64,000 nt of DNA, taken from positions 1-64,000 of the forward strand of contig JAACFE010000006.1 of NCBI GenBank assembly GCA_009937525.1. The letters are read 5' to 3'. Below, in pieces: positions 1 through 64,000 of the stretch. Both the position numbers and the translations under genes were made by a program. The stretch is from Gammaproteobacteria bacterium. GTDB taxonomy: Bacteria > Pseudomonadota > Gammaproteobacteria > Steroidobacterales > Woeseiaceae. Every line of letters begins with the position of its first letter. Position 1 is the stretch's first letter. The notes under the pieces are model-generated. The model saw only the letters and a list, made by a program, of their open reading frames with translations, was not told the origin of the DNA and made no database searches.

Positions 1-594
1 TATGGTCGGGATATCTTCATCGGAGTTCTTGTACTTGAATGACGAAGTGCGGGCCGCCACGAGCAGGTCCGGCGTTCGTGCGAGGGCGTTCAGGATCTCT
101 TCAGTAAGCCCGTCGGAGAACCATTCCTGCGCCTGGTCGGACGACATGTTGACGAAGGGCAGCACGGCGATGGAGCGGAGATCCGGCGCTTTCTGTTCGA
201 CGCCGTCGTCCTCGGTGGCGACCGCCGGCGTGCTCGGAGATACCGGTGCCTCGACAGCCTGCCGGGACCACCACGAGTAGCCCAGGGCGATGACCAGCGC
301 GGCAATGATGACGTAGTTGAGCTTGCGGCCGGTCGAGGGCGTGATCGACTGCGATCGATCAACGTCTTCCTCCCGCTTGATTCCTTCAGGCGTCAGTTCG
401 AAGGCCCAGGCGAAAAACAGGGCGAGCGGAAGACCAAGCAGCAGGAGCGTGACGAAGGTCTTCAGGACCCAGTCGGGTGCACCGAAGTTCTCGAACGCGA
501 ACTCGGCGACCTGCGCCAGCACCCAGCCGACCAGGACGTAGGCGATCCCGACGCGCACTACGTTCCTTCGCTTCAGCTCGGCAAAGAAATTCAT
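1..594 (-). CDS. TolB-like membrane protein, N-terminal part (cut by window edge)
   Basis: The reading frame is open for 198 codons from an ATG at 594 to the window edge, so the C-terminus is missing. Residues 1-75 form a recognisable module: a basic start (ELKRRNVVRVG), two membrane helices and an FELTPEGIKRE ending. A third hydrophobic helix lies near residues 97-113. The sequence then enters a TolB/FlgO-like domain beginning SIAVLPFVNMSSD. The layout matches the complete protein at 34519-36711, which continues into TPR repeats. Such proteins are common in gammaproteobacteria and are often annotated as adenylate-cyclase-like or TPR proteins. The function is unknown; a membrane-anchored scaffold or sensor with the TolB-like part outside the cytoplasm is an inference. 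Confidence 0.8.
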   Translation of the reverse strand, partial: MNFFAELKRRNVVRVGIAYVLVGWVLAQVAEFAFENFGAPDWVLKTFVTLLLLGLPLALFFAWAFELTPEGIKREEDVDRSQSITPSTGRKLNYVIIAALVIALGYSWWSRQAVEAPVSPSTPAVATEDDGVEQKAPDLRSIAVLPFVNMSSDQAQEWFSDGLTEEILNALARTPDLLVAARTSSFKYKNSDEDIPTI

Positions 595-882
595 TTGCGT
601 ACCTGTAAACCGCCCCCACAAGTTTGACCAGTATACCGGAAGGCCTCTCTAGGCGAGCACGGTCCGGCTGACGCGCTTCCTGCTCCTGTCCGGGAAGAAC
701 AACGAAACCGCCCCGAAGCCTGTACTGGCAATCCGGGTGCCGGTGATCCGGTCTTCTCGTTTCCTTCTTCTCGCCCTTGGCGCTTGGCGTGTCCTCGACG
801 AATTGTTCTCTTGCTACGACGAACGGGGTGGCAAGATCGTCCGCTGGAGACTACCCTGTTCGGGTTCGGTCGGGGGAAAATT

Positions 883-3030
883 TTGGTCAATCGTCGCGAC
901 TTCATACGCCTGAGTGCGGCAACGGGTTTCGGGCTCGTGATCGGTATCCCGAAAGCCGGCCTGACAGCCACTGCTGCAGCGGAATTGCATCCGCTGATTC
1001 GTGTCGGCAGCGATGGCGTTATCACCCTGTATGCCCAGAATCCCGAGATGGGCCAGGGCGTGAAGACCGCGCTGCCGATGATCATTGCCGAAGAACTCGA
1101 CGTCGACTGGGAAACGATTCGGGTCGAGCAGGCCGACTGGGATGCGCGTCTCGACAACCAGTTCTCGGGCGGCAGCCTCAGTATTCGCCTCAACTACGCG
1201 GCCATGCGCCGGGCCGGTGCGACGGCCAGGGCTATGCTGGTGGCGGCCGCATCGCGAAAACTGGCTACCCCGGAAGAGAACCTCGCCACGAAGAACGGCC
1301 ATGTCGTCGATCCCGCGACCGGGCGACGGCTCTCGTATGCTTCACTGGCTGACGCGGCGGCCGAATTGGCCGTGCCCGAAGATCCGCCGCTCAAGGAAGA
1401 GCAAGACTTCAGGCTAATCGGCACGTCGGTGCACGACGTGGACATGCAGGCGATGCTGACCGGAATTCAGGAATACAGCGCCGACCTGCGATTGCCGCAT
1501 ATGCTCTTTGCCGTCGTCAGACGCTGTCCGCACGGCGACGGCCAGCCGTTGTCGTTCGACGCCACGAAGGCGAAGGCCGTTCCGGGCGTCGTCGACTTTC
1601 ACATGCTCAGGAACGTCGATCATGGCGGCCGCATCATCCTGCCGAACTGCCCGAATTTCGTGTCAGGCGTCGCCGTGCTGGCGACAAACACCTGGGCAGC
1701 GCTCGAGGGTGCACGGAAGCTGGAGGTCGAATGGCAGCTGCCCGAGCAGCGCGACGACATCGACGAGTTGATGCAGAAGTTCGAGGCTGCGCTGGATGAC
1801 GAGGCGCTTGTTGTACGACAGGATGGCGACGAAGTCATGGAAGACCCGGACATCGATGTCGTCTACGAACTCCCGTATCTCGCTCACGTCCCCATGGAGC
1901 CGATGAATTGCACGGCGCGTGTCGACGGTGACACGGCCGAGGTGTGGGCACCGACGCAGAATCCACCGATGGCGGCGGAAGCCGTAGCGAAAGTACTGGG
2001 CATCCCGCCGGAAAACGTCACGGTTCACGTGATGCGTTCGGGCGGCGCCTTCGGCCGACGCTATTACGCTGACTTCATCATGGATACCGTCCTGCTCGCG
2101 CGACAGATGCGGCGTCCTGTAAAGGTCTTGTGGAGCCGGGAAGACGACATCCGCCACGACTACTTCCGGCCCGGCAACGTGCAGCGCGTGCGCGCAAGCG
2201 CGCAGGGAGGCCGCATCAGTCACTGGCAACAGAAAGTCGCAAGCCATCCCCGGGAAATCTATCTCGAGCGCGATGGGTCGCCCGCCGAGATTTACAACTT
2301 CGAGTTCCCGGCCGGGTTCGTGCCCAACCTGATGTTCGGCTACGTGCCGGTACCCGCGCGCATCCCGCTCGGCCAGTGGCGTGCTACCGAGCACTCGGGA
2401 AACGTCTTCGTCGTCTCGAGCGCCATCGACGAGCTTGCCCATTTTCACGGCATCGACCCGGTCGCATTCTGGCTCGAGCTGATCGGCGACGCGCAGTACG
2501 TGCAGGTGCGCGAGGACTTCCGATTCGATGCGTCACGGCTCGGAAAGGTTGTTGAGATGGCTGCCGACATGGCGGACTGGGGGACGGCGCTGCCGCGAGG
2601 GAAGGGCCGCGGCATCGCCGCGAGTTACAACCAGGGCGCCTGGGTGGCCGAGGTCGCCGAAGTAACGGCGGCCGATGACGGTTTCACGGTTGATCGGATC
2701 ACCTGCGCTATTGATTGTGGCCGCGTGATCAACCCGCAGGGCGCGCGCAACCAGGTCGAAGGCGGCGTCGTCGAGGGTCTGTCTGCGGCGTTGCACGGCA
2801 GGGTTACCGTTCGCGACGGCATCGTCCAGGAGAGTAACTTCGATGACTATCGGTTCTGTCGCATGCGCGAGATCCCCGAGATCGATGTGCATTTCATCGA
2901 GAGTAACGATGCGCCGCGAGGGCTAGGCGAGGGACCGTTGCCACCCGTTGCGCCGGCGATCACGAATGCCATCTTCGCGGCCACGGGTAAGCGAATCCGC
3001 AGGCTACCGATAAAGCTGGGGTTGGCATGA
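883..3030 (+). CDS. Molybdopterin-binding oxidoreductase large subunit (isoquinoline 1-oxidoreductase beta-like)
   Basis: This is a large subunit of the xanthine oxidase/aldehyde oxidase family, closest in layout to the IorB type that hydroxylates N-heteroaromatics or oxidises aldehydes. The N-terminus has a twin-arginine-like signal (NRRDFIRLSAATGFG), so export by Tat is likely. Family motifs visible are NPEMGQGV near the start, GGAFGRRYYADF, GQWRATEHSGN, and near the C-terminus GLGEGPLPPVAPAITNA. I chose TTG at 883, just before the Tat motif and behind a G-rich stretch; the frame extends upstream to 784 without recognisable sequence. The usual partners, a 2Fe-2S subunit and a cytochrome c, are not adjacent. 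The next gene overlaps its stop by 4 bp, so the two are probably cotranslated. Substrate unknown. Confidence 0.85.
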   Translation: MVNRRDFIRLSAATGFGLVIGIPKAGLTATAAAELHPLIRVGSDGVITLYAQNPEMGQGVKTALPMIIAEELDVDWETIRVEQADWDARLDNQFSGGSLSIRLNYAAMRRAGATARAMLVAAASRKLATPEENLATKNGHVVDPATGRRLSYASLADAAAELAVPEDPPLKEEQDFRLIGTSVHDVDMQAMLTGIQEYSADLRLPHMLFAVVRRCPHGDGQPLSFDATKAKAVPGVVDFHMLRNVDHGGRIILPNCPNFVSGVAVLATNTWAALEGARKLEVEWQLPEQRDDIDELMQKFEAALDDEALVVRQDGDEVMEDPDIDVVYELPYLAHVPMEPMNCTARVDGDTAEVWAPTQNPPMAAEAVAKVLGIPPENVTVHVMRSGGAFGRRYYADFIMDTVLLARQMRRPVKVLWSREDDIRHDYFRPGNVQRVRASAQGGRISHWQQKVASHPREIYLERDGSPAEIYNFEFPAGFVPNLMFGYVPVPARIPLGQWRATEHSGNVFVVSSAIDELAHFHGIDPVAFWLELIGDAQYVQVREDFRFDASRLGKVVEMAADMADWGTALPRGKGRGIAASYNQGAWVAEVAEVTAADDGFTVDRITCAIDCGRVINPQGARNQVEGGVVEGLSAALHGRVTVRDGIVQESNFDDYRFCRMREIPEIDVHFIESNDAPRGLGEGPLPPVAPAITNAIFAATGKRIRRLPIKLGLA

Positions 3031-3770
3031 TGAAAAAACCTGTACAGGATTATTTTTCGATTGCGATTGCATGTCTGTCGATTATCGCGCCGCACGCGGC
3101 GGTTGCCGACGATCAGTCGGGCCTGCGGGGCGACCCTGCGGCGATCGCGGATGCGCGGGCCATGGTGGAGGCCATGGGTGGACTCGATATCTGGCGGGAC
3201 ATCGCCACCGTTCACTTCGTGCACGAATGGGACATCGTTAACCGGCCCGACCGCTACCTCGAGCACGAGATTCTCGATCTGACGGGACCCCGCTCGTACG
3301 TCACGATGGACAGCGAGATCTACTCGCGGACCCGGGCATACAGCCCGGAGCACGGTCACTGGAGCATCACGAACGGCGAGCTCACCCGGGGCAGCGACGA
3401 AGCCCTGGCCAACGCGATGGAGCGGGCGCCCTACAGCATTTACCGGCTCGCCCGGGCGATTGCCCGAAACGACGACCGCTTCGAGATTCGCTACGGCACC
3501 CGGGACGGTCTGCCCGAGTTTCCCACCCTCGAGTTCGCCGGTCCGGATGGCGAGGCGCATGGCTGGATCATTCTCAACGTCCGCAAGGAACCGGTCATCT
3601 GGGCGACGACGCAATACATCTATGTATTCGGACCGCTGGCACGCTTCGGCAACCTGAAGGTTCCGAACTGGGCAACCACGAGCAGCGGACTGGTACGGTA
3701 CGAGATGGTGTCACTGACCGGCAGCCCGGAACTCCCCGAGCCTGGCCTGTTTGAGCCGCCACAGGAATAG
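3027..3770 (+). CDS. Secreted protein of unknown function
   Basis: The 247-residue product starts with a lysine-containing n-region and hydrophobic stretch ending near ADD at about residue 28, a typical Sec signal peptide. The body is hydrophilic and soluble, with a repeated beta-like pattern (VHFVHEWDIVNRP, GWIILNVRKEPVIW) reminiscent of LolA/outer-membrane lipoprotein-sorting-like folds, but I do not recognise the family. The ATG overlaps the stop of the molybdenum hydroxylase (ATGA), so the two form an operon, and it may act with that periplasmic enzyme. No catalytic motif or cofactor site is evident. Confidence 0.75.
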   Translation: MMKKPVQDYFSIAIACLSIIAPHAAVADDQSGLRGDPAAIADARAMVEAMGGLDIWRDIATVHFVHEWDIVNRPDRYLEHEILDLTGPRSYVTMDSEIYSRTRAYSPEHGHWSITNGELTRGSDEALANAMERAPYSIYRLARAIARNDDRFEIRYGTRDGLPEFPTLEFAGPDGEAHGWIILNVRKEPVIWATTQYIYVFGPLARFGNLKVPNWATTSSGLVRYEMVSLTGSPELPEPGLFEPPQE

Positions 3771-3817
3771 ACTGCCGTCGAAGGCCGCGCTCCCGCAATC
3801 GAACAGTTCCTATTAGT

Positions 3818-3843
3818 GGGCTTCACGATGCTTGCGTGAACCC
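3818..3843. terminator. Candidate hairpin between convergent genes
   Basis: GGG-c-TTCACG pairs with CGTGAA-CCC around a 7-nt loop, with one bulged base. It lies between the stop of the plus-strand gene at 3770 and the stop of the kinase at 3879. No clear T tract follows on either strand, so it is a weak terminator candidate. Confidence 0.35.
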
Positions 3844-3878
3844 GCCGTGCCTCGCTATGCGCGGCATCGATCGCGTCG

Positions 3879-5363
3879 TCAGGCGGCGCGCGCCTGAAGC
3901 GGCAGGTCGAAGTGAAATCGCGTGCCCTGTCGTTCCTCGCTCACGACGCTGATCTCGCCCGAATGCAGTTCGAGAATTCGTCTGGCAATCGCGAGCCCCA
4001 GCCCCATGGAACCCTTGCCATGCACGCCTTTCGGATCCGCCTTGTAGAAGCGGTCGAAAATGTGCGGCAGGGCCTCCTGCGGAATGCCCGGACCCGTGTC
4101 GGCGACGGATACGCCGACCGCCGCTGCCGAGCGCTGTACGGATATCGAGACTTTTCCGCCCGCGGGCGTGTATTTCAGAGCGTTACCGACGAGATTTTCG
4201 AGGACGCGCTGGATCAGGCTAATGTCGGCGAACACGGATACGACGGCGTCAGGCGGATCCACCTCCAGTGCGACGTCTGACTCTCTCGCCTGAAGTTCGA
4301 ACTCCTGCACGACGTCGTGTATGAGTTCCGGCAGAGAAAACTGCTCGAACTGGGGCGTGACGCGGCGGGAGTCGAGCATGGCCAGTTCGAACAGATCCTG
4401 AATCAACCGGGCCAGGTGCGTTGCGTGCTTGCGGGCAGTTTCGAGATATTGCGCGCGCGTGCCAGCGTCGAGCGCGTCGTCCTTGATAATCAGTGTCTCG
4501 ATGTAGCCCTGCATGGAGGCGAGGGGTGTGCGCAGGTCGTGGGAGATGTTGGTGACCAGCTCGCGGCGAAGACGGTCGTCTTCCTGCAGCGTGGCAAGCT
4601 GCTGCTGGATCGTGGTGGCCATGTAGTGGCAGGCGTTGCGCAGCTGGTCGATTTCGTCGCGAGGCTCGTCCGCCGCCGCCACCGGACTGCCGGTGTCGAA
4701 ACGGCCCGCAGTAAATCCAGACACCTCGCCGGTGAGCTGGCGCAGCCGCCTCGTAAGGTACGAGAAGAGCAACGCTCCGGCCCCGAAAGCGGCCAGCACC
4801 AGCAGCAATATGCCGGCGGTGATCATGCGTTGCCTGTCACTGCCGGAGACCTCTTCGGCAATGGCTTCGTACTGTGAGCCACCCAGCACAACATAGAGAT
4901 AGCCGGCGATGTCGTCGGGCCTGATCGGGTCCGTAACGGGAAACGCCGAAAAGACCTTCCGCGAGCCGGGATTCCGCGGGTCGACACCCTTGACCGGCAA
5001 CGGCGCCGAGCCGTCAATCAGCTTACGAATCGAGCTGACGTCGACGCGATCCGCAATGACGTCGTCGGGTGGCAAGGCATGGCCGAGGATCTCGCCATTC
5101 GGCGTCAACAGGTAGATTTCGGCCGTCGGATTGATGACCATCGCCCTGTTGGAGAGCTCTTCGAGCGCCCCTCGGTCGACCTCGCCGTCCCTGATCAGAG
5201 GTCCGGCATTGACGACGTACATGGCGAGCGAAGCGTTCAGTCTCTGGCTCAACTCTTCATGGTATAGCCTGATACTGTAGCGGTCGATCAGGTAAAAAGC
5301 GGCGCCGAGGAGCAGGACGATGATGAACATCGCACCCGAGAGCTTGTAGTGCAGATGATTCAT
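3879..5363 (-). CDS. Sensor histidine kinase (two-component)
   Basis: A 494-residue membrane kinase. TM1 spans about residues 10-28 and TM2 about 181-201, enclosing a roughly 150-residue extracytoplasmic sensor. A HAMP linker follows, then a HisKA domain with phospho-acceptor His275 in SHDLRTPLASM, and an HATPase domain with LVGNALKYT, DTGPGIP and GLGLAI motifs. All motifs needed for autophosphorylation are present. Its ATG overlaps the stop of the response-regulator gene by 4 bp (5360-5363), so the pair is cotranslated with the regulator first. The ligand is unknown. Confidence 0.93.
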   Translation of the reverse strand: MNHLHYKLSGAMFIIVLLLGAAFYLIDRYSIRLYHEELSQRLNASLAMYVVNAGPLIRDGEVDRGALEELSNRAMVINPTAEIYLLTPNGEILGHALPPDDVIADRVDVSSIRKLIDGSAPLPVKGVDPRNPGSRKVFSAFPVTDPIRPDDIAGYLYVVLGGSQYEAIAEEVSGSDRQRMITAGILLLVLAAFGAGALLFSYLTRRLRQLTGEVSGFTAGRFDTGSPVAAADEPRDEIDQLRNACHYMATTIQQQLATLQEDDRLRRELVTNISHDLRTPLASMQGYIETLIIKDDALDAGTRAQYLETARKHATHLARLIQDLFELAMLDSRRVTPQFEQFSLPELIHDVVQEFELQARESDVALEVDPPDAVVSVFADISLIQRVLENLVGNALKYTPAGGKVSISVQRSAAAVGVSVADTGPGIPQEALPHIFDRFYKADPKGVHGKGSMGLGLAIARRILELHSGEISVVSEERQGTRFHFDLPLQARAA

Positions 5364-6091
5364 GCGCTGGCCCTGTTATCAGCCACGGCATTCATCTTGT
5401 AGCCGACGCCCCAGACGGTCACGATCAGTTCAGGATGTGCCGGATCGGTCTCGATCTTGGAGCGCAGCCGGTTGATGTGTGAATTCACGGTGTGCTCGTA
5501 GCCTTCGTGTCCATAGCCCCAGACGCTGTCCAGCAATTCGAGGCGCCGAAAGACCCGCCCGGGGTACGTCGCAAAATGAAGCAGCAGGTCGAACTCTTTG
5601 GCGGTCAGATCGATCGGTTCGCCCCGTATCGTTGCACCACGTGTCGTCGAATCGATGGCCACGCACCCGACGTGTACCTCGCCTTTTTCCTTCGCCACGC
5701 CGCCCCGGGAAAGCTCGGCCCGGCGCAGGATGGCTTTGACCCGCGCAATCAGCTCGAGGATGCTGAACGGCTTGGTGACATAGTCGTCAGCGCCGATCTC
5801 CAGGCCGACGACGCGATCGAGTTCCGATGATTTCGACGTCAACATCAGCACCGGTACGGAACTCGAGGCCTGGCGGATCCGGCGGCAAATTTCCAGGCCG
5901 TCGATGCCCGGCAAACGCAGATCGAGAATGATCAGGTCCCACGAGCCGGCTGAAGCTTTGCGTAAACCCGTGTTGCCGTCGCACGAGATGGTAACGGAGA
6001 AACCCAGGTCGTCGAGGTGCAGGCGTATCAGCTCGGCGATATCACGCTCATCCTCGATCACCAGTATCCGCTTCCGCACGCAATCCACCAT
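5360..6091 (-). CDS. OmpR-family response regulator
   Basis: The receiver domain (about residues 7-120) has the acidic pocket near Glu13-Asp14, phospho-acceptor Asp57 in LIILDLRLP and the conserved Lys in VTKPFS. The C-terminal winged helix (about 145-240) shows DLTAKEFDLLLHFA and VNSHINRLRSKIE, typical of OmpR/PhoB DNA binding. I place the start at ATG 6091 (MVDCVRKRILVIEDE), which begins just ahead of the receiver; the frame extends 16 codons upstream without family sequence. It is the first gene of the pair with the kinase. A long inverted repeat lies 57-117 bp upstream and may be its control region. Confidence 0.93.
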   Translation of the reverse strand: MVDCVRKRILVIEDERDIAELIRLHLDDLGFSVTISCDGNTGLRKASAGSWDLIILDLRLPGIDGLEICRRIRQASSSVPVLMLTSKSSELDRVVGLEIGADDYVTKPFSILELIARVKAILRRAELSRGGVAKEKGEVHVGCVAIDSTTRGATIRGEPIDLTAKEFDLLLHFATYPGRVFRRLELLDSVWGYGHEGYEHTVNSHINRLRSKIETDPAHPELIVTVWGVGYKMNAVADNRASA

Positions 6092-6147
6092 CAATTCGAT
6101 TCTTGCCAGAGAAGACCGGGGCAAGCGCCGGAATATCACACGAGGGG

Positions 6148-6208
6148 CAGGTGGACACCATCGCCCCGCCAGCCTTGATCAACTGTGGAGTTCGATGGTG
6201 TCTACCTG
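6148..6208. repeat. Long inverted repeat upstream of response regulator
   Basis: Arms of 16 bp at 6148-6163 and 6193-6208 are complementary with a single mismatch (left arm core GACACCATCG, right arm core CGATGGTGTC). They are separated by 29 bp. The repeat lies between the stop of the small secreted gene (6238, reading leftwards) and the start of the regulator (6091). It could be a terminator/attenuator or a spaced operator. A shorter GCCGG/CCGGC hairpin sits next to it at about 6216-6231. Confidence 0.6.
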
Positions 6209-6237
6209 TTTCAGTGCCGGCTCAGGCCGGCCAATAA

Positions 6238-6594
6238 CTAGAGCACGCTGCGTCCCGGGCCGAGCAACGGGCAAAGGAAGAATGCGTCATCCGCATCCTG
6301 GTAGCCGTTGTCGTTGACATCTATCCACCAGCGGCCACCCAGATATCCGACGTCGCCGGGACCAAACTCCGTTGCCAGGCCGGAAGGTCCTACGCCGGGC
6401 TTGAGCTGCTGGAAACGCCCTTTCTGCGGCAAGTCGGCAAGAACGATGGAATCATAGAACAGTCCCTGCGACTCCACGTAGACGACAGGGCCCGTTCCGC
6501 GGCCGTTTGTTCGGTCCTTTGCCAGCACATGCGTCGACGCCAGCACTGCGCCGACCATCATCACGACCAGACTTGCAAGTCTCAGTTTTTTCAC
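6238..6594 (-). CDS. Small secreted protein with a calcium-loop-like segment
   Basis: The 118-residue product begins MKKLRLASLVVMMVGAVLA and has a predicted cleavage near STHVLAKD, so it is exported. The mature part ends in a DVNDNGYQDADDAFF segment that resembles the Asp/Asn-rich calcium loop of dockerin or EF-hand modules. The family is not recognised. An RBS-like GAGGAGC lies just upstream of the ATG. It is in the same orientation as the two-component genes but separated from them by the long inverted repeat, so cotranscription is uncertain. Confidence 0.7.
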   Translation of the reverse strand: MKKLRLASLVVMMVGAVLASTHVLAKDRTNGRGTGPVVYVESQGLFYDSIVLADLPQKGRFQQLKPGVGPSGLATEFGPGDVGYLGGRWWIDVNDNGYQDADDAFFLCPLLGPGRSVL

Positions 6595-6921
6595 AATTCA
6601 GCTCCTCGATATCAGTAAATGGAGCCTGCAATCTAATCGAGGGGCATCACGCGCCTATCGCGCAAATCTCACAAAAGCTTCACGCTGTCCGTGGGACCGA
6701 TGACGGCCGGACACATACACCGACCTGTTCGGCTACATGATCGTGGTATCCATAGCGATAGAGAGCACGAGCGGCTTCCTTATCATCGCGGATTAGACCG
6801 GGTCGGGTTCTCGCCGCTTTTTCGGCCAAACCGCAACCAGAAACATCCTGTTACACGATGTTCGGTGCCCCGGCATCTCGAGCGCTCTATAGTTAACAGC
6901 AGTCTAAAAGGGGATGGGGCC
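6595..6921. other. Divergent intergenic region, 327 bp
   Basis: This region separates two divergent genes. The only pattern I see is CTCAC (6668-6672) and TTCAC (6679-6683) spaced 11 bp apart in the same orientation, the direct-repeat geometry used by OmpR-family regulators. With the two-component pair nearby this is a possible site, but it is short and could be chance. A purine-rich AAAAGGGGATGGGG tract at the right end supplies the RBS for the amidohydrolase gene. Confidence 0.3.
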
Positions 6922-9204
6922 ATGAGACCGATACGATGGTTGGTTTTTGCCGGGTTGCTCAGTTCGCTGGTCGGATGTTCTGAACAAACTCAGGATGGCG
7001 AAGCATCCGAAACCAGGCAAACCTTAGCGGGCGAAGCGCTTTACAGAGAGCGCATAATGTTGCCCCCGGGGGCTGAACTCCACGTCACGTTGGAAGATGT
7101 TTCCAAAATGGACGTGCCTTCAACCGTTATCGCCTCCTCCAGGCATCCGCTGACCGGCGCGCCACCCTATGCGTTCAAATTGGAATATTCGGACACCAGC
7201 ATTGAGCCGCGCATGCGCTACAGCCTGCGCGCCAAAATCATGCTCGGCGACAACTTGTTGTTCACCTCGACCGAACAGCTGAACCCCTTCAGGCAGCCCG
7301 AAGAAGACATCGTAATAATGCTGACGAAGGTTGGCGCTGGCACGGCACAGCAACATTCCACGCATTCTGCCGATGCCGTCTACTTCAACGGCAAGATCAT
7401 TACGGTCGATGACGACAATCCCAAGGCTACTGCCGTTGCGATCAAGGACGGCATGATCATTTATGTCGGCGATATCCGTGGCAGTAAGCCGCTGATGGCG
7501 GATTCGACCCGGCAGATCGATCTGCAAGGCAAAACCATGGTGCCCGGTTTCGTTGACGCGCACGGACATGTGGTCAGTGCGGGCATACAGGCGGCCAGTG
7601 CCAACCTGTTGCCGATGCCCGACGGCGAGGTGAACAGCTTCGGCCAGCTGGTCGATACGCTGAAGGCCTGGGAAGCGACGGCGAAGGGCGCGGAATTTAT
7701 TGAGAATACCGGCTGGCTGGTCGGTTTCGGGTTCGATGACTCGCAGCTCGAGGAGCAAGCATTTCCGACCGCAGAGGTACTGGAGCAGGTTAGCCGGGAC
7801 AAGCCGATGATGATCATCCATCAGTCGGGTCATTTTGGAGTGTTCAACCGTAAAGCCCTGGAGCTCGCAGGCATTACGGACTGTCGCAAGGAAGTCCCGG
7901 GGGGCTCTATCCGTTGCAAGGCTGACGGCCAGACGCCAAGCGGTGTCCTGGAAGAGAATGCATTTTTCGGCGCCCTGGCAGTGTTTCAGGCAAGCGTTGA
8001 TGACGCGTATAACCTCGATCTGTTCGGGCAGGGTATGCGGAACTTTGCCCGCTTCGGCTACACCACGGCGCAGGAAGGCAGAGCATTTGCACCGACCGTG
8101 GCGACTGCCGAGGCGAAAGCGGCACAAGGCCCATTACTCATCGATGTAGCCCTTTACGTTGACTATACGTCGAAAGATCTCCTCGATACGTCCGCCTATT
8201 ACAGCGGCAGCGGCTATGACGGTATTGGCTACAACAATGGCCTGCGTATCGCCGGGCTGAAACTCACCATCGACGGTTCGCCCCAGGGCAAAACCGCATG
8301 GCTCAGCCAGCCCTACTTTGTGCCGCCTGAAGGGCAGGACAAGGACTATGCTGGTTATGCAGCGATGATGGAGGAGCAGGTCAACGCCGAAGTGATGGAC
8401 GCCTTTGCGAACAACCGGCAGGTGTTGGTTCACTGCAATGGCGATGCAGCAATTGATCGCTACCTGAACGCCATCGAACAAGCGATAGAGGAACACGGCC
8501 TTAAAGATCGCCGTAACGTGCTGATTCATGGACAAACGCTGCGCAAAGACCAGATCGGCCGCGTTAAAGAGCTTGACGTCATGCCATCGCTGTTCCCGAT
8601 GCACACTTTCTATTGGGGTGACTGGCACAGAGACTCTGTTCTGGGCCCTGAGCGGGCGGCATATATATCGCCGACGCGGGATGTGCTGGACGCTGGCATG
8701 GTGTTCTCGTCACATCACGATGCACCGGTCGCCAACCCTGATTCGATGCGTGTTCTGTCAGCAACCGTAACCCGGGTGACCCGAAGCGGCGAGGTGCTCG
8801 GTCCCGATCAGCGCGTCACGCCATATGAGGGGCTCAAGGCCATTACCATCTGGCCGGCCTACCAGCATTTCGAAGAAAAAGTCAAAGGTTCGATAGAAGT
8901 TGGCAAGCAGGCGGATTTCGTTATTCTCTCTGCCGACCCTCTGACTGTTGACCCGTTAACTATTGCCGATATCAAGGTGCTGCAAACCATCAACGATGGT
9001 CAAACTGTCTTTAAACATCCGGACGGTGTGCAGAAATCCGAGCTTGTCGGTGGTGATCGCGACGAGCATGGGTGCATTCCATCAGCCGGATACCAGTGGT
9101 GCGAGAAGCTCGGCGAGTGCGTGCGGCCGTGGGAACTGGAGAAGAGCGATATAAGTGAGGAAGCCGGCGAGGTCGACTTCGCGTCGTACTGCAGATCCGA
9201 CTAA
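6922..9204 (+). CDS. YtcJ-like amidohydrolase lipoprotein with N-terminal YbaY/YscW-like domain
   Basis: The 760-residue product has a lipobox, SSLVGC, with Cys at residue 19, so it should be lipid-anchored. About residues 30-140 resemble the YbaY/YscW lipoprotein fold (HVTLEDVSKMD, RYSLRAKIMLGDNLLF). From about residue 150 comes an amidohydrolase-3 (YtcJ-like) metalloenzyme with DAHGHVVSAG near residue 211, VHCNGDAAIDRYL near 503, an LIHGQTL strand and SHHDAPV. The tail carries a Cys-rich motif (CIPSAGYQWCEKLGECVRPW). I chose ATG 6922 because of the lipobox and the preceding GGGGATGGGG RBS; the frame is open upstream to 6691. Such enzymes hydrolyse amide or cyclic amide bonds; the substrate is unknown. 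The N-terminal fusion is unusual. Confidence 0.85.
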   Translation: MRPIRWLVFAGLLSSLVGCSEQTQDGEASETRQTLAGEALYRERIMLPPGAELHVTLEDVSKMDVPSTVIASSRHPLTGAPPYAFKLEYSDTSIEPRMRYSLRAKIMLGDNLLFTSTEQLNPFRQPEEDIVIMLTKVGAGTAQQHSTHSADAVYFNGKIITVDDDNPKATAVAIKDGMIIYVGDIRGSKPLMADSTRQIDLQGKTMVPGFVDAHGHVVSAGIQAASANLLPMPDGEVNSFGQLVDTLKAWEATAKGAEFIENTGWLVGFGFDDSQLEEQAFPTAEVLEQVSRDKPMMIIHQSGHFGVFNRKALELAGITDCRKEVPGGSIRCKADGQTPSGVLEENAFFGALAVFQASVDDAYNLDLFGQGMRNFARFGYTTAQEGRAFAPTVATAEAKAAQGPLLIDVALYVDYTSKDLLDTSAYYSGSGYDGIGYNNGLRIAGLKLTIDGSPQGKTAWLSQPYFVPPEGQDKDYAGYAAMMEEQVNAEVMDAFANNRQVLVHCNGDAAIDRYLNAIEQAIEEHGLKDRRNVLIHGQTLRKDQIGRVKELDVMPSLFPMHTFYWGDWHRDSVLGPERAAYISPTRDVLDAGMVFSSHHDAPVANPDSMRVLSATVTRVTRSGEVLGPDQRVTPYEGLKAITIWPAYQHFEEKVKGSIEVGKQADFVILSADPLTVDPLTIADIKVLQTINDGQTVFKHPDGVQKSELVGGDRDEHGCIPSAGYQWCEKLGECVRPWELEKSDISEEAGEVDFASYCRSD

Positions 9205-9431
9205 GGCCAAGGGAGCTAACGCAACTTGCGTGTAACAGCCGTGCGTCCTTGTGCAGAGCAAGGCAGTTAGACTAACGGACGCCCTGTTAACCGGGTGCCC
9301 GCCGCTTTCCTTACCCCTGGACCAACCATCGTTGATCTCCGCAAGAATCCCAGGGCGGTAAGGCAAAAACTACACACGACCTGCTCGATGCACCCATGAA
9401 TCGGGCGGCATGCGGTAGGCAGAACTCCCTA

Positions 9432-9459
9432 TTGAGCATCGTGACCCGCCGGCTAGACT
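9432..9459 (+). promoter_or_regulatory. Candidate sigma70 promoter
   Basis: TTGAGC (9432-9437) and TAGACT (9454-9459) are separated by 16 bp and lie about 35 bp ahead of the ATG at 9494. The match is partial (4/6 at the -35). Confidence 0.4.
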
Positions 9460-9493
9460 AAGTTTGGGTAACTGTCCTTTTGGGGGCGGCGGC

Positions 9494-10825
9494 ATGTTTC
9501 GGACCAGAGTCGAAAAGAATCCGCGCTTTGCGACGGCGTTGCTACTCAGTCTGGCCATCCTGCCAATGCCCTTACGAGTATCGGCACAGCAGGCCGTCGT
9601 CCCTCTCCAATTGAGTTTCTCGGATCCCGGCGCGCGTAGTACGGGACTGGGTGGCGCGTTCGTCGCGCTGGCGGATGACGCGACTGCTGCGTTTGCCAAT
9701 CCGGCCGGCCTGGTGCAGCTGCTGAATCCGGAAATGTCGATCGAGGTCAGGACCTGGAGCCACACGATCCCGTACACTGCGAGCGGTCGGGTGGAAGGCG
9801 ATCCAAGCGGCCAGGGTCTCGATGTAACGTCCGGGATCACCACCAGCAACTCGACCTACGACACCACCGGCCTGTCGTTTCTGTCGTTGGTGTGGCCGAC
9901 CGGTGACTGGTCGTTTGCCCTCTATCTTCATAAGTATGCCGATCTCGAGTTTTCAGGGGAGACCCAGGGTCTCTTTGGTGGCGGCAGCGACTGTTGCCAG
10001 ACACGCTGGTCCGACCAGCAGATGTATAGCAAGCAAGATATCGGTAGCTATGGCCTGTCAGCCGCATACCGGATCAGCGACAGCTTCAGCATCGGCCTGG
10101 GCGTAGCCTACTTTGACGTCAGCATGGACTCGATCACGAGGGAGTACCTGTGGGACGTCGACTCGGAGACAGGCTTTTTCGGTCCGACGAGTTTTCTGGC
10201 TGACCATCTGGCCCTTACCGAGTATATGTTCATCGACGACAGTGACTGGACGTTTTCCGGGGGGTTCCTGTGGGGCCCGTCGGAACGCTGGCGCGTCGGC
10301 GGCGTCTACCGCCAGGGGTTCGAAGTCGGTTTTGGCAACGACATCATAGCTGGGGTCGCGGTCGACTATGGTGTGCCACCCGGTACGGTTATCATCCGGA
10401 ATCGCGGTGTTCCGACAAATTTCCCCGACGTGTATGGACTCGGCTTTTCCTATCGCGGGCTGGAAGAAAGACTAACTCTGAGTTTTCAGTGGGATCGGAT
10501 CGAGTACTCGAGTATTCCGCAGAGTATCGGGCTCGACGACCAGACGATCGACGATGCCGACGAGCTTCACTTCGGGGCCGAGTACGTGTTCCTCGAGTCG
10601 ATACCGGTCGTTGCCGTGCGGCTCGGTGCCTGGCTGGATCCTGATCACCAGATGTATGCGACGGTTGCCGACCCGTATTTGCGTGCGATGCTGCCACAGG
10701 CCGACGATGAGTGGCATTACACGGCCGGGCTCGGCCTCGCCATGCGGCGTTTCCAGGTGGATCTCGCCGCAGACCTGTCAGACAGGGTGAACACAGTTTC
10801 GCTGTCAGCGATCTACAACTTCTGA
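9494..10825 (+). CDS. Outer-membrane beta-barrel protein, FadL/UPF0164-like
   Basis: The 443-residue product has a signal peptide ending at VSAQQA. Next comes the PGARSTGLGGAFVALADD / AFANPAGL segment characteristic of FadL/OmpP1, PorV and UPF0164 outer-membrane barrels. The rest alternates polar and hydrophobic residues, and the final strand ends in a terminal Phe (SLSAIYNF), the BAM recognition signature. These families import hydrophobic molecules or help assemble surface proteins; which applies here cannot be told. I chose ATG 9494, preceded by GGGGGCGGCGG, over the upstream in-frame start at 9464. Its stop is one base from the stop of the convergent ATPase gene. Confidence 0.82.
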   Translation: MFRTRVEKNPRFATALLLSLAILPMPLRVSAQQAVVPLQLSFSDPGARSTGLGGAFVALADDATAAFANPAGLVQLLNPEMSIEVRTWSHTIPYTASGRVEGDPSGQGLDVTSGITTSNSTYDTTGLSFLSLVWPTGDWSFALYLHKYADLEFSGETQGLFGGGSDCCQTRWSDQQMYSKQDIGSYGLSAAYRISDSFSIGLGVAYFDVSMDSITREYLWDVDSETGFFGPTSFLADHLALTEYMFIDDSDWTFSGGFLWGPSERWRVGGVYRQGFEVGFGNDIIAGVAVDYGVPPGTVIIRNRGVPTNFPDVYGLGFSYRGLEERLTLSFQWDRIEYSSIPQSIGLDDQTIDDADELHFGAEYVFLESIPVVAVRLGAWLDPDHQMYATVADPYLRAMLPQADDEWHYTAGLGLAMRRFQVDLAADLSDRVNTVSLSAIYNF

Positions 10826-10826
10826 A

Positions 10827-12536
10827 TCAATCGCGACGACCATCGACGCTCGTCTCGCGCCGGATGCCGTGGGATGTCAACTCGAATGCCCAGGAAAGCA
10901 CCAGCGCAACGGGAAGGCCGAGCAGGAGCAGCACCAGCAACAGCTTACCGGCCCAGTTCGGAACCTCGAGAAAGTCGAACACGATATCGCCGATCTGCAG
11001 CATTAACCAGGCGACCACGACGTAGGCAATCGCGACGCGAAACACCTTGCGTCGTCTGAGTTCAACCAGCAGCCCGGTGCGGCGCGGCGCGGTGACGGCG
11101 TCCGGTTGGATCGCGCTTGCTTGCGGTTCGACATCCATGCCGTGCAGCCAGCGCTGGAAGAAATAATTCGCGGGGGCGAAGCCACCATTACCATCATTGC
11201 GGATAAAGCCGAGATTGATGAGCTGCCGCAGGTAGCCGTCCAGGTCATCTCCACGGACGGACAGGCGCTCCCTGATCCCGTCCCGGTCGATGCCGCGTGT
11301 CTCGACGATTGTACGGACGACGCGTTGTTCGACCGCGCCCAGCATGTCGAAGTCGACCGAGAAGAAGTAACTGACCATGCGGTCCGTTGCCACCTGCCCG
11401 ATGGCTTCCTCGAACTCGCCGGATTCCACAAAGCGCTTACAGACGAGCTGCAGCAGGTAAGGATGATTGTCGCAGTGCTCGAGGATTGCCGTCATCGTCT
11501 CTTCGTCGATGTCCGGCCGCTCCTCGGGCCGCAGGTGCGACTGGTTCACCAGTGATCGCGCTTCGTCATCGGTCAGGCGATCGATATAGATCGGCGGCGT
11601 AAAACCGTGCAGGAACGGTGATGTGTCGTCGGTCTGCCCGGCCAGCGCCCACAGGCGGATCGTCGATGCCAGCACCGTGCGAATCCCCTCGCGGCTCTGC
11701 AATGCATGCCGGAGCTTGCGCAGCAGTGAGGGATCTGCGCGCTGCAGTCCGAGCAATTCTTCCACTTCGTCACACAGCAACAACAGTCCCAGCCCCTGCG
11801 AGCGAAGTCGACGGCGCAGGCGCTCCAGTGCAACAAAGAGATCATCGGCCGTGATCTCGTCCACATCAATGCCGATGCGCTGCAGGCGGTCTTCGGCGTC
11901 CAGCAACGCGTCGGTGAAATTCAGGTGGAGCTCGGCCGCCGTGTCGACGCCCTGGAAGTCCCAGTACATCGCAAAGAATTGCGGTTCCGGATCGGCGCCT
12001 GCAACGAGCTCGATCTGCTTCAGGAGCGAGGTCTTGCCGATGCGCCGGGTCCCCAGTAACCAGACCAGGTCGCGCTCTCCCCGAAGGATCTCCGCGATCT
12101 TGGCGCTGCGGCCGTAGAAGCGGTCGCCACGCACCCATTGACCGACGACGTAGGGGATAGCGGGCGATGCGCTGATCGGCTCGATCGGCATCGGCGTGTC
12201 TTGTGCCGCCGCACTGCTCACGTCAGCCAGCAGGCGATAGCCGCGCTTGGGCAGGGTCTCGATGAGCTCGGATCCGGCCCCGGCACCGTTTCCGGCGACG
12301 CCATCGAGCGCGCGGCGCAGCCGGTAAATGCACCGGTTCAGCGTGTACTCGGTCACCACGACGTCGGGCCATATCGTGTCGAGGAGTTCCTGCCGTGAGA
12401 CCACTCGCCCGTGGTGCCTGGCGAGTTCGGTCAGCACCGCCATGACGCGGGGCTCCAGCCGTAGTGATCCCCCCGGACCCGTCACGGTGCCCTCGCGCTC
12501 ATCGAGCGTGAACCCGGGATGCTTCTGCTGCGCCAT
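10827..12536 (-). CDS. Membrane-tethered regulator: winged helix + AAA/STAND ATPase + C-terminal membrane module
   Basis: Three parts are visible in 569 residues. Residues 5-105 are an OmpR/CadC-type winged helix (LARHHGRVVSRQELLD, LNRCIYRLRRAL, ETLPKRGYRLL). Residues about 135-430 are a P-loop ATPase with Walker A GTRRIGKTS (162-170) and Walker B LLLLCDEVEE (251-260), followed by winged-helix-like segments. The last about 75 residues are a two-helix module (ELRRRKVFRVAIAYVVVAW, FELTSHGIRRE) homologous to the N-terminus of the TolB-like proteins at 1-594 and 34519-36711. An ATP-switched transcription factor held at the membrane by its C-terminus is my inference. The start could be ATG 12536 or TTG 12572. 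It is divergent from a DUF5666 lipoprotein, its likely target. Confidence 0.85.
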   Translation of the reverse strand: MAQQKHPGFTLDEREGTVTGPGGSLRLEPRVMAVLTELARHHGRVVSRQELLDTIWPDVVVTEYTLNRCIYRLRRALDGVAGNGAGAGSELIETLPKRGYRLLADVSSAAAQDTPMPIEPISASPAIPYVVGQWVRGDRFYGRSAKIAEILRGERDLVWLLGTRRIGKTSLLKQIELVAGADPEPQFFAMYWDFQGVDTAAELHLNFTDALLDAEDRLQRIGIDVDEITADDLFVALERLRRRLRSQGLGLLLLCDEVEELLGLQRADPSLLRKLRHALQSREGIRTVLASTIRLWALAGQTDDTSPFLHGFTPPIYIDRLTDDEARSLVNQSHLRPEERPDIDEETMTAILEHCDNHPYLLQLVCKRFVESGEFEEAIGQVATDRMVSYFFSVDFDMLGAVEQRVVRTIVETRGIDRDGIRERLSVRGDDLDGYLRQLINLGFIRNDGNGGFAPANYFFQRWLHGMDVEPQASAIQPDAVTAPRRTGLLVELRRRKVFRVAIAYVVVAWLMLQIGDIVFDFLEVPNWAGKLLLVLLLLGLPVALVLSWAFELTSHGIRRETSVDGRRD

Positions 12537-12733
12537 CTCCAATGTGCTAGCACGCCGCCCCGGGACCGGCAACCCGGGGATGTACCTAGGACCGGCTTCG
12601 CCCGCAACGGGCGGGCCGGGGATACGGAAATCACAAGGAAATCACCCGACGATCAAGCGCGAGGAAGAGCGAGATGTTTCCCTGAAGATCGGGCGGGCAA
12701 GGGCCGCCTGCAAAAGAGTAAGAAGGTGACACT

Positions 12734-14344
12734 ATGAAATCGAAATCGCGATACTACAACGTTCCCGGTCTGCTGCTGCTGGCGTTGTTTGTGTTGGCGT
12801 TCCTGGCGGCGTGCTCCGGCGGCAACATCGACGTTGCCGTTGGCGGCGTCAACCTCCCGCCAGGAAGTCTGCCGCCGTTTCCGAACAGCGAGCCGGTCGT
12901 AGCCCAGGGGACTATTACCGGCCTCGGTGACCTGACGGTCAACGGCACGCATTATGATGCCGACAATGCATCGATCCTGGTCGATTCGCAGCCTGGCATG
13001 CTGTCCGATCTCGAAATCGGCCATGTCGTCATCCTGACCGGTGAAATCAGCGCCGCAGGATTGACGGGCCAGGCATCGACGATCCACATGCACAGCCGGG
13101 TCACCGGCCCCGTTGAAACGGTCGATGCCGGCAATGACCGCCTGACCGTCATGAGCCAGACGATACGGCTCGGGCCGGATACGCATTTTTCGGATGATAT
13201 CGACATGGCCACCCTGGCGGCTGGAGCCCGCGTCCGGATCAGCGGCTACGCTGACGCGGCGGGCAACATCCGGGCGACACGCGTCGAAACGGCGGCTGCG
13301 AACTTGCCGCTGCAACTCGTCGGTGAGGTGAGCGGACTCGATATCGCCAACCTGGTGTTCCACATCAACCAGCTGACGGTCGACTACGGTAATGCGGTGG
13401 TCATCGATCTGCCTGATGGTGCCCCGGCCAACGGGATGACGGTCAGGATGATAGGCTCCTTGTCGGACGGCCTGTTCGTAGCCGAACAACTCGTTAGCGG
13501 ACCCGCGTTGACCGGCAACCCGAGCGAGCGCGTGCAGCTGGGTGGCATCGTCACGCGGTTCGCATCGCTGGCCGATTTCCAGGTGAACGACACCGCCGCA
13601 GCGGCGGACGCCGCGTGTACTTTCGTCAATGGTAACAGCAGCAATCTGCAGCTCGATGCGCGGGTGACGATCGACGGTGAATTCGATACGAGCGGCAAGG
13701 TTCGCGCCGAGCACATCACCTTCGGTGAAATCAAAAGCCACACGGCAACGCTGGCGTACGACCTCGATGGCTTCACGAGCATCAGCGTGCCGACGGTATT
13801 CGGCATCTCGATAACACAGGGGGCCGAGTACTCGATCGAAGTGATCATCGACGAGGCCGCGGCGGATCGCGTCGAGGTGACAAAGGACGGCACAACCCTG
13901 ACGATCGCGCTGCTGTCAGGAGACGGCCAGATCGAGACGCTCGATGCACGGGTCACGATGCCGGTGCTCGATCGCATCGACCTGACGGGTGTCGTCAATG
14001 CGAGGGTATATGGCTTCGACCAGGCAGAGATGGCGATCAACGTCGGCAACGTCAGCAACCTGCGCGGCGACGCGCTGCGTATCGGACATCTGCATGCAAA
14101 CGTTTCCGGCGTGAGCCGCATGGATCTCGGGGACATTCGGCCGATCGGTCAGGCGGACATTGCCGTCAGCGGGGTCAGCCAGGCCACGCTGAATATGGAT
14201 GTCGGATCGCAACTCAGCGGTTCCGTTTCGACGGGCCAGGGCACGGGTGCCTCGGCACTCTACTACTACGGCAGCAACGTAGTACTGGATGTGGTAACGG
14301 GCGCCAACGCCTCGCTCATCTGGCTGGGCGAAACGCGGCCGTGA
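12734..14344 (+). CDS. Lipoprotein with DUF5666 repeats and DUF2807 (GIN) domain
   Basis: The 536-residue protein has a signal peptide with lipobox FLAAC (Cys near 27). Residues about 55-330 hold several consecutive DUF5666-like units with the pattern GTITGLGDLTVNG...VRISGYADAAGNIRATRVE. Residues about 335-530 match the DUF2807/GIN beta-solenoid (VRITM-like strands here as VTMPVLDRIDLTGVVNARVYG, ending GASALYYYGSNV). Both are adhesin- or stalk-like beta-rich domains on the cell surface or in the periplasm; neither has a known enzymatic role. It starts with an AAGGTGACACT RBS and is divergent from the wHTH-ATPase gene. A hairpin follows its stop. Confidence 0.85.
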   Translation: MKSKSRYYNVPGLLLLALFVLAFLAACSGGNIDVAVGGVNLPPGSLPPFPNSEPVVAQGTITGLGDLTVNGTHYDADNASILVDSQPGMLSDLEIGHVVILTGEISAAGLTGQASTIHMHSRVTGPVETVDAGNDRLTVMSQTIRLGPDTHFSDDIDMATLAAGARVRISGYADAAGNIRATRVETAAANLPLQLVGEVSGLDIANLVFHINQLTVDYGNAVVIDLPDGAPANGMTVRMIGSLSDGLFVAEQLVSGPALTGNPSERVQLGGIVTRFASLADFQVNDTAAAADAACTFVNGNSSNLQLDARVTIDGEFDTSGKVRAEHITFGEIKSHTATLAYDLDGFTSISVPTVFGISITQGAEYSIEVIIDEAAADRVEVTKDGTTLTIALLSGDGQIETLDARVTMPVLDRIDLTGVVNARVYGFDQAEMAINVGNVSNLRGDALRIGHLHANVSGVSRMDLGDIRPIGQADIAVSGVSQATLNMDVGSQLSGSVSTGQGTGASALYYYGSNVVLDVVTGANASLIWLGETRP

Positions 14345-14356
14345 CGTCGCCGCTGG

Positions 14357-14387
14357 CAGGGAACCCGGCGACGCGCCGTGTTCCCTG
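14357..14387 (+). terminator. Strong hairpin after DUF5666/DUF2807 gene
   Basis: CAGGGAAC pairs with GTTCCCTG, enclosing a second stem CGGCG/CGCCG with loop ACG; only one C/T mismatch interrupts the stem. No T tract follows, so it may slow rather than end transcription before the next gene at 14456. Confidence 0.5.
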
Positions 14388-14455
14388 TCGCTGTTCGGTT
14401 ATCGCTTATTGCGCCGGGGAGGGACGTGTGAGGTAGTCAGTCGACGAGGGTGTCC

Positions 14456-16705
14456 ATGCAGCATCGGTGCACGATTTTGCTCGCAGCCGCGGCGATCGTT
14501 CTGATCGCGGGCCCCGTCGCGGCCGATCCCTGGTACGAACACTACGCCAACGCCCTGCAGGCGCTCGAACAGCAGGAGTGGACGGTTGCCGTCCAACAAC
14601 TCAACGCGGCACTCGAGAAGAAGGGCGACTCGGGCGCGCGGGCTCGCAGCTACGGCATGAACGTAGTCGAGTACTTCCCGTACTTCCGGCTGGGTGTGGC
14701 CTATTACCACCTCGGCCAGTTCGATGCGGCCCTGCAGGCCTTCGAGACCGAGGCCAGGCTGGGGGCGATCGCGGAGTCCGTTGCGGCAAATGCGGAGCTG
14801 GCGGAATTCCGAATCCGTGCCGGGGAGGCGAGGGAGGCGCAGGTGGCGGAGCAGGCGCGGCGCATCCGGGAGATCGTGTCGGACAGCCTCGCAGAGGTTT
14901 CCAGGCTCGCAAGCGAAGGGCAGGTCGAGGCCGCCATTGCCGCAGCGGATAAGGCGCTGGCCGTGGCCCCGGACGATGCCGGCGCGCTCGCGGCCATGCA
15001 GGAATTGCGCAGCACGCTGGCCAGGCAACAGCGTGAGCGGGAACTCGAACGCCGGGCGTCACGGCTCGTCGAGCAGGGCCGGGCGTTGCTCGATGCGGGC
15101 GACTACGAGGGTGCATCGAGTACCCTGGGCGAAGCACTCTTCCTGCGGCCAGACCCGGACGTCCAGGCGCTGCACGACACGGCGAACAGCCGCTTGCGGG
15201 CAGGCGCGGCGCCGGATCGAAGTGACGAGGAAAGCCGGCGTATCGAACGTCGCTACGCAGAGCAGCAGGCCGCCGAGCTCGAGGCGAGAGTCGGGCGGTT
15301 GCTGGCCAGTGCCAGCAGCAGCTTCGAGGCGGGTGCCACGGAAGCGTCGCTCGCCGCAGCCAACCAGGTGCTGGCCCTGCAGCCGGGAAACGCGGCAGCG
15401 ATCGACCAGATCGCCCGCGCCTACGCCGTAATCAACCGGCGTCTCCTCGGCACACGCCCCGGCGGTAATATTCCGCCGGCGCTCCGATTCGTGGACCTAC
15501 GTGAGGAGGACGATGAGGGCCAGCGGGTGCAGATTATTCGGTCACCGGACTTTCGCCTGACCGGCATCGTCATCGACGAGTCGCCGGTAGAGGTCTCGGT
15601 GTTTTCCGGTGATGGTGCGATCGAGCCGGTTCTCAGCAGCCAGTCACTCGGTGACTTCACGCTGACCGAATTCAGCGTCGAAGTGGCGTTGCCGCCCGGA
15701 CCGACATCATTGTGGCTCATGGCGAGTGACGCCGGTGGCATGAATTCGGGCACAGAATACTCGGTTATCTATGTGCGGCCGCTGCTAAGGGAACCCCGGT
15801 TCCAGGCCCTGCTGTTGCTTGCGTTTGGCGTCGCCATTGCGGGATTGCTGTGGCGGAGCCACTGGCGGCGGGCGGAACTCAGGCGCCGCAAGTTCAATCC
15901 CTACGTCGCCGGCGCCCCCGTCATGAATGACGACATGTTCTTTGGCCGCCGCCGGCTGGTCGATCGTATCCTGCAGACCATTCATAACAACAGCCTGCTC
16001 TTGTATGGCGAGCGGCGTATCGGCAAGACGTCCATTCAGCACCAGCTCAAGCGGCGGCTCCTCGAGATCGACGACCCATACTTCGCATTTCATCCGGTCT
16101 ACATCGACCTGCAGGGCACCCCGCAGGAGCAGTTCTTCTGGACGATCGCCAAAGACATCGTGGAAGAACTCGCTCCGAGCCTGGCAGGCCTCGAGATAAC
16201 GCATTCGGCGTCAGCGAACTACGGTTATCGCGAACTGGTCGGCGACCTGCGGGCCGTTATCCGGCATCTGCAGGAAAAATCGTCGAAGACCGTGAAGGTC
16301 GTGCTGTTGATCGACGAAGTGGATGAACTGAACGAGTATGACCCGCGAATCAATCAACGCTTGCGCAGCCTGTTCATGAAGAACTTCGCCGAAAACCTGG
16401 TCGCCGTCGTCTCCGGGGTGGAAATCAAGAAACGCTGGGAGCGCGAGGGCAGCCCCTGGTACAACTTCTTCGAGGAAATCGAGGTTCGGCCCTTTGACGA
16501 GCGGGAAGCCAGGGACCTGATCAGGAAACCGATCGAAGGGATATTCAGAGCGGATGCCGATGTGGTTGAGTACATAATCTCACTGACCGGAGGCCGGCCT
16601 TACCTGATCCAGAAGCTGTGCGTTGCCCTGGTCACGAGGCTCCACGAAGAACGCCGGCGCAAGATGACGGTTGCCGATGTCGACGCGGTTGCTAATGCGC
16701 GCTAG
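14456..16705 (+). CDS. TPR periplasmic domain + TM + cytoplasmic AAA/STAND ATPase
   Basis: The 749-residue protein begins with a Sec signal peptide (MQHRCTILLAAAAIVLIAG). Residues about 25-330 are alpha-helical TPR-like repeats rich in Ala/Glu/Arg. Residues about 345-440 are a beta-rich segment, and one membrane helix lies at about 447-463. The C-terminal ATPase has Walker A LYGERRIGKTS near residue 518 and Walker B VVLLIDEVDEL near 618, then a helical part ending in GGRPYLIQKLC, also a feature of the ATPase at 10827-12536 (HPYLLQLVC). The topology suggests an outside sensor linked to an inside NTPase. ATG 14456 has CGAGGG 7 bp upstream; the alternative is GTG 14450. Function unknown, but the kinship with its neighbour suggests one signalling unit. 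Confidence 0.85.
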   Translation: MQHRCTILLAAAAIVLIAGPVAADPWYEHYANALQALEQQEWTVAVQQLNAALEKKGDSGARARSYGMNVVEYFPYFRLGVAYYHLGQFDAALQAFETEARLGAIAESVAANAELAEFRIRAGEAREAQVAEQARRIREIVSDSLAEVSRLASEGQVEAAIAAADKALAVAPDDAGALAAMQELRSTLARQQRERELERRASRLVEQGRALLDAGDYEGASSTLGEALFLRPDPDVQALHDTANSRLRAGAAPDRSDEESRRIERRYAEQQAAELEARVGRLLASASSSFEAGATEASLAAANQVLALQPGNAAAIDQIARAYAVINRRLLGTRPGGNIPPALRFVDLREEDDEGQRVQIIRSPDFRLTGIVIDESPVEVSVFSGDGAIEPVLSSQSLGDFTLTEFSVEVALPPGPTSLWLMASDAGGMNSGTEYSVIYVRPLLREPRFQALLLLAFGVAIAGLLWRSHWRRAELRRRKFNPYVAGAPVMNDDMFFGRRRLVDRILQTIHNNSLLLYGERRIGKTSIQHQLKRRLLEIDDPYFAFHPVYIDLQGTPQEQFFWTIAKDIVEELAPSLAGLEITHSASANYGYRELVGDLRAVIRHLQEKSSKTVKVVLLIDEVDELNEYDPRINQRLRSLFMKNFAENLVAVVSGVEIKKRWEREGSPWYNFFEEIEVRPFDEREARDLIRKPIEGIFRADADVVEYIISLTGGRPYLIQKLCVALVTRLHEERRRKMTVADVDAVANAR

Positions 16706-16765
16706 CCACCGCTGACGGCGGATTCCTCGCTCCGCTCGTCACCCCTGCGGGGCGCCTCCGGCGTG

Positions 16766-16786
16766 CAAATCGGCATAGCCGATTTG
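16766..16786. repeat. Perfect 9-bp inverted repeat in intergenic region
   Basis: CAAATCGGC-ata-GCCGATTTG is a perfect 9-3-9 palindrome 61 bp after the ATPase stop. No T tract follows. The surrounding sequence is itself rich in short GC palindromes, so it may be a dispersed intergenic repeat or a Rho-dependent terminator region. Confidence 0.55.
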
Positions 16787-16862
16787 TCGCGAACCGCTCC
16801 GCCCCTGAACGCAATCACTCCCCTTGTGATTGAAGCGTCGATCACAACAAAAGGGGACGATC

Positions 16863-17237
16863 ATGAGCATCTTCGAGTACCTGATGGTCATGGTTTCCAT
16901 CATCCTGGTGCCGAGCGGCCTTTTCGCATGTACCGAATTGCTGTTTCCAATGGCAACAACCGCCGAGACCAACTGGAATACTCATTACGAGTCGGTCAGG
17001 AAACAGTTTCTCTCCGTGTTGGCGCTATGGATGGTCCTGGCGGTGGTTCAGACCCGGATCTTCCTCGGGCTGCCGCTCGCGCATCCCTATCGAATCATAC
17101 AAATATCTGTCCTCGGCCTGACTCTTGCGGGCATCGTTCTTCCCGGTCGGCGTGCGCAAACGCTGATCGCCACTGGTATCCTTTGTGCGCTTGTCGCCGG
17201 ACAAGTGGTGTTCCGGCTGCTGCCGGGTCTCGCTTAG
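16863..17237 (+). CDS. Small integral membrane protein of unknown function
   Basis: The 124-residue product has about four hydrophobic helices (residues about 4-22, 45-62, 71-88, 95-115) and short polar loops. ATG 16863 is preceded by AAAAGGGGACG, an excellent RBS; the frame runs 11 codons further upstream but lacks a better start. I do not recognise the family. It converges with the MarR gene, whose stop is 13 bp away, so no functional link is implied by operon structure. Confidence 0.7.
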   Translation: MSIFEYLMVMVSIILVPSGLFACTELLFPMATTAETNWNTHYESVRKQFLSVLALWMVLAVVQTRIFLGLPLAHPYRIIQISVLGLTLAGIVLPGRRAQTLIATGILCALVAGQVVFRLLPGLA

Positions 17238-17250
17238 CTGCCGGGCGCCC

Positions 17251-17685
17251 TCAGCAACAGTCGATCCCGTCGCGCACTTCTTCGGCGGCCTTGCGCAGTT
17301 CCGAGATCATGGCCACCGCGGGCATGCGCATGTCCTTCGGCATCCGCGAGATGATCATGGCGACCGCATTCTCAGTCATATCGGCGAGCCGCCTGGCCTC
17401 CTTTGTACCGGCAGCGGTCAGCTCGATCAGCCAGCGGCGTCCGTCGTCCGGGTCCTGGTGCCGCTCGACGAAACCACGTGCCTCCAGGCCATCGAGCAGC
17501 CGCGTCATGGCCCCTTTTGTCACGCGCGCATGACTGGCGAGGGCCGACACGTCCCAGGTGCCCTCGAGCAGCGTCTGAAGGACCACGCATTGCGCGACGG
17601 TTACGGTGCCACAACAGACCTGCTCTCGCTCCAGCATCGCGAACATACGACAGAACGCGACGACGTCATCGATAACTGTGCTCAC
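17251..17685 (-). CDS. MarR-family regulator with clustered cysteines, likely arsenic-responsive
   Basis: The 144-residue product shows the MarR winged helix (SALASHARVTKGAMTRLLDGLEARGFVERHQD, DGRRWLIELTAAG). It is unusual in cysteines: Cys12, the vicinal pair Cys24-Cys25 followed by Cys33, and a C-terminal Cys-Cys pair (IDCC). Soft-metal or arsenite sensing through these is my inference, supported by the position 22 bp downstream of the arsenite methyltransferase in the same operon. I start it at GTG 17685; the frame is open further upstream but would overlap arsM. A palindromic site over the operon promoter (18534-18561) is the likely operator, giving autorepression relieved by As(III). Confidence 0.82.
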   Translation of the reverse strand: MSTVIDDVVAFCRMFAMLEREQVCCGTVTVAQCVVLQTLLEGTWDVSALASHARVTKGAMTRLLDGLEARGFVERHQDPDDGRRWLIELTAAGTKEARRLADMTENAVAMIISRMPKDMRMPAVAMISELRKAAEEVRDGIDCC

Positions 17686-17707
17686 GGTCGCGTCACCAGG
17701 CCCGGCG

Positions 17708-18520
17708 TCATGGTTTCTTTGCCTGAATCGTGTAGCTAAAGACAGTCCCGGCGACCTCTCTGGCCCGCTCGATGCCAAGTTCCGCGATCGCCGCGCTGAC
17801 GACCGGATCATCCGCGGCAAAGTCGAATATCTCTCCAGCCGGCCGCCGCTGCAGTTCGATGTCCACGAAGCCGGCATCGCGGATATGCCCCACGTAGACC
17901 TCCTCCGTTTCCGCACCGGCGACGCATCCGATCAACGCAGAGACGCTTTGCGCGATCTCGGGTGGCAATGGCTTCGTAAGCAGGATGTCGCTGATCGCCA
18001 ACCGGCCACCTGGCTTCAATACACGAAACACTTCGCGAAACACCGTCGCTTTGTCCGGGCTCAAGTTGATGACGCAGTTGGAAATGACGACGTCCGCCGA
18101 CTCTGCGGCGACGGGCAGCGCCTCGATCAACCCCTCACGGAACTCGACCGTCTGCGCGTAGCCGGCATTTACGGCGTTGGTGCGTGCGCGCGCCAGCATC
18201 TCGGGCGTCATGTCGACACCGATGAAACGCCCGTCGCCGCCGAGCTTCTCCGCGGCGAGCAATGCGTCGAAGCCGGCGCCCGACCCGAGATCAACGACAA
18301 TTTCACCCGGCTTCAGATTCGCGATTGCCGTGGGGTTGCCGCAACCGAGGCCGAGATTCCCTGTAGCTGCAGGTCCGGCAATATCCGCGTCGGAATACCC
18401 GATCTGCTTCGCAATATCGATTTCGACGCCGCGGCCAGTCGGTCCGCAACAGCTCGTCTTTTCCTTCGCAACGCGTGCGTAACCCTGGCGCACGGCCGCA
18501 TGTGTTTGTGTTTCTTTCAT
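17708..18520 (-). CDS. arsM: Arsenite S-adenosylmethionine methyltransferase
   Basis: The 270-residue protein methylates As(III) using S-adenosylmethionine, a cytoplasmic detoxification step giving methylated and volatile arsenicals. It has the SAM site VVDLGSGAGFD (about 75-85), GVDMTPEML, and the family's As-binding cysteines: Cys24/25 (SCCGP), Cys60 (LGLGCGNP), Cys149 (VISNCVINLSPDK) and Cys199 (LIGCVAGAE). Length and motifs match bacterial ArsM. The ATG has an AAGGAG RBS 7 bp upstream. It is the first gene of a two-gene operon with the Cys-rich MarR regulator. Confidence 0.95.
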   Translation of the reverse strand: MKETQTHAAVRQGYARVAKEKTSCCGPTGRGVEIDIAKQIGYSDADIAGPAATGNLGLGCGNPTAIANLKPGEIVVDLGSGAGFDALLAAEKLGGDGRFIGVDMTPEMLARARTNAVNAGYAQTVEFREGLIEALPVAAESADVVISNCVINLSPDKATVFREVFRVLKPGGRLAISDILLTKPLPPEIAQSVSALIGCVAGAETEEVYVGHIRDAGFVDIELQRRPAGEIFDFAADDPVVSAAIAELGIERAREVAGTVFSYTIQAKKP

Positions 18521-18527
18521 GGCACAG

Positions 18528-18581
18528 CTCCTTAGTTGAGCTACTCAACTATATAATTGAGCCATGCAACTAGTTTGTCAA
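18528..18581 (-). promoter_or_regulatory. arsM promoter with overlapping palindromic operator
   Basis: Reading the minus strand, a perfect -35 TTGACA (18576-18581) is followed after 17 bp by AATTAT (18553-18558; TATATA overlaps it). Downstream are AGTTGAG-N3-CTCAACT (18534-18550, perfect 7-bp arms) and a third half-site at 18557-18561 facing it across the -10. The RBS AAGGAG is at 18528-18533. A repressor bound here would cover the -10 and start site. Binding by the adjacent MarR protein is inferred. Confidence 0.75.
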
Positions 18582-18699
18582 GTATTTTTTGAAAATCAGG
18601 GGGCTCCATCGCGGTGTCGTCGTACACTGCGCAGGGGGCTTGCCCGCGGGTCGAGTCTGACCGCAATTCAACAGCTACGGTAAGGGACGCGTCTGCAAG

Positions 18700-20040
18700 G
18701 TGTCAGGCCGCACGAACAGCAAATTTCGCTCCACGACCGTGATCGCGGTCGTGATCGCGAACATGGTCGGGACCGGGGTATTTACGAGCCTCGGTTTCCA
18801 GCTGCTGGAGATCCACTCCGGATTCGCGTTGCTGGCGCTATGGGTCGTCGGCGGCATAGCTGCCCTGTGCGGGGCGATGACCTACGCTGAACTCGGCGCT
18901 GCCCTGCCGCGCTCGGGCGGCGAATACAATTTTCTTGCCCGTATATTTCACCCGGCGGCGGGCTTCGTCTCCGGTTGGGTCTCCGCCACCATCGGTTTCG
19001 CCGGGCCGTGCGCGCTGGCCGCTATGACCTTCGCTGCCTACGCGACGTCGGTATTCGACGTTGGCGGCCTACAGTGGGTGCGCCCGGCGCTTGCTGCCGG
19101 ACTGGTTATCGTACTGGGTCTGGCACACGCCTCGAATCACCGCACCAGCGGCGGGACCCAGGTCGTTTTCACTGTACTCAAGGTTGTGGTCATCGTCGTC
19201 TTCTGCATGACTGCATTGCTTTTTGCCGGCGAACCACAGCCGATCAGCTTTCTGCCGGCCGCCGGCGATGCCGGGGAGCTGTTCAGCGCCGAGTTCGCCG
19301 TGGCCCTGATCTACGTGAGCTATGCCTACACGGGGTGGAACGCCGCGACCTATCTCGGCAGCGAGCTCGAGGATCCGCAGCGCTCGCTGCCGATTATCCT
19401 GTTCAGCGGTACGCTGGTCGTAATGTTGCTATACGTCGCTCTGAACTATGTCTTCCTGAGCGTCGCGCCAGTGGACGCGATGCGTGGCGAGGTGGAGGTC
19501 GGTTACATCGCTGCCCGCTCGGCTTTCGGTGAGATGGGAGGCAGGCTGACCGGACTGATCCTGGCTGCGCTGCTCATCTCCACGGTGAGCGCGATGACGC
19601 TCGCCGGCCCGAGGGTATTGCAGGTGGTCGGCGAGGACTTCCATGCGCTGCGCTTCTTTGCGCGCACCAACCGCGATGGCATCCCGACGGCCGCAATTTA
19701 CTCTCAGACGGCCCTGTCGGTCATCTTCATCCTGACCGCGAGCTTCGAATCCATCCTGGTATTCGCCGGCTTCACGCTCGCGCTGAACAGTTTCGTCACC
19801 GTGTTCAGCGTGTTCGTCCTGCGCTGGCGACAGCCGCAGCTGCCGCGACCCTACCGGACTTTCGCTTATCCGTTAACGCCGCTCGTGTACCTGGCACTCA
19901 CTGGCTGGACGCTGACGTTCGTGCTCGTCAACAAGCCGGTGGAGGGCCTGTTCGGGCTGGGCGTCATTGCCTCGGGCCTGGTCTTCTATTTCGTATCCGC
20001 ACGCGCCAGTCGTGCGTCGGCTCTGGCAGGTGAGGCTTGA
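18700..20040 (+). CDS. Amino acid permease, APC family
   Basis: The 446-residue protein has about twelve hydrophobic helices and the APC signature in the first helices (VIANMVGTGVFTSLG; ALCGAMTYAELGAALPRSGGEYNFL). The broken helix 1 with GTG is the substrate-binding element of LeuT-fold transporters. It most resembles LAT/serine-threonine-type exchangers; the substrate cannot be assigned. The start is GTG 18700, with MSGRTNSKFRSTTVIAVVIA leading directly into helix 1. It is transcribed away from arsM and appears monocistronic. Confidence 0.88.
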   Translation: MSGRTNSKFRSTTVIAVVIANMVGTGVFTSLGFQLLEIHSGFALLALWVVGGIAALCGAMTYAELGAALPRSGGEYNFLARIFHPAAGFVSGWVSATIGFAGPCALAAMTFAAYATSVFDVGGLQWVRPALAAGLVIVLGLAHASNHRTSGGTQVVFTVLKVVVIVVFCMTALLFAGEPQPISFLPAAGDAGELFSAEFAVALIYVSYAYTGWNAATYLGSELEDPQRSLPIILFSGTLVVMLLYVALNYVFLSVAPVDAMRGEVEVGYIAARSAFGEMGGRLTGLILAALLISTVSAMTLAGPRVLQVVGEDFHALRFFARTNRDGIPTAAIYSQTALSVIFILTASFESILVFAGFTLALNSFVTVFSVFVLRWRQPQLPRPYRTFAYPLTPLVYLALTGWTLTFVLVNKPVEGLFGLGVIASGLVFYFVSARASRASALAGEA

Positions 20041-20077
20041 GCGGGTGAGTGCTTATCGGACCGGGGTCCGATCCGAT

Positions 20078-20104
20078 AAAAAAAGGGGCCGCGATTGCGG
20101 CCCC
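20078..20104 (-). terminator. Intrinsic terminator of the nirS operon
   Basis: Read on the minus strand, an 8-bp perfect stem GGGGCCGC/GCGGCCCC with loop AATC (20085-20104) is followed directly by seven T residues (20078-20084). It lies 23 bp after the nirS stop at 20127. Confidence 0.9.
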
Positions 20105-20126
20105 ATCGTCCCCCAAAGCCCGCCTG

Positions 20127-24522
<4,396 letters not shown>

Positions 24523-24581
24523 CACTTTGCACCTTCGCCGGCGACGAACCTGGTCGCCGGGTGTTCTCGGAACTTGCGAAC

Positions 24582-24623
24582 ATGCTAGGTTCTGGCGCCG
24601 CGATCGGCCTTGATTCAGATCAA
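24582..24623 (-). promoter_or_regulatory. FNR/Dnr box and promoter for TonB receptor-nirS operon
   Basis: TTGAT-tcag-ATCAA at 24610-24623 is a perfect FNR/Dnr consensus palindrome. On the minus strand TAGCAT (24582-24587) lies with its centre 32 bp downstream of the box centre, the spacing of a class II FNR-type promoter (box at about -41.5). The box also lies about 98 bp ahead of the divergent regulator gene, so it may serve both. Confidence 0.85.
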
Positions 24624-24714
24624 GGACGCCGCCGGAGCGGCAACTAAACTCCGCAGTGAACACGGATCGCAGGTGACGGCACAGCCCGTCGAGGAAATAG
24701 TGGGATAGCGCGCG

Positions 24715-25446
24715 ATGAGCACGATCAACGAGTTATCCGGGGTGCTAGACTCGGTACCCATGGACGATTGTTCCGCACTGCACGAATCGCTGCGAAACCA
24801 CTACCTGTTCGCCGGCCTCGTTGCGGCTGACTTCGAGCAGCTCGCGCGGCACATTGCGGCCATGTCGCTCGAGAAGGGAGGAGTCCTGTTTCATCGCGGC
24901 GATGCAGCCGAGTACTTCTATTTCATCGACACCGGGCTGATCGAACTGAGCCTGATTGCGCCGACCGGCGACAAGAAGACACTTGAAGTCGTCGGGCCGG
25001 GCCGCACGTTCGGCGAGGCCGTGGCGTTCATGCGGAGCCACAAGTATCCAGTAAGCGCCGAGGCGCTCCAGGACTCCAGGCTATGCCGGATTCCGAACAA
25101 CACCTACGTCGAGCTGATCCGGTCGAATTCCGATGCCTCGATGCGCCTGCTCGCGGATATTTCGAGGCACCTCCATGATCTCGTCAGGGAGATCGGACAC
25201 CTGACGATCCAGAATGCACGAACGCGCCTGACGAGCTACATGATGGACCACCTTGTCGAACCGCCCGTGGACGATCAGGCAACGGCCCGCCTGGACCTTC
25301 CCCGGCATGTCATCGCGTCGCGCCTGTCCATCCAGCCGGAGACCCTGTCGCGCCTGCTGCGAAACCTGACGGATGAAGGAATCGTGTCCGTCGACGACCG
25401 GGTGGTATTCATACACAGCGTCTCGCGCCTGCGGCCCTACGACTGA
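24715..25446 (+). CDS. Crp/Fnr-family regulator, Dnr/NnrR-like
   Basis: The 243-residue protein has a cyclic-nucleotide-fold sensor domain (about 30-145: EKGGVLFHRGDAAEYFYFIDTG, GPGRTFGEAVAF), a long dimer helix and a C-terminal HTH (LPRHVIASRLSIQPETLSRLLRNL). The recognition helix contains E-x-x-S-R, the FNR-class residues that read TTGAT. It lacks the four-cysteine N-terminal cluster that binds 4Fe-4S in FNR, so it belongs with Dnr/NnrR/DNR-type NO-responsive regulators, which bind heme; that sensing mode is inferred. Two perfect TTGAT-N4-ATCAA boxes flank the gene, upstream of the nirS and norSY operons. Start ATG 24715; ATG 24760 is possible. Confidence 0.88.
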   Translation: MSTINELSGVLDSVPMDDCSALHESLRNHYLFAGLVAADFEQLARHIAAMSLEKGGVLFHRGDAAEYFYFIDTGLIELSLIAPTGDKKTLEVVGPGRTFGEAVAFMRSHKYPVSAEALQDSRLCRIPNNTYVELIRSNSDASMRLLADISRHLHDLVREIGHLTIQNARTRLTSYMMDHLVEPPVDDQATARLDLPRHVIASRLSIQPETLSRLLRNLTDEGIVSVDDRVVFIHSVSRLRPYD

Positions 25447-25473
25447 TCGGTCTACGCCGGGCCCGGTACCGCC

Positions 25474-25515
25474 TTGATGTAGATCAAGGCAATTTCCTTC
25501 ACCCCTCCACATCAT
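25474..25515 (+). promoter_or_regulatory. FNR/Dnr box and promoter for the norSY operon
   Basis: TTGAT-gtag-ATCAA at 25474-25487 is a second perfect palindrome. A CATCAT -10-like hexamer at 25510-25515 is centred 32 bp downstream, again class II spacing. The first gene of the operon starts at 25559. The -10 is poor, consistent with activator dependence. Confidence 0.82.
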
Positions 25516-25558
25516 CAGAAGAGCCGTCGGCGGACGTGCCGCTACAGGTGGTCGAGCT

Positions 25559-25744
25559 ATGAGTGCCGTCTATTTCACGATTGTCGCGATCATTCTGTAT
25601 TTCGCCGCTGACTGGCTGCTGGAGCGGGTGGAAATCGCAGCGGGACGGAGGCTGGAGCATCGATCGCTCATCTTCTTCGTCATCCTGCTAGCACTGGCGG
25701 TGTCGAGCTTCTCCCTCATCCAGTACTACACGGGCGGTGCCTGA
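25559..25744 (+). CDS. Small two-helix membrane protein of the NO reductase operon
   Basis: The 61-residue product has two predicted membrane helices (residues about 3-20 and 38-57) joined by a basic loop (LERVEIAAGRRLEHRS). ATG 25559 has AGGTGG about 8 bp upstream. It is the first gene after the FNR/Dnr box and precedes the oxidase-like subunits, so it is probably an accessory subunit or assembly factor. I do not recognise a family. Confidence 0.7.
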   Translation: MSAVYFTIVAIILYFAADWLLERVEIAAGRRLEHRSLIFFVILLALAVSSFSLIQYYTGGA

Positions 25745-25824
25745 GCGTGAACGCACGGCCGAAACGGTGACAGCAAGGTCGGCAAGCGCACTGCAACCGG
25801 CCGATTATGTGGGGAGGTATCACC

Positions 25825-26001
25825 ATGGCGGACAACGACTATCCCGGCGGCACAGCGTCGACGGAAAACGAACCAATACCGCTCATGCAGCGCGTACTGG
25901 ATAACCCGTTCTTACTGCTGTTCCTCGGCGTCGCCATACCGGCGGTTTTCTACATCATCTGGGGCATCATCGAGATCACCCAGATTCCGATCGCGGACTA
26001 A
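25825..26001 (+). CDS. Small one-helix membrane subunit
   Basis: The 58-residue product has a hydrophilic N-terminus (MADNDYPGG, TENEPIPL) and one membrane helix (about residues 30-50, LLLFLGVAIPAVFYIIWGII). ATG 25825 is preceded by GGGAGG with ideal spacing, so the in-frame upstream start at 25807 is unlikely. Its size and place just before the CuA subunit recall the single-helix subunit IIa of ba3-type oxidases. That assignment is by analogy only. Confidence 0.7.
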   Translation: MADNDYPGGTASTENEPIPLMQRVLDNPFLLLFLGVAIPAVFYIIWGIIEITQIPIAD

Positions 26002-26015
26002 CGGGGCGAAGAACC

Positions 26016-26549
26016 ATGGCAATCACACCACCTCCACAACGAATCTGGTGGAAAGAGCCGATCGCCAAGGTCGAGCTTTCCTGGATCATCATCGCCTTCG
26101 TCTGGGGCCTCGTCATGTTCTTCATGATGATCTACTGGCACGGGGCTGGCGAACAGAACCTCTCGAACGAAGCGTACAAGATTACGCCGGAAAGATTCGC
26201 CGAGAAATCGCAGGCGATGATCGACGAGTACACCGTAAGAGAGGAAAACTATTTTCCCGTTGTGCATCCGCCTGCCGGCAGCGACGTGTACCTGATCGCA
26301 CGTCTGTGGCAATGGTGGCCGATCCTCGAGCTCAAAAAAGGCGAGACGTACCGCCTGCACCTGTCATCGCTTGACTGGATGCACGGCTTCTCCCTGCAGC
26401 CCGTCAATATCAACGTGCAGGTTCACCCGGGCTACGAGATGGTCGTCACGATAAAACCGGACCAGGCGGGCGAGTTCGGCATCGTCTGTAATGAGTATTG
26501 CGGGCTCGGCCATCACTTGATGGTCGGCAAGATCTACGTCGTCGAGTAG
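26016..26549 (+). CDS. norS: CuA-containing subunit II of heme-copper NO reductase (NorS-like)
   Basis: The 177-residue protein has one membrane anchor (about residues 22-42) and a periplasmic cupredoxin domain. All CuA ligands are present: His123 (DWMHGFS), Cys158, the Glu160 backbone position, Cys162, His166 and Met169 in CNEYCGLGHHLM. Single-anchor, short subunits II occur in ba3-type enzymes and in NorS. It passes electrons from a cytochrome or cupredoxin to subunit I, encoded 12 bp downstream. Assignment as NorS rather than oxidase subunit II depends on the missing tyrosine in subunit I. Confidence 0.85.
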   Translation: MAITPPPQRIWWKEPIAKVELSWIIIAFVWGLVMFFMMIYWHGAGEQNLSNEAYKITPERFAEKSQAMIDEYTVREENYFPVVHPPAGSDVYLIARLWQWWPILELKKGETYRLHLSSLDWMHGFSLQPVNINVQVHPGYEMVVTIKPDQAGEFGIVCNEYCGLGHHLMVGKIYVVE

Positions 26550-26561
26550 GGGGTTGGAATC

Positions 26562-28256
26562 ATGGCAAAAACAACGCAATTTCGTACCTGCCCGACGACC
26601 GGACTGAAAGTCGACCTGGCCGCCGAGAAGCTCATCAAGGCGAACGCCGTCGTCGCCGTGGTGTTCCTGGCAATCGGCGGCCTCTTCGGGCTGCTTGTTG
26701 CACTGACACGCTGGCCGGCGGTGCACTTTCTGCCGGCCGACTGGTTCTACCTGGCGCTGACCGCGCATGGCTTCGACGTACTCCTCGTCTGGATTATCTT
26801 CTTCGAGATGGCCGTGCTGTACTTCGCCTCGTCCGTGCTGCTGGGCTGCCGCCTCGCCACACCGCGCTGGGCGTGGGCCGGTTTCGCGCTCATGCTGATC
26901 GGCGCAGTGGTGACGAATATCGTCGTACTTCAGGGTCAGTCGAGCGTGATGTTTACCTCCTACGTGCCGATGAAAGCCGAACCCGGTTTCTATCTGGGTA
27001 TTATCCTGTTCGCGGTCGGCGCACTGATCGGCTGTTTCGTGTTCTTCGGCACGCTTGTCGTTGCCCGGCAGGAAAAAACCTACCAGGGCTCCGTTCCGCT
27101 CGTGACATTTGGTGCCATCACGGCCGCGATCATCGCGGTGTTCACGATTGCGTCCGGTGCAATCATTCTCATTCCGACCCTGCTCTGGTCCGTCGGCCTG
27201 GTCAGTCACATAGATCCACTGGTGTACAAGACGATCTGGTGGGCCATGGGTCACTCGTCGCAGCAGATAAACGTATCGGCACACGTCGCCGTCTGGTACG
27301 CAATCGCGGCGATGGTATTGGGCGCACGGCCCATCTCCGAGAAAGTCAGCCGTATGGCATTCCTGATGTACATCCTGTTCCTGCAGCTCGCGAGCGCGCA
27401 CCATATGCTCGTGGAGCCGGGGTTCAGTTCCGAATGGAAGATCTTCAATACCAGTTACGCGATGTACCTGGCGGTTCTCGGCAGCATGATCCACGGCATG
27501 ACCGTACCGGGCTCGATCGAGGCGGCTCAGCGCGCCCGCGGGCTGACGAAGGGCCTGTTCGAGTGGCTGCGCAAAGCACCCTGGGGAAACCCGGCCTTCG
27601 CCGGCATGTTCATGTCACTGGTGTTTTTCGGTTTCATCGGCGGCATCTCCGGAGTCGTGATGGGCACCGAGCAGATCAACCTGATCATGCACAACACGTT
27701 GTACGTGCCGGGGCATTTCCACGGCACCGTTGTGGCCGGCACCACGTTGGCCTTCATGGCGATCACCTACCTGCTCGTGCCGCTGATATTCCGGCGCGAG
27801 CTCATGTTCCGCAAGCTCGCGCAGTGGCAGCCTTACCTTTTCGGTATCGGTGTCGCCGGGATATCGGTATTCATGATGGGCGCCGGAACACTGGGCGTAT
27901 CGCGTCGACACTGGGACATGACCTTCGCCGATGCGCAACTGCCGTTCGACTATCCGTCCGCCGCGTTCCTGATGATGGGTCTGAACGGGATCTTCGCCAT
28001 ACTGGCGTCGCTCGGCGGCATTCTCTTTATTGTCATCGTCGTCGGATCGGTGTTCTTCGGCAAGAAACTGGCTGAAGACGAGAAGCCGTCGTATCCGGAA
28101 ATGCCTCCGGCCGCTGCCGCGGTCGCCGAGCATGGAAGTGCCGGCACGCTGAAGATTCCCGGCACGGTAATGCTCGTGGGTATCTTCTTCGTGGCGTTTG
28201 TCCTGTATTACTTTGTCAACTGGAAATATCTGTCCGAAGTCTGGCCATTGAGCTAG
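26562..28256 (+). CDS. norY: Heme-copper subunit I lacking active-site Tyr; predicted NO reductase (NorY/sNOR-like)
   Basis: The 564-residue membrane protein has at least twelve hydrophobic helices. Low-spin heme ligands are His69 (LTAHGFDV) and a His of the HFH pair (385/387); the other HFH His binds the active-site heme. CuB ligands are His231 and the pair His280-His281 (SAHHMLVEPG). In oxygen reductases the first CuB His is followed four residues later by a cross-linked Tyr (HPEVY or HPIVY). Here the sequence is GHSSQQ, with Gln235 there, so O2 reduction by the usual mechanism is unlikely. Tyr loss, a CuA subunit and neighbouring ctaB/senC are the hallmarks of NorSY (sNOR) enzymes known from ammonia oxidisers. 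It should reduce NO to N2O. Assignment is by motif and context; activity is inferred. Confidence 0.82.
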   Translation: MAKTTQFRTCPTTGLKVDLAAEKLIKANAVVAVVFLAIGGLFGLLVALTRWPAVHFLPADWFYLALTAHGFDVLLVWIIFFEMAVLYFASSVLLGCRLATPRWAWAGFALMLIGAVVTNIVVLQGQSSVMFTSYVPMKAEPGFYLGIILFAVGALIGCFVFFGTLVVARQEKTYQGSVPLVTFGAITAAIIAVFTIASGAIILIPTLLWSVGLVSHIDPLVYKTIWWAMGHSSQQINVSAHVAVWYAIAAMVLGARPISEKVSRMAFLMYILFLQLASAHHMLVEPGFSSEWKIFNTSYAMYLAVLGSMIHGMTVPGSIEAAQRARGLTKGLFEWLRKAPWGNPAFAGMFMSLVFFGFIGGISGVVMGTEQINLIMHNTLYVPGHFHGTVVAGTTLAFMAITYLLVPLIFRRELMFRKLAQWQPYLFGIGVAGISVFMMGAGTLGVSRRHWDMTFADAQLPFDYPSAAFLMMGLNGIFAILASLGGILFIVIVVGSVFFGKKLAEDEKPSYPEMPPAAAAVAEHGSAGTLKIPGTVMLVGIFFVAFVLYYFVNWKYLSEVWPLS

Positions 28257-28276
28257 GTAGCCTGCGTTATGACTTT

Positions 28277-29146
28277 ATGAGCGTTGCGACACTCAAACTG
28301 ATCTACCACACGGCCAAAGTGCGGTTGGGTTTCCTGATCACGGTCTGTGCCGTGACCGGCATCGTTGTCATACCCGGGCACGGGCTCGCACCCTGGCAGG
28401 TATTCGTGCTCGGCCTGGCAACCCTGATCGCATCGTCGGCCGCGGGGGCATTCAACCAGCTGTACGAACGCGATCTCGATGTTCGAATGAAGAGGACGCG
28501 AGCCAGGCCGTTCGTGACCGGCCGATTCGTCGCAGACCTGCGCTGGTACGGTGGTATCGCACTCGCGCTCATGCTCGCGTTGCTGGCCGCCGCCGTATCC
28601 ACGAACTGGCTGGCAGCGCTGTTCGTCTTCCTGGGTGCTTTCACCTACGGCGTCGTCTACACGGTGTGGCTCAAGCGCAGGACCTGGCTGAACATCGTCG
28701 TTGGCGGATTATCGGGCAGTTTCGCAGTCCTGGCAGGCTCGGCGGCGGCTGGTGCAACCCTGTCCCCGGTAGCACTCATTCTTGCGGCCGTGCTCTTCCT
28801 TTGGACGCCACCCCATTTCTGGGCGCTCGCCTTTGCCTGCAGGGACGACTATCGCGCCGCAGGTGTGCCGATGCTACCGGTAATCGTCGGCGACGCGACC
28901 TCGACCCTGACGATACTCGCACACGCGGTTGCACTATCCGCACTTGCGTTGCTGCCATTGTGGTACGGAATGGGGTGGATCTACGGCGCCGGCGCCGTCG
29001 TCGGCGGCAGCTATTTCGTTTATGCCTGTGTCCGACTCGCGATGGCGCCCGGCCGCTCCAATGCGTGGCGCACATTCGCCGCGTCAATCGTGCAGCTCGG
29101 ACTCCTGATGCTGACCGCAATCCTGGATCGACTGTTCCTGGCCTGA
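28277..29146 (+). CDS. ctaB: Protoheme IX farnesyltransferase (heme O synthase)
   Basis: The 289-residue UbiA-family membrane prenyltransferase adds farnesyl to heme b to make heme O. The first Asp-rich motif is NQLYERDLDVRMKRTRARP, matching CtaB/CyoE NxxxDxxxD. A second polar region is FACRDDYRAAGVPMLPV. It has about nine hydrophobic helices. It lies 21 bp after norY and 4 bp before the SCO gene, so it is in the operon. Its presence implies that the reductase carries a heme o- or a-type cofactor. Confidence 0.93.
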   Translation: MSVATLKLIYHTAKVRLGFLITVCAVTGIVVIPGHGLAPWQVFVLGLATLIASSAAGAFNQLYERDLDVRMKRTRARPFVTGRFVADLRWYGGIALALMLALLAAAVSTNWLAALFVFLGAFTYGVVYTVWLKRRTWLNIVVGGLSGSFAVLAGSAAAGATLSPVALILAAVLFLWTPPHFWALAFACRDDYRAAGVPMLPVIVGDATSTLTILAHAVALSALALLPLWYGMGWIYGAGAVVGGSYFVYACVRLAMAPGRSNAWRTFAASIVQLGLLMLTAILDRLFLA

Positions 29147-29149
29147 CCG

Positions 29150-29926
29150 ATGATGCGCAGCCTGATCATCGCATGCCTCGTGCTCGTGGCGTTGACGGGC
29201 GCTGCCGAGGAATACGACAAGGACTCGGCACTGGCGGTTAGCCAGGCCGCCATCGGTACTCGCCTGCTGGACTATCGACTGCGGGATGTCCTCGGCCAGC
29301 CTTTCCAACTGCAGGAGCTCAGGGGACGGCCGCTTGTCGTCAGCATGATCTACACAAGCTGCCATCACATCTGCCCGATGATCACGCGTAATCTTGCCCG
29401 GAATGTCGAGGTTGCTCGCGAAGCCCTGGGCGAGGACGCTTTTTCTGTCGTCACTATCGGATTCGACTGGCAAGTCGATTCGCCCGAGCGCATGCGACAG
29501 TTCGCGACCGAGCAGGGCGCGAGCGGCGTCGAAGACTGGCATTTCCTGGCGGCCGACGCGTCCGTGATCGGCGCACTGAGCGCAAACCTCGGCTTCCTGT
29601 TCTTTCCCAGCGCCAAGGGTTTTGATCACCTCGTGCAGACCACGGTCGTTGACAGGAACGGGACCATTTACCGGCAACTGTACGGTGTCGAGCTGGACAC
29701 GCCGGCGTTCGTGGAGCCATTGAAAGAGCTGGTCTTCGACACGCCGCGCAGTGCCGGCCTGATTGATCACTGGGTCAGCACTTTCAAGTTGTTCTGCACG
29801 GTCTACGATCCCAACAGCGATCGCTATCGATTCGATTACTCGATATTCACGATGATCATGGTCGGTGTGCTTTGTCTCGGCTCGATTGCGACCTTCATCG
29901 TGCATGAGTGGCGCGGCGCGAGATGA
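29150..29926 (+). CDS. senC: SCO1/SenC copper chaperone for CuA assembly
   Basis: The 258-residue protein has a signal peptide, a thioredoxin fold with copper-binding CxxxC (TSCHHICPM) and the distal His in FDHLVQTTVVDRNG, as in SCO1/SenC/PrrC proteins that insert copper into CuA. Unusually, it also has a C-terminal membrane helix (MIMVGVLCLGSIATFIV). It sits just after ctaB, as in norSY-senC clusters, and its 3' end overlaps the start of the next gene. It is probably dedicated to the CuA subunit of this operon. Confidence 0.92.
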   Translation: MMRSLIIACLVLVALTGAAEEYDKDSALAVSQAAIGTRLLDYRLRDVLGQPFQLQELRGRPLVVSMIYTSCHHICPMITRNLARNVEVAREALGEDAFSVVTIGFDWQVDSPERMRQFATEQGASGVEDWHFLAADASVIGALSANLGFLFFPSAKGFDHLVQTTVVDRNGTIYRQLYGVELDTPAFVEPLKELVFDTPRSAGLIDHWVSTFKLFCTVYDPNSDRYRFDYSIFTMIMVGVLCLGSIATFIVHEWRGAR

Positions 29927-31454
29927 CCGTCCCGTGGCTTTCATAAAACGCGCGCTCTACAAGCTTTTCGGCAAAGCCGAGCGGGTCTTCGAATACGCGT
30001 TCGGTCAACGCTGCAACCCGTTTACCTGGCTCGGCTCCTTCGGCTGGTTCTTCTACTGGATCACAGCAGCCACCGGCATATACCTCTACATCTTCTTCGA
30101 TACGGGCATCGTCGATGCTTACGCATCGGTCGAGTACATGACCAACGAGCAGTGGTATGCGGCGGGTGTCATGCGGAGCCTGCATCGGTATGCTTCGGAT
30201 GCGCTCGTCATTGTCGTTGTGCTTCACCTGCTTCGCGAATTCGCCATGGATCGCCTGCGTGGCAAGCATTTCTTCGCGTGGCTGACCGGCGTACCGCTGC
30301 TGGCGTTCATCTATATCTGCGGCATCAGCGGCTACTGGCTCGTGTGGGACAAGCTGGCCCAGTACATTGCAGTGGCCACCAGCGAATGGCTCGATGCATT
30401 GCCGCTCTTCGCCGAGCCGATCGCTAACAATTTTCTCGACAGCACGACGCTCGGCGGCCGCTTCTTCACGCTCATGGTGCTCATCCACATATTCGCGCCG
30501 CTGTTCATGCTGTTGCTCATGTGGGTTCATGTCCAGCGCCACTCCAACGCGCGGGTCAATCCACCGCGCTCACTCGCAATAGGTACGCTCGTCGCCATGG
30601 TTGCGCTGTCGCTGTTCTACCCGGCCGTCAGCCAGGGGCCAGCAGACCTCGACGTCGTGCCGGCGACCGTGAATCTCGACTGGTTCTACCTGGCGGGATA
30701 CCCGTTACTCGACGTCGTGCCCGGTGGCCAGCTGTGGCTCTATCTCATCGGCGGCTTCGCGATGCTCGCCGTCCTGCCGTGGCTGCCGCCTGAGGCGAAG
30801 ACACCGGAAGCAATGGTCAACCTGGCGAACTGCAACGGCTGCTCGCGCTGCTTCGACGATTGCCCGTTCAGCGCGCTCACCATGGTGCCGCGCTCCGACG
30901 GCAAGCCGTACGAACTCGAGCCGGTAGTCGATCCCAACAACTGCACGAGTTGCGGTGTATGCGCAGGGTCCTGTCCGACCTCGACACCATTTCGCCGCGC
31001 AAAGCCGATCGAGCCGGGCATCGAGCTGCCACACAGGACGATCGGTGCACTGCGGGAGCAGATCATGGCGCCGTGGGCGCCGCCAAACGGGAGTCCACGC
31101 GTCCTGGTCTTTTCCTGCGACCACAGTAATTGCGAACGGCTGAGCGGCGACGATATACGCGTGGTCCAGTTGCCCTGTGTCGGCATGCTGCCGCCGTCTT
31201 TCGTGGACTTCGCGCTGGCGAGAAACTTCGCCGATGGCGTAATGATCGCCGGGTGCGCGGAGAACGACTGTTTTCACCGGCTCGGTAACGAATGGACAGC
31301 TCAGCGGATGCAGCGGCAGCGGGATCCCCGGCTACGGCAACGGGTACCCGAGGAGCGATTGCAGATGGCGTGGCTGCCCGCGCTGGCAGGCCGTCGACGG
31401 GAGGCAATAGTCGCAGCATTCAGAAAACAGCTGAAGGGGTCGAGCGATGGCTAA
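29904..31454 (+). CDS. Fusion: cytochrome b + two 4Fe-4S clusters + MvhD-like domain
   Basis: About residues 20-225 are a four-helix cytochrome b (bc1/b6 N-terminal type) with heme His in MRSLHRYASDALVIVVVLHLLREF and the later HIFAPLF/WVHVQRH pair. About 230-300 add further helices. Next are two 4Fe-4S motifs, CNGCSRCFDDCPF and CTSCGVCAGSCPT. The last about 130 residues match the MvhD/hydrogenase-delta domain (VFSCDHSNC, LPCVGML, GCAENDCFHRLGN). MvhD normally relays electrons in heterodisulfide-reductase complexes. Here the protein may link quinol or a cytoplasmic donor to NO or nitrite reduction; that is inference. The start may be ATG 29904 (overlapping senC) or GTG 29934. It is an operon member. 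Confidence 0.85.
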   Translation: MSGAARDDRPVAFIKRALYKLFGKAERVFEYAFGQRCNPFTWLGSFGWFFYWITAATGIYLYIFFDTGIVDAYASVEYMTNEQWYAAGVMRSLHRYASDALVIVVVLHLLREFAMDRLRGKHFFAWLTGVPLLAFIYICGISGYWLVWDKLAQYIAVATSEWLDALPLFAEPIANNFLDSTTLGGRFFTLMVLIHIFAPLFMLLLMWVHVQRHSNARVNPPRSLAIGTLVAMVALSLFYPAVSQGPADLDVVPATVNLDWFYLAGYPLLDVVPGGQLWLYLIGGFAMLAVLPWLPPEAKTPEAMVNLANCNGCSRCFDDCPFSALTMVPRSDGKPYELEPVVDPNNCTSCGVCAGSCPTSTPFRRAKPIEPGIELPHRTIGALREQIMAPWAPPNGSPRVLVFSCDHSNCERLSGDDIRVVQLPCVGMLPPSFVDFALARNFADGVMIAGCAENDCFHRLGNEWTAQRMQRQRDPRLRQRVPEERLQMAWLPALAGRRREAIVAAFRKQLKGSSDG

Positions 31455-31950
31455 CGTGTACGCGGTGACACTGCAGGCGCTTGCTTACCTTGGTCTTATG
31501 GCAGTCATTGCTTACCTGTCGGCATCGCCCGCGTACAACTACGCGAGTTCCGATGTGGCGGCCATCAAGCTGTCGCTGAGCCATCCCGCGGACCGGGTGA
31601 AACCCTGTGTTCGGCTGACGCCCGAGCAGATCGCCGAGCTGGCGCCGAATATGCGACTGGCCGAGCAGTGCGAACGTGAGCGGCTGCCGCTGACGGTCAG
31701 GCTCGAAATCGACGGCAAGTTGCTGGCACAGATCGAGGCTCTGCCGTCCGGACTGTGGAATGACGGGCCCGCATCCGTTTACGAGCGGTTCGAGGTCGAA
31801 CCCGGCAGGCATGCGATCACCGCAAAGCTGCGCCAGTCGGCCCGGCCTGACGGCTGGGACTTCACGCACGCCGAAGATGTAACGCTTGAAGCAGGTCGCT
31901 ATCTTACGATCACGTTCCGGGCAGAAGCAGGAGGATTCAGATTTCGATGA
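31447..31950 (+). CDS. Membrane-anchored protein of unknown function in NO reductase operon
   Basis: The 167-residue product has one N-terminal membrane helix (about residues 5-27) and then an exported beta-rich domain (LPLTVRLEIDGKLL, ERFEVEPGRHAITAKLRQS, GRYLTITFRAE) with two cysteines near residues 54 and 75. It overlaps the upstream gene by 8 bp and the hemerythrin gene by 4 bp, so translation is coupled. I do not recognise the family. The position argues for a role in assembly or electron transfer of this operon's complex. Confidence 0.75.
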   Translation: MANVYAVTLQALAYLGLMAVIAYLSASPAYNYASSDVAAIKLSLSHPADRVKPCVRLTPEQIAELAPNMRLAEQCERERLPLTVRLEIDGKLLAQIEALPSGLWNDGPASVYERFEVEPGRHAITAKLRQSARPDGWDFTHAEDVTLEAGRYLTITFRAEAGGFRFR

Positions 31951-32336
31951 AACTGCTCGGTTGGAAACCGGAATTCAGTGTCGGGAATGCTGCAGTGGAC
32001 CACGAGCATCGCGAGCTGATCGATCTGATCAACAACGTCCATGCTGGAATCAGCGAGGGAGCTGGCCGGGACCAGCTGGTTTCCGGACTCGGGGAAATCT
32101 ATGCACAGATAGCGGCGCACTTTGCGCTGGAGGAAAAAATGATGCGCAATGCCGATTACGTCGGATATGCGCCACATAAAGACGACCATGAGTCACTGCT
32201 CGACCAGTTGACGGAGATCATCGACGCCGTCGAACTGGAGGGCAGATACGACGAGCACGCATTGTCGTCGGTGCTAAACGCCTGGTTCTCGGAGCACTTT
32301 CGTACTCACGACGCAAAATTACACGGAAGGCTTTGA
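31947..32336 (+). CDS. Bacteriohemerythrin
   Basis: The 129-residue protein has the diiron four-helix signature: His21 in VDHEHRELIDLIN, HFALEEKMM, HKDDHESLL and the terminal HFRTHDAKL. Bacteriohemerythrins bind O2 or NO and can store, deliver or detoxify them. In an operon with an NO reductase and Dnr control, NO binding in the cytoplasm is a reasonable inference. The ATG overlaps the previous stop (ATGA). Confidence 0.92.
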   Translation: MKLLGWKPEFSVGNAAVDHEHRELIDLINNVHAGISEGAGRDQLVSGLGEIYAQIAAHFALEEKMMRNADYVGYAPHKDDHESLLDQLTEIIDAVELEGRYDEHALSSVLNAWFSEHFRTHDAKLHGRL

Positions 32337-32423
32337 TCGGCGCCCGGATTAAAGTCACTGATCTTTGCCTTACTCCCCTGGCGCCAAGGCGATATACTGC
32401 CCGCGCTGTTTTAGGGAGCAAGC

Positions 32424-32933
32424 GTGTCAAGAAACGGTATTGGGGAACACACCGGACGGCGAGGCATGATGTCCATTGGCCTTCCGGCCGTCCTCGTCGG
32501 CATCCTGCTGGGCGTCGGCGGTTATACGTTCCTGTATGCAAAGGGATTCTCGTACATGAGCGACGATCCCGAAGTGTGCATCAACTGTCACATCATGCAG
32601 CCGCAGTACGACTCGTGGCAGAAGTCGAGCCACCACGCAGTCGCTGTCTGTGTCGACTGCCACCTGCCACACGACTTCCTCGGCAAATACATCGCGAAGG
32701 CTGACAACGGCTGGCATCATTCGAAGGGCTTCACGCTGCAGAATTTCCACGAGCCGATCATGATCAAGGGCCCGAATTCACGCATTCTCCAGAACAACTG
32801 CCTCGCCTGTCATGAAGACATGGTGCACGAGCTCGTTGTCGGCGTGAACGGACCTGAAGAGGAGGTCCGCTGCGTGCACTGCCATGTCACGGTGGGCCAC
32901 GGCGAGACCACCGGGCTGGGCGGACCGGAATAA
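32424..32933 (+). CDS. nrfH: NrfH-type tetraheme cytochrome c, quinol dehydrogenase
   Basis: The 169-residue NapC/NirT-family protein has one N-terminal membrane helix (about residues 17-38) and four CxxCH motifs (CINCH, CVDCH, CLACH, CVHCH). NrfH oxidises menaquinol and passes electrons to NrfA. It starts at GTG 32424 behind AGGGAG. A TATACT -10-like hexamer (32393-32398) lies 26 bp upstream, so nrfHA may have its own promoter, but I see no FNR box there. nrfA follows after 28 bp. Confidence 0.92.
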
Positions 32934-32961
32934 ACATTTAATAAAACCAGGATTCGGGCAA

Positions 32962-34422
32962 ATGAAACGAAATCTACGCGGATGGAGCACGACCAGCATA
33001 TTGGCACTTGTGGTAATCGTCGCGATCGCCACGGCAAGCGTCACGGCGCTACTTGTCAACATGGTCGAGAGACAGACCGAGGCGAAGCAGACCTTCGTTC
33101 GCCTGGCCGAGGTGACCGAAGATACGACGGATCCCGCGGAGTGGGGCATCAACTTCCCGAAGCAGTACGACTCGTACCTGCGCACGGCCGAGGCGACTCG
33201 CACGCGCTTCGGCGGTCACGGCGGCAGCGAAGCACTGCCCGAGCAGAAGATCGAGCGCGACCCGTGGCTACAGCGCATGTTCCGCGGCTACGCGTTCTCC
33301 ATCGACTACCGCGACCGCCGCGGGCACGCCTACATGCTCGTCGACCAGGAGCAGACGGAGCGGCAGACCAAGCCGCAGACCGGTTCATGCCTGCACTGCC
33401 ACGCATCGATCATGCCGTTGTACCGTGAACTCGGTGACGGCGACGCCATGGCCGGATTCGCGGAGAGTTACAAGTACTCCTACAAGGACCTGAACGCGAA
33501 GCTGCATGACCTGGGGCACGGGCACCCCGTCTCGTGCGTGGACTGTCACGACCCGGACACGATGGCGCTCCGCGTGACGCGCCCCGGCTTCATCTACGGC
33601 ATCCAGGCGCTGGCCGAGGGTGACGCCGAGGTTCCGCACCTGCCCACGATGCAGAAGTGGCGGGAAGGTTCGCGCGCCGAACCCTACGACCCGAACGTCG
33701 ACGCGAGCCGCACGGAGATGCGCAGTTATGTCTGCGCGCAATGCCATGTCGAGTACTACTGCGCCAACAAGATGCCGCTGACCTTCCCTTGGGGTGACGG
33801 ACTTACCGCGGACAACGTCGAGAAGTTCTGGGACGAGACCACCTTCGACGACGGCCAGCGTTTCTTCGACTACAAGCATGCGGAGAGCGGCGCCGAGATC
33901 CTGAAGGCACAGCATCCGGAATTCGAGCTCTGGAGCCAGGGCATCCACGCGCGAAGCGGCGTCGCCTGTGCCGACTGTCACATGCCGTACCAGCGCGAGG
34001 GCGCGAGCAAGGTGTCGGATCACTGGGTGCGCAGCCCGCTACTCAACGTGAACCGCGCGTGCCAGACCTGTCACCGATTCTCCGAGGACGAGATCCTGGC
34101 GCGGGTCGATGCGATCCAGCAGCGCAATTTCGACCTGCTGCAGCGGGGCGGTGCGGCGCTCATGGACCTGCTCGATGCGGTCCAGAAAGCGAAGGAAGAG
34201 GGCGCCACCGACGAGCAGCTGAAGCCGGCACTCGAGCTGCAGCGCAAGGCGCAATGGCGTCTCGACTTCATCGCGGCCGAGAACTCGATGGGCTTCCATG
34301 CGCCGCAGGAGGCGGCGCGCGTGCTGGGCGAAGCTGCCGACTATGCCCGTCAGGGCCAGGTTGCGGCCATGAGCTGGCGCGAGGGAGGCGCTACACGGGT
34401 CGCGCAGCAGACGGAGGAATAG
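32962..34422 (+). CDS. nrfA: Pentaheme ammonia-forming cytochrome c nitrite reductase, CxxCH active-site variant
   Basis: It reduces nitrite to ammonium with six electrons in the periplasm. The 486-residue protein has an uncleaved-type N-terminal helix (about 12-33) and five heme motifs: CLHCH (143-147), CVDCH (192-196), CAQCH (258-262, followed by VEYYC), CADCH (336-340) and CQTCH (367-371, followed by RFSEDE). The first, normally CxxCK with Lys as the active-site iron ligand, is CxxCH here, a variant known in some bacteria. Such enzymes do not need the special NrfEFG heme lyase, and none is seen. ATG 32962 gives the signal-anchor start; the frame is open upstream into nrfH. Confidence 0.92.
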
Positions 34423-34518
34423 GGTCCGCCGGTCGAGGGCCGTCCAGGACAGCAACGCAACACCAGGCTCGGCCACGGGCAGTCATCCGCGAGTCGGCGG
34501 GTTGATGGGTGCGAGCCG

Positions 34519-36711
34519 TCATCGCTTGTATTGCGCATAGGCGGGCACGCCGGCCGCCAGGTAATCGACCCACTTGCCCTCTTTCACGTAGAAACGCTGC
34601 ATGTCGGGATGGGTGACTACGTCCCTCGACCATATGTGGAATGCCGCGATCAAGTCAGTGCCATACCACGACGGATGTTCCGCCTTTTGCGCCAATATCA
34701 GTTCGACGGCCTTGTCCGGGTCAAGCCGGGACAGAGCAACATGATTCACTACCGGGTAGTCGTCGACCAGGCCTCCATCTTCGTCGAGCAGCGCCTCCCG
34801 CAACTCGCGCATCTTGTCTTTGTCGTCGAGTGTGACGAACGCTCCAGCGGCAAAACGGATTCTGGATATCGGCGCGTCAGGATCGAATAACTGAGCGTAT
34901 TCTCTCTGGGCTTCCATGATGCGCAGGGCCGAGGCTTTCGCATCATCGGGTCGACCGGCAATTCGCTGCGCAGCCCGTACCATGTCGTTCGAAACCGTGT
35001 AAGCGAAGAAATAGTCCCATTTCAGCATTTCCGGCATGGTTTCAACGCTGACATCGAGGATTCCGTCCACATCATGCTGAAACTGCATCAGGCGTATCCT
35101 GGACAAAGTCTCCACGAGCGGATGCTCGAACTGGCCGATACTTTTCGCAAACTCACTCGCATATTCCTCGACGATTGATTCATCCGCCGTCGCAAGGAAT
35201 TGAGTCATGAGGTTATTGAGTCTGCCATAGGGCGACACCTCCGCCAGGGATGTGTCTTCGCCCGTTTCGGGGGCGATCTGGGCCAGGCGCTCGAACAGGC
35301 GGTTGGTCATCTCCTGGTCGCCCATTGACCGGAAATGCTCCAGCGACCCGGTGACTATGCGTGCATGGAATGGGTCGAGTTCGAGGGCCTTGAGAAAGTC
35401 CGCAGTCGCCGGCTCGCTATTACCCTCGATCCTGTGCCACCACGCGAGCACATACCAGGCGTAGGCATTGTCCGGCTCGAGCTCGATGGCCCGGTCGATG
35501 TAGGTTTTGCGACCCGTACGGTAGCCGGTGTCCTCTTGCTCGTTGACGAAATCGCTGCCCAGCGCAAGCAGGGTCTCAACGTTGTCCGGATCCAGGGCGA
35601 CAGCTTTATCCAGTGCCCGTTTTGCAGCTGACCTTACTTCCTCGAAGATTCTGCCGCGTTCCGTATTCGTATCTCCAAACCAGCCATTCTGGATAATCGT
35701 GCGGGCAATATCGTCCAGGACCTCGTTGAGGAATCCCCACGCCTCGACAAAGTCCGGGTCATCCTCGACGGCCGCTTCGAGCAATTCGCGCTGGCGCCGG
35801 AGGGTGGACTCGGACTGGTATTCGCTGCGGTCGATGCTCTTTGCCTTCAGGTACAGGTCGTAGGCCCTGACGCTTCGTGTCGGCATATTGTCGAGGGCGC
35901 CAACTGTCTCCGGCATTATCTCCAGGTGCAGCGAATTGGTAATCTGCCTGGCCACTTCCGACTGGATAGCGAAGACGTCCACGAGCTCACGATCGTAGTT
36001 CCTGGCCCAAAGGTGCGCGTCTTCGACGGCGTCGATGAGCTGCACGGTGATGCGCACATGATTTTCAATACGGCGAACGGAGCCTTCGACGATGTAACGT
36101 GCGTTCAGCTCGCGACCGATATCTTTCACGCTCAGATCCGAATTCGTGTAGCGCAATACCGTCGTACGGGAAACGACGCGAAGGCCCTCTATGCGTGACA
36201 GGTTGGTCAGGATCTCCTCGTGCACGCCCCCGGCGAAAAACGCGTTGTCCGTTGCTGCGCTCATGTTGACTAATGGCAAGACGGCAACAGACTCGGAGCT
36301 CAGCTGGGTTCCGTCAGCAACGACCGCATCGGATGGAGCATCTCCCGCCTGCGTGGCTTCATCCTGCGCATCCGAGAATGTATCCCAGGCGATCAACCCG
36401 ATCGTGATGGCCAACAGGGCGATAAGGACGACGTCGAGTTTTCGGCCGGTCGCCTTGGTGGCGGAGTCCGCACGCTCGACGTCGGCTTCCCGCTTGATGC
36501 CGTCCGGTGTCAGCTCGTAAGCCCAGGCGAAGAACAGGGCAAACGGGAAACCGACGATCCCGATCCACGTGACGAAGGACAGCGTCCAATCCGGCAGGTT
36601 CAGCGCTGGCGAAACCGTGTCGGTGACCTGTATGACAACCCAGCCGAGCAGGACATAGGCCGCGCCGACCCGGAACACGTTTCTGCGCCTGAGTTCGTTG
36701 ATCAATTTCAT
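34519..36711 (-). CDS. TolB-like/TPR membrane protein
   Basis: The complete 730-residue protein starts MKLINELRRRNVFRVGAAYV and has the two-helix module also found in the proteins at 1-594 and (at its C-terminus) 10827-12536. A third helix lies near residues 93-110. About 140-270 is a TolB/FlgO-like domain (SVAVLPLVNMSAATDNAF, ARYIVEGSVRR, HLWARNYDRELVDVF). From about 300 onward is a TPR superhelix (ALDKAVALDPDNVETLLALG, AIELEPDNAYAWYVLAW). It probably projects into the periplasm as a protein-interaction scaffold. Function is unknown. It converges with nrfA and is divergent from the next secreted gene. Confidence 0.82.
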   Translation of the reverse strand: MKLINELRRRNVFRVGAAYVLLGWVVIQVTDTVSPALNLPDWTLSFVTWIGIVGFPFALFFAWAYELTPDGIKREADVERADSATKATGRKLDVVLIALLAITIGLIAWDTFSDAQDEATQAGDAPSDAVVADGTQLSSESVAVLPLVNMSAATDNAFFAGGVHEEILTNLSRIEGLRVVSRTTVLRYTNSDLSVKDIGRELNARYIVEGSVRRIENHVRITVQLIDAVEDAHLWARNYDRELVDVFAIQSEVARQITNSLHLEIMPETVGALDNMPTRSVRAYDLYLKAKSIDRSEYQSESTLRRQRELLEAAVEDDPDFVEAWGFLNEVLDDIARTIIQNGWFGDTNTERGRIFEEVRSAAKRALDKAVALDPDNVETLLALGSDFVNEQEDTGYRTGRKTYIDRAIELEPDNAYAWYVLAWWHRIEGNSEPATADFLKALELDPFHARIVTGSLEHFRSMGDQEMTNRLFERLAQIAPETGEDTSLAEVSPYGRLNNLMTQFLATADESIVEEYASEFAKSIGQFEHPLVETLSRIRLMQFQHDVDGILDVSVETMPEMLKWDYFFAYTVSNDMVRAAQRIAGRPDDAKASALRIMEAQREYAQLFDPDAPISRIRFAAGAFVTLDDKDKMRELREALLDEDGGLVDDYPVVNHVALSRLDPDKAVELILAQKAEHPSWYGTDLIAAFHIWSRDVVTHPDMQRFYVKEGKWVDYLAAGVPAYAQYKR

Positions 36712-36877
36712 CGAGCTATGCGGGCTCCGGATCGATGGGCCTCAAAGTCTATCGCGTTCGCGGTGATCCGTGCTTCAAAAACCCCCATCGAAACAAATAT
36801 TCGCTTGCCGAAAAAAGTGTCTATACTCACTGCACTGTTACCGGGCCAGTAAGAAGTCCGGCATAGGGGAGAAAATC

Positions 36878-37633
36878 ATGAATAACCTTCTGAAGGAAGC
36901 CGCCGCGCTCCAGGGCTGTATGTTGTTGATCGCTGCGGGCGCTGTTCAAGCCGCGGACGAGCCGGCTGAGTCTTTCGTTTACGGCACCTATTCCGTGTGC
37001 GATCTGGCCGGGCAGGAGCGTGCCGACGAAATATACATGCAGGTCGATAAGCCGGCCTATGACGCGGCCGTGGCCGATGGCACCTTGTCCAGCTACAGCT
37101 ACTACGCGCACCACACGGGGGGTAAGTGGCGTCGGGGGAACTTCCTCGTCGCACCGTCGATTGATGCATTGCTGGATGCACAGGATAAGCTCAGCGAGCA
37201 GATCAACGCCGGGAACGAGGACCTGAACGCCGAAGCCGACCAGATCTGCAACGAGCACGAAGATTACATCTGGCGCAGCGTCGCCGGCAAAACTGGCAAC
37301 GCGGAGCCCGGCAAGGCGGTGTTCTCAGTGTACTTCGTATGCGACAGCCGCGAATCGCAGGCCGACGCGATTGTCACGCAGGTGTTTGCGCCCGTCTACG
37401 ACAAGCTGGTGGAGGACGAGAAGCTCACGTCCTGGGGATACCTGGAGCACATCGTCGGCGGGCATGTGCGCCGTATTGCCACCATGAGCGCCACGGACAT
37501 GAAGTCGCTGATGGCGGCGCGCTCGGAGATCAACCAGGCGTTGTCGGACAACCCGCTCGGCGATACGTTTACCGAGATCTGCAGTGCTCACGAAGACTAC
37601 ATGTGGGAAGTAAAAGCCAGCAGCAATCGCTGA
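36878..37633 (+). CDS. Secreted protein with two tandem homologous domains
   Basis: The 251-residue product has a signal peptide ending at AVQAAD and two similar units of about 100 residues. Matching landmarks are YSVCDLAGQERADEIYMQV / YFVCDSRESQADAIVTQV, YYAHHTGGKWRRG / YLEHIVGGHVRRI and ICNEHEDYIW / ICSAHEDYMW. Each unit therefore has one N-terminal and one C-terminal cysteine, perhaps a disulfide. The fold may be a dimeric alpha+beta barrel-like repeat, but I do not recognise a family. ATG 36878 has AGGGGAG upstream; the frame is open to 36770 without a better start. A strong hairpin follows the stop. Confidence 0.82.
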   Translation: MNNLLKEAAALQGCMLLIAAGAVQAADEPAESFVYGTYSVCDLAGQERADEIYMQVDKPAYDAAVADGTLSSYSYYAHHTGGKWRRGNFLVAPSIDALLDAQDKLSEQINAGNEDLNAEADQICNEHEDYIWRSVAGKTGNAEPGKAVFSVYFVCDSRESQADAIVTQVFAPVYDKLVEDEKLTSWGYLEHIVGGHVRRIATMSATDMKSLMAARSEINQALSDNPLGDTFTEICSAHEDYMWEVKASSNR

Positions 37634-37654
37634 TGTAGCACCCTTCCACGCAGC

Positions 37655-37684
37655 ACAGGGACCCGGCCAACGCCGGGTCCCTGT
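37655..37684 (+). terminator. Strong hairpin, probable terminator
   Basis: A perfect 13-bp inverted repeat (ACAGGGACCCGGC / GCCGGGTCCCTGT) with a CAAC loop begins 22 bp after the stop at 37633. No T run follows, but the stem is long and very GC-rich. Confidence 0.7.
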
Positions 37685-37720
37685 AATACTCCACACCGTG
37701 GAAATACGGGTCGACTGACG

Positions 37721-38123
37721 ATGATCCGCACACGATTCGCGCTTCTGCTTGGCGCACTATTGCTTACGAGCGTCATTCTTGCTGATGAGGCCGCGGAGCA
37801 GACGATCGAAGACAGGATATCGGCGGCGGCGATCGAGCATTGGTTGCGGCTCGACTTCGATGGCGACGTTTTCTCCGGACCAGCCTGGGACCGAATCGTG
37901 GCAGAGGGTCGCGCCGCCGGACGAGCCGGTCCTGTGGGGTACCGACTACGAGGTTGCGGGCGATCCGGCGCTGATCCGGGTTGTGCGCGAAGCATGGCCG
38001 GAACCGGATCCGCGGAGTGAGATCATCCTCAATACACTCGAGAAGACACTCTCTATCAACAGGTTCTGGATTCAGGGCAGCGCATGGGAGTCCAACCACG
38101 CAAGAGCGGCGCTGCAGCAGTAG
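37721..38123 (+). pseudogene. Small secreted protein gene with apparent frameshift
   Basis: The first frame gives MIRTRFALLLGALLLTSVIL, a convincing signal peptide, then acidic sequence to about DRIVAEGRA near 37905. After that it turns Arg/Gly-rich and implausible, stopping at 38020. The +1 frame takes over with natural-looking sequence (PPDEPVLWGTDYEVAGD, SEIILNTLEKTLSIN) to a stop at 38123. Together they would make a protein of about 130 residues. Either an indel has broken the gene or there is a sequencing error. The family is unknown. The 3' end overlaps the proposed start of the next gene by 40 bp. Confidence 0.55.
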
Positions 38124-41100
38124 AACTTCCTTCGATACTGGCATGCGGAGCGGGAGCGCGGCGCGGCACCGAAGGTCACGCCCACCACGCCAACTGCCGT
38201 AGGCCGTCGTATCAACCCCAGCCATTGACCCGATTTGGTCATGCTGGCAGGCTGGAACAGGGGGGTTACCTGGATGTACATGTGGGCCCAGTATTCGTAG
38301 GCCGGGACAAGGAACTTCGGCAGCTCGATCACAGACTGGACCTGATGATCGAAGGTCGGGGCCAGGTCTGTTTCGTGACCGGCGAAGCCGGATTCGGCAA
38401 GACGAGCATTGCCACCGAGTTTGCTCGCCGTGCCCAGCGGCGCCACAAGGACTTGCTCGTCGTCATCGGTGACTGCAATGCCCATACCGGTATCGGTGAT
38501 CCGTATCTGCCGTTCCGGGAGCTGCTCACGATGCTGATGGGCGACACGGATGATCGCATCGCCCAGGGAATGACGACCGAAGAAAACGTGGGCCGGCTGC
38601 AGGGGTTCCTGGGCGTTTCGAAACGCATCGTCGCCGACGTCGGCCCCGACCTCATCGATATCTTCCTGCCCGGCGTTGGCCTGGCTACCCGGGCGGGCGC
38701 ACTGGTGGTGGGCGATAAGGCGGTGCGACGCCGCCGAGATGCGGCCTTTGCCGGCAGCACCGCGGCCCTGGCGATGGGCGATTCCGGCACGGGCAACGAA
38801 CAGAGCCGGATCTTCGAGCAGGTAACGTCGGTCCTCACATCGCTCTCCGAACAGAAGCCGCTGCTGCTGATACTCGATGATCTTCACTGGGTTGACGATT
38901 CCAGCGCCAGCCTGCTGTTTCATCTTGCCCGGCGCATCGAAGGTAGTCGCATCCAGGTGATCGGCACGTACCGGCCCGAAGAAGTTGCGCTCGGCCGCGG
39001 CGCCGCAAGACACCCGATGGAGCAGGTGGTATCGGAACTGAAGCGGCACTATGGCGACCCCGTCGTTGTGCTCGGTGACGAGACGGAAGCCGAGACCCGG
39101 CAGTTCATCGACGAGCTGATCGACAGTGAACCGAATAAGCTCGGCGAAGACTTCCGCGCAGAGATGCACCGGCGTACCCATGGTCATGCGCTGTTTGCGG
39201 CCGAGCTCCTGCTCGACATGCAGGAGCGTGGGGACCTGGTCCAGGACGAGTCCGGGGAGTGGATAGAAGGAGAGCTGCTCGACTGGAAGAAGTTGCCTGC
39301 GCGCATCGAGGGTGTCGTCGAGGAGCGCATCAATCGGCTCGAGACCGAGCTGCAGGACATATTGACGATTGCCAGTGTGGAAGGAGAGACCTTTACTGCG
39401 CAGGTCATCGGCCGCCTGCAGGAAATCGCGGAGCGCCGGCTGCTCAAGGACCTGACCCAGGAACTTGATCGCCGCCACCGGCTCGTCAGCGAGGAGGGCA
39501 GCCGGCGAGTGGGCGACAATCGCATCTCACGTTTCCGCTTCCGGCACCACATGTTCCAGAAGTACCTCTACGAAACCCTGGGTAAGAGCGAACGCGAGCA
39601 GCTGCACGAGGACGTTGCGGCCATTCTCGAATCGCTCTACGAGGGCCGGAGGTCCAAAGTCTCTGTGCAGCTCGCGCGACACTACGAGTGCGCCCACTTG
39701 TATGCCCGGGCGGCGGAGTGCTACCTGCTGGCCGGCGAGCGCGCGACGCGCGTCTATGCCTGCAACGAGGCGCTGAATCTTGCCCAACGCGGGATTGCGG
39801 CGCTTGAGCAGGTCGGCGACATTTCCGGACACTCCCGGCTGCTCCTCGATCTGAATCTCCTGGTCGGCCAGGCTCAGCATCACGTGGGCCAGTTCGCCGA
39901 GTCCATGGAGACCTTCGAGCAGACTGCCGAACTCGCGGCCAGGCTGGGCATCCCGGAAGCACTGGCGCGCGCGGCGCTCGGCTACGACGAGCCGCGCTGG
40001 CGCTGCAACCTGCTGGAGTCCACGGCCGTGAAGCTCCTGACCAGCGCACTCGAGGCACTGGACGAGGGCGACAGCGAGCTGCGCGTGCTGCTGACGGCAC
40101 ATCTCGCGCGCGCGTTGATCAGCAGCAAGCCACGACACGAACTGATGGCCCTTCTCGACGGCGCTATCGCCATGGCGCGTCGCGTTGAAAGCCCGCGCGC
40201 GCTCGTCGAGTCGTTGCGCACACGCCTGAACCTGGACCGCGACCCGGAGGGCATCAAGGAAAGAGTGCGGCTGATCGACGAAATGCTGGGCATCGCCGAA
40301 CACATCGAGGAACGGTACCTGCAGATGGAGCTGCACGCGTTTCGTATTTACGACCTCGTGGCACTTGGCGACGTCGAAGGCTGGCAGCGGGACCTCGAAG
40401 CGCTCGGAGCGCTGAGTTCGGAAATCGCCGAGCCATTCTACGAGTACAGTCACCAGACCATGTCGGTAGCGCCGCTGATCCAGGCCGCCCGGTTCGAGCG
40501 GGCGGAGCAAATGACGATGGCGGCTTTCGAGACCGGGCAGACGCTCGGCGTGGACAACAACGAAGGCGTCATGGGTGTCCAGATGTTCACGATCCGCCGG
40601 GAGCAGGGACGCCTGGCCGAAATCGCCCGGGTGGTTCAGCACTTTCTCAATGAGCAGGGCGATGCCGCCGCATGGCGGCCGGGGCTGGCTCTCATATATG
40701 CCGATATCGGCGAACTGGACAAGGCGCACAGGGAGTTCGGGCTGCTTGCTGCGGACCGGTTCGGAGCCATTCCCCGGGACTCATTATGGCAAACGAGCCT
40801 TACCTATCTGGCCGAGACCTGTTGCGTGCTCGAGGCGCGTAGTAATGCCGAGGTGCTCTACGAGTTATTGCTCCCGTATCGGGATCTGGCCGTCGTCGTC
40901 GGCAATGCGTCCGTGTGCCTGGGCGCGACCGCACGGTACCTTGGGCAGCTGGCGTCCGTACTATCGCGCTGGGACGACGCGGCAGCCCATTTCCAGCGTG
41001 CCATCGAGCTCGATTCGCAAATGTCTGCCGACGGGTGGCTCGCGCACTCGCAGTACCAGTACAGTTGCATGCTGTTTCGCCGAGGCCGGCAGGAGGATGT

Positions 41101-41197
41101 CGAGCGGGCCAACGCGATGCTGGATGCTGCGGCAACAGCCGCGGGCAAGCTCGGGCTGATTGGTCTGAAAATGCGAATGGCGTCGGCTGAAGCATGA
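38084..41197 (+). CDS. Large AAA ATPase with C-terminal TPR-like repeats
   Basis: The ATPase (about residues 70-420) opens with PVFVGRDKELRQLDHRL and has Walker A GEAGFGKTS near residue 99-107 and Walker B LLLILDDLHW near 260, followed by the GTYRPEEV sensor strand. The remaining about 600 residues are helical repeats (AAECYLLAGERATRVYACNEALNLAQ), as in STAND NTPases and MalT- or adenylate-cyclase-linked ATPases. No cyclase, kinase or HTH domain is attached in 1037 residues. ATG 38084 has AGGG upstream but gives about 65 residues of unrecognised sequence; GTG 38283 would start close to the ATPase domain. A signal-integrating scaffold is the likely role, inferred. Confidence 0.8.
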   Translation: MGVQPRKSGAAAVELPSILACGAGARRGTEGHAHHANCRRPSYQPQPLTRFGHAGRLEQGGYLDVHVGPVFVGRDKELRQLDHRLDLMIEGRGQVCFVTGEAGFGKTSIATEFARRAQRRHKDLLVVIGDCNAHTGIGDPYLPFRELLTMLMGDTDDRIAQGMTTEENVGRLQGFLGVSKRIVADVGPDLIDIFLPGVGLATRAGALVVGDKAVRRRRDAAFAGSTAALAMGDSGTGNEQSRIFEQVTSVLTSLSEQKPLLLILDDLHWVDDSSASLLFHLARRIEGSRIQVIGTYRPEEVALGRGAARHPMEQVVSELKRHYGDPVVVLGDETEAETRQFIDELIDSEPNKLGEDFRAEMHRRTHGHALFAAELLLDMQERGDLVQDESGEWIEGELLDWKKLPARIEGVVEERINRLETELQDILTIASVEGETFTAQVIGRLQEIAERRLLKDLTQELDRRHRLVSEEGSRRVGDNRISRFRFRHHMFQKYLYETLGKSEREQLHEDVAAILESLYEGRRSKVSVQLARHYECAHLYARAAECYLLAGERATRVYACNEALNLAQRGIAALEQVGDISGHSRLLLDLNLLVGQAQHHVGQFAESMETFEQTAELAARLGIPEALARAALGYDEPRWRCNLLESTAVKLLTSALEALDEGDSELRVLLTAHLARALISSKPRHELMALLDGAIAMARRVESPRALVESLRTRLNLDRDPEGIKERVRLIDEMLGIAEHIEERYLQMELHAFRIYDLVALGDVEGWQRDLEALGALSSEIAEPFYEYSHQTMSVAPLIQAARFERAEQMTMAAFETGQTLGVDNNEGVMGVQMFTIRREQGRLAEIARVVQHFLNEQGDAAAWRPGLALIYADIGELDKAHREFGLLAADRFGAIPRDSLWQTSLTYLAETCCVLEARSNAEVLYELLLPYRDLAVVVGNASVCLGATARYLGQLASVLSRWDDAAAHFQRAIELDSQMSADGWLAHSQYQYSCMLFRRGRQEDVERANAMLDAAATAAGKLGLIGLKMRMASAEA

Positions 41198-41249
41198 CCG
41201 AACTTCGTATACCATTCGATCAAATACGGTACGGATACAGGAGGGCCCC

Positions 41250-41537
41250 ATGCCCGTTTTCATGGTTGAACGCAATTTTGCGGAGAAGCTGGAAGTCACA
41301 GAGGACGGTGCCGCCAGCATAAATCGCATCAATGACGAGGTCGGCGTCAAGTGGCTGATTTCGTTTCTGAGCGCCGACAAGAAGAAAACGTATTGTCTCT
41401 ACGAGGCATCGAGCGCCGAAGAAATCCGGGAAGCGGCGAAACGAAACGGCGTACCCGCGGACGCCATCGTCGAGGTCGGCGAGCTCAGCGCGCTGGGCGC
41501 GATGGGAGGCGTCCAGCCACAGCGATTCGCCGACTAG
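41250..41537 (+). CDS. DUF4242 small protein
   Basis: The 95-residue cytoplasmic protein matches the DUF4242 pattern (MPVFMVERNF near the start, VKWLISFLSADKKKTYCLYEASSAEEIREAAKRNG). Proteins of this family are ferredoxin-like alpha/beta folds, some annotated as nickel-binding; function is not established. AGGAGGG lies 5 bp upstream of the ATG. It follows the large ATPase by 52 bp, same strand. Confidence 0.8.
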   Translation: MPVFMVERNFAEKLEVTEDGAASINRINDEVGVKWLISFLSADKKKTYCLYEASSAEEIREAAKRNGVPADAIVEVGELSALGAMGGVQPQRFAD

Positions 41538-41707
41538 CAGGACGGATCCGCTTCGAGGGCCGCGGTGACGGCCGGACCGGTCGGCGCCGCCATCAAAAAC
41601 AAGCTAGTAGATTCCCCCCGGAAATACGTGAAATTCCGGCTGTTCAAATGCTGTCTTTCGTCATCTAATTACAATTGAAATTGCGAGGCGCAATAGGGAC
41701 GAAGACA

Positions 41708-41827
41708 GTGACTAAGTGGGAAGAATGGGAACGCGCACACGCCGAGCAAGATGCCAGGGATCGTAATATCCTCGTTGGGATATTGGTGATAATCGCCGCA
41801 CTGGTCCTTGTATCGGGTTTGATGTAG
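41708..41827 (+). CDS. 39-residue single-helix membrane peptide
   Basis: From GTG 41708 the frame encodes a charged amphipathic head (MTKWEEWERAHAEQDARDRN) and one hydrophobic helix (ILVGILVIIAALVLVSGLM), then a stop. The clean split into a polar head and one membrane span is typical of small regulatory membrane peptides. A GGGACGAAGACA stretch precedes the GTG. No family is recognised, and it could be chance in GC-rich DNA, though the helix composition argues against that. Confidence 0.5.
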   Translation: MTKWEEWERAHAEQDARDRNILVGILVIIAALVLVSGLM

Positions 41828-41987
41828 CCCTCGTGGTTGAGCGTTAGCGCGGGAGCGGTGCATCCCGCGTTCCGCGCCTTACCGGTTCGGCCGGAGCATG
41901 CGGCGTTAGCGAACGTTGCAGGCGTCTGTACGGCAAGCGCAGGAGGACCGTTGGGCGCCAGGCTATCGCCCAATAACTGGTTTCGAT

Positions 41988-43370
41988 TCAACGCTGCACG
42001 TCTACTTCAATTCTCGTGGCGTACATTTCTTTCTTGCGCGGCGCAACTTGAATAGCCCGAGTCGCAACATGCGACATTGACGCAAGCGCTACGTCGATAC
42101 TGCCGTCGGTATTTCGGTCATCGAGCGTACTCGTGTAGAAGTTCACGGGGTCCGCGGTGACGAAGGCGACGATGAGAGTGGAGCCTATCGGCTCTGACGC
42201 AGGCAACTGGAATTCCATCTGCTCGGTCGGAATTCGGAATTCTCCTGCCTTCACCGCATGATCGGCGTGGTAGGCATTCGGGAACAAGACGGTAGCGTTG
42301 TCCTGCGAGTCGACGGTTATTACGTTCAGATAACCATCGAAAGGGATCGTCATACTTAGCTCTACCGGGTCCCCCAGGGAGAATATTTCCTTGTTGGCGC
42401 CCATATCGAACGGCCGGTCTTGTTTGGCAACCATGTCGAGCAATTTCTTACGGTTCGGGCCATTGCCGTCTGCAAGCGGCAGAATTTCCATGGCGCCACT
42501 GGCCAGTTGCTCGCTGCCGAAGACCTGCGGATTGTGAATTGCCCATTCATCGACGTGTCCGCGTATGTATTCGGCCGCAGAATCGCGCAGTTCGACAATT
42601 GTCCTTGTCTGCCCTTTCTGCGCCGCCTCGCGAATCGCATTGGTCAGTCCTATCGTAAACACGCCGCCACTGGTCGTACCGATTGCCTTTTCACCGTCGC
42701 CGGCAGCAGATATCGAGACGAAATTCGAGTCGACGCTCCTGGTGAATTCCTTGTCGATAACGAACGCCTGGCCTTCAGGCATGCCAGAGTAGGCGAAAGA
42801 CTTTGTAAATATTGGGTTGGCGCCGAGACTTAGATTATCCATCATCACATCGCGCGTTACGGTACCAGAATGACAAGCGTCGACGATGATCAAGATGTTC
42901 TTGCTCGGTATGGCCTCGATCAGCCTGGCCAGCGTGTCGTCGTCCACGACGCCCGTCAATGCACGCTTGCCGTCTTTCATAATCCGGCGCACATCATGCG
43001 TGACGAGAACCTCGTCGACGCCATCCTCTTCGTCGCCGTCGAAATCCGGGTTATTGCTACCGTGGCCGCTATAGTAAAAGACGACGCGATCGTCGGGCTT
43101 AACCCCATTGCGCAACCAGGTTTCAAACTCCCGCGTGACGTTCTTCGATGTTGCCTTATCGTCCATTAGACTTCGAATCTGCTCGTCCTCGAAGCCCATG
43201 ATATTCAGCGTTTCGCGCATGCGCTCGAGATCCAGGTCGATGCCCGGCAAGTCGATGCCCGGAACCGAGTACTTCCCGACACCGACCAGCAGGGCCCGCT
43301 GCTCGGCGGGCAGATCCAGGGCGAGGAGGAGGAACAGGGCCGCCGTGATCGATGTTGTCAGTTTCCGCAT
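41988..43370 (-). CDS. Secreted caspase-family (C14) peptidase with DUF4384-like C-terminus
   Basis: The 460-residue protein has a signal peptide (about residues 1-22). A caspase-fold domain follows with catalytic His103 (FYYSGHGSNN) and Cys166 (IIVDACHSGT). An acidic loop DFDGDEEDGVDE just after the His could bind Ca2+, as in metacaspases. About residues 310-440 look like DUF4384 (IFSLGDPVELSMTIPFDGYLNVITVD, NATVLFPN). Orthocaspases cleave after Arg or Lys. Secretion makes an extracytoplasmic role likely. It is the last gene of a three-gene minus-strand run with 43393-46664, separated by 22 bp. Confidence 0.88.
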   Translation of the reverse strand: MRKLTTSITAALFLLLALDLPAEQRALLVGVGKYSVPGIDLPGIDLDLERMRETLNIMGFEDEQIRSLMDDKATSKNVTREFETWLRNGVKPDDRVVFYYSGHGSNNPDFDGDEEDGVDEVLVTHDVRRIMKDGKRALTGVVDDDTLARLIEAIPSKNILIIVDACHSGTVTRDVMMDNLSLGANPIFTKSFAYSGMPEGQAFVIDKEFTRSVDSNFVSISAAGDGEKAIGTTSGGVFTIGLTNAIREAAQKGQTRTIVELRDSAAEYIRGHVDEWAIHNPQVFGSEQLASGAMEILPLADGNGPNRKKLLDMVAKQDRPFDMGANKEIFSLGDPVELSMTIPFDGYLNVITVDSQDNATVLFPNAYHADHAVKAGEFRIPTEQMEFQLPASEPIGSTLIVAFVTADPVNFYTSTLDDRNTDGSIDVALASMSHVATRAIQVAPRKKEMYATRIEVDVQR

Positions 43371-43392
43371 GTCAGGTTATATCTAATAGCAG

Positions 43393-44847
43393 TCAGTCAA
43401 TGGGTGGTATCCCGGCATTCCTTCGCGCCTTGTTGTAGGCATCCCTCGCTTGCGACAGCTGCTCTTCGAGCGCTGCTATGTCTTCGCTGCCGGCAGTCCT
43501 CGCTTCCTCGACTGCGACACGGGCGTCGAAATACAACGTCCTCGTGCGTTCGAGTTCGGACCCCTGCGTTGGCTCCCCTTGGCCGCCCTCAGCGTCCAGG
43601 GATCGCTCGAAACCGATCGCGTTACTTGCGGCGTCCGCAATCTTGACCCGGTGATCCTTGAGGAAGCCGGCCAGGGTGGCCAGCGCGCGCTTCTCGGTCC
43701 GGGATTCGATAACGCCGACACCGATGGTCACCGGCATGTAGGAGCGCTCTTGCCTGGGCAGGTCATTGTACTCGGCCCTGCGCGCATCGAGCAGGGATTC
43801 CATGTGCAGTATGGTGAACTCGGTTTCTTCTATTTGGCGCTGCATCGTCTCCCTGACATTTGGGCTGGCCTCATTCAGACGGCCATTGAGACCTTCCCGC
43901 ACGCGAATGTTGCGTTTGATGGACCGCTCGAGCGATTGTATTTCCGCATAGACGTCCTGGTGAACAGCAGTATCGCGTTCATAGGCCTGGGCAGATTGCC
44001 ACGACATTGGCGGCACCTGCAGCCAGTCCGATTCCGGCGCGAGGCTGTTATCCTCGATGGTCGTCCCAGCCCGTATCGAACCGACCGGTACGGCAGCAGT
44101 TAGTATCGTGCGGGCTTTCGCATCCAGGCCAGGTTCTGAAATGTCGAACATGTAAATAACGACCCTGTCGGCCCGGTCTTTCTTGGTGCTGAGCAGCGAA
44201 TTTACCCACAGGCCCGCACTCTGGATCTGGAATGCCGTGCGATCTTCAGAAAAATACAGTCGCCCTTCATAAACGGAATACGGCTCGCTGTTGACGCAGA
44301 CATTGGCGCGGCGGAGGATGTTCTCGAGCGAGCGATCTTCACGGACGACTCTGGAATCGAGTTGATTGTCCGATGTATCAGCGGGCCGAACCTGTTTCGG
44401 GACATAGCGATGCATGCAGTCGGCATCGGGGGGTTCGAAGCTGGCAACGACAACGGTCACACATGACAAGCTGTCATTCAGCGAGTAGGAAGGAGACTCG
44501 TCCAGTGACACCTGGTAGAGGTCGAAGTCGTAAGCCGCGACGTAATGGAGATCTTTCTGTCGCGACAGGTTCTCGAGGGCCGACCCCGTGATCATGATGA
44601 TGCCGTTTAGCAACGCGAAAGCGGCTTTGCCGACGATCACACCTGGTAATTCGAGACCCTTTTCAACTTGCTCGTCTTCAAATGGCGGCAGGTAGTAGGG
44701 TTCGTCCGAGACAATGCACGTATCGTTGAGGAATGCGCGTATTTCGACGCCGGGCGGAAGGTTAGCCGCGTCGGCCGGGCGGATATCCAGGGAGACGCAT
44801 ACGGTCAGTACCGTAGCCCCAACGAGTATGCCGAGATGTCGATTCAT
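43393..44847 (-). CDS. Secreted protein with coiled-coil C-terminal half, unknown function
   Basis: The 484-residue product starts MNRHLGILVGATVLTV with a signal peptide ending at ADAAN. The N-terminal about 290 residues contain several cysteines (DTCIVSDEP, SLSCVTVVVA, DADCMHRY, NVCVNSEP) and no recognised fold. The C-terminal part (about 300-480) is rich in Glu/Arg/Gln heptads and probably a coiled coil. ATG 44847 overlaps the stop of the upstream hydrolase gene by 4 bp, so the two are translationally coupled. It lies between a TPR-hydrolase and a caspase; a partner or substrate role is inferred from position only. Confidence 0.75.
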   Translation of the reverse strand: MNRHLGILVGATVLTVCVSLDIRPADAANLPPGVEIRAFLNDTCIVSDEPYYLPPFEDEQVEKGLELPGVIVGKAAFALLNGIIMITGSALENLSRQKDLHYVAAYDFDLYQVSLDESPSYSLNDSLSCVTVVVASFEPPDADCMHRYVPKQVRPADTSDNQLDSRVVREDRSLENILRRANVCVNSEPYSVYEGRLYFSEDRTAFQIQSAGLWVNSLLSTKKDRADRVVIYMFDISEPGLDAKARTILTAAVPVGSIRAGTTIEDNSLAPESDWLQVPPMSWQSAQAYERDTAVHQDVYAEIQSLERSIKRNIRVREGLNGRLNEASPNVRETMQRQIEETEFTILHMESLLDARRAEYNDLPRQERSYMPVTIGVGVIESRTEKRALATLAGFLKDHRVKIADAASNAIGFERSLDAEGGQGEPTQGSELERTRTLYFDARVAVEEARTAGSEDIAALEEQLSQARDAYNKARRNAGIPPID

Positions 44848-46664
44848 TTCTGAAACTCCATAAGCAAGCGCAGGCGATCGAGAATGGCTGCCCATTCCTG
44901 CTTGTCGTCATCATCATCCATCTTCGCGATATGCTGCTCGATCCGCGGCAGGGCGTCGGCGCCGAATCGCTTGTACAGCAAGCCGGCCTCGAGGAGGTCG
45001 CTGCCGCGGCAATTGTCCGGATCGAACAGCCAGATGCGGGTCCCGGCCGTATGGTGCTCATCCATGCTGCAGCGCTTCGGCGGCGGATCGTCGCGCCAGA
45101 ACAACCGAAACAGATCGTAGATCGCCCCTTCGTTAACGGCAAAATAACTGTGACCGAGGATGTCTGCATCGATGCCCGACACGTCGATGGTGTCGATAGC
45201 GGAATGGCTGATGATCGGGTCGCCGGCAAGGCCCGCTCGCGCCGCGCCGTGAAGGATCCGCGACGACTTCAGTGCGAGGTCGTTCTCCGACGCATATAGC
45301 GTTATGCGTTGTGCCGCGCTCGAAACGGCATCAACGGCGTCCAGGAAATAGTCGTAATCAACGTCGGGTGCCGTAAACACTACCTGGTCGAAGGCTTCCA
45401 GCGACTCGTCCCTGCCATGCTTGAGCATGTATGCCTGCAACGCTTCAATCAGCGCACGATTGCCCATGCTGTGCGCGACAAGATGGATACGTTCCGCGGC
45501 GGTCTCGTGGACGATCCCGTCGAGGAGGCGGGCGAGCTTGCGCCCGCTTGGCCGTACCGCGGCCTCGTCCACAATATAAGCGGCCGTCGAAGCTCGCGAC
45601 GGCCAGCTGTACATCATCGGCGTGCCTTCGAAGTCGAGGTCGTAGGCCAGCTGCGCAGCGCGCCGTGCGGCATCTTCGAATGTCACGTTGTAGCCGTGAA
45701 TGAACAGGAAGACGTCGTTGGAGGGCGAATTGATAATGTACTGGTCCAGCTGCTCGTAGAAATCGTCCTGATCCAGAGGCACGACCGATTGCAGCAATAC
45801 GAAGCGGCGTTTCTTCGCCTCCTCACCGAGCACATAGGTATAAATAGAAAAGGGGCTCTCGGTTTCGAGTTCGCCGTATTTGTGCGTCTCGGGAATGCTG
45901 ACATCGAGGTAGCCGACCTCGAGTTCACCTCGATCGCTACCATAGTGTTGTCCAGGCTTCGAATAGCCAGTGGGCGCGCGGTCCGTGCCATAAAAAACGC
46001 GTACTGTCGCGTAACCGTCTTCCTCCGCGTAACGCCGCGGACCGTCGTCGAGTATCCCGATGTCGCGAGAACGCTCGGTTGCCGAGGCGATCCTGGCCTC
46101 GATCTCGATCTGCTTGTCCGTCTGTCCCGATTCCTCGTAGATATCGCGCAACTCGCCGAGAGTTGTCAGGACGATATCACTCTGTTCGCCGTACAAAGCC
46201 CATTCGATGCTCAGTGTTCTTGAAATGTATTCCGCTGCGCTGTGGAGATCGCCCTGGTCGCGGTAGATGCTGGCCAGGAGCTCGAGCAATGGCACGAGAT
46301 CCGGATGATCCTCGCCAAGTGCACGCTCGCTGATCGAAAGCGCTCGCTTGACGTTGTCTTCCGCGGCTTCCAGTTGCCCGAACTGCTGCTGGACTTGCGC
46401 GAGGCGAACGAGGGCTTTAACGACTTCCGGCGAATCCGGTCCGAACTCTTCGATCGCGGCGTCGACGCTCTGCTGCCCGAACTCCGCCGCGGCCGCGAAA
46501 TTGCCATTAGCGCGCGCGTACTCATATCGCTCGTAGGGGCTGAGCATTGAGCCTGCCTGCCCCCGCGCCGGTACCGCGGCAAGCAATATTGCTGCCACCA
46601 CCAATGCGCTCAAAACGAATCGAGACAATCCGAAAATGTTCATAGCCGCGCCCGAAACAGACAT
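44844..46664 (-). CDS. Secreted TPR protein with alpha/beta-hydrolase (DUF900-like) domain
   Basis: A signal peptide (about residues 8-36) precedes TPR-like repeats (about 40-195: EVVKALVRLAQVQQQFGQLE, LVPLLELLASIYRDQGDLH). From about 218 comes a DUF900-type esterase domain: VRVFYGTDRAP, FLFIHGYNVTFEDAARRAA, MYSWPSRAS, and nucleophile Ser399 in LVAHSMGNRALIEAL. A lone esterase of this family usually acts on esters or lipids; substrate unknown. The start at ATG 46664 is behind AGAGAAG; ATG 46643 is possible. It is the first gene of the minus-strand operon ending with the caspase. Confidence 0.85.
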   Translation of the reverse strand: MSVSGAAMNIFGLSRFVLSALVVAAILLAAVPARGQAGSMLSPYERYEYARANGNFAAAAEFGQQSVDAAIEEFGPDSPEVVKALVRLAQVQQQFGQLEAAEDNVKRALSISERALGEDHPDLVPLLELLASIYRDQGDLHSAAEYISRTLSIEWALYGEQSDIVLTTLGELRDIYEESGQTDKQIEIEARIASATERSRDIGILDDGPRRYAEEDGYATVRVFYGTDRAPTGYSKPGQHYGSDRGELEVGYLDVSIPETHKYGELETESPFSIYTYVLGEEAKKRRFVLLQSVVPLDQDDFYEQLDQYIINSPSNDVFLFIHGYNVTFEDAARRAAQLAYDLDFEGTPMMYSWPSRASTAAYIVDEAAVRPSGRKLARLLDGIVHETAAERIHLVAHSMGNRALIEALQAYMLKHGRDESLEAFDQVVFTAPDVDYDYFLDAVDAVSSAAQRITLYASENDLALKSSRILHGAARAGLAGDPIISHSAIDTIDVSGIDADILGHSYFAVNEGAIYDLFRLFWRDDPPPKRCSMDEHHTAGTRIWLFDPDNCRGSDLLEAGLLYKRFGADALPRIEQHIAKMDDDDDKQEWAAILDRLRLLMEFQK

Positions 46665-47011
46665 CTTCTCTTTATTATTCGGCAGCTTGTCCATCGGCAT
46701 GAGAGATGAACGACGCGCCGACCCCTCTGACACGCTAATCCGCCCGTTTCTACCTTACAGATTACCGATCGTTCTCCAACCTGTCCACGAGCTGTCAGAA
46801 ATAATACTCCTATGCCGGCTGAAGCGCCTCAAAAAAGCGTTCGTGATAAACCGCTGCTGTTTATCGGAAAGCAATCGCCAGAGTTGCCGGAGAGGATCGA
46901 GTGATGACCGCAATGACGTGCTTCTCGTGTATTTTCCCCCTCGAAGTGTAGTCGACCGCTGTTTATAGCGTGCGTTGCGTCACGGCAGGCTCGTCACGTA
47001 GGTCTTAGCAT
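46665..47011. other. Divergent intergenic region, 347 bp
   Basis: It separates the divergent hydrolase (minus) and small secreted protein (plus). The region is noticeably richer in A and T than its surroundings (for example TGTTTATCGG and CTTTATTATTCGG). I see no convincing promoter pair, palindrome or small gene. Confidence 0.4.
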
Positions 47012-47593
47012 ATGCGTCGAGTTCGACCAATAGATCCGCCAATGCCCGAATTCGTGACCATTTTGCCCCAAGGTAGCTGCCGACTGTCCACGAAGCGCCT
47101 GAATCTGCTACGCATCAGCCTGGCGGTATGGTTAGCGGTGTTTCTCAACACCACAGCCGCGGACGGTCTGCGGGTCGACAATGCTGCTGAACTGGCATTC
47201 GCCGTCACGGATATGACGTCAGCAGCGCAGGGCATGGGTCTGTCGAAGGCCGGGTTAGCCGGCGCGGTCACGGAAAAACTCGGCGCTGCCGGCATCCTGG
47301 CTCGGCCCACCATTTCCGGACAGGACGAGGAAGTATTGTTGGTCGATGTCGTCATTGAGCATGACGCGTATTACGTCTCGCTCGGCTTCTGGCGAGTTGC
47401 GAGCTATCCGCAACCACAGGGTGGAATCACGTCCAGCTTCGTGACGGTATGGCAAGACTACTCGGTCGGGACGCACCACGGTAACGCGGATACCGTTTAC
47501 GACGCTGTAACAACAATTGCCGATCAATTTATTGCAAGATACAGCGACGCAAACGACCTCGCCGGGCGCGTACGGGCGGCCAACAGCCCCTGA
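47012..47593 (+). CDS. Secreted protein of unknown function
   Basis: Up to 193 residues, with a hydrophobic segment LRISLAVWLAVFL that looks like a signal peptide with cleavage near TTAADG, preceded by an unusually long n-region. The mature part (about 140 residues) has strands such as EEVLLVDVVIEHDAYYVSLGFWRVA and a helix near the C-terminus. Starts at 47012 (AGGT upstream) or 47042 are both possible. The family is not recognised. It precedes the autotransporter-like gene in the same direction, 159 bp away. Confidence 0.65.
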   Translation: MRRVRPIDPPMPEFVTILPQGSCRLSTKRLNLLRISLAVWLAVFLNTTAADGLRVDNAAELAFAVTDMTSAAQGMGLSKAGLAGAVTEKLGAAGILARPTISGQDEEVLLVDVVIEHDAYYVSLGFWRVASYPQPQGGITSSFVTVWQDYSVGTHHGNADTVYDAVTTIADQFIARYSDANDLAGRVRAANSP

Positions 47594-47752
47594 AGATTGG
47601 ACCGAGTTCCATCAGCGTTTTCATATTGCACCGCAACATGTCTTGTTGAACGCAGCGCTTTGAACTAGGCTTCCCTAAGCCGCATAGCCAGACTGCAGGT
47701 CGATGCGCATGCCTCCTGTAATCGAACAAAAATATAAGGGAAGGGCGGGGAT

Positions 47753-49321
47753 ATGAATTCAGGTAATTTTTCTTTTGGTGACATTCGTCGTTTCACCGCA
47801 ATCGCGGTCCTTGCGGGGATTCAAATGCTCGGCGCGTCGGTTGCGCTGGCTCAGACGCCGGTCGACATTCCGAATTTTATCAGTGCACAGGGCTTGACGA
47901 ATACCAACCTCGGGCAGTCGGCGCTGGCCGTTCAGCGGACCTGCGGGCGTCTGGCCCAGAACCAGAATCTTCTGGACCCTTCGGGAACAGAGTTATTCCT
48001 GCGCTGCAACGAACTGGTAACCACTGCCGGCGATCGCAACTTCGACAACAACCCGGACGCGCCAGTTCCAGGGGCACGCACACTGACCTATTCCACCGAT
48101 GAGGAATTGCTCGCCGCGTTTCAGCAGGTCAATGGCGAGGAAGTGCAGGCCAGTGCGAACCTGTCGCAGACTGCGTCCTACGACCAGTTCTCCACGATCG
48201 GTGCGCGCCTCGAAGCCTTGCGTGGCGGGTCCTCGGCATCGGTTACGTCGGTTGCAGCGAACGGTGGCGAATTCATGTACGGTTCCGGCGGCGGCGCCGC
48301 GGCGGACAGCGCCGCATCGCCTTTCGGTCCCTGGGGCTGGTTCGTGCGCGGTACCTATACGTCGGGCGAGAGGGATCCGACTGAGGCGGCCGGATTCGCC
48401 GGCCAGGAGAACGGCTTCGACTACACTCAGTACGGGTTTACCGTTGGCATCGATCGCCGCAACGGCAACGAGGTCTGGGGCTTCGCGCTTGGTTACAACA
48501 GCTATGAAGTCGACATGCAGAACGCGGCCATACCGGGCATCGATACGCCAGTCGTGGAGGGCGGCAAGATCGAGACGGACAGCGTCAATGGCACGTTCTT
48601 CTACGATCTCTCGTCGCAGAATGATGTCTACTTCTCGTTGCTGGCGGGCTACGGCACGCAGTCGTTCGACATGGCCCGGAATTTTATTTATTTCTCGAAT
48701 AACACCGATCAGGCCAATACGGGGGTTGTCGACCAGCAGAGATTCATGTCCGCGGCGCCTGACGGCGACTCCCTGTCGGCAGCGCTCACGCTCGGGCGTG
48801 CGTTTTATCGCGGCAGCGTAGTGTTCGACCCCTACATCGGGTTGACCTACGATCGCGTGACGATCGATCGCTTCGCCGAGGTCGACAGTGGTAATGGGGC
48901 GACGGGGCCGGACGGCATGCAGCTCGCGTTTGACGAACAGACCATAGATTCAGTGCGCAGCCGTGTTGGAATCCAGCTGAGCAATAACTTCAACACCAGT
49001 TTCGGCTCGATCCGGCCGATGTTCAGCGCCGAGTGGTTCCACGAATTCGAAGACAAACCGCGCGTGATTCGTGCGAAGTACGCATTGGAAGACGCTTTAG
49101 CGGAGGAAGGAGTAGCAGACTTCTCAACGGGATTCGGCGACTGCGTATCCTGCTTTGATCTTGTTTCCGAGGCCCCCGAGACCGACTACTTCGTCGTCGG
49201 GCTAGGTATCGGGGCAACCACGCAACGCGGTTTCCAGTCCTTCCTGATGCTCGAGGGTCTGCTTGGTCACAGTTACCTGAGCGCCTATGCCTTGACGGTG
49301 GGGCTCCGGGGACAGTTCTAG
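47753..49321 (+). CDS. Autotransporter-type outer-membrane barrel protein
   Basis: The 522-residue protein has a signal peptide (VLAGIQMLGASVALAQ) and then a short region of about 160 residues containing two cysteines (RTCGRLAQ, LRCNELV). A 12-strand-type autotransporter barrel follows from about residue 195 (GWFVRGTYTSGERD, YTQYGFTVGIDRRNGNEVWGF) to a terminal VGLRGQF with C-terminal Phe. The passenger is much shorter than in typical autotransporters. The RBS GGGAAGGGCGGGG is strong. Surface exposure near exported proteases is suggestive but unproven. Confidence 0.88.
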   Translation: MNSGNFSFGDIRRFTAIAVLAGIQMLGASVALAQTPVDIPNFISAQGLTNTNLGQSALAVQRTCGRLAQNQNLLDPSGTELFLRCNELVTTAGDRNFDNNPDAPVPGARTLTYSTDEELLAAFQQVNGEEVQASANLSQTASYDQFSTIGARLEALRGGSSASVTSVAANGGEFMYGSGGGAAADSAASPFGPWGWFVRGTYTSGERDPTEAAGFAGQENGFDYTQYGFTVGIDRRNGNEVWGFALGYNSYEVDMQNAAIPGIDTPVVEGGKIETDSVNGTFFYDLSSQNDVYFSLLAGYGTQSFDMARNFIYFSNNTDQANTGVVDQQRFMSAAPDGDSLSAALTLGRAFYRGSVVFDPYIGLTYDRVTIDRFAEVDSGNGATGPDGMQLAFDEQTIDSVRSRVGIQLSNNFNTSFGSIRPMFSAEWFHEFEDKPRVIRAKYALEDALAEEGVADFSTGFGDCVSCFDLVSEAPETDYFVVGLGIGATTQRGFQSFLMLEGLLGHSYLSAYALTVGLRGQF

Positions 49322-49446
49322 CAGCAGCGGCTATTTCTGGCGCGCGGCCAGACCGGCAACAGGAAATCAACGGCTTGTACGAGTCTGGCCGCCGAAACCC
49401 GTGACATTCGGCTACGGAACCGCTCGCTAAAGGCCGGGATTTGGAC

Positions 49447-49473
49447 TAGACTCAAACGAGAATGATAATCATT
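49447..49473 (+). promoter_or_regulatory. Fur-like box downstream of a -10 hexamer
   Basis: AATGATAATCATT at 49461-49473 is a 6-1-6 palindrome identical to the core of the 19-bp Fur consensus; with flanks it matches about 15 of 19 positions. A TAGACT -10-like hexamer (49447-49452) lies just upstream, placing the box at the likely transcription start, a classic repressor position. The ATG of the caspase-coiled-coil gene is 16 bp further on. Confidence 0.7.
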
Positions 49474-49488
49474 CAGAGGTTGGGTGCC

Positions 49489-52400
49489 ATGAGCGATACG
49501 AGATACGTCAAGTTACCGCATTTGACTGTGGTGGCAGCATCGGCTGTGCTGTCCATGGTAGTGAGCGCGCCGGCATTCGCCGAAAGCGCCTACGAGGCCC
49601 CGAAGGGCATCGTTGATTGTCTCCTGCCGGGATCGATTCGCCGCGTGGGCGGGAACATCTACCAGATGCCCGGTCGCCCGATTCGTACCATCGCCTCCGA
49701 GTGCGAGATCCGCGGCGGGGACTACCTGTTGTTCGATCGAGCGAACTACGACACATCTCTCAATCACTGGATCCGCCAGGCCGAGATGGATGACGTCGAC
49801 GCGATGTTGTACGTCGGCGAAATCTACGAAAAGGGCCTGGGCCGGGAACCCGACTTCGCGGCCGCCGCGACCTGGTACCAGAGGGCCACGGATGCCGGCA
49901 ACGCCACTGCGATGATCAGTCTCGCTCACCTGTACAAGACCGGTCAGGGTGTCGAGCGGGACCTGGCCAGGGCGCAGTCCCTGTATTCGCAAGCCTTCGG
50001 TGCCGACATTCCGATTCCGCTCGATCCGACGTCGGTCAAGGGCGCTGATCAACGCATACAGACACTGGTTGCCGAGGTCGACGAGGTGCGCCGGCAAAAA
50101 ATTGCTGTAGAGCTGGAGCTGCAGGCAGCCCGCGATCAACTGACAACCGCGCGGGCGGCACTCGATGATGCACTGGCGGGAAACGGCGGCAACGCGGATA
50201 GCATTCGTAGACTTCAGGCGGACCTGAACGACCAGCAGTCGCAGATCCGCGATTACCAGTCTCGTATCGTCGTGCTGCAGGCGCAAAGCGACGAGCTAAG
50301 CATGCTCCGCCAGCAACTCGCCGATGAGAAAGTCGAGGCAGCGAAACTGCAGGAACGACTGTCCGAAACCCGCGCTGAAGTCGAGTTCGGCCGGTCGCAG
50401 CTGGCCGCACAGCGCCAGGCGCTGCAGGACAAGGAGACCCGGTTTCAGGATCTGCTTGCCAACCTGCGTACCGAACAGGACCGCGACAGGTTGAAGGCAA
50501 GCTCGAATGAACTGGACGCGCAGCGTCAGCGCGTGAGTGAACTTGAGGCATCACTGGACGAGGCGGAGGAGCAGAAAGCGCTATACCAGGCACTTGCGAA
50601 CGATGCGGCGTCGAACGAGGATCGGGTCGCCACATTGACGGCGCGCATAAGCATACTGGAACAACAGTCACATAGCCGCGAATCGGAATTCGAGGCGCTG
50701 CAGCGAGCGCATGCCGAGACGCAGGCACAGCTCGACGCACAGATCGCGGCCGCGGCGGCTGCAGACCAGTCGTCCGACGCTGAAATCGCAGCACGCAACG
50801 CGGAGATCGAGCACTTGCGCGCGGTCGTGGCGCGCGCCGAGCAGGAGACGGGACGGCACCAGGGCGACATCGACCGGCTGGCCACCCAGAGTGTCGAACT
50901 CGAAGCGTTGCGCGCGACCCTGGAACGCGAACAGGCACAGTCGAACCGCTTGCAGCTGTTGCTGACCGAATCGCAGGATCAGTTCGTCGCGACAAACCGG
51001 CGACTCGCAGAAGTGACGAGCGCTCGCGCGCGGCTCGAGGAGGAAGTCTCTTCCCTCGAGGGCCGCCTGGCGGCAGGCGATCGTTCGGTCGAGGCAGTCC
51101 TTGACCAGCGTGAGTCAGAGTTACGCGATGCGCGCCAGGAGCTGGACGCGCTGCATGCGCAAATCGCAAAGTCGGAAGAGGAGTTCAAGAAATACGAGGT
51201 GCAGGTTTCGGACACGGCGGCGCGCCAGCGCGAAGCCATCCAGGAACTCCGCGATGCGGTGGCACAAAGTCGTGCAGAACGCGAACAGCTGGAAGACAAA
51301 CTGGCCGCGGCTAATGCTCAGTTTGCCGATGCCAAGGCCGACCTGGAGTTGCAGCGCAAGCGATACACTGAACTGCAGGACGAGCTCCTGCAGGCCAGGG
51401 CGACGAGCAATGCCGACGAAGCGGCTTTGGTCAACAAACAGGACGAGCTTGATGCCGAGCGGCGGCGCGTCGATCGGCTGACAGCTGAAATCGACCGGCT
51501 AACGCAGCAGTCCCAACGCTACGAGGCGGAAATCGATGAGCTGGAACAGCTTGCGCAGGTCAAGCTGGTCGAGTTTTCCGGGCCGAGCATCGTCATGATC
51601 GAACCCGACGACGCGTCGTTGGTCGCGACGCGTCAGCTGACGCGGTCGGCACAACCGACACGCGGTATTTCCGTGATTGCGGCTACCAGTACCAGCGAGA
51701 CCCGGATCATCCGTGGTCGGGTCGATGCGCCTGGTGGCCTTGCGGAGCTGACGATCGACGGCTGGCAGGTGCCGTTCGATGAGCACAATGCATTCACGCA
51801 AACCCTGAAACTGGACGCGCAGACGAAGCTCATTCGCATCGAAGCCGTAGATCATAACGGCAAGCGTGACACCAAGGAATTTGAATATCGTGTCGGCGAT
51901 GTTGCGTCGGCACCGACGGTATACAGCAAGGAAAAAAGGTTCGAAGTGGCCAGGAGTTCGGCGCTCGACCACCTCAATTATTATGCCGTGCTGATAGCCA
52001 ATGAAGACTACGAAAATGAAAGGTTTTCAGACCTGCAGACGCCGATCCGCGATGTCGAAGCGATTGGTAACGTCCTGCGCGAGCGCTACGGGTTTGAGGT
52101 CAAGATCCTGCGCAACGCTGACAAGGAGACGCTCGAGACCGAATTCGAGCGCATCTTCTATCACCATGAGAGTGATGACGATCCGAGCAACGATAAGGAC
52201 GGTATCCTGATCTACTACGCCGGCCACGGTATCCTGTCTGATTCGCGCACCGACAATGCGTATTACTGGGCGCCCGTCGACGCGCAACACAACAGCCCGC
52301 GCACGTTGTTCGAAACGCGCCAGATCGAGCGTTACATGAAAAACAGCATCACGAAGCAGATTATGGTGGTCGCTGACTCCTGTTTCGCGGGCAAGGTCTT

Positions 52401-52788
52401 GAGCCGTGATGGCGAGGGCATCCTGCCGGTAAGCGAGGAGGCTCAGATGTTTAACGTCATGTTGCCCGAGTACACGGAACGAAAACGTTCGCGCTTCGTC
52501 CTGACATCGGGCGGCACCGCGCCGGTACTCGACGGTGGCGGCGGTGATCATTCGGTCTTCGCGCGCGCTTTCCTCGATGTTTTGACTGCTAATGAGGGTA
52601 TTATTTCGGCGCACACGATCTTCGAGCGGCTTGCCGGAAAAGTGATGTTCCTCGCCGAGAAGCAGAATTTCGAGCAGGCTCCCGAGTTCGGTCACTTACG
52701 TAGCGCCGGTCACGAGAGCGGTGTGTTCTATCTGCCCGCTCCGCTGTTCCCGGGCAACATGTCGGCTGCGACGAGCCAGTCACTCTAA
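49489..52788 (+). CDS. Sel1-repeat/coiled-coil protein with C-terminal caspase domain
   Basis: The 1099-residue protein has a signal peptide (to about AFAES, residue 35). Sel1 repeats follow at about 95-160 (DAMLYVGEIYEKGLGREPDFAAAATWYQRA, shown here only in part as YVGEIYEKGLG). A very long Glu/Gln/Arg coiled coil runs from about 190 to 690. A beta domain of about 100 residues precedes a caspase fold with His913 (IYYAGHGIL) and Cys965 (VADSCFAGK). The domains suggest a rod carrying a protease at its tip in the periplasm. ATG 49489 is preferred over ATG 49462, because the latter lies inside the Fur-like box and the former has AGAGG upstream. Confidence 0.88.
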   Translation: MSDTRYVKLPHLTVVAASAVLSMVVSAPAFAESAYEAPKGIVDCLLPGSIRRVGGNIYQMPGRPIRTIASECEIRGGDYLLFDRANYDTSLNHWIRQAEMDDVDAMLYVGEIYEKGLGREPDFAAAATWYQRATDAGNATAMISLAHLYKTGQGVERDLARAQSLYSQAFGADIPIPLDPTSVKGADQRIQTLVAEVDEVRRQKIAVELELQAARDQLTTARAALDDALAGNGGNADSIRRLQADLNDQQSQIRDYQSRIVVLQAQSDELSMLRQQLADEKVEAAKLQERLSETRAEVEFGRSQLAAQRQALQDKETRFQDLLANLRTEQDRDRLKASSNELDAQRQRVSELEASLDEAEEQKALYQALANDAASNEDRVATLTARISILEQQSHSRESEFEALQRAHAETQAQLDAQIAAAAAADQSSDAEIAARNAEIEHLRAVVARAEQETGRHQGDIDRLATQSVELEALRATLEREQAQSNRLQLLLTESQDQFVATNRRLAEVTSARARLEEEVSSLEGRLAAGDRSVEAVLDQRESELRDARQELDALHAQIAKSEEEFKKYEVQVSDTAARQREAIQELRDAVAQSRAEREQLEDKLAAANAQFADAKADLELQRKRYTELQDELLQARATSNADEAALVNKQDELDAERRRVDRLTAEIDRLTQQSQRYEAEIDELEQLAQVKLVEFSGPSIVMIEPDDASLVATRQLTRSAQPTRGISVIAATSTSETRIIRGRVDAPGGLAELTIDGWQVPFDEHNAFTQTLKLDAQTKLIRIEAVDHNGKRDTKEFEYRVGDVASAPTVYSKEKRFEVARSSALDHLNYYAVLIANEDYENERFSDLQTPIRDVEAIGNVLRERYGFEVKILRNADKETLETEFERIFYHHESDDDPSNDKDGILIYYAGHGILSDSRTDNAYYWAPVDAQHNSPRTLFETRQIERYMKNSITKQIMVVADSCFAGKVLSRDGEGILPVSEEAQMFNVMLPEYTERKRSRFVLTSGGTAPVLDGGGGDHSVFARAFLDVLTANEGIISAHTIFERLAGKVMFLAEKQNFEQAPEFGHLRSAGHESGVFYLPAPLFPGNMSAATSQSL

Positions 52789-52813
52789 GCGCTGCTATTC
52801 GCTATTGCGGAGC

Positions 52814-53622
52814 ATGCGGACAAGCAGGTATGGCCGGTCACGCCGCTCGATGGCCGTGCTGTTCGCACTGTTCGCGGCTCCCGCCTGTGCGCCTTACAGC
52901 ATCACGGATTACGCTGCGCGGCACGAGATGACCGTGCGTCAGCTGGAGGGTGATGGCTTCGAACACCTGGTGGTCGAGCGCCCCGCAGCCTCTTCTTCCG
53001 GATCCCTGCACATATATATCGAAGGTGACGGCATACCGTGGGCCGGCAACCTGCCCAGCGCCGACCCGACGCCACGCGATATGCTGGCAATAAGGCTGAT
53101 GGACGCCGATCACGGTACCGTGGCCTACGTGGGGCGACCCTGCTACTTTGGCATGGATGCGTCATCAGGACGCTGCCACCCGAGTCTCTGGACTTCGCAA
53201 CGATACGGCGCGGAAGTCGTCCGCAGTATGGCGGCCGTCATCGCGCAGTTACGATCGCCGTCTTACGCCGACGTCGTTCTGATCGGCCACAGCGGCGGAG
53301 GTGTTCTTGCCGTGTTGCTGGAATCCGAAGTCGAGGGTGTCAAAGGCGTCATTACGGTCGGCGCAAAGATGGCTCGATCAACCCGATGACGCAGTCGAGG
53401 AATGGCGACATCCCACACCTGCAGTACATCGGTGTCGATGACGATATCGTGCCGCCGGCAACAGCCGCTGCGTATGCGAGCTTGCACCCCGGCGTCGAGC
53501 TGATTGAAAAACCTGGATTCGGTCATGTCTGTTGTTGGGAGCGAGCCTGGCCGGAGATCCTCCGAGACTCGGCCGATCATTTTGCAAGCGCTGTGTCAAA
53601 GGGACCAAAGAGATGCCGTTGA
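52814..53622 (+). pseudogene. Alpha/beta-hydrolase lipoprotein, frameshifted
   Basis: Frame one, from ATG 52814, gives a lipobox (FAAPAC), the family strand LHIYIEGDGIPW, DPTPRDMLAIRLM, GRPCYFG and nucleophile elbow VLIGHSGGGVLAVLL, but stops at 53389 soon after VITVGAK. The expected second half (GSINPM, LQYIGVDDDIVPP, GFGHVCCWERAWPEIL) continues in another frame to 53622. The roughly 15-residue stretch usually found between these parts also seems missing, suggesting a deletion that shifted the frame. The catalytic His region survives only out of frame. The gene is therefore probably inactive. Confidence 0.75.
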
Positions 53623-53764
53623 AAAGCGAGTTCATTGACGCGCGCCTAACGGCGTTCGCGATTCGGAAGCCGAGGCGCTGTTACGAAAAATGCAGGAACG
53701 TGCGGACTGACGGCAGGTGCCCAACGGTGCTCACAACCGTTCATTCGGTTGCCGCGATTTCCAC

Positions 53765-56700
53765 GTGAAAAAAGGCCAATTGATCCGCGGCTTGTTGATA
53801 ACGCTCCTGGTGTCGGCGCCACCAATCGTCCTCGCGGACTATCGCCTGGTGGTGGAGCTGCAGCCTCAACAACAGCAAGTCGACCTGGAGCGGGCCGCAA
53901 CGGAGGTGTTTGGCGGATCAATCGAAGTGGAGCCGCTGTTTCCCGATGTCGATCCGGCAGACGATCCCTACTCCATGGGCAAGATCTTTACGGTTCATGC
54001 GAGCGCGGAGAGCAATGACCGGACGATCTGGGATGTTGCTTATGATCTGCGCGATGCTGGCGATTTCCTGCGCGTCGAACCTGACAACGAGGATGTTCTG
54101 GTCACCCCGACTGAGCGCGCGGTGTTTTGTCAGGAAGGCAACGACGACGAAGCAACAGCGAATCCGGCCTGGTCCTTACTGGCGGTAAACGCCGACAAAG
54201 CGTGGGAACTGACGCCGCCGCCAGGCGGCAAACGGTTCGGTGAAGGCGTCCGCATCTGCCACATCGACACGGGCTGGTCGGAACACGAAGAACTGGATCG
54301 AGTCGATCGCGACAGCGACTATGACATCCTCGACGGGGACGATAACGCACAGGATCCGCTGGATTATGATGGCCATCGCGGTCACGGAACCGCGACCGGA
54401 AGCGTGATTGCGAGTTCGGGAGGTCTGGATGCGAGCGGTAACGTTCTGCCACCCGGCAAAATCACGGGCCTGGCACCCAAGGCGACATTGGTGCCGATGC
54501 GCAGCGTCAAGAGCGTCATCAATTTTCTCGACAGCGACGTTGCCAAAGCCGTTAGACGATCGGTCGATGCACAGTGCGATGTAATCTCGATGAGCCTCGG
54601 CGGCGGGGCGTTTTTCGGTCTCGAACGCGCGCTGCGGGATGCTGTACGACGTGAGGTGATACCGGTGGCCGCCGCAGGCAATTGTGTCAGGTTCGTCGTC
54701 GCCCCGGCTATCTATGATGCGACGATCGCAGCTGCCGCGACGAATATCCGAGGCACGCCGTGGAAAAGCTCGTCGCGCGGACGCTCCGTCGACATCTCGG
54801 CACCTGGTGAGCGCGTTCACGTTGCGAGGCTCGATTCGCCGGATAACGATCCAACCTACACCGAGCGAGGCGATGGGACTTCCTTCGCGACTGCGTACAC
54901 GGCGGCGGCTGCGGCATTGTGGATCGCGTACCACGGTGAGCAAGCGATACGCGACGCATACGGCGAAGGCACGAGAAAAGATCTGTTCCTGGACATGCTG
55001 CAGCGAACCGCACACAAGCCGGATGGCTGGGATTCCGACAATTATGGTTCAGGAATTTTGGACGTTGCCGCGCTGCTGCAAAGCCCCCTGCCATCGCCAG
55101 AGACTGCGGCCCGCAGGGCGAGGGCGCCGGAAACGAATTTACTGCTGTTGTCGCGCGTTACGGATCGCGAGCCCGACGAGCTGGCCGCACAGCTGCGGGC
55201 GCTGTTCGGGTCGGACGATATTGATGCGGTAATGGATCGATACGGTGCGGAGCTCTTGCATATCGCGGTTTCAGAATCAGAGAAGCTGGAAGCAATACTG
55301 AAAACACCGGGCGACGGCGCTGCGGCGAGGCGGTCGGCGGTGTCGAGAATGGAACCGATGGCGTCAAATTCGCTACTGCGGGCAATGCTTCCGCCACCAG
55401 CTCCCACGGCCGGACAGGCTGGTGCCGGCGCCCAGCAGCAAGCTACGAACAGGCGCGTGCTGCTGGAGATAGACAGCATGCAGGGGACGCGCCCGATACT
55501 GACCGAGCAGACTATTGGTGGGGAGAGTGTGTCGCTGGCCGGAATCTATCGTGCTGCCGGCGTCGAGATGCGAATTGTCGAGGACCAGACGGACATCACA
55601 CGGGTCGATTCTCTGCGCCTATCCGACCTGCATGCTCTGCTGAACACACACCGGTCACTGATACCGGAAGATGGCGAGGAGCATATTTACATGCTCGTCG
55701 TGACTGAAGACGACGACTCTCCGGATACACTCGGCATCATGTTCGACTTCGGTGCCAATGACGAGAACGATGCGCCGCGTGAGTCATTTGCCGTTTTCGA
55801 ATCGGCCCATGAGCAGATGCCGGGCGGAGTCACGCGGGAGATGCTGCTTACGAGCGCTCACGAACTCGCCCACGTCTTCAACCTGCACCACACGGACTGG
55901 GATGGAGCAAGCTTTACGCGCAGCGCGACTGTCGAGAGTTACAGCCTGACCGATACCGTTCTGTGGCGTCTCAGCGAGTCGAGCGCACAGCATCTCGCGG
56001 CACATCCGGAACGACTTGTTGCTCCCGGTGCTGGAAACCTCCCGTTCGGATTGATCGGGCAGTCACACGCGGATCGGCACAAGACGTCTCCGCGCGAAAA
56101 TTACTCAATCGTCTCGGATGACACGTCAATGCTGCGCAGGGGAGCTTCGATCAACGCATCGGCAGCAATACGCACCAAGCTGGCGCCCGTGAACGATGTC
56201 AGTGGCAAGACACCACTACGATTACTAATAAAGTCCGTTAAAGACTCGTACGTCGTTGGCGAGCCTGTAACGTTGACTGTTGCAGTCGTCAACGCGGGCG
56301 ACGAGTCGCGGGACGTGATTCCCCTGTTGTCCCCGGAGTATGGCTTCCTGAGCGTGCTGGTACGTGGCCCTGGTCAGGAGGAATTCCGGCCGTTCACCCC
56401 GCCCGTGCTCAGGGAAGCGCGCATGGCAGGCTTGAGCCGGACGCTGCCGCCGAAAGACGTAATGATTGACGATGCCAAAGTTTTCTTCGGTTCCAACGGC
56501 TGGACGTTCGAGATGCCGGGGAATTACGAGATTCAAGCGACGTTTCCTGCCGATGCCGAGTTCTCGAGCGACGTGATACGCAGCGAAACGCTGAGAATCT
56601 CGGTCAAAGCGCCTGGTGCCGGATCTGCGAGCGGTGCCGGCCGAATGATGTTCTCGAAAGGCGGCATCGGACTGGGAACGGAGCAGGGGATCTACCTGTA

Positions 56701-57076
56701 CATGGGAGGGGGGGATCATCTTGAGTACGGCGCGAGTCGGCTCAGGGACCTGGTCGAGGAGTATCCCGATGCCGTCCAGGCCGATGCGGCGCGGCTGGCC
56801 CTGGCGAACGAAGCGCTGCGGCCTACTGTCGACGGCGGCGCGGTACCCGAACCCCGTCTGGATGAAGCGCAGATTTACCTACGAGGCCTGGACGACCTCG
56901 ATAACGTCCCGGGTGTGAGCCTGAAGCGCGTCCAGCATAAGCTGATCGAAGCACTGGAAACCGAGGGCAGGGAGACCGAGGCGAAATCACTGCGTGACGA
57001 TTTTGGCGAGAATGAACACATCAGCAGGGACCTGGATTTCCTTGACAGTGAAGCATTGGAGAGGTCTTTTGATTAG
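53765..57076 (+). CDS. Secreted subtilisin-like protease with additional zincin-like HExxH region
   Basis: The 1103-residue protein has a signal peptide (LLITLLVSAPPIVLAD) and an S8 subtilase domain with a complete triad: Asp168 (CHIDTGW), His207 (GHRGHGTATGS) and Ser373 (GDGTSFATA). About 560-780 contain a second hydrolase-like region with HELAHVFNLHH at 699-709, giving HExxH and a third His six residues later, as in metzincin-type zinc proteases; the usual Gly is Asn. The C-terminal about 280 residues include a beta domain (VVGEPVTLTVAVVNAGDE) and a helical tail like the next gene's product. The start is GTG 53765. Whether the zinc site is active is unknown. Confidence 0.88.
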   Translation: MKKGQLIRGLLITLLVSAPPIVLADYRLVVELQPQQQQVDLERAATEVFGGSIEVEPLFPDVDPADDPYSMGKIFTVHASAESNDRTIWDVAYDLRDAGDFLRVEPDNEDVLVTPTERAVFCQEGNDDEATANPAWSLLAVNADKAWELTPPPGGKRFGEGVRICHIDTGWSEHEELDRVDRDSDYDILDGDDNAQDPLDYDGHRGHGTATGSVIASSGGLDASGNVLPPGKITGLAPKATLVPMRSVKSVINFLDSDVAKAVRRSVDAQCDVISMSLGGGAFFGLERALRDAVRREVIPVAAAGNCVRFVVAPAIYDATIAAAATNIRGTPWKSSSRGRSVDISAPGERVHVARLDSPDNDPTYTERGDGTSFATAYTAAAAALWIAYHGEQAIRDAYGEGTRKDLFLDMLQRTAHKPDGWDSDNYGSGILDVAALLQSPLPSPETAARRARAPETNLLLLSRVTDREPDELAAQLRALFGSDDIDAVMDRYGAELLHIAVSESEKLEAILKTPGDGAAARRSAVSRMEPMASNSLLRAMLPPPAPTAGQAGAGAQQQATNRRVLLEIDSMQGTRPILTEQTIGGESVSLAGIYRAAGVEMRIVEDQTDITRVDSLRLSDLHALLNTHRSLIPEDGEEHIYMLVVTEDDDSPDTLGIMFDFGANDENDAPRESFAVFESAHEQMPGGVTREMLLTSAHELAHVFNLHHTDWDGASFTRSATVESYSLTDTVLWRLSESSAQHLAAHPERLVAPGAGNLPFGLIGQSHADRHKTSPRENYSIVSDDTSMLRRGASINASAAIRTKLAPVNDVSGKTPLRLLIKSVKDSYVVGEPVTLTVAVVNAGDESRDVIPLLSPEYGFLSVLVRGPGQEEFRPFTPPVLREARMAGLSRTLPPKDVMIDDAKVFFGSNGWTFEMPGNYEIQATFPADAEFSSDVIRSETLRISVKAPGAGSASGAGRMMFSKGGIGLGTEQGIYLYMGGGDHLEYGASRLRDLVEEYPDAVQADAARLALANEALRPTVDGGAVPEPRLDEAQIYLRGLDDLDNVPGVSLKRVQHKLIEALETEGRETEAKSLRDDFGENEHISRDLDFLDSEALERSFD

Positions 57077-57986
57077 TTCGATCGCCCGTTTCTACGCATC
57101 GTGGTTGCTGTTGCTGCTGGTTGCCTGTGCACCCGAACCCGGCGACGGTCCTGCGAGTGAGGCCGCCGAGGTTGATAAGGCCCCGGAATCGGTCAGTGGG
57201 GCGGTCGATTCGGTTGGAGCATATTGCTTTGAATTGACCAGTGCGCGGGATCGCATCCTGCTTGGGGAGCCGCTCGCGCTTCTGGTGTCACTGAAGAATT
57301 GTTCAGATCAGTCTGTCGAAGTTCGCAATCTCCTCGCGCCCGAGTATGGTTTGCTGGGAATCCGGGTCGGATATTTGGACAATGAGCAGTTCTACGATCC
57401 GCCGGTGCGCAGGGACGGTCGTGGCAAAGGTTACGTCGAGCTCGCTGTCGGTGAGGCTATCGCGGCGACGATTCCTGTGTATTTTGGCCGTGACGGATGG
57501 CTGCTGGGTATGCCAGGCCAGTACTCCTTCCAGGCCGAGTATCTTGTTGACGATGTAGAGGTCACATCCGGTAGAGTTACCGTTCAGGTTGACGCACCGT
57601 CCAGTGAGAAACATCAGTCTGCTGCGAACAGCTTTATGAGTCCTGCCGCGGCCAGGTACTACTTTCTTGGGGGTGGTGACGACCGGGGGCGCGAAGCGCT
57701 GCGCGCCCTCGCCGAGGAACACCCGGGTACTCCATGGGCTGCCTACGCAGGCCTCGGTCTCGCAATCGACGCGGTGAGCAGTAGCACCGACGAGATTCAC
57801 GAAGTGGCGTGCCAGTCGCTCTTTGTGTCAATCCATGATGTCGAAAACGACTGGATCAGTGCACTGCGTGGCTACGAAACCCTGTCGGATTGTAGCGATG
57901 ATACGAGCTCGGATTCGGATTGGGATCGTGCCCGCGACGAATTCGTACACCGCCACCCGATAGCCGGAACGATCTTGAACGATTGA
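57069..57986 (+). CDS. Lipoprotein related to the subtilase C-terminal domain
   Basis: The 305-residue product has a lipobox LLLVACAPE. Its central part (LLGEPLALLVSLKNCSDQS, LLAPEYGLLGIRV, VYFGRDGWLLGMPGQYSF) aligns with the protease tail (VVGEPVTLTVAVVNAGDES, LLSPEYGFLSVLV, VFFGSNGWTFEMPGNYEI). Both then have a GGGD motif (YFLGGGDDRGREALR / YMGGGDHLEYGASRL). TTG 57069 overlaps the protease stop by 8 bp behind GGAGAGG, so translation is coupled. Possible roles are anchor, inhibitor or chaperone for the protease; this is inference from homology and coupling. Confidence 0.8.
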   Translation: MISSIARFYASWLLLLLVACAPEPGDGPASEAAEVDKAPESVSGAVDSVGAYCFELTSARDRILLGEPLALLVSLKNCSDQSVEVRNLLAPEYGLLGIRVGYLDNEQFYDPPVRRDGRGKGYVELAVGEAIAATIPVYFGRDGWLLGMPGQYSFQAEYLVDDVEVTSGRVTVQVDAPSSEKHQSAANSFMSPAAARYYFLGGGDDRGREALRALAEEHPGTPWAAYAGLGLAIDAVSSSTDEIHEVACQSLFVSIHDVENDWISALRGYETLSDCSDDTSSDSDWDRARDEFVHRHPIAGTILND

Positions 57987-58378
57987 CAGTCGTATCAGAG
58001 CTGGCGCCCGCGACCGTGTTTGAGCGTTGCGTAAACCAGTTACGCTTCGTTCAGTACGGTTGTATGTTTCAAGCAATAGGAGCCCCAGTAGCTGCTTATC
58101 AAATACAATAAAATCAAACACGTAGTTTTCCAAGAAATCCACGTATCGGTGGTTCAACCGAGCGGCAGAGCAACGGCGGTCGACGAGGGCACTGAGAAGG
58201 GGTGAGCATGGTGAGTCCGCTGCGCCCCTGGCAACCAAACAGACTCAAATGTGTCTAAGGCCGCGTCGCTAAGGATTCGGTACGGGTTACGCGCGTGTTT
58301 AAACCCTGCATCGAGTATCGAAGATGCGATCAACACGCAGTGACTGTAGAGTCTGGTGTACACAGATAAGGAATAACA
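57987..58378. other. Intergenic region, 392 bp
   Basis: The region separates the protease-associated lipoprotein from the aminopeptidase gene. An A/T-rich stretch (about 58096-58125, CAAATACAATAAAATC) stands out against the GC-rich surroundings. No open frame, clear promoter, hairpin or repeat could be supported. A TAAGGAATAAC sequence at the right end supplies the RBS of the next gene. Confidence 0.5.
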
Positions 58379-61105
58379 ATGAAAGCATCCAGGTCGTTGA
58401 TAGTACTAGCCTGCCTGTTCACCCTGGCCTTCGTCGCCGGCTGCTCGAAGTCCGATGCACCGGTGGAGGATCGGCCCTCGACGGCGAATCAAGGTGCGTT
58501 GATCGAGTCCGAGGCGCCCACAGGACGCCTGGGCAACACGGTCGTACCGACCCACTATCGCCTCGAACTCAGGATCGATCCCACGCAGGAGTCGTTTTCC
58601 GGCAAGGTGTCGATCGATGTGCGGGTCAGCGATGCACTCGACAGCATGTGGCTGCACGGCAAGGGTTTCGAGATCGATGAGATCGTCCTTACCGACGCCG
58701 CAGGTAACCGGGTGGCGGCAACCTACGAGCAAAAGCATGACTCGGGCGTTTCACTGGTATCGCTGGATCAAACCGTCGACGCGGGGACGGTGACGCTCGA
58801 CATCAGTTTCCGCCGGCCATTCGAGACCGGTACCAACGGCCTGTTCAGAGTCCTGCGAGGCGAAGACGCCTACGCGGCCACGCAAATGGAGCCGATCGCC
58901 GCGAGAAAAGCGTTCCCGGGGTTCGACGAGCCTGCATTCAAGGTGCCGTTCGATCTCACTCTCGTGACGCGCCCTGATCACGTGGCCATCACGACCACGC
59001 CCGAGGTCGCAACGGAGGCACTCGATGACGGTTACGTACGTCGTGTCTTTGAGACGACGCGGCCCATGCCGACCTATCTCCTCGCGTTCGCCGTGGGGCC
59101 CTACGATCTCGTCGATTACGGCACGATCCCCGCGAACGCGATCCGTGATCGCGAGTTGCCACTCCGCGCAATCGCGGCCCGCGGCCTCGGCAACCGGCTG
59201 GACTACGCGCTCGAGAACACCGACGGACTACTTACCGTACTCGAGCAGTACTTCGGTACACCGTACCCATACAGGAAACTCGATTTAATCGCCGTCCCCG
59301 GGGGATTCGGTGGTGCGATGGAGAACATCGGTGCGATTACGTACAACGAGTATCTCGTGCTGCTGGACGAGAATTCGCCGATCAGCCAGCGTCGCAGTTA
59401 CACCGCCGTCCATGCCCACGAACTCGGACACATGTGGTTCGGCAACCTGGTCACACCCGAATGGTGGAACGACATCTGGCTCAACGAGGCCTTCGCGAGC
59501 TGGATCATGTTCAAGGCTGCGGATGCCTACTGGCCGGACGGCGAATTTGACCGCGAAACCCAGAAGCGCGCACTCAATGCCATGGGCAATGACTCGCTCG
59601 CGGCCGCGCGCCAGATCCGTGAGCCGGTGGACCACAACCACAGCATCAGCGATGCCTTCGACAGCATTACCTACCAGAAGGGTGGCGGCGTGTTGGCGAT
59701 GCTCGAGCGCTACGTCGGCGAGGACGCCTTTCAGGCGGGCGTCCGGCTGCACATGAAGCGCCACGCGGACAAAACGGCCACCGCCGAGGATTTTATTGCT
59801 TCGGTTGCCGAAGGTTCCGACCGTGCCGAGATTGAATCCGCTTTCAAGTCGTTTATCGAACAACCGGGCGTACCGTTATTGTCGACACGCCTCGACTGCA
59901 CGGATCCCGAGAATCCCCGGCTCGTCGTCAGCCAGCAGCGTTATGCGCCGCTCGGGTCGGCGATCGAGACGAACTCCGGTCAATGGCACGTCCCGATGTG
60001 CATTGCCTATTCGACAGGCGGAGAAGAGGGGAGCCAGTGCGTCCTGCTAGGCGAAACCGAGCAAACGATTGACCTCGATGCTGACAGCTGCCCGTCTCTC
60101 GTACATCCCAACGCAGATGGCGCCGGCTACTACCGCTTCGCATTCGACGATGCCGGCTGGCTGAGCCTAATTCACGAGGTACCCGACATGGCCCCGGCGG
60201 AGGCGCTTGCACTCGGAGACAGCCTTTATGCGGCATTCCGGGCCGGTAAAGTATCGGGCGACACCTACACCGCCGGAATGGTGGCGCTGGTCAATCACGA
60301 TACCTGGGATGTCGCGGATGCTGCGACCAACCACCTGGAGTCCATCACCAATATCCTCGATGTAAAGCAGCTGCCCGATGTGGAGCAAGCTTTTCGGGAC
60401 ATCGTGGGACCGCGCTACGCCGGCCTGCCGGACGCTGACGATGCCGGAACGGCGTTGCTACGCCAACGTATGCAGAGATTCCTCGTTGTAATGGCAAAAG
60501 ACCAGGCGATGCGCGAACCGCTGGCCCGCCAGGCGGCAGCAAGGATCGGTCTGGACGGCGAGCCCGACCCGTCGGCCGCACCCGCCGGCGAACTCGAGAC
60601 CATTCTCAGTATCGGCGTGCAGGACATCGGGGAGCCGTTCTTCGACCTGTTGCTGGAGCAGGCACAGACCGACGACGACCCGGCATTCCGTGCCGCGGCG
60701 CGAGGTGCACTCGCTCGCGTGGAGGATCCGGCGCTGGTCCGGAAACTGCAGGCGGCGGTGCTGGAAGGCAAATTCCAGGGGTCCGAATTTCTCGGTATCG
60801 TATTCCGGCAGATGGCCCGCGAGGCTACGACAGAGCTGACCTATGCATGGCTGAGGGAAAATTACGACGCGATCGCGGAGCGGCTTCCGGACTCATACCG
60901 TGCCCGGGCGCTGCCCGCGTTCGGGAGTGCATTCTGCAGTGCCGAGCGGGCCGATGAGTGGCAGGCGTTCATCGAAGCACGCGCGGAACAATTGCCCGGC
61001 TACGAGCGGTCGCTCGCGCAGGCAATCGAAACCGTACGTCTCTGCGCTGCCCTGCGGGATGCCAAGGCGGCCGAACTCGTAACCGCGTTCCGGAACTACC
61101 AGTAA
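58379..61105 (+). CDS. M1-family zinc aminopeptidase lipoprotein
   Basis: The 908-residue protein has a lipobox FVAGC (Cys near 22), so it is membrane-anchored outside the cytoplasm. M1 features are complete: substrate-binding GAMEN at 312-316, zinc motif HELGH at 347-351 with Glu348 catalytic, third ligand Glu370 in WLNEAFA, and a Tyr-rich segment after it (SITYQKGGGVLAMLERYVG). The C-terminal half is the helical ERAP1-like domain. It removes N-terminal amino acids from peptides, feeding peptide uptake. It appears monocistronic, with a long upstream gap. Confidence 0.94.
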   Translation: MKASRSLIVLACLFTLAFVAGCSKSDAPVEDRPSTANQGALIESEAPTGRLGNTVVPTHYRLELRIDPTQESFSGKVSIDVRVSDALDSMWLHGKGFEIDEIVLTDAAGNRVAATYEQKHDSGVSLVSLDQTVDAGTVTLDISFRRPFETGTNGLFRVLRGEDAYAATQMEPIAARKAFPGFDEPAFKVPFDLTLVTRPDHVAITTTPEVATEALDDGYVRRVFETTRPMPTYLLAFAVGPYDLVDYGTIPANAIRDRELPLRAIAARGLGNRLDYALENTDGLLTVLEQYFGTPYPYRKLDLIAVPGGFGGAMENIGAITYNEYLVLLDENSPISQRRSYTAVHAHELGHMWFGNLVTPEWWNDIWLNEAFASWIMFKAADAYWPDGEFDRETQKRALNAMGNDSLAAARQIREPVDHNHSISDAFDSITYQKGGGVLAMLERYVGEDAFQAGVRLHMKRHADKTATAEDFIASVAEGSDRAEIESAFKSFIEQPGVPLLSTRLDCTDPENPRLVVSQQRYAPLGSAIETNSGQWHVPMCIAYSTGGEEGSQCVLLGETEQTIDLDADSCPSLVHPNADGAGYYRFAFDDAGWLSLIHEVPDMAPAEALALGDSLYAAFRAGKVSGDTYTAGMVALVNHDTWDVADAATNHLESITNILDVKQLPDVEQAFRDIVGPRYAGLPDADDAGTALLRQRMQRFLVVMAKDQAMREPLARQAAARIGLDGEPDPSAAPAGELETILSIGVQDIGEPFFDLLLEQAQTDDDPAFRAAARGALARVEDPALVRKLQAAVLEGKFQGSEFLGIVFRQMAREATTELTYAWLRENYDAIAERLPDSYRARALPAFGSAFCSAERADEWQAFIEARAEQLPGYERSLAQAIETVRLCAALRDAKAAELVTAFRNYQ

Positions 61106-61386
61106 GCGGGGCAGACACCCGGGAAGTGGTTGATAAAAGCTATCGGCACCAATAATGAACAAGCGATAGCCGGGCTGTGTGACATTTGCGTGTATAACCT
61201 GTGTGTCATTATATGCGGTAAGGGGATGTGGTCGTCTCGGCCCGGTATTGGCAGACTCCCGGATGAATCGTTGGAATCTACGCAATCCGCCACATACTGG
61301 TCTTGCTGGTCCTTTTCACCACTGCCTGAGGCGGTAAACTTGGCGCGTGGTTCCAATTGCGGTCAACCAAAACGGATTGTAGTGCC

Positions 61387-62274
61387 ATGACTGCTATAGC
61401 CCGCTTTCGCCCACGACGTTCCTGCCTGTACGTGCCCGGCGCTAACGCCCGGGCAATGGAAAAAGCGAAGACGCTGCCCGCGGATGCCGTGATCCTCGAC
61501 CTGGAGGATGCCGTCGCACCCGATGCAAAGACGGATGCGAGGGACGCCGTCCTGGCCGCGGTCGGTGACCGGGCTTACGGCGCCCGCGAAGTCCTGATCC
61601 GGGTGAACGGGCTCGACACCGGCTGGGGGCGGGACGATCTCGCCATGGCCGCGTCGGCCGGCGTCGATGGGGTGGTAGTCCCGAAGGTAACGAGAGGCAA
61701 GGACGTTCGCGCGGTCGATCGGTACCTGAAGAAGGCAGGGGCATCGCCGGACCTCGGCCTGTGGGTAATGATCGAGACGCCGCTGGCGGTCCTTAATATC
61801 AAGAAGATCGCGAAGGCGTCGGCAAAGACGCGGCTGACCGGCTTCGTGATGGGAACCAACGACCTGGCGAGGGAGTACCAAGCGGTGCCGACGCCCGATC
61901 GCCTTGCGTTCCTGTTTTCACTGTCGGCGGCGGTGGTGGCCGCCCGCGCGTACGGTCTTGCTGCGATCGACGGCGTTTACAACGACATCAAAAATGAAGC
62001 GGGGCTGGCGGCAGAGTGCGAGCAGGGCAGGGTGCTCGGGTTCGACGGCAAGACCCTGATCCACCCCTCGCAGATCGAGGTTGCCAACCGGATCTTCTCG
62101 CCCGGCGAGGCCGAGCTCGGCGACGCAAGGGCTGTGGTCGAGGCTTTTGCACTCCCCGAGAATCAGGGCAGAGGCGTCATCAGCCTCAACGGGCAGATGG
62201 TCGAGTTGCTGCATCTCGCGCAGGCCGAGCGGCTGATCGCGATCGACGACGCGATCAGGAAACTGGCGTCATAA
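61387..62274 (+). CDS. HpcH/HpaI aldolase, CitE-like acyl-CoA lyase
   Basis: The 295-residue TIM-barrel protein opens RRSCLYVPGANARAMEKA and has ADAVILDLEDAVAPDAK, VRVNGLDT-type (LIRVNGLDTGWG), MIETPLAVLN and FVMGTNDLAREY motifs with the C-terminal GKTLIHPSQIEVAN. This is the malyl/methylmalyl/citramalyl-CoA lyase group, which cleaves beta-hydroxyacyl-CoA thioesters with Mg2+ held by the conserved Glu and Asp. The exact substrate is uncertain. Neighbouring methylmalonyl-CoA genes favour a C4-C5 acyl-CoA. ATG 61387 directly precedes family sequence; the frame is open 30 bp upstream. It converges with the FabD-like gene. Confidence 0.85.
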   Translation: MTAIARFRPRRSCLYVPGANARAMEKAKTLPADAVILDLEDAVAPDAKTDARDAVLAAVGDRAYGAREVLIRVNGLDTGWGRDDLAMAASAGVDGVVVPKVTRGKDVRAVDRYLKKAGASPDLGLWVMIETPLAVLNIKKIAKASAKTRLTGFVMGTNDLAREYQAVPTPDRLAFLFSLSAAVVAARAYGLAAIDGVYNDIKNEAGLAAECEQGRVLGFDGKTLIHPSQIEVANRIFSPGEAELGDARAVVEAFALPENQGRGVISLNGQMVELLHLAQAERLIAIDDAIRKLAS

Positions 62275-62285
62275 AGCGGTTTACC

Positions 62286-63281
62286 TTAGCTCGCCTCAGG
62301 ATTGTTCACGAAGTCCGCCGTCTCCCTGATGGTCGGCGCATTGATCGCCGACCGGTACTGCGCTTCGTATTCGGCCGCCTTGCTGGCCCGCTTGATCATA
62401 CCTTCCAGGTTCGGCCGCTTGCCGTCAGGGGTCTCCGCGGAGCCGATGCCGCCGCCGAACTCGAAGATCATCTTCACGCCTGCTCCGAATGCCGTCAGCA
62501 GGTTCGCGTGCCACATCACCGGGTTGAACAGCTGGTAGTACAGGCCTTCCCGGATCGTTGCCGGATCGTCCTCGTGGAAGCCGCCCGTGTAATTCGACAG
62601 GACGCGCGCTTCGGCTGACCCGAAACTGGCTTCTTCCAGCACCGGTCGAAACAGCTCTGCCGCCTTGTCCATGTAATAGGTATGGAAGGCACCTTCGGTC
62701 TTCAACCGTACCGGACGTTTTCTCGCGAACTGTTCCTGGACCTCCTGCTCCACCATTTCCAGGTCTTCGGCCCGGCCGCCGACGACCGTTTGCTCGGGCA
62801 GGTTGCAGCCGGCAACCGCGCAGCGGTGCTTCTCGGCGATAGGCCTGATGACGTCGAGCGCCAGCGGGAAGGCGCTCATCTCGCCTTCGCCGTGGGTGCC
62901 CATCAGCTCGCCACGTTTCTGCACGAGCTTGAGGGCGCTTTCGAAACTGAGGACCCTGGCTGCAACGAGCGCCGTGTATTCGCCGAGACTGTGCCCGGCG
63001 GCGATAGCGGGTTTCAGGCGATCGTCGGTCAGTTCCCTGAAGATCTCCAGGCACGCGACGGAGTGGGTCAGCAACGCCGGTTGTGTATACCGGGTGAGGT
63101 TGAGCTTGTCCTCCGGGTCCTCGAAGGAAAGCTCCGCGATGTCGTAACCGAGAACTTCGCTCGCCTCCGCGTAGACCTTTCTGGCAACAGCAAACTCCTC
63201 GTGGAGATCGCTGCCCATGCCCGCGTATTGAGAGCCCTGGCCGGGGAAGACGTAAAGGATGTGTTGTTCGTAGTCGGGCAT
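62286..63281 (-). CDS. FabD-like acyltransferase (malonyl-CoA:ACP transacylase fold)
   Basis: The 331-residue protein has YVFPGQGSQYAGMG at the start, the nucleophile Ser98 in AAGHSLGEYTAL, catalytic His in KTEGAFHTYYM and the Arg-containing LVQKRGELM segment, all of the acyltransferase family. It is not in a fab operon and differs from housekeeping FabD in the C-terminal half (FGGGIGSAETPDGKRPNLEGM). It may serve a dedicated acyl carrier or a polyketide-like or acyl-CoA pathway. It lies 31 bp downstream of a VOC gene in the same direction, with meaB before that. Confidence 0.85.
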   Translation of the reverse strand: MPDYEQHILYVFPGQGSQYAGMGSDLHEEFAVARKVYAEASEVLGYDIAELSFEDPEDKLNLTRYTQPALLTHSVACLEIFRELTDDRLKPAIAAGHSLGEYTALVAARVLSFESALKLVQKRGELMGTHGEGEMSAFPLALDVIRPIAEKHRCAVAGCNLPEQTVVGGRAEDLEMVEQEVQEQFARKRPVRLKTEGAFHTYYMDKAAELFRPVLEEASFGSAEARVLSNYTGGFHEDDPATIREGLYYQLFNPVMWHANLLTAFGAGVKMIFEFGGGIGSAETPDGKRPNLEGMIKRASKAAEYEAQYRSAINAPTIRETADFVNNPEAS

Positions 63282-63312
63282 TGCACCGATACTCCGTTTT
63301 CTTTGAATCAGT

Positions 63313-63786
63313 TTACGTTAGCCTTTCGAACGCTTCACGCACCTCGGGCGGCGCCTGGACCAGTTCGATCAGTACGCCTTCCCCGCCGATGGGCAACTCG
63401 TCGCTGGCTTTCGGGTGGATGAAACAGATGTCGAAACCGGATGCGCCCTTGCGGATGCCGCCGGGCGCGAACCGTACGCCCTGGCTGCTCAGCCATTCGA
63501 CCGCCGCCGGCAGATCGTCGATCCACAGCCCGACATGATTGAGCGGCGGCGTCTGTACCCGGGGCTTCGCGTCCGGGTCGAGCGGCTGCATGAGGTCGAC
63601 CTCCACCTTCAGCGGGCCGGCACCGAGCACGGCGATGTCCTCGTCTACGTTCTCCCTTTCGCTCTGGTAGGTGCCGCTCAGCTCGAGGCCGAGGGTATCC
63701 ACCCACAGCGAGCGCAGGCGGGCTTTGTCCAGTCCGCTTACCGCGATCTGCTGTATCCCCAGCACCTTGAATGGCCGGTCATTCAT
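63313..63786 (-). CDS. VOC-family protein, methylmalonyl-CoA epimerase/glyoxalase-like
   Basis: The 157-residue protein has two betaalphabetabetabeta halves of the vicinal oxygen chelate fold: [20 protein letters not shown] and [20 protein letters not shown]. Candidate metal ligands are in [16 protein letters not shown] and VLIELVQAP. The wording fits lactoylglutathione-lyase-like and methylmalonyl-CoA epimerase proteins. The upstream partner meaB favours the epimerase, which interconverts (R)- and (S)-methylmalonyl-CoA; this is inference. It is 23 bp after meaB. Confidence 0.82.
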
Positions 63787-63809
63787 GTCTACCTCCGGGT
63801 CGGGACTGC

Positions 63810-64000
63810 TTACCCTGTGTCTTTATGGCGTTCGAGGAAGATCTCGAGCAGTGTTCGTGCCGCAATGGTCGGCGGCATTTTGCCCTCGCTGGTCGCGGCT
63901 TCCAGTTCTGCGAGCCGCTCGCGGACCTGCGGATCGCTTTTCAGTTCTTCGACGAGATTGTCGGCGACGTCCGACCACATCCAGTCCCGGGCCTGCGCCG
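63810..64000 (-). CDS. meaB: MeaB/ArgK-family GTPase, C-terminal fragment (cut by window edge)
   Basis: Reading leftwards from the window edge, 63 codons end at a TAA at 63810. The translated end is [20 protein letters not shown] ... [21 protein letters not shown], matching the C-terminus of MeaB (methylmalonyl-CoA mutase-associated GTPase), which loads and protects the B12 cofactor of the mutase. The GTPase domain lies outside the window. It is the upstream gene of the VOC-FabD-like run. Confidence 0.8.

Follow-up and report, generated by a model that had tools for sequence, protein, structure and literature searches.

The cytochrome b protein encoded in the 64,000-nucleotide stretch of DNA analysed here (the window) belongs to a real and widely conserved module that is dedicated to the eNOR type of NO reductase, of which it is a near-obligate genomic partner. 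Our tentative reading, to which we give a little less than an even chance, is that this cytochrome b, of the bc1/b6 type but Rieske-less, acts with the small protein orf167 as a transmembrane electron wire dedicated to eNOR.

The open reading frame of the cytochrome is single and intact (516 aa counted from the ATG at 29904; Table 1). Pfam places Cytochrome_B at residues 40-210 (E 2.6e-17), a Fer4 dicluster at 303-360 and FlpD at 413-511 (E 7e-16; 58.8 bits, above the cut-off of 22.3). The heme-b histidines (94, 108, 195 and 209), eight ferredoxin cysteines and four FlpD cysteines (405, 425, 451 and 456) are all invariant in 16 homologues; in a wider set (n=66) the last two FlpD cysteines are kept in at least 90% and all the other ligands are invariant. 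We infer the heme and cluster content of the protein from sequence. The first-pass annotation had read this gene as one chain of cytochrome b, two 4Fe-4S clusters and MvhD, which is borne out by the single frame, the Pfam matches and the conserved ligands. Whether separate genes had been joined by sequencing error was also checked, and this is ruled out by the many full-length homologues, which are single reading frames of 45-72% identity in many independent genomes. Contigs of the same genus place the host near Woeseiaceae MAGs. The GTG at 29934 is more likely to be the true start than the ATG; it corresponds to V11, where the homologues begin as MA(F/L)xKR, and lies 8 nt past the SCO stop.

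Table 1. Features of the eNOR operon and its upstream region in the window
Feature	Position	Strand	Remarks
Exact FNR/Anr/Dnr box	24610..24623		between receptor/nirS genes and Crp/Fnr gene
Crp/Fnr-family regulator	24715..25446	+	assigned from translation; homologues at same place in related loci
Exact FNR/Anr/Dnr box TTGATgtagATCAA	25474..25487		upstream of eNOR operon
s1, small conserved TM protein, 61 aa	25559..25744	+	precedes norS
s2, small conserved TM protein, 58 aa	25825..26001	+	before norS in 56 of the best 80 of at least 542 loci
NorS, CuA (cox2-like) subunit	26016..26549	+	CuA ligands kept in 63 homologues
NorY, catalytic heme-copper subunit, eNOR type	26562..28256	+	Gln235; CuB His 231/280/281
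CtaB/CyoE heme o synthase	28277..29146	+	TIGR01473, 242.8 bits, cut-off 210.3
SCO1/SenC copper chaperone	29150..29926	+	in 76 of the best 80 of at least 542 loci
Cytochrome b (bc1/b6 type, 6 TM) + 2x[4Fe-4S] + FlpD/MvhD fusion protein, 516 aa	29904..31454	+	likely true start GTG 29934
orf167, one TM helix and periplasmic Ig-like beta-sandwich	31447..31950	+	conserved Cys54/Cys75; start overlaps cytochrome stop
Bacteriohemerythrin	31947..32336	+	near module in 75 of the best 80 of at least 542 loci

Scanning the genomes of 84,980 species gave at least 542 confirmed relatives of the cytochrome. Neighbourhoods were counted in the best 80 of these loci, taking the best hit per reading frame, a procedure in which overlapping frames can hide some genes. 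In this set the eNOR genes adjoin the cytochrome in all 72 loci that are not cut by a contig end, and every one of the 8 loci lacking NorY is cut by a contig end beside the module. The usual order is norS - norY - (ctaB) - SCO - cytb-Fd-FlpD - orf167 - hemerythrin. Matches to the window proteins among the best 80 of at least 542 loci were most frequent for SCO (76), hemerythrin (75), orf167 (74), NorY (72) and NorS (63), followed by CtaB (48), NirS (31), NrfH (3) and NrfA (0). In the window the start of the hemerythrin gene overlaps the stop of orf167, and the hemerythrin carries a full set of conserved di-iron ligands. The isolate Defluviimonas sp. SAOS-178_SWC has the same gene cassette on a plasmid, with no more than generic protein annotations; the cytochrome there is WP_347309654.1. 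The NO reductase genes that had been noticed beside the cytochrome are real neighbours, and the linkage holds in the 72 uncut loci. The first-pass annotation had the module feed NO or nitrite reduction, and the first half of this stands through the tie to eNOR. The second half found no support when co-occurrence with nrfHA was checked: the two are adjacent only in this window, and with NrfA in 0 of the best 80 of at least 542 loci a tie to nrfHA is rejected and one to nitrite ammonification is unsupported. The window's own nrfH-nrfA genes (32424-34422) lie directly 3' of the eNOR operon.

Whole genomes give the same picture. Among 398 Pseudomonadota genomes the cytochrome occurs in 34 and eNOR in 30, with both in 29, the cytochrome only in 5, eNOR only in 1 and neither in 363. 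The contig of the eNOR-only genome (G128) ends 34 bases past the SCO frame, and of the five cytochrome-only genomes four have a completeness below 85%, while the fifth has the gene on a 5.3 kb contig. Within family f20 (201 genomes) both are present in the same 23 and neither in 178, and carriers of a single gene number zero for each. The Fisher p values are 8e-38 for the 398 Pseudomonadota and 1e-30 for f20, and should be read knowing that genomes related to one another do not count as independent. Several genomes of family f63 have the cytochrome-orf167 pair near nirS, away from the eNOR genes, and keep both; the tie between cytochrome and eNOR is therefore not mere operon hitchhiking. The correlation of pairwise distances between cytochrome and NorY (r 0.81, 51 loci) is as expected for co-inheritance.

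The identity of the NO reductase itself can be read from its active site. Aligned to ba3 oxidase, NorY conserves the CuB and heme histidines and has Gln235 at the position of the cross-linked tyrosine; Q235, H231, H280 and H281 are invariant in 64 NorY homologues. Gln at this position is the mark of eNOR and Asn that of sNOR (table in PMC8756737, after Hemp and Gennis 2008), so NorY is of the eNOR type by its active-site residue, and its NO reductase activity is predicted on that basis. With Gln rather than Asn in 64 of 64 homologues, sNOR is ruled out, and the earlier label norSY should be taken to mean subunits II and I of eNOR. This partner enzyme combines the Gln at the Tyr position with CuB histidines and a CuA subunit, and the cytochrome b module is extra to its two catalytic subunits. 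In databases eNOR is annotated as an ordinary oxidase, for example as 'cbb3-type subunit I'. A separate observation concerns a second heme-copper-family protein of 450-480 aa beside the eNOR cluster (L112:3127-4650, L113:11490-12866 and L136-L142), which also occurs in 6 of the best 80 of at least 542 loci (for example L065:9592-11016). It keeps the heme His and one CuB histidine, the other two CuB histidines are missing, and the eNOR Gln is replaced by Phe or Tyr. No hemerythrin was found where this protein occurs in the f20 and f55 loci that were read.

The membrane part resembles bc1 cytochrome b and cytochrome b6 in its four bis-His heme ligands, its helices A-F and the position of a Qo-region motif. 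The predicted structure of the L049 orthologue matches bc1 cytochrome b with Z 20-23 over 252-262 residues (rmsd 2.5-4.2 A), and the bc1-like fold stops after helix F. By alignment the heme histidines of the window protein coincide with those of the host's own bc1 cytochrome b. Unlike bc1 and b6, the module lacks helices G and H and has (L/F)DW(F/Y) in place of PEWY, with the Asp and Trp invariant in 66 homologues; the host's own bc1 cytochrome b has PVWY there. Unlike bc1, it has an added Fe-S arm and no Rieske or cytochrome c1 in its operon. No Rieske or cytochrome c1/f gene was seen among the conserved neighbours in the best 80 of at least 542 loci, and there is no cytochrome c gene within the core operon. 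We considered the module as a replacement for bc1, and this is ruled out by cytochrome c1, the bc1 marker, which is encoded elsewhere in 54 of 57 carrier genomes. The chain runs from six TM helices to the Fe-S arm and then, in fusions, to one further helix and the orf167 domain. As six TM helices precede the arm, it would lie on the cytoplasmic side.

Such fusions also bear on the small protein itself. In four loci (L013, L045, L049 and L050) orf167 is joined in frame to the cytochrome, and because of this natural fusion it is very probably a subunit of the cytochrome module, an assignment that is new here. Besides its two cysteines orf167 has one conserved His. Its structure is predicted as an Ig-like sandwich with pLDDT 94, and its sequence has no match in PDB or Pfam. 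In the model of the fused protein the orf167 part is of low confidence because fused and single orf167 rows are misaligned in the co-alignment. As a stand-in for a Rieske protein or cupredoxin it was rejected, since the best match among the Foldseek candidates is the HGSNAT domain (Z 9), which suggests no redox function.

The cytoplasmic arm appears to be exchangeable. A second cytochrome b, with Fer2, FAD_binding_6 and NAD_binding_1 rather than ferredoxin-FlpD, is present in 22 of the 23 eNOR-carrying f20 genomes; the domains of this arm are those found in G425, and the other f20 copies are whole-length homologues. It is encoded within the same gene cluster in all 8 of the f20 loci read. This second copy, with a predicted [2Fe-2S]/FAD/NAD(P)H-reductase arm, is new here. 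The f55 genomes carry a tandem duplication of the cytochrome-FlpD gene. The arm swap of f20 and the tandem copies of f55 suggest that the cytochrome b forms a dimer whose cytoplasmic arms can be interchanged.

The nearest known counterpart of the FlpD arm is the ferredoxin-MvhD tail at the C-terminus of HdrA2. Residues 302-511 of the cytochrome are colinear with HdrA2 571-769 and all four FlpD cysteines are kept, at a score of 78 bits against a cut-off of 1100. In contrast to HdrA2 the module has no HdrA FAD core and is membrane-bound, and its host genome, which was searched, has no HdrA; nor does it encode a further FlpD protein besides the cytochrome. HdrA-type flavin bifurcation is therefore unlikely in the host. 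HdrA-like proteins are present in 25 of 57 carrier genomes and absent from 32, so HdrA is not an obligate partner, and the search for an HdrA-type flavoprotein that the first-pass annotation had proposed came back empty for the host. What stands of the membrane complex it proposed is a quinone-type cytochrome b linked to cytoplasmic Fe-S and tied to NO reduction by operon and co-occurrence. In genomes of alphaproteobacterial type, among them many of the 25 HdrA-positive eNOR genomes, HdrA-like genes come as pairs encoding about 420 and 740 aa (for example G104:C9:41607-45064); the larger protein reaches the HdrA2 C-terminus, and the pair is sometimes on the eNOR contig. For the membrane part the best NCBIfam match is ExtP/ExtQ (83.9 bits, below the equivalog cut-off of 290), b-type cytochromes of selenite and tellurite reduction operons whose model has no Fe-S/FlpD arm. 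A domain-architecture table (PMC8756737) names a Chloroflexota protein, RME88945.1, for which it gives the same three domains as in the window cytochrome: cytochrome b6, DMSOR-beta (Fe-S) and FlpD. A literature search found no description of such a complex besides this entry; the 2024 PNAS eNOR paper was outside its scope, and an earlier description is possible.

Anatomy and genomics lend good support to the role of electron wire, and its direction, donor and acceptor are our suggestions. In this proposal the cytochrome, probably as a dimer, would have its bc1-type N-side outlet joined to the cytoplasmic Fe-S arm. Electrons from a cytoplasmic carrier, either NAD(P)H via a reductase or ferredoxin, would enter at the Fe-S/FlpD arm, cross its pair of [4Fe-4S] clusters and reach heme bH before bL. 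Their exit may be periplasmic, either into quinone at a putatively retained Qo-like site or in the direction of the CuA subunit, and eNOR would then be fed not solely via complex I and bc1. Flow from cytoplasm to membrane is our first choice because the swapped arm is of an NAD(P)H-oxidising reductase type, and this direction is the weakest step of the proposal. Counting against the wire, the core operon has no cytochrome c or Rieske gene, cytochrome c might by itself suffice to feed eNOR, given cytochrome c1 in 54 of 57 carriers, and a path of this kind from NADH to NO would yield little conserved energy.

The opposite direction deserves weighing, as the bc1 fold, the four heme histidines and the conserved (L/F)DW(F/Y) motif could also belong to an electron-splitting quinol oxidase. 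Its Qo-like site would oxidise quinol and send one electron to the CuA of eNOR and the other through bL, bH and the arm to NAD(P)+ or ferredoxin, with CuA or another centre replacing Rieske and NO reduction driving the formation of low-potential reductant. The Fe-S arm sits at the N-side quinone site of bc1, a CuA subunit is in the same operon and the reductase-arm paralogue could reduce NAD(P)+. However, neither a Rieske gene nor an evident partner of high potential belongs to the core operon, direct contact with NorS would have to be presumed, and known bc1 hemes b are too positive for NAD+ reduction; we think this scheme unlikely. A quinol-splitting complex in which the energy of NO reduction at eNOR pushes quinol electrons via heme b and the Fe-S/FlpD or FNR arm to NAD(P)+ or ferredoxin seems to us rather unlikely. 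The constant partnership with eNOR and a quinone-site motif that may be retained would also suit a simpler quinol:eNOR oxidoreductase, with the Fe-S/FlpD arm being regulatory or a minor side branch. The arm looks catalytic though, because its Fe-S/FlpD cysteines are conserved and the paralogue has an NAD(P)H-reductase in its place, and bc1 is already there, which makes this rather doubtful as well.

The remaining alternatives look to the neighbouring genes. With SCO and CtaB in the operon and two conserved cysteines and one conserved His in orf167, the cytochrome and orf167 could supply the periplasm with electrons for reducing copper or thiols during the assembly of the CuA/CuB of eNOR by SCO. 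This is improbable, as the orf167 model is an Ig-like sandwich whose matches suggest no redox function and the assembly of other CuA/CuB enzymes needs no such module. The cytochrome could instead feed the adjacent cytoplasmic hemerythrin, in NO or O2 handling, keeping its di-iron site reduced, with eNOR a separate, co-regulated enzyme. The frequency of hemerythrin near the module and its complete ligand set fit this, but none was found beside it in those loci of f20 or f55 that were read, which do keep the cytochrome, and we regard it as very improbable.

Returning to the wire, eNOR is a widespread NO reductase, hence a source of N2O, and the electron supply of the proteobacterial enzyme is not established in the literature examined. 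A near-obligate partner that has arms in the cytoplasm, one natural version being an NAD(P)H reductase, makes the question of how eNOR is fed testable. The wire, if true, would clearly exemplify the rewiring of complex III's cytochrome b to Fe-S chemistry in the cytoplasm. The cytochrome gene is also a good marker by which to recognise eNOR carriers whose present annotation shows ordinary oxidases.

The regulation of the operon can be approached from its upstream region, where the two exact FNR boxes are the only ones in the whole 64 kb window (0.03 expected); they support anaerobic or NO-linked control as a prediction. A cytochrome cd1 nitrite reductase (20127-22298, minus strand) has two cytochrome c domains ahead of the d1 domain in Pfam, a plan resembling C1-C2-NirS of PMC8756737. 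Between it and the Crp/Fnr gene a long reading frame (22303-24663, minus strand) encodes a putative TonB-type receptor, judged from its translation, and this frame is kept beside nirS in about 12 of the best 80 of at least 542 loci.
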